This document shows, piece after piece, positions 1 to 15,117 of a DNA stretch of 15,117 bases; position 1 is the stretch's first letter, and the number at the start of each line of letters is the position of its first letter. The notes under the pieces were generated by a model. It searched no databases, was not told the DNA's origin, and saw nothing but the letters and a program-made list of their open reading frames with translations. Origin of the DNA: an uncultured Bacilli bacterium. Lineage in GTDB: Bacteria > Bacillota_I > Bacilli_A > RF39 > UBA660. The DNA is taken from contig CATKEA010000142.1 of NCBI GenBank assembly GCA_949746915.1, forward strand, positions 1 to 15,117, written 5' to 3'. A program made the position numbers and the translations under genes.

Positions 1-121
1 ATACATAATCAAACATTTTAAAATAATCTGTATATTTTTCTAAAACAATTGAAATATCAAATGCATCTTTGTAGTTTTTTTCCAATTCATAAACAACGTT
101 ATCTATTTTTATTTCCTTCAC
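1..121 (-). CDS. yutD: YutD-family protein, 5' part (runs off the window)
   Basis: Only the first 40 codons are present; the frame is open to the window edge. It begins at a GTG (121-119), preceded by GGTGAT at a suitable distance, and an in-frame TGA lies just upstream, so this start is well defined. The visible residues (IDNVVYELEKNYKDAF near the N-terminus, then EKYTDYF and FDYV) match the start of the DUF1027/YutD family, whose members begin with a 'YEL..N.K.GF' stretch followed by a 'KY.D....YDYIVGDW' stretch. The function of YutD is not established. It follows yunB on the same strand, and in Bacillus subtilis yutD and yunB are also close neighbours, which supports the call. The diagnostic GDW segment is not visible here. 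Confidence 0.7.
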   Translation of the reverse strand, partial: MKEIKIDNVVYELEKNYKDAFDISIVLEKYTDYFKMFDYV

Positions 122-169
122 TGCAAATCACCATACCTTGTTTAATAAATTATATCACAAATACTAAAA

Positions 170-925
170 TTATTCCATTGGAATTGTCACAATTCCAGAA
201 TTTGTATTAAAACCATTACTATAATAATTAGGAATACTTCCTTGAACAATTTTAACAATGACAGGAATATCCCATGTCATCTTTCTAACTCCTGATGAAA
301 AAGGCAAAAGTATCATTGCAGTCATTTCTAAATGAATTCCAATTTCTACTAAAGCATTATTAATCCCATATTCACTAACTTTAGTAGTAATATTACCATC
401 TAAATTCCCAAGATAGCGAATTCTAATTGGAATTCTAGGACCTAAATTAGCCAAAAGTGGATTATTATATATTATTCCAATTGGAATATTAGCAACAATT
501 CCCTTTCTAAGATGTTCTAAATCAGAATACTGAAGCCCAAAATCTGTTCCTATTTCCTCTACTTTCCCCTCTTCTAATAATTTCATATTTTTATGAATTA
601 AAGTAGTAGCACTATCAAGTATTTGATTCACAAGAATAGAATTAAAATCAATTGTTTGAATACTACCATCAGGGGCTATTTGAGTATTAAATAGTGCCTC
701 ATTTTTAATTTTTTCATTTAAACCAGGTGAAAGAGACTTATTTATAATAGCCAAAGAAATCTTTCTTATTTCTACCTCAGCCGTTTCTAATAACATTGGC
801 GTTATTTTTAAAGCTAAAAAATAAAGCATTATAAAAGTAGATACTATTACTAATACCAATGATATAATTACTAATTTAACCTTATTAATTTTCCGACGTT
901 TTTTTAAATGAATACTTTTTCGCAT
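170..925 (-). CDS. yunB: Sporulation protein YunB
   Basis: A 251-residue protein, close to the usual YunB length. It has a basic N-terminus (many K/R in residues 1-17), one membrane segment at about 17-38, then a conserved extracytoplasmic part. That part contains the 'EVEIRKISLAIINKSL' segment after the membrane helix, a central 'GIIYNNPLLANLGPRIPIRIR' type segment and a C-terminal 'GVRKMTWDIPVIVKI' type segment. In Bacillus subtilis yunB is a sigma-E-controlled mother-cell gene needed for efficient sporulation; its biochemical role is unknown. The ATG at 925 is preceded by GTGAT six nt upstream. The gene stands alone between the terminator at 961-990 and yutD, with a CATATATT box upstream that resembles a sigma-E -10. 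The family call rests on overall sequence resemblance, topology and the yutD neighbour. Confidence 0.82.
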   Translation of the reverse strand: MRKSIHLKKRRKINKVKLVIISLVLVIVSTFIMLYFLALKITPMLLETAEVEIRKISLAIINKSLSPGLNEKIKNEALFNTQIAPDGSIQTIDFNSILVNQILDSATTLIHKNMKLLEEGKVEEIGTDFGLQYSDLEHLRKGIVANIPIGIIYNNPLLANLGPRIPIRIRYLGNLDGNITTKVSEYGINNALVEIGIHLEMTAMILLPFSSGVRKMTWDIPVIVKIVQGSIPNYYSNGFNTNSGIVTIPME

Positions 926-947
926 ACTAAAATCACATTCCTAATAA

Positions 948-955
948 AATATATG
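948..955 (-). promoter_or_regulatory. Possible sigma-E-like -10 box for yunB
   Basis: CATATATT at 955-948 resembles the sigma-E -10 consensus CATACAAT. It sits about 22 nt before the yunB ATG, just after the terminator of the preceding gene. Upstream, only a weak GTATCA-like -35 is seen, lying within the terminator arm. Plausible because yunB is sigma-E-dependent in Bacillus, but weak on sequence alone. Confidence 0.25.
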
Positions 956-960
956 TACAA

Positions 961-990
961 ATAAAAAGACTGATACCTTTAATATCAGCC
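961..990 (-). terminator. Rho-independent terminator after the 460-residue protein gene
   Basis: Read on the minus strand, GGCTGATA (990-983) pairs with TATCAGTC (975-968), with one G-U pair and a 7-nt loop. A T-rich tail TTTTTAT follows. It lies 15 nt after the stop codon at 1005 and separates this gene from yunB. Confidence 0.8.
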
Positions 991-1004
991 AATCACTATC
1001 TTAA

Positions 1005-2387
1005 CTATTTTACAAACATAAATATTCCAAAAGCTATCGCCATCATCTCTAATGCTAATAATGTAACAAATAAAAATGTACTAGAAAATCCAGAATTATT
1101 TATTCCAATGTTTTTTTCTTGAGAAGGTAACGTTGGTGGTAAATTGGGATTACTTTTAACTAATACTTGCCCACTCTTTGAAACACTTTGACTATTATCC
1201 ATAGCTTGTGAATCTTTCAGCCTAGGAAGTGATTCTAATTGAGAATACAATGTAGTCACTTCACCATAATTATCAACACTTGCTCCTTCTCCCCAACTAC
1301 TAACTTTTCCATCATCTAAAGCAAAAACACAAGATAAAGAACCATTATCTTTTTCTTTAATACTACCATTCTTTCTTTCAATCAATTCTTCTTCAGAAAG
1401 AAAAGTACTTTTAAATACTCCAAAATTATCTTTAGAAGTAAAATAATAATCTCTCTTAACATCTACTTGAGCATCAACATTACTTATATTAGTACTCATA
1501 TAAACACTATTTCCACTTGTCTCTTCATACAATTCTGTTTTAACATCTGTTCCATCAACTTTTTTAGAATCATAAAGACTATAATTAACAGAATCTGTAG
1601 TATTAACATTATTGCTAAGACCAGCTTCTACTTTACTTAAATTATTTAAGAAATCATTAGAAATTCTAATCTTATTATCACTTATAGTCATACCACTTCC
1701 ACGAAATTTATCTATATATGAAGAATCGTCAAATGAAATAATAATTTCCTTACCATTCTCTCTTGGAGTTAAACCGATATTAAAACCAGTATTATTACTT
1801 ACAGCACTATCAAACAAATAAGCAATCTTTACTATTTCAGCATCTGCATTTTGTAAATAATCTCTGTTAGCATCAATATGATCAACTAAATTATTCATAC
1901 TATGATAGAATTGTTCACTATCAATATTTTTATTAGCACTAGCAAATACAAAACTAGCTTTATCATTAACATTAGCCAAAATAAAACCAAATTTATTAAC
2001 AACGGAATTATCCATTAAAGCATAAATTAATTGCTTATTATTAACATCATATGGAATAATTACACTATCATCAAGTAATCTTGCTCGATGAACTCTTCTG
2101 CTCATCAACTTATCAAAAAAGACATTTTGAGAAGTTTCTGGAATTACAACAGGCTCCTTAACATCCTCAATCATACTAGAATTAATTTCTGTTTTAAATT
2201 TTTCAAAAGCCTCATCACTAGAAGCAATATGCAAAAAAACATTCTTTAAATGACTAGAAATATTATAAGCTGGATTATTCATCAAATTAACAAGACCAGC
2301 TCTTGCACTCTTTGTATCAATTGCACTATCAAGAACATCAGACACTAAATTCATTACTTCTTCTTGTTCCATAACTCTATCATTCAC
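1005..2387 (-). CDS. Uncharacterised tail-anchored membrane protein
   Basis: I do not recognise this 460-residue protein. The N-terminal 70 residues are helical and polar, the middle is Asn/Ser/Asp-rich and probably beta-rich, and a Pro/Ser/Gln-rich linker at about 400-425 leads to one C-terminal hydrophobic segment (about 436-459) ending FMFVK. There is no signal peptide, so the bulk is probably cytoplasmic with a C-terminal tail anchor, the same topology as the 295-residue protein that starts this gene group. The start is a GTG (2387-2385) with AGGAGG seven nt upstream. That Shine-Dalgarno sequence overlaps the TAG stop of the DUF2752 gene, implying co-transcription and possibly coupled translation. 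It is the last gene of the group and is followed by a terminator. A plus-strand frame inside it (1612-1821) is a shadow. Confidence 0.8.
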   Translation of the reverse strand: MNDRVMEQEEVMNLVSDVLDSAIDTKSARAGLVNLMNNPAYNISSHLKNVFLHIASSDEAFEKFKTEINSSMIEDVKEPVVIPETSQNVFFDKLMSRRVHRARLLDDSVIIPYDVNNKQLIYALMDNSVVNKFGFILANVNDKASFVFASANKNIDSEQFYHSMNNLVDHIDANRDYLQNADAEIVKIAYLFDSAVSNNTGFNIGLTPRENGKEIIISFDDSSYIDKFRGSGMTISDNKIRISNDFLNNLSKVEAGLSNNVNTTDSVNYSLYDSKKVDGTDVKTELYEETSGNSVYMSTNISNVDAQVDVKRDYYFTSKDNFGVFKSTFLSEEELIERKNGSIKEKDNGSLSCVFALDDGKVSSWGEGASVDNYGEVTTLYSQLESLPRLKDSQAMDNSQSVSKSGQVLVKSNPNLPPTLPSQEKNIGINNSGFSSTFLFVTLLALEMMAIAFGIFMFVK

Positions 2388-2398
2388 AATAATTCCTC

Positions 2399-2806
2399 CT
2401 AAATAGGTTGCAAAAATGAAAAATAATCGAAATTTCGTAAAATACCAAATAAAATAGTAACAAAAAGTAAAAATGCTACCATCTTTTGATTAATAAAACT
2501 TCCATTATTAATTACTTTACCATTTATAAAATAATAAATAAACTTTATTAAATAATAAATTGCAACTGGTATTAACAATACTAATAAAAAATTATTTCTA
2601 AAACCGCTTTTAATATCCAACTCCATAAAACTGTAAACTGCCCTTGTCATTCCACAGCCAGGACAATAAAATCCTGTAATCTCGTGAAATAAACAAGGAA
2701 CAGAAACAGAAAAAGTATTAAAAACATACTTTATTAAATATGCCAGTACAACAATAAAAATAATACTGACAATAACTATCTTAATTCTTTTATGCTTGTT
2801 GTCCAT
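2399..2806 (-). CDS. DUF2752 family membrane protein
   Basis: Starting at the ATG at 2806, this encodes 135 residues. The hallmark is CPGCGMTR at residues 48-55, following a further Cys at 38 and the sequence HEITGFY; this is the signature of DUF2752. Three hydrophobic segments are visible at about 10-28, 72-93 and 108-123. The function of the family is unknown; the Cys pair suggests metal or redox chemistry, but that is inference. The start overlaps the 3' end of the DUF4234 gene by 17 nt. A longer in-frame start at 2830 exists, but neither has a clear Shine-Dalgarno sequence, so translation is probably coupled to the upstream gene. The shorter start is preferred because it gives a basic N-terminus (MDNKHKRIK) before the first helix. 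Confidence 0.85.
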   Translation of the reverse strand: MDNKHKRIKIVIVSIIFIVVLAYLIKYVFNTFSVSVPCLFHEITGFYCPGCGMTRAVYSFMELDIKSGFRNNFLLVLLIPVAIYYLIKFIYYFINGKVINNGSFINQKMVAFLLFVTILFGILRNFDYFSFLQPI

Positions 2807-3164
2807 TATAATCAAAATCAGAGATTTCATTTAAAGCGCTTTGAATTAAAATATAATTTACAAGTTCAAGTCCAAATAAACCTAGAACTAGATATAATAC
2901 AGAGTTATCTGTTGCTTTCATATTTCTCTTTGTTTGTGCTTCATATACTAATTTACCCATTTTATAATTCCAATAAATAGAATATAATCCACAAGTAACA
3001 AGAGTAAGTAAAAAAGCTGTTCCACCACTCATACTTCTATCTCCACTGGCTTTAGAAGCATCGTCAGTTAAACCAATGAACCAAACAATACCATAAATAC
3101 CACATGTAACAATTGATAGTAATACAGTAGTTACAACCTCTCGTTTACCAATTCTCTCGATCAT
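2790..3164 (-). CDS. DUF4234 family membrane protein
   Basis: A 124-residue protein with three hydrophobic segments (about 11-31, 48-67, 88-110). The first two carry the same motif: VTCGIYGIVWF at 19-29 and VTCGLYSIYWN at 56-66, an internal duplication typical of DUF4234 proteins, which have R..V....LS..TCGIY.I.W. The family has no assigned function. The start ATG at 3164 follows GGAAGGAGTG at good spacing. It lies 16 nt after the 295-residue gene, and its 3' end overlaps the DUF2752 gene, so it is the second cistron of a four-gene group. DUF4234 and DUF2752 are both small integral membrane proteins, which suggests a shared envelope role, but nothing in the sequence defines it. Confidence 0.85.
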   Translation of the reverse strand: MIERIGKREVVTTVLLSIVTCGIYGIVWFIGLTDDASKASGDRSMSGGTAFLLTLVTCGLYSIYWNYKMGKLVYEAQTKRNMKATDNSVLYLVLGLFGLELVNYILIQSALNEISDFDYNGQQA

Positions 3165-3180
3165 AAAATCACTCCTTCCA

Positions 3181-4068
3181 TCACTTTACTCTACAAGTAT
3201 TATACACTATAAATAAAATTACGGCAATAACAACTAACACAAAAATTACAGATAAAACTTTAAAAAATAAATTTTCTGAACTATTATCAACAAATGAAGT
3301 ATCCAACTCCTCACTTTTCTCAACTATTTCATTTACTAAATCCTGTTCAGATAAATCCATACTTCTAGTATAAAAAGAGGTATCCAACTTTTCATCTTCA
3401 TCTTCTTCTGAATCTTTAGGTTCATAATTTTCAACCATATCCTCAGATATCGCCTCTGTTATAATCGTTTCATCAATTCTATCAGGCAACAACTCGCTAA
3501 GTAAATCTTCATCTCCTGAGGCATTTTCTTCTTCTTTTAACCTCTCATTAACCTTACGACTTAAGGAATTACTCGTTATTGTATTGATTAAATCTTCAAT
3601 ATCAGAATCTTCTCCATCACGATACATTTCCTTTTTCTTTTGAACTATCTTTTCTAATTTTTCCTGATCAAGACCTTCTAAAATATTAAAATCACTAGCC
3701 CTAAGCTTTCTTTTGTATTCTAATTCATCTTCCTTACTACGATTTTCCCTAGCCTTCTTTAATACCTCATTGATATCATACTCATTACTATTAGTTTCCT
3801 CTAAAAAAGAAAAAGGCAATGTCTTCTCTTCAATTGTATTTACCTCTATTTCCCTAGCAGAACTTCTAACACGTTGTCTTTGATAATCTTCTCTATTAAA
3901 TGGCTCATCTTTATCAATAAATTTAGTTGGTATCGTAACTTCTTTTACTGCTGGAAACTCTGTGTATGCCATATTCTTAAAGTCATCATATTTTTGTTTA
4001 TTACGCTCTAATCTGCTAGACGTTCTATTTTGTTCATCATCATGATATTTTTCCATTCGACTAGCCAT
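3181..4068 (-). CDS. Acidic, charged C-terminally anchored membrane protein of unknown function
   Basis: This 295-residue protein is not recognised. It opens with a conserved-looking basic/polar stretch (MASRMEKYHDDEQ, then SSRLERNKQKYDDF), runs through a highly charged region rich in Glu, Asp, Lys and Arg that is probably largely disordered or helical (for example KKARENRSKEDELEYKRK), and becomes strongly acidic at about 185-265. A single hydrophobic segment at about 271-290 precedes NTCRVK at the C-terminus. The likely topology is a long cytoplasmic domain with a C-terminal anchor. Such architecture occurs in cell-division and envelope scaffolding proteins, but no specific link can be shown. 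The ATG at 4068 follows GAGGGTGAT. It is the first gene of the DUF4234/DUF2752 group and is transcribed divergently from the ferredoxin gene. Confidence 0.8.
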   Translation of the reverse strand: MASRMEKYHDDEQNRTSSRLERNKQKYDDFKNMAYTEFPAVKEVTIPTKFIDKDEPFNREDYQRQRVRSSAREIEVNTIEEKTLPFSFLEETNSNEYDINEVLKKARENRSKEDELEYKRKLRASDFNILEGLDQEKLEKIVQKKKEMYRDGEDSDIEDLINTITSNSLSRKVNERLKEEENASGDEDLLSELLPDRIDETIITEAISEDMVENYEPKDSEEDEDEKLDTSFYTRSMDLSEQDLVNEIVEKSEELDTSFVDNSSENLFFKVLSVIFVLVVIAVILFIVYNTCRVK

Positions 4069-4093
4069 ATAATCACCCTCTTAGTATATATTT

Positions 4094-4122
4094 AATATAT
4101 CATATATCTAAAAAAAACAAAA
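4094..4122 (-). promoter_or_regulatory. Candidate promoter of the four-gene membrane-protein group
   Basis: An extended -10, TGATATATT (4102-4094), lies 26 nt before the ATG at 4068. Seventeen nt upstream is only a poor -35, TTTTGT (4122-4117). An alternative -10, TATACT (4088-4083), lies too close to the Shine-Dalgarno sequence. The region is very AT-rich, so chance matches are likely. Confidence 0.4.
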
Positions 4123-4142
4123 GCCGTTTTTGTATTTTTAAG

Positions 4143-4171
4143 TTGTTATTTTTTTTATCTTTTTGTATAAT
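4143..4171 (+). promoter_or_regulatory. Sigma-A-type promoter of the ferredoxin gene
   Basis: TTGTTA (4143-4148), a 17-nt spacer and a perfect TATAAT (4166-4171). Transcription would start near 4178-4179, at the first base of the Shine-Dalgarno sequence GAGGTGAT (4179-4186), giving a leader of only about 12 nt. Confidence 0.75.
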
Positions 4172-4189
4172 CTTATATGAGGTGATAAA

Positions 4190-4378
4190 ATGAAACCAAA
4201 AGTTAATAAAGATATTTGCATAGGTTGTGGTGCTTGCCAGGCTATAGCAGAAAAAGTTTTCGAAGTTGGTAATGATGGTTTAGCAGAAGCTATTGTTGAT
4301 GTAGTACCTGAAGAAGAAAAAGAAAATGCAATTGATGCTAAAGAAAGCTGTCCAACTGGAGCTATATCAATTGAATAA
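4190..4378 (+). CDS. fer: Ferredoxin, single [4Fe-4S] cluster
   Basis: A 62-residue cytoplasmic electron carrier. Cluster ligands are visible as C10-IG-C13-GA-C16 near the N-terminus and C54-P near the C-terminus, the pattern of the short Bacillus-type Fer ferredoxins with one [4Fe-4S] cluster. The second half of the classic two-cluster clostridial ferredoxin is absent. The core is acidic (GNDGLAEAIVDVVPEEEKEN), as expected for a protein docking with reductases. Start ATG 4190 has GAGGTGAT four nt upstream. It is a monocistronic unit with its own promoter and terminator and is the only plus-strand gene in the window, so the neighbours do not indicate its redox partner. The minus-strand frame overlapping it (4138-4398) is a shadow. 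Confidence 0.95.
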   Translation: MKPKVNKDICIGCGACQAIAEKVFEVGNDGLAEAIVDVVPEEEKENAIDAKESCPTGAISIE

Positions 4379-4408
4379 AACATTGGATAACACACCAATG
4401 TTTTTTTT
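4377..4408 (+). terminator. Rho-independent terminator of the ferredoxin gene
   Basis: AAAACATTGG (4377-4386) pairs with CCAATGTTTT (4395-4404) around an 8-nt loop and runs into eight consecutive T (4401-4408). On the minus strand the tail is only TTTTATT, so it may also weakly terminate rluB, which ends at 4416. Confidence 0.9.
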
Positions 4409-4415
4409 GACCCTT

Positions 4416-5141
4416 CTATTTATTTTTAACATTAACAAGATTATATAACTGACTAACCTCTTTTTTCGTTAGTTTACGATATTCACCAGACTTTAAACCT
4501 TTAAGAGTTAAAAATGCTATTCTTTCTCGCTTTAACTTAATAACTGGAAGATAAACAGCATCTAACATTCTTTTAACTTGATGATTTTTTCCATCATGAA
4601 TAGTAATTTCTAATATTGACGTTTTCGCTTCATTATCAACACTACGAAGCTTACATCTAGTAGCTTTAACAATAACTCCATCTAAATTAATTCCTTTTTT
4701 TAATGGAACAATATTACTACCAGTTGCAACACCCTCAACCTTAGCAACGTAAACTTTATCTATCTCATTTTTAGGATGCATCATATAATTAGCAAATTCC
4801 CCATCATTGGTAAGTAATAAAAGACCAGTCGTATCATAATCAAGTCTTCCAACTGGATATATTCGCCTCTTATCATCAATTATATCAACAACTGTCTTTC
4901 TATGTTTATCATCACTTGTTGTAGTAACAACACCACGAGGTTTATTAAGAATATAATAAACCTTTTCTTCCCGTTCAAGTTCTTTACCATCAACTTCAAT
5001 TACTGACCTATTATCAACTTTAACACCCATCTCATAAACTACTTTGCCATCAACTTTAACATGTCCTTTTTTTATAAGCTCTTCTGCTTTTCTTCTAGAT
5101 GTAACTCCACTATTTGCTATAACCTTCTGTAAACGCTCCAT
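4416..5141 (-). CDS. rluB: 23S rRNA pseudouridine synthase B (RluB/RsuA family)
   Basis: A 241-residue enzyme that isomerises a specific uridine in 23S rRNA to pseudouridine. An S4 RNA-binding domain occupies about residues 1-48 (MERLQKVIANSGVTSRRKAE). It is followed by the RsuA/RluB-type catalytic domain with YILNKPRGVVTT (63-74) and GRLDYDTTGLLLLTNDG (98-114), where D101 is the catalytic aspartate. Further family signatures are DGKNHQVKRML and LKRERI near the C-terminus. RluB, RluE, RluF and RsuA share these motifs; RluB is favoured because Bacillus rluB also lies near spmA/spmB. The ATG at 5141 follows AAAGGA about ten nt upstream. It is separated from spmB by 60 nt containing a good promoter, so it can be expressed independently of the sporulation operon. 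Confidence 0.92.
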   Translation of the reverse strand: MERLQKVIANSGVTSRRKAEELIKKGHVKVDGKVVYEMGVKVDNRSVIEVDGKELEREEKVYYILNKPRGVVTTTSDDKHRKTVVDIIDDKRRIYPVGRLDYDTTGLLLLTNDGEFANYMMHPKNEIDKVYVAKVEGVATGSNIVPLKKGINLDGVIVKATRCKLRSVDNEAKTSILEITIHDGKNHQVKRMLDAVYLPVIKLKRERIAFLTLKGLKSGEYRKLTKKEVSQLYNLVNVKNK

Positions 5142-5166
5142 TCATTCCACGTCCTTTTCTATAGCT

Positions 5167-5195
5167 ACTATAACATATTTATTATTAAGTTGCAA
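5167..5195 (-). promoter_or_regulatory. Sigma-A promoter of rluB
   Basis: TTGCAA (5195-5190), a 17-nt spacer and TATAGT (5172-5167), with a TG at the extended -10 position. It lies in the spmB-rluB gap and would give vegetative expression of rluB separately from the sporulation genes upstream. Confidence 0.7.
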
Positions 5196-5201
5196 TAAAT
5201 A

Positions 5202-5720
5202 CTAGCCAAATATAAAAACCATCAAAATAATACTCATAACAATTGTAATCAAATCAGCAAACAAACCAGCCGCTAGTGCATACCTAATTTTCTTTATACC
5301 TATACTCCCAAAATATAAAGATAGAACATAAATCGTCGTATCAGTCGCTCCCTGCATACAAGCAGCTAAATTTCCAATCAAAGAATCAGCACCATAATTT
5401 TTAATTAAATCTGTCATAAGCAAAAATGAAGCATTCCCAGAAATCGGTCTAATAATTGCCATAGGCATAACCTCAACTGGTATACCAAGTGATGAAAAAA
5501 ATGGTTTTACCACACTAAATAAAGTTGTAATAAAACCACTTCCAAGTAAAATATTAACACCAAATATCATAGCAACTAAACAAGGAAATACACTAGCACC
5601 CAAATGAAGTCCTTCCTTTGCTCCTCTAATAAAGCTATCATAAATATCTACTTTTTTTATAAGTGCATACACAATAACAACAAAAACCACAACTGGTAAA
5701 AAATAGTCACTTATACTCAT
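5202..5720 (-). CDS. spmB: Spore maturation protein B
   Basis: A 172-residue polytopic membrane protein with hydrophobic segments at about 6-22, 43-62, 84-102, 115-137 and 147-170. It carries the conserved SpmB segments RPISGNASF (91-99) and QGATDTTIYVLSLYFG (123-138), part of the nucleoside-transporter 'gate' domain superfamily. In Bacillus, SpmA and SpmB act together in spore core dehydration and heat resistance; mutants make spores of raised water content. Length is close to the Bacillus protein (about 178). The ATG at 5720 overlaps the spmA TGA (ATGA), with GAAGGTG upstream, so the two are translationally coupled. Last gene of the dacB-spmA-spmB operon. Confidence 0.95.
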   Translation of the reverse strand: MSISDYFLPVVVFVVIVYALIKKVDIYDSFIRGAKEGLHLGASVFPCLVAMIFGVNILLGSGFITTLFSVVKPFFSSLGIPVEVMPMAIIRPISGNASFLLMTDLIKNYGADSLIGNLAACMQGATDTTIYVLSLYFGSIGIKKIRYALAAGLFADLITIVMSIILMVFIFG

Positions 5721-6298
5721 TTTCTACACACCTTCCACAAAAATCTATCAAATAATAAAGCAAAAACAGTATTAGTAATTGTAATAATAATAGTAGGTAA
5801 CAATATAAAAGTTGGATTGACACTATTATAAAGACTTCTAATTGCAATAACATCAGTTGCAATTAGAGTAACCCCACTTGTATTAAGTACTAAAAAAGTA
5901 ATCATACTTCTAGTAGCCCTTTGCTTATCTTTGTTTTTCTTCTGTAACAATTCCATCGCTTTAAGTCCAAAAGGAGTACTAGCATTATGAATACCAAGCA
6001 TATTAATAGTAAGATTACTTGCTATATAAGACAAAGCTTCATCATCACTATCTAGTTCAGGAAAAATTATCTTAAATAATGGCTTCATCTTTCTAGCTAA
6101 CATATCAAGAATACCTGCATCTTTACAAATATTCATAATACCACTCCACACTATCATAAGAGGAAACATACTCATAAACAGTTCAAGTGACTTATTACCA
6201 CTTCCAATAATCTCATTATTTATTCCACTAATATTTCCAGTAACAACCGAAAAAACAATACCAATTACAATAAAACTACCCCATATATAATTAATCAT
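5717..6298 (-). CDS. spmA: Spore maturation protein A
   Basis: A 193-residue membrane protein, about the length of Bacillus SpmA (196). Hydrophobic segments lie at about 2-20, 38-56, 92-107, 130-152 and 163-184. The gate-domain signature NLTINMLGIHNASTPFG (95-111) with NTSGVTL (139-145) is clear. It works with SpmB in dehydration of the spore core; whether they transport something is not known. The start ATG at 6298 overlaps the dacB stop by four bases (ATGA) and the stop overlaps spmB in the same way. The gene order dacB-spmA-spmB is as in Bacillus subtilis, where the operon is expressed in the mother cell under sigma-E. Confidence 0.95.
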   Translation of the reverse strand: MINYIWGSFIVIGIVFSVVTGNISGINNEIIGSGNKSLELFMSMFPLMIVWSGIMNICKDAGILDMLARKMKPLFKIIFPELDSDDEALSYIASNLTINMLGIHNASTPFGLKAMELLQKKNKDKQRATRSMITFLVLNTSGVTLIATDVIAIRSLYNSVNPTFILLPTIIITITNTVFALLFDRFLWKVCRK

Positions 6299-7368
6299 CT
6301 AAACCACGACCTTATGTAATCAAAAATTGTTTTCTTTTTCGAATCAACTTTTACATATATATAATCTTTATATATTTCACGATTATTAAGAAGAACCTTA
6401 ACATTTCCAACTACATCACCATCTTTATATTTTTCAAGCTTAGTAATTTGTACTAATACTCTAATATTTTCTTTTTCAGCATTAGTCAAAGGATATGAAA
6501 AAGAATTCTTAATATATACTTTTTGATCATAAAAATTACTATCTATACTAAAATGTTTCTTATCTAAAATTTTATAACTTTTATAATTATTAAAAGCATA
6601 TTCATACAAATTTTCGTGTGATGTATACTCATTTCCATCATTCAAAGTTACAGCAGTTAAATTAAGTCCATTCTTACTAGCATTAGTAACTAAAGTCCTA
6701 CCAGCACTTGGTGTATACCCAGTCTTTCCACCTGTTGTATATTTATAACTTGTAAGTAATTTATTTCGATTATACCAAAGATAACTTTTTTTAGAAGAAG
6801 TAACACTATATTTCTTAGTACCAACAATCTTCATATAATCTTCATTTTTAGACGCATAACTAGATAAAAGTGCCATATCATAAGCAGTTGATTTATTCTG
6901 TGTTTCTTCATCCAAACCATGAGGATTATTAAATATTGTATTTTTCATTCCAATTTCTTGAGCTTTATTATTCATCATCGTAACAAAATTTTCTATTGTA
7001 CCACCAACATATTTAGCAATAACAACACTAGCATCATTTCCACTTCTAAGCATTAAACCATAAACCAAATCTAAAAGTGTCATCTTTTCATCCAACTCTA
7101 TATAAATATTAGAGCCATACATAGTTAACACTTCTTCACCAACAGTAACTTCTTGATCTAATCTTCCTGATTCTAAAGCTAGTATTGCTGTCATTATTTT
7201 AGTAATTGATGCAATAAGTCTTGGCGTATCCTTATCCTTTTGATATATAACTCTACCACTATCAGTATCTAATAAACACGCACTACGTGCACTGACACTA
7301 ACAGCAAATACCTGAGATGGACAAAGTAAAATTAATAATATTAAAAAAATTGTCATTTTTTTCTTCAA
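6295..7368 (-). CDS. dacB: Sporulation-associated D-alanyl-D-alanine carboxypeptidase (DacB-like, PBP5* type)
   Basis: A penicillin-binding serine DD-carboxypeptidase that removes the terminal D-Ala from peptidoglycan stem peptides; in the spore operon context it tunes cortex cross-linking. Numbering from the in-frame GTG at 7377, the catalytic motifs are S57-I-T-K60, S112-G-N114 and K218-T-G220, followed by the usual ..AGRTLV. An N-terminal hydrophobic signal segment (8-25) ends at FAVSVSA. After the catalytic domain comes a short beta-rich C-terminal region and the aromatic tail FDYIRSWFR, probably a membrane-binding amphipathic helix. I place the start at the TTG at 7368, because AGGTGA (7379-7374) lies five nt before it, whereas the GTG at 7377 lies inside that Shine-Dalgarno sequence. 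It overlaps spmA by four bases. Confidence 0.93.
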   Translation of the reverse strand: MKKKMTIFLILLILLCPSQVFAVSVSARSACLLDTDSGRVIYQKDKDTPRLIASITKIMTAILALESGRLDQEVTVGEEVLTMYGSNIYIELDEKMTLLDLVYGLMLRSGNDASVVIAKYVGGTIENFVTMMNNKAQEIGMKNTIFNNPHGLDEETQNKSTAYDMALLSSYASKNEDYMKIVGTKKYSVTSSKKSYLWYNRNKLLTSYKYTTGGKTGYTPSAGRTLVTNASKNGLNLTAVTLNDGNEYTSHENLYEYAFNNYKSYKILDKKHFSIDSNFYDQKVYIKNSFSYPLTNAEKENIRVLVQITKLEKYKDGDVVGNVKVLLNNREIYKDYIYVKVDSKKKTIFDYIRSWFR

Positions 7369-7384
7369 GTTAATCACCTATAAG

Positions 7385-7392
7385 ATTATATG
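7385..7392 (-). promoter_or_regulatory. Candidate -10 box of the dacB-spmA-spmB operon
   Basis: CATATAAT (7392-7385) matches the sigma-E -10 consensus CATACAAT at seven of eight positions and also contains a sigma-A TATAAT. No convincing -35 of either type is seen. Five nt separate it from the AGGTGA Shine-Dalgarno sequence. Sigma-E control is expected from the Bacillus operon. Confidence 0.4.
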
Positions 7393-7445
7393 TAAAATAA
7401 CAATTAATTTAGTACATGTTTTTCTAGTAATTAGATTAAACCAAA

Positions 7446-7478
7446 AATAAAAAGAAAACCCTTCTAAAAAGAAGAGTT
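7446..7478 (-). terminator. Rho-independent terminator after the frameshifted surface-protein gene
   Basis: On the minus strand AACTCTTCT (7478-7470) pairs with AGAAGGGTT (7465-7457), allowing one U-G pair, with a 4-nt loop and a T-rich tail TTCTTTTTATTTTT. It lies just after the stop at 7484 and isolates the dacB operon. Confidence 0.82.
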
Positions 7479-7483
7479 ATCAT

Positions 7484-8102
7484 TTACATCTTATCTACTA
7501 ATTTATCTATTTTCTTATCATTAATTTTTCTAACAATAAATGAAACTAAAATTATAAAAACTATCACTAAAATTACTATAAACCCAGTCTTAACATATTT
7601 CTTATCTACATTAATCGTAGCCTTTTTAAAATTACTTTGTTCATCAACATTTGCAGTGATTTCACTTTCTTTTTTTACATAAATAGTATAAATATTCTTA
7701 TCTCCATTTTCAGCCGTAACTTCTATAATAACTTTATTATTATTCTTTTTTAAATCATCATTTCCAGTAATCGTATATTTAGCATTACTATTTTGTAGTT
7801 CTGCTTTAATATTTAAACTATTTACTTCATCTTCTACGACAATATCATAATTATATTTATATTTATCAAAACTAATATCATAATTATCTATCTCTAACTT
7901 CTTTAAAAACTTATTATTTGACTTACTAACTGGTATATTAGAAATATTATTTTTAGAAGTATCAATAACTGGTTTAACAATATCAAAAGTCACTATTTGA
8001 TTAGCCTCTACTTTAATTTCTTCAACATCTTCTTCAAAATACTCCTTTTCATTAGAAATATCTAAAACACCAATATAAATGTCATCTATTTCAACAGATG
8101 TT
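7484..8102 (-). pseudogene. Membrane-anchored surface protein, C-terminal part after frameshift (cadherin-like domain plus anchor)
   Basis: The frame continues that of the N-terminal part after a +1 shift at 8109-8112 and stays open to 7484. It begins inside the first beta-sandwich domain (TKTSVEIDDIYIGVLDI, a typical end of a cohesin-like fold). It then holds a cadherin-like beta-sandwich domain (PF12733 type): LKKLEIDNYDISFDKYKYNY, then VIIEVTAENGDKNIYTIYV. A transmembrane helix follows (about 25 residues from YVKTGFIVILV) and a basic cytoplasmic tail ending KIDKLVDKM. A GTG at 7993 could in principle start a shorter protein, but the homologous sequence continues well upstream of it without a good Shine-Dalgarno sequence. 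Joined to the N-terminal part, the protein would be about 345 residues: signal peptide, cohesin-like domain, cadherin-like domain, membrane anchor. Confidence 0.72.
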
Positions 8103-8522
8103 TTAGTAGGGGCTATGTGTTTTTACCATAAAATTAATATCCACTGTATACTCATTCTTACAAAAAAGTATCTCATCAGAACATTTAAAACTTTTATCAT
8201 CTTTATCACTTATTAAACTAACTATAACTGTTTTATTATCTGTGGAAGTCGTTATTACAGAATAAACCATATTTGATTTTAATGAAGTAGGAGCTAAAAT
8301 AAAATCATCGTATTTAAGAGAAAAAACAATAGTATAAATACCCTTTGGTCCAATACTGGTAATATCATTAAAATTCATTTTAAAATGCAAATCAAAACTA
8401 TCACCAATTTTAACTTCGCTTGAACCAGTAAAAGAAGTATTAGCTACACTAAAAGCCTTTACATTATATGGAACTAAAATTAAAGCAACTAACCAAATAT
8501 TAAATAATAATATCTTTTTCAC
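8103..8522 (-). pseudogene. Membrane-anchored surface protein, N-terminal part before frameshift (signal peptide and cohesin-like domain)
   Basis: The start is best placed at the GTG at 8522, with GAGGTG seven nt upstream; the longer frame from a TTG at 8540 would put the ribosome binding site inside the gene. A signal peptide (MKKILLFNIWLVALILVPYNVKA) is followed by a secreted beta-sandwich. KIGDSFDLHFKMNF, GIYTIVFSLKYDDFIL and EYTVDINFMVK are typical of a cohesin-like/NEAT-neighbour beta-sandwich domain in low-GC surface proteins. The reading frame stops at TAA 8105-8103, right after KTHSPY, in the middle of the domain. Removing one base from the GGGG run at 8109-8112 joins it smoothly to the downstream frame. 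Its role on the surface is unknown; carbohydrate or protein binding is a guess from domain type. Confidence 0.7.
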
Positions 8523-8581
8523 AAACCTACACCTCACCAACTACTAGTAATATATTAACATAACGATAACTTTATAAAAAA

Positions 8582-8590
8582 ATTATAACA
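8582..8590 (-). promoter_or_regulatory. Candidate extended -10 promoter of the surface-protein gene
   Basis: TGTTATAAT (8590-8582) is a perfect extended -10 with no clear -35. It lies about 60 nt before the GTG at 8522, in the 174-nt gap between the surface-protein gene and the lipoprotein gene. Apart from this box and the lipoprotein terminator I see nothing else in the gap. Confidence 0.35.
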
Positions 8591-8658
8591 ATAATTGAAC
8601 AATTTGTATAGAAAATCTGATTTTTTTAAATAAAGTCCAAACATATCATACTTTTAGC

Positions 8659-8688
8659 AAAAAAAAGAACACACATAACTGTGTATTC
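8659..8688 (-). terminator. Rho-independent terminator of the lipoprotein gene
   Basis: GAATACAC (8688-8681) pairs over all eight bases (one U-G) with GTGTGTTC (8674-8667) around a 6-nt loop, followed by eight T on the minus strand (8666-8659). It starts nine nt after the stop codon. Confidence 0.92.
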
Positions 8689-8696
8689 TAAATCAT

Positions 8697-9251
8697 TTAT
8701 CTTTTATATATTCCATGTATCTTTTGTCTATCGATTTCACTTATATCATCAAGTTTCCATGCATCATCTTTTTTTGTAAGTTTAAAATCTATTGTATAAG
8801 TAACTTTATCCTTTATTTCTTTCATAGCATTAATTTTATAATCCATGTATTTTTCTTCATCTAAAACATCATCTTTATAAAAGTCATCTTTATGCTCTTC
8901 TAAATATTTCTCACTTTCCTCTACAGCTTTTGAATAATCATATACTTCAATCTCTGTAGTAACTGTAGCATCATCGCCATCAACCTTTTCATCTTTTATC
9001 TTATAAGAAATATTTTGATATTGATTTTTCATTAAATCACGATATTTTTCTCTTTGATCATCATTAAAAAATGACCCATCTGATAGTACTTCATCTAACT
9101 GGTTTAACACCTTACTATCCATCGTTTGATATTTACTTAAAAACTCCTCAACCTTCTTAGTAGGAGTATTCATCATATTTCCACAACCAGCTACAGTAAA
9201 AGTTAAAAATAATAAAAGGATAAAACTAACATACATGCTTTTCTTTTTCAT
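8697..9251 (-). CDS. Small lipoprotein of unknown function
   Basis: A 184-residue exported protein with a clear lipoprotein signal: a basic start (MKKK), a hydrophobic core and the lipobox TVAGC with the lipidated Cys at 23. The mature part is highly charged and helical, with segments PTKKVEEFLSKYQTMDSKVLNQL and FFNDDQREKYRDLMKNQYQNISYKI, then an alternating beta part (DDATVTTEIEVYDYSK, KVTYTIDFKLTKKDDAWKLDDIS). The layout of a helix pair followed by a curved sheet, with the phrase 'DDAWKLDDI' near the end, resembles small NTF2-like or DUF4878-like lipoproteins of Bacillota; this is only a fold-level impression. The ATG at 9251 has an excellent AAAGGAGG upstream. It follows the acetyltransferase gene after 47 nt and may share its transcript; it is followed by a strong terminator. 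Confidence 0.88.
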   Translation of the reverse strand: MKKKSMYVSFILLLFLTFTVAGCGNMMNTPTKKVEEFLSKYQTMDSKVLNQLDEVLSDGSFFNDDQREKYRDLMKNQYQNISYKIKDEKVDGDDATVTTEIEVYDYSKAVEESEKYLEEHKDDFYKDDVLDEEKYMDYKINAMKEIKDKVTYTIDFKLTKKDDAWKLDDISEIDRQKIHGIYKR

Positions 9252-9298
9252 AAAAATCCTCCTTTATTAGTATTTTCTACCAAAGAAGAAATTTTATA

Positions 9299-9736
9299 CT
9301 AATTATTTAGATTTTTAATAAAAACTGCTGTATCTCTTATCTGATAATTATTCTTCTTATACAAATTATGAGCTGCGCACTTATCAAAACTAGATGTAAA
9401 CCAAATAGTATCCACATTCATATCAACTGCTAATTGTTCAGCTTCTTTTAAAAGTTTAGTACCAATACCTTTTCCTTTATAAGATTCTCTTACACAAACA
9501 TAACCTAAATAAAATTTTTTAATATTTTTTATAGCATCAATTTCAATATCTATTAAAATATTACCAATTACCTCATTACTATTTTTATCTTTAGCAATTA
9601 AATAAATTTTATTACTATCAAGCAAACTTGTTTTTATCTTTTCTACTACAAGTTCTATATCAAAAGCTTCTTTAATAAGAGTACCAAAACTAACAATATC
9701 CTCAGTAGTTAATCTTGTAATTATTACTTCTTCCAT
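9299..9736 (-). CDS. GNAT family N-acetyltransferase
   Basis: A 145-residue single-domain acetyltransferase that transfers acetyl from acetyl-CoA to an amine; the substrate cannot be predicted. The acetyl-CoA pyrophosphate-binding loop is visible as VRESYKGKGIGTKLL (82-96; the R/Q-x-x-G-x-G/A pattern as Y-K-G-K-G-I-G). It is preceded by the beta strand FYLGYVCV and followed by the C-terminal AAHNLYKKNNYQIRDTAVFIK signature with the conserved LY..NY. The N-terminal ITRLTTEDI is the usual first strand and helix. The ATG at 9736 has GGAGGT at good spacing. It lies between the asnS terminator and the lipoprotein gene, so it probably heads a two-gene unit. There is no evidence that it modifies a ribosomal protein (Rim type). 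Confidence 0.9.
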   Translation of the reverse strand: MEEVIITRLTTEDIVSFGTLIKEAFDIELVVEKIKTSLLDSNKIYLIAKDKNSNEVIGNILIDIEIDAIKNIKKFYLGYVCVRESYKGKGIGTKLLKEAEQLAVDMNVDTIWFTSSFDKCAAHNLYKKNNYQIRDTAVFIKNLNN

Positions 9737-9756
9737 TTATTTTACCTCCAATATTA

Positions 9757-9783
9757 GAATAACACAAAATAATAACTAAACAA
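9757..9783 (-). promoter_or_regulatory. Candidate promoter of the GNAT gene
   Basis: Extended -10 TGTTATTCT (9765-9757) with TTGTTA (9783-9778) at a short 15-nt spacing. Only six nt separate the -10 from GGAGGT (9750-9745). Confidence 0.35.
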
Positions 9784-9810
9784 AGAAAAAAGAAGTACTT
9801 TCATACCTCT
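9781..9810 (-). terminator. Rho-independent terminator of asnS
   Basis: AGAGGTA (9810-9804) pairs with TACTTCT (9797-9791), allowing one G-U pair, around a 6-nt loop; the tail is TTTTTCTTTG. The stop codon of asnS (TAG, 9811-9809) forms the base of the stem. Confidence 0.75.
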
Positions 9811-11197
9811 AAAATTCACAATTGCCTGGTGTTCTTGGATAAGGAATAACATCTCTTATGTTATCAACACCAGTTATATACATTAATAATCTCTCAAAGC
9901 CAATTCCAAAGCCAGAATGAATACAGCTTCCATATTTTCTTAAATTTGTATACCAATAATAAGTTTCATTATCCATGTTCAACTCATCCATACGAGCTAT
10001 CAACTTATCATAGTCATCTTCACGCTGTGATCCACCCATTAGCTCTCCAACACCTGGAACTTCTAAATCTGCTGCTGCTACTGTTTTTCCATCTGGATTT
10101 AGTTTCATATAAAACGACTTGATATCCTTTGGCCAATTTGTAATAAACACAGGTCCATTAAAATACTCTGTAATATATTTTTCATGTTCCTTAGCAATAT
10201 CTTCCCCATATTCAGGCTCAAATTCAAACTTTTGACCTTTATTTTTAGCCTCTTTTAAAATTGTAATTACTTCTTCATGACTAACTCTTGTAAATTTACT
10301 GTTAATTAACTTTGTTAACTTGTCAAGTAATCCTTTTTCAATGAACTTGTCAAGAAAAGACATTTCATCTTTACAGTGTTCTAACACATAAGTAATTACA
10401 TATTTCAAGCATTCTTCTTCAATGTCCATAATTCCCTCTAAATCACAAAAAGCTACTTCTGGTTCAATCATCCAAAACTCATTAGCATGAAATTTAGTAT
10501 TAGAATTTTCAGCCCTAAAAGTAGGACCAAAAGTATAAGTCTTTTTAAAAGCTGTTGCAAATGTTTCTGCTTCAAGTTGTCCAGATACTGTCAAACCAAC
10601 TGTTCTTCCAAATAATTCATCATCCTCATTTACCTTCCCTGTCTTAGCAATTTTATCCAAATCTTGTGTTGTTACTCTAAACATTTCACCTGCACCCTCA
10701 CAATCAGATGCCGTAAAGAATGGCGCATGAAAATAAACATAACCTCTATCCTGAAAATATTTATGAATAGCTTCTGCAGTAACACTTCTAATTCTAAAAA
10801 CTGCTTGAAAAAGATTTGTTCTTGGTCTTAAATATGCTTGCTCTCTTAAAAATTCTACTGAATGCTTTTTAGGTTGCATCGGATAATCTTCTGGGCAATC
10901 TCCTTCTAACCTAATTTCTTTAACACTAACTTCAATATCTTGTCCTCCACCAACAGATTCAATCACAAGACCAATAACTGTAATTGCAGAACCATTATGA
11001 AATTTCTGAATCTCCTCAAAAGAATCAAGTTTATTATCATATACTAATTGAATATGTTTAAAACATGTTCCGTCTGAAAAATCAATAAAACCAAATTCCT
11101 TTTGTTTACGATGATTACGTATCCATCCTTGTAATGTTACTTCTTTACCAATATAACTTTTGACATCTTTATAAATGTCCTTTACATCTAAATTCAT
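9809..11197 (-). CDS. asnS: Asparaginyl-tRNA synthetase
   Basis: This class II aminoacyl-tRNA synthetase charges tRNA-Asn with asparagine using ATP. It has 462 residues from the ATG at 11197, which has AAAGGGTGAT upstream; a longer frame from 11233 runs into the T-box terminator and is rejected. An OB-fold anticodon-binding domain (about 1-100, with VTLQGWIRNHRKQKEFGFIDF) precedes the catalytic core. ITS-type loop FTASDCEGAGEMF (161-173) and QLEAE (207-211) are the AsnRS signatures. Motif 2 is FRAENSNTKFHANEFWMIEPE (about 227-247) and motif 3 is GFGIGFERLLMYITG near the C-terminus, ending IPYPRTPGNCEF. The latter and SDCEGAGEMF mark AsnRS rather than AspRS. It is controlled by the T-box leader directly upstream and ends in its own terminator. 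Confidence 0.97.
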   Translation of the reverse strand: MNLDVKDIYKDVKSYIGKEVTLQGWIRNHRKQKEFGFIDFSDGTCFKHIQLVYDNKLDSFEEIQKFHNGSAITVIGLVIESVGGGQDIEVSVKEIRLEGDCPEDYPMQPKKHSVEFLREQAYLRPRTNLFQAVFRIRSVTAEAIHKYFQDRGYVYFHAPFFTASDCEGAGEMFRVTTQDLDKIAKTGKVNEDDELFGRTVGLTVSGQLEAETFATAFKKTYTFGPTFRAENSNTKFHANEFWMIEPEVAFCDLEGIMDIEEECLKYVITYVLEHCKDEMSFLDKFIEKGLLDKLTKLINSKFTRVSHEEVITILKEAKNKGQKFEFEPEYGEDIAKEHEKYITEYFNGPVFITNWPKDIKSFYMKLNPDGKTVAAADLEVPGVGELMGGSQREDDYDKLIARMDELNMDNETYYWYTNLRKYGSCIHSGFGIGFERLLMYITGVDNIRDVIPYPRTPGNCEF

Positions 11198-11213
11198 TTT
11201 TATCACCCTTTCA

Positions 11214-11254
11214 AATAAAAAAAACAGTGTCATCCCAGAAGGGACGAATCACTT
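11214..11254 (-). terminator. T-box attenuator (regulated terminator) before asnS
   Basis: AAGTG..CGTCCC (11253-11241) pairs with GGGATG..CACT around TTCT, and TGTTTTTTTTATTT follows. The 5' arm lies just after the conserved T-box sequence, so forming the antiterminator competes with it. The U tract ends about 17 nt before the asnS start. Confidence 0.88.
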
Positions 11255-11448
11255 GTTTAATCCGCGGTACCACCCAATTTACTATTAAAAATAGTCACTC
11301 ACTTACTTTAACGGGTATACCGGCTTATTCTACTCAAATTCTTTAAGCAACTCCGAAGTGTTATTCAAAATATCCTTCTACTAAGTTCCACCACCCCTTA
11401 GCTCTCTTTAAGAAGTCAATATTTTTACTTTTCTTCATCAATGTCATT
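11214..11448 (-). promoter_or_regulatory. T-box riboswitch, asparagine (AAC specifier)
   Basis: The canonical T-box sequence TGGGTGGTACCGCGG lies at 11276-11262, followed by the attenuator hairpin. Upstream, stem I is visible, with AGAGAGC near its base (K-turn/AG region, 11407-11401) and the pairing 3' side TTGCTTAAAGAA. The specifier loop contains GAAT-AAC-ACTTCGGAG, with the triplet AAC at 11362-11360. AAC is an asparagine codon, matching the asnS gene downstream. A GGTATACC element (11322-11315) and CCGTTA follow, as in many stem III/linker regions. Uncharged tRNA-Asn would pair with AAC and with the UGG of the T-box bulge, stabilise the antiterminator and allow asnS transcription. The start of the RNA is set from the promoter at 11455-11483. 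Confidence 0.95.
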
Positions 11449-11454
11449 AAAAAG

Positions 11455-11483
11455 ATAATATCACTACTAATTAGGTTTGTCAA
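11455..11483 (-). promoter_or_regulatory. Sigma-A promoter of the T-box/asnS unit
   Basis: Perfect TTGACA (11483-11478), 17-nt spacer, TATTAT (11460-11455). It starts six nt after the stop of the 214-residue gene and gives a leader of about 250 nt containing the T-box. This is the best promoter in the window. Confidence 0.9.
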
Positions 11484-11488
11484 ATCAA

Positions 11489-12133
11489 TTAGTTAAAATC
11501 ATCTGATTTTTTCATAACTTTATCTTTATTACTATATTTATAATTATTACCTATTTGTCTTAAAATAATACCCATTTCTTTTAATATACGATTATCACTA
11601 ATACCTAAATGCATTAAGTTAAGTGAACAATATCCTCTAAAAATTGAATAATTTTCTACTATTTGATCAAATTCACTGACATTGTCATACATATATTCAT
11701 GTTCTCTTTGTCTTACTTGCCAAATGTAAAATGGAACACTAACACACTTTCTAAGTACATGATTTCTTGCTTCATTTACATCTGAATCTTCAAAATGAGT
11801 AAGATTTCCACTTAAACAATCACTAATAGTATGAAATAAAAGACCACTAACTTCCTCATTTTCTTGCATAAAAGAATGATTAGTTAAATCTCTAAGTTCT
11901 ATCATCTTAGATAATTCTAATTTCAATTTATGACTACTAACAACAAGAAAAAGTTCTTCGTCAATAGATCGGGATTCATAATTTTTTAATCTAGAAAAAA
12001 TATCACCAACCATTAAGGCACAATCCATTATTTCATAATAATTTGGTTCTTTAACCTCTGGATTATTAACAATCCAAGTATTTATTCCGACCAATTTCTC
12101 ATACAAATTATTTATTTCTTTAACATCAACCAT
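11489..12133 (-). CDS. Hypothetical protein between proS and asnS
   Basis: I do not recognise this 214-residue protein. It looks soluble and mostly helical, with no signal peptide or membrane segment. It is acidic in the first two thirds and basic at the C-terminus (NNYKYSNKDKVMKKSDDFN). It has stretches such as YYEIMDCALMVGDIFSRLKNYESRSIDEELFLVV, HVLRKCVSVPFYIWQVRQREHEYMYD and YCSLNLMHLGISDNRILKEMG; these long helical segments suggest an all-alpha fold. The ATG at 12133 follows AAGGGG and lies 20 nt after the proS stop, so it is probably co-transcribed with proS. No terminator is obvious between it and the asnS promoter. Whether it has anything to do with tRNA charging cannot be said. Confidence 0.75.
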   Translation of the reverse strand: MVDVKEINNLYEKLVGINTWIVNNPEVKEPNYYEIMDCALMVGDIFSRLKNYESRSIDEELFLVVSSHKLKLELSKMIELRDLTNHSFMQENEEVSGLLFHTISDCLSGNLTHFEDSDVNEARNHVLRKCVSVPFYIWQVRQREHEYMYDNVSEFDQIVENYSIFRGYCSLNLMHLGISDNRILKEMGIILRQIGNNYKYSNKDKVMKKSDDFN

Positions 12134-12152
12134 ATTTTCCCCTTTTAAAAAA

Positions 12153-13586
12153 CTAATATTGCTTTCCCCAAACTACTAATGTGTCTGCATCTTCACCACA
12201 GCATATACATTTTCCAGATTTTTTTTCATGATTAAATGGTATACAACGTGAAGTTATTCCATATAGTTCCTTTATTTTATTTTCACATTCCATAGAACCA
12301 CACCAAGTTGCTTCTACAAAACCGCTTTCATGCTCAATAATATCATTCAACTCATCCATAGTAGAAGCTTGATGAATCATTGAATCTCTTCTAATTTTAG
12401 CTTTCATAAACAGCGATTCTTGAATATCTAAAAGTAATTTAATAATTTCTTCTTTTACATTATCAAGACTTACTTCCTTCTTTTCAAGAGTATCACGTCT
12501 AGCTAACACGCACGTATTATTACTAATATCACGAGGACCTATCTCTACCCGAACAGGAATACCCTTCATTTCATTTTCCGCAAATCTAAATCCAGGTGAC
12601 TTTTCACTGTCATCTACAATTGTTTCAATATTCGCAAGTTTTAAATCTTTAGCAATATCATAACTCTTATCAAGTACCCCAGTATCTCCTTTACCTATTG
12701 GTACAATAACCACTTTTATTGGGGCAATATTTGGTGGAAGTACTAATCCGTGATCATCACCATGAGTCATAATCATTGAACCAATTACTCGAGTTGTAAA
12801 TCCCCAAGAAGTTTGATAAACATACTTAGTTTGATTTTCTTTATCCAAATAAGTTACACCAAAAGCCTTAGAAAAATTATCACCAAAATAATGACTAGTT
12901 GCAGACTGAATTGCTATTCCATTATACATCATTGCTTCTACCGTATAAGTAGCTTCCGCACCAGCAAATTTTTCTTTTTCTGTTTTTCTACCACGAATAA
13001 CTGGAACAGCTAAAATATCTTCTAAAAAATCTCCATAAATATTAAGCATTCTAAGAGTTTCTTCTTGCGCTTCTTCTTTAGTCTCATGAACAGTATGTCC
13101 CTCTTGCCATAAGAACTCACGACTTCTTAAAAATGGCCTAGTTGTCTTTTCCCATCTAACAACATTACACCACTGATTATAAAGTAATGGTAAATCACGA
13201 TAACTTTTTACTACATTTTTAAAATGCTCACAAAATAAAGTTTCACTAGTTGGTCTTACACAAAGTCGCTCCTGTAATTCCTCTTCTCCACCATGTGTAA
13301 CCCAAGCAACCTCTGGAGCAAATCCTTTGACATGATCCTTCTCTTTATTTAATAAAGACTCTGGTATAAAAAGCGGCATATAAACATTTTGATGATTTGT
13401 TTCCTTAAATTTTTTATCTAACTCTTTTTGAATATTTTCCCAAATAGCATAACCATATGGTCTAATAATCATACAACCTTTAACAGATGAATAATCAACT
13501 AAATCAGCCTTAAGACACACATCTGTATACCACTTAGCAAAATCAACATCTCTAGAAGTAATTTCTTTTACTTGTTTTTCACTCAC
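12153..13586 (-). CDS. proS: Prolyl-tRNA synthetase, archaeal/eukaryotic type (ProS type 3)
   Basis: A class II synthetase charging tRNA-Pro. It is the shorter archaeal/eukaryotic type without the editing insertion, found in a subset of Bacillota. Numbering from the in-frame TTG at 13592: FAKWYTDVCLKADLVDYSSVKGCMIIRPYGYAIWE (18-52, motif 1 region), RPTSET (113-118), motif 2 RWEKTTRPFLRSREFLWQEGH (146-166), TSHYFGDNF (232-240), and motif 3 region THGDDHGLVLPP (276-287). An anticodon-binding domain follows. The C-terminal domain retains WC431GSMEC436 and C462-I-C-C465, four cysteines in the pattern of the zinc-binding domain of this type. I prefer the GTG at 13586 as start, because GAGGTG (13599-13594) is seven nt before it but only one nt before the TTG. 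It has no T-box; the leader is only about 13 nt. Confidence 0.95.
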   Translation of the reverse strand: MSEKQVKEITSRDVDFAKWYTDVCLKADLVDYSSVKGCMIIRPYGYAIWENIQKELDKKFKETNHQNVYMPLFIPESLLNKEKDHVKGFAPEVAWVTHGGEEELQERLCVRPTSETLFCEHFKNVVKSYRDLPLLYNQWCNVVRWEKTTRPFLRSREFLWQEGHTVHETKEEAQEETLRMLNIYGDFLEDILAVPVIRGRKTEKEKFAGAEATYTVEAMMYNGIAIQSATSHYFGDNFSKAFGVTYLDKENQTKYVYQTSWGFTTRVIGSMIMTHGDDHGLVLPPNIAPIKVVIVPIGKGDTGVLDKSYDIAKDLKLANIETIVDDSEKSPGFRFAENEMKGIPVRVEIGPRDISNNTCVLARRDTLEKKEVSLDNVKEEIIKLLLDIQESLFMKAKIRRDSMIHQASTMDELNDIIEHESGFVEATWCGSMECENKIKELYGITSRCIPFNHEKKSGKCICCGEDADTLVVWGKQY

Positions 13587-13605
13587 TTTCAAACACCTCG
13601 AAAGT

Positions 13606-13614
13606 ATTATATCA
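13606..13614 (-). promoter_or_regulatory. Extended -10 promoter of proS
   Basis: TGATATAAT (13614-13606) is a perfect extended -10. The -35 region (around 13629-13634, GTTATA) is poor. Six nt separate it from the Shine-Dalgarno GAGGTG (13599-13594). Confidence 0.6.
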
Positions 13615-13641
13615 TAATTACATTAAATTATAACTAAAAAG

Positions 13642-13947
13642 TTAACTTTTAACATCATCTTCACTACAAGAACATTCTACATCATCCAATTTCTTTTTTA
13701 TTATATCAATAGCATTCTTTAATGATTCTAAATCTGAAACATCTTCCCTACTATCACACTTATCGTCAGTTCCTTGATAAATATCCACCTGTGAAGCATA
13801 AGTCTGCATAACTAAACCAACCAACTGTAACCAATTACCTACACTAGATTGCTCACTAGCTGGAAGCTCATTAACCAGTAAAAAACCAATTAAAATGGCA
13901 CTACCCGTAAAAGTATACGGATTAATATCTGAAATTAACTTATTCAT
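13642..13947 (-). CDS. Small conserved hypothetical protein
   Basis: From the ATG at 13947 this encodes 101 residues; a GTG at 13959 is in frame but lies on the GGAG Shine-Dalgarno sequence (13957-13954), so it is rejected. The N-terminal part, NPYTFTGSAILIGFLLVNELPASEQSSVGNWLQLVGLVMQTYASQ (9-53), resembles a small uncharacterised Bacillota family with the pattern 'NP.T...L..IGF.L......EQN..GNW..L.GQ....NA'. It has one or two hydrophobic helices at about 14-28 and 37-52. The C-terminal half is acidic and helical (LESLKNAIDIIKKKLDDVE) and ends with two Cys (CSC at 92-94). Its function is unknown. It may be membrane-associated. It sits between the CmpB-family gene and proS, with its own promoter overlapping the end of the CmpB-family gene. 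Confidence 0.75.
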   Translation of the reverse strand: MNKLISDINPYTFTGSAILIGFLLVNELPASEQSSVGNWLQLVGLVMQTYASQVDIYQGTDDKCDSREDVSDLESLKNAIDIIKKKLDDVECSCSEDDVKS

Positions 13948-13962
13948 ATAACTCTCCACAAT

Positions 13963-13991
13963 ATTATATGAATAAAATATAAAACAGTTAA
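13963..13991 (-). promoter_or_regulatory. Candidate promoter of the 101-residue protein gene
   Basis: TTAACT (13991-13986), a 17-nt spacer and TATAAT (13968-13963); the -10 is also part of CATATAAT. Five nt later comes the Shine-Dalgarno sequence. The -35 lies two nt from the stop codon of the preceding gene. Confidence 0.5.
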
Positions 13992-13993
13992 AC

Positions 13994-14677
13994 TTATATT
14001 TTAAACTTACTTCTTATCATTTTTACTGGATTACCATTAACTTTAAATTTTGGATAAGCATTACGTATATGTCTATAAAGAAATGAACTAGCATCCAACC
14101 ATTCAGAAACTTTTTTACGAATAAGTTCTGTATTATCAACTCTTTGCTTTTTTATTTCACATTTTATCTTATTCATTACATTAAAAGATATAATACTATC
14201 CACTAAATATATAAGTAATAACAAAAGTGATATTATAGTCATTACAACTGGACTAAGTAATGCAACAAAGCTAATAACAACAGGATGAAGTATATAAACA
14301 ACAAAGCATCCAAGCACTCCAAAAGGAAGCATTGTTTCTAAACAAATACGACCATTAATATTAAATTTATTTTTCGAATAATCCCACCATCTAGCTTTAA
14401 ATAGTTTTTCCATAAAATAAGAAGTAAAATATTCTAAAATAGAACACACTAAAATAGATTTTAAAAACACAGATAACAAATCAGAAGTATTCGGACCTAT
14501 TAATAAAACAATAACTAAAACTCCATAACCATATATTGGGCATATTGGTCCTATTAAAAAACCTCTGTTAACAAATTTTTTTAGTTGAAAAAGTTTGCAT
14601 CCAACTTCCATCAACCATCCCATAAAAGAATATATTATAAAATACAAAAAATATCGACAAAATATTTCCATCATCAT
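13994..14677 (-). CDS. CmpB-family putative ABC-transporter type IV membrane protein (PF06541)
   Basis: About 227 residues with four or more hydrophobic segments (numbered from the GTG at 14680: about 8-26, 40-62, 68-90, 119-140, 142-165) and a basic cytoplasmic C-terminus. The family signature is clear: GWLMEVGCKLFQLKKFVNRGF then LIGPICPIYGYG (21-53), LEYFTSYFMEKLFKARWWDYS (82-102) and FNINGRICLE (106-115). Proteins of this type are common in Bacillota and are annotated as putative ABC-transporter type IV; their substrate is unknown. The start is taken as the ATG at 14677, five nt after AAGGA; two neighbouring ATG codons (14674, 14671) or the GTG at 14680 are possible. No ATPase partner is adjacent. 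The frame at 14568-14753 is a shadow. Confidence 0.9.
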   Translation of the reverse strand: MMMEIFCRYFLYFIIYSFMGWLMEVGCKLFQLKKFVNRGFLIGPICPIYGYGVLVIVLLIGPNTSDLLSVFLKSILVCSILEYFTSYFMEKLFKARWWDYSKNKFNINGRICLETMLPFGVLGCFVVYILHPVVISFVALLSPVVMTIISLLLLLIYLVDSIISFNVMNKIKCEIKKQRVDNTELIRKKVSEWLDASSFLYRHIRNAYPKFKVNGNPVKMIRSKFKI

Positions 14678-14693
14678 CACTATCCTTAAAAAT

Positions 14694-14722
14694 ATAATAA
14701 CAAAAGAGCGTTATAATGTAAA
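14694..14722 (-). promoter_or_regulatory. Sigma-A promoter of the CmpB-family gene
   Basis: TTTACA (14722-14717), 17-nt spacer, TATTAT (14699-14694). AAGGA, the Shine-Dalgarno sequence, begins six nt after the -10. Confidence 0.65.
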
Positions 14723-14729
14723 TAAATTC

Positions 14730-14760
14730 GAAAAAGAAAAACACTGATATCATTCAGTGT
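14730..14760 (-). terminator. Rho-independent terminator of the DGR-target-like gene
   Basis: ACACTGA (14760-14754) pairs perfectly with TCAGTGT (14747-14741) around a 6-nt loop, followed by TTTTCTTTTT on the minus strand. It lies 11 nt after the TAA at 14771. Confidence 0.9.
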
Positions 14761-14770
14761 CATATATATC

Positions 14771-15117
14771 TTAATTAATATTAGCGAGTTCTATACTAAC
14801 TTCAAACGGAAAATTAGCTGTTCCATTTCCATCACTTATCATTGTCCCAGGTGCAAGTGAAACTGACGGACGGACGCCGCTAGTGACGACGACGTTGTTG
14901 AAGCTCAGATCGGAGTTCACATAGAACCCGTACGCAACGCGGTTGCTGATGAAGTAGTAAGGCGACAAAGCCCACCACCATTGTCCTGTATATAAATAAC
15001 TTTTATTACTACCATTTTTTCCATGACCTGCTAATGTTGCTTCATCAGCGGTTAGTAGTGCTACTGGATAGGTTAACTTTCCATTTCCCGCCTCACTACT
15101 TACGGTAAACTTATCAT
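14771..15117 (-). CDS. C-terminal part of a surface-type protein with a DGR-like variable region (5' end outside window)
   Basis: The frame is open from the window edge (15115) to the TAA at 14773-14771: 114 visible residues. An internal TTG at 14968 is not a real start, because homologous-looking sequence continues upstream of it. The sequence reads: a conserved lead-in (KLTYPVALLTADEATLAG, then YLYTGQWWWALSP), a variable-looking block (residues about 50-80: YYFISNRVAYGFYVNSDLS and FNNVVVTSG), a conserved closing GVRPSVSLAPG, and a short tail (ISDGNGTANFPFEVSIELANIN). This W-W..LSP / VNSDG-like / GVRP.VSL pattern is that of DUF6273-like, formylglycine-enzyme/C-type-lectin-fold ligand-binding domains that are common targets of diversity-generating retroelements. 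Many such proteins in gut Bacillota start with a prepilin-like leader, but that end is not visible. A terminator follows. Confidence 0.82.
   Translation of the reverse strand, partial: DKFTVSSEAGNGKLTYPVALLTADEATLAGHGKNGSNKSYLYTGQWWWALSPYYFISNRVAYGFYVNSDLSFNNVVVTSGVRPSVSLAPGTMISDGNGTANFPFEVSIELANIN
14864..14970 (-). repeat. Candidate variable region (VR) of a diversity-generating retroelement
   Basis: This stretch is about 55% G+C (58 of the 105 bases in codons 14968-14864), against a strongly AT-rich window and AT-rich flanks in the same gene. Of those 35 codons, 22 end in C. They include many members of the NNC set that adenine mutagenesis of AAC generates (TAC, TTC, ATC, AGC, AAC, GTC, GGC), while the rest of the gene uses A/T-ending codons. 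It sits at the expected place: the ligand-binding surface between WWWALSP and GVRPSVSL, near the C-terminus. The matching template repeat and reverse transcriptase are not in the window, so the call rests on composition, codon pattern and position. Confidence 0.7.

Follow-up and report, generated by a model that had tools for sequence, protein, structure and literature searches.

Isolates of Treponema denticola carry two to seven targets of a diversity-generating retroelement (DGR), some of them remote, and target remnants are reported from isolates that have neither the reverse transcriptase (RT) nor the template (PMC4891356). In phages, the domain DUF6273 holds the variable region (VR) of DGR targets, namely the tentaclins (PMC10743442) and targets in Faecalibacterium prophages (PMC11792537). 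HRDC and PF01624-type MSL proteins are described as DGR accessory proteins (PMC10053308), and Roux et al. (2021) state that their own RT-anchored metagenome survey could not detect remote targets (PMC8144416). Since mechanism, remote targets, remnants, accessory genes and domain are each already known, the novelty of the system described here lies in their combination in the present lineage. Literature searches returned no paper joining "diversity-generating retroelement" and "RF39".

The DNA analysed here (the window) is 15,117 nt long and corresponds to a whole contig, C142, whose last gene is the presumed target (Table 1). On the account given in PMC4891356, the T. denticola system resembles the present one in that a core cassette, one in that case, is accompanied by several scattered targets and by remnants; it belongs to a different organism and has different target sequences, and here the module that contains the VR is found on 12 contigs, with AT-like VRs in most of the copies measured and no core cassette found in the assembly. 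The tentaclins and the Faecalibacterium prophage targets likewise have a DUF6273-like, C-type-lectin-resembling module with a VR, but, as presented in those reports (PMC10743442, PMC11792537), they are phage proteins. The window's gene piece is without a DUF6273 match. The DGR of Bordetella phage BPP-1, as described in PMC3240598, shares with our system a 3'-terminal VR and, as counted in the RT-linked relatives, adenine-specific rewriting; it is phage-borne and the inverted repeat that follows the VR in the window is only a candidate counterpart.

Table 1. Coordinates of features in the window and in two RT-linked relatives.
Feature	Coordinates	Strand	Remarks
DGR target gene, 3' part; C-terminal module with C-type-lectin-like model	14771..15115	-	114 codons plus stop (14771-14773), frame open at the contig end; from homology, module alignment and fold of homologous copy C216
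VR core	14867..14967	-	TGTCGCC ... GGCGTCCGTCCG; GC-rich, NNC codons; ends approximately those of template/variable pairs of RT-linked relatives
VR 3' end and conserved flank; candidate IMH and retrohoming homology	14820..14876	-	57 bases, all but one position alike in the window, C86, C49 and C119; putative IMH function
Inverted repeat	14741..14760	-	7-bp stem with a loop of 6 bases, lying 10 bases downstream of the stop codon and followed by a T-run
Locus L094 of G020	target 867-3020; template 3123-3233; MutS_I-like 3500-3901; bAvd-like 3885-4241; RT 4222-5355
Locus L131 of G029	template 182-292		followed by MutS_I-like gene, bAvd-like gene, an ORF and RT

The first-pass annotation had described a GC-rich island with an excess of C-ending codons inside an AT-rich gene, and both features were borne out by our counts. 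The GC fraction is 0.554 in the island core and 0.285 in the window, and the highest value reached by any 101-bp stretch lying wholly before position 14820 is 0.455. Twenty-one of the 33 codons of the core end in C, compared with 115 of 4382 (2.6%) in the 18 other minus-strand ORFs counted (binomial tail, 1.6e-25); the maximum in those ORFs is five NNC codons per 33, and the flanks of the target gene itself contain 3 in 49 and 1 in 31. The two residue runs that had been singled out, Tyr-Tyr-Phe-Ile-Ser-Asn and Asn-Asn-Val-Val-Val, are both present in the translated frame, and the closing motif is there as well, the module ending in GVRPSVSL.

In the copies of the window's own genome, the module ends in GVRPSVSL or a similar sequence and includes a divergent stretch, which is preceded by a W-x-L/M-S/T-P-like motif and followed by G-V-R-P. 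The predicted structure of the homologous copy C216 resembles C-type-lectin folds with middling scores; a Foldseek search of the module model against the PDB yielded no significant match, and C-type-lectin domains were named for the model only by a second look with VIA. The DUF6273 profile (PF19789) had no match in the window piece or in copies C86, C88 and C216, scored 20.3 bits on the homologue from relative G020 (Pfam cut-off, 23.5), and is carried by a few database homologues of the module. The full-length copies C86, C216 and C88 are probably membrane-anchored, because their N-termini, read by eye, are basic and then hydrophobic, and by analogy with these paralogues the protein encoded by the window's incomplete gene may be anchored in the same way. 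Many of the database proteins among P0064-P0175 are 850-1150 residues long and combine von Willebrand A domains with the same C-terminal module, which is hypervariable in the groups examined; a search for papers joining "diversity-generating retroelement", "von Willebrand factor" and "Saccharibacteria" found none.

Counting the window's own genome, the module is present in 21 of 60 genomes. A motif like G-L-P-I-G-x-x-T-S-Q marks DGR RTs; it was found in 12 of the 30 RT loci scanned, and also in RTs adjoining templates. Four relatives have a homologous target beside a DGR-type RT, and in these the template repeat starts and stops at approximately the positions where the island does. We chose the template for each target by plain identity and then counted differences over the protein-defined core. 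Every difference in the four RT-adjacent targets fell at a template adenine (13/13 in G020, locus L094; 19/19 in G019, L029; 12/12 in Candidatus Scybalousia, L138; 12/12 in CALVRJ, L155; 56/56 in sum), with adenine making up 0.22-0.40 of the template. For targets on contigs other than that of the template, the counts were 19/20 in G019 (L095) and 15/17, 13/19 and 14/29 in G029 (L128, L129 and L130, respectively), giving 117/141 for all eight targets. The rising share of non-adenine differences in G029 fits targets that have drifted since they were last rewritten, or the use of another template.

Target, template and RT also lie close together in G019 (L029), Candidatus Scybalousia and CALVRJ. 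MutS_I-like and bAvd-like genes were detected in L046, L094 and L131, several with scores under the Pfam cut-offs, and in the latter two cassettes they sit between template and RT; the L094 genes score 18.0 bits (cut-off, 20.6) and 37.8 bits (cut-off, 40), respectively, and both L131 genes score above the cut-offs. The bAvd profile had no match in G019. In L131, the ORF at 1269-1904, which separates the bAvd-like gene from the RT, encodes 211 residues with a membrane-like start. L155 contains a second template-like match at 10159 (identity 0.76; best match, 0.88), perhaps a second template or a target.

A hairpin with the loop CTCA or CTCT directly follows four RT-proximal targets (L094, 3025-3054; L138; L155; L131, 104-129). 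Its stem is 13 bp long, or 11 bp in L131, compared with the 7-10 bp stems and GRNA loops given for phage DGRs in PMC3240598. The fifth RT-proximal target, that of G019, has a different stem, the CTCW-loop hairpin was not seen after the other targets inspected, and a search for the motif across the window's own genome returned 0 matches. The hairpin is a possible target-site mark. The shorter inverted repeat after the stop codon in the window may act as a DGR target hairpin, or it may be no more than a terminator.

Some RT-bearing relatives do not conform to this arrangement. Within at most 20 kb of sequence surrounding the target or the RT, no template was found for the eight VRs parsed at the RT loci of G062, G063, G064 and G066, nor for the single VR of L154, and these nine VRs from five RT-bearing genomes count against a simple DGR picture. 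Islands like that of the window occur in C86 and most RT-linked relatives, L154 being an exception, with a VR only 0.01 above its flanks in GC. The pattern parsed no VR in L159, L160 and L178. Large module expansions were seen in G033 (25 matches) and G030 (10 matches). The RT of G033 (L096, L024) is without the G-L-P-I-G-x-x-T-S-Q-like motif despite this expansion, RVT_1 had no match in G030, and the VRs measured (one from G033, five from G030) differ from their flanks by -0.02 to +0.05 in GC, suggesting that module copies may also multiply in the absence of diversification.

With the gene piece as query, blastn found 15 matches in the window's own assembly (1.42 Mb, 274 contigs, 86.8% complete), spread over 12 contigs of which the window is one. 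With C119 left out, its VR being interrupted by a contig end, three of 11 VRs are GC-richer than their flanks by at least 0.10 (C86, +0.19; window, +0.11; C216, +0.10), and the other eight differ by +0.01 to -0.15. NNC codons cannot specify K, E, Q, M or W; these residues are absent from the 27-residue VRs of all three copies, and each of the eight others has one to four of them. Comparison of the window and C86 VRs gave different results for their two halves. In the 3' halves, first and second codon positions differ at 13 of 30 sites and third positions at only 2 of 15; in the 5' halves, 11 of 16 third positions differ, as much as first and second positions do. One common template for both VRs was rejected on the strength of those 11 differences, and the contrast between the halves suggests perhaps two related templates or an indel.

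Variation among homologous proteins was examined in a set of 228, made up of 220 among the matches listed, which for two of the searches were the best 120 hits, and eight from the own genome; 199 of the set were parsed and 29 dropped. The parsed proteins form 136 pairs, non-independent and drawn from a database clustered at 90% identity, whose flanks match to 97% or more. VR identity in these pairs has a median of 0.46, and 110 of the 136 fall below 0.6. In the largest group (n = 16), 14 members have VRs of the same length; across these, a flank column shows about one residue type and a VR column as many as eight. At the protein level, most of the close-homologue groups examined vary within the VR segment alone. 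Database protein P0062 (722 residues), which could represent either an allelic or a paralogous form of the window's gene product, is 0.95 identical to the window piece in the flanks and 0.33 identical in the VR. P0060 and C86 agree throughout those module flanks that were compared and differ at one residue of the VR, and P0027 equals C216 in both flanks and VR. A counter-example is provided by the four records P0133-P0136, in which the VR is identical and GC-rich. The DGR-RT profile had no match in the genome of locus L136, which encodes P0136. As a GC-rich VR of a relative lacking a DGR-RT match can be identical in four records, a GC island is no proof of present activity. A phage origin of the module was considered and rejected: no module relative in IMG/VR was confirmed by tblastn, none close was found in the phage collection, and the exact pattern of the window VR had no match in IMG/VR.

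The first-pass annotation had placed the cassette just beyond position 15117 or elsewhere in the genome, and had proposed a genome-wide search for the template repeat and its RT. That search left the placement unconfirmed, as it found neither template nor DGR RT in the own assembly. An adenine-degenerate pattern of the window VR, run with up to three mismatches against 60 genomes including the own, recovered only the window itself, and the corresponding C86 pattern recovered only C86 from the own genome; both patterns have two fixed ends, such that a template with other ends would escape them. All blastn matches of the module in the own genome could be placed in module copies, leaving no separate template, and no second copy of the window's VR segment was found in the assembly. 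RVT_1, a four-row DGR-RT profile and the bAvd profile also had no match there. Elsewhere, RVT_1 matched in 30 of the 60 genomes, own counted, and bAvd in 13 of 40 (seven above the cut-off); the DGR-RT query was positive in 4 of 8 other genomes, indicating that it works. Because the assembly is incomplete and its contigs break at the module, the absence of RT and template is weak evidence; that a DGR acts at the window is inferred. Locus L046 of G001, a member of the same genus, carries a DGR-like set of MutS_I, bAvd-like and RT genes (1-2024); its contig opens in the terminal part of a different gene, which reads GFRVVLAP, and positions 870-990 resemble, by eye, a template for a different target family. 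None of the own genome's 11 VRs had a template-like match in L046.

The island shares its position, its ends and its module with RT-linked targets that differ from their templates at adenines only, it bears the NNC signature, and variation is confined to the corresponding segment in most homologue groups. On these grounds the reading of the gene as a DGR target, already put forward in the first-pass annotation, is upheld, and we judge it near-certain that the island is the VR of such a target by origin. We consider it likely that the target is a remote one of a chromosomal DGR whose cassette lies in sequence missing from the assembly, and probable that a working cassette still serves the VR. 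Elsewhere in the genome, a DGR RT and an Avd-like gene would then adjoin a template repeat. The transcript of this repeat would be copied with random incorporation wherever the template has an adenine, and mutagenic retrohoming would put the mutated cDNA in place of the VR bounded by TGTCGCC and GGCGTCCGTCCG. Codons of the AAC kind in the template would become NNC, altering up to about 27 residues of a C-terminal C-type-lectin-like domain, and rewriting of the VR would change the binding specificity of an exported, membrane-anchored protein. We infer the presence and continued function of the cassette and the binding role of the window's protein; its anchoring is read across from the full-length paralogues.

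A DGR may instead have written the VR and since been lost, so that the segment is now a frozen relic; further copies in the genome are perhaps relics too. This is unlikely, but it would account for the lack of RT, template and bAvd in the assembly and for the eight own VRs that exceed their flanks in GC by 0.01 at most, and it has parallels in L136, with its GC-rich VR identical in P0133-P0136 and no DGR-RT match in the genome, and in the remnant targets reported from RT-less T. denticola isolates (PMC4891356). Weighing against loss, the assembly is 86.8% complete, in 274 pieces, and the window contig ends within the target gene itself; the window VR has not drifted back to AT, unlike most other copies, and P0062 differs from the window piece mainly within the VR. 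Gene conversion among paralogues or silent cassettes, or import from a GC-rich donor, would dispense with a DGR altogether. Recombination is conceivable, as the module lies on 12 own contigs and some flanks are near-identical, and a single adenine-rewritten template does not explain the 11 of 16 differing third positions in the 5' halves of the window and C86 VRs. The 3' halves, with their 13/30 and 2/15 differences, fit NNC rewriting, the RT-linked homologues change at adenines only, and the assembly yielded no further copy of the window's segment; we rate this explanation as highly improbable. Nothing specific speaks for chance composition, nor for a functional DNA element that is GC-rich but not hypervariable; either is scarcely credible given the codon signature (1.6e-25), the similar islands in C86 and most RT-linked relatives (+0.01 in L154 notwithstanding) and the concentration of variation among homologues in this segment.

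A single VR, spotted by its composition, has led here to a family of DGR targets among small, AT-rich genomes. Relatives supplied templates, accessory genes and RT, and the copies resemble several stages of drift. More tentatively, and with doubts of our own, we suggest that a multi-template retroelement might feed about 12 dispersed surface lectins that enter and leave diversification, with fresh VRs being GC-rich and retired ones drifting to AT, such that the genome would hold a graded archive of past binding sites. If so, a GC island alone would reveal remote DGR targets that RT-anchored surveys miss. With copies at apparent stages of drift, the turnover of DGR targets becomes testable.
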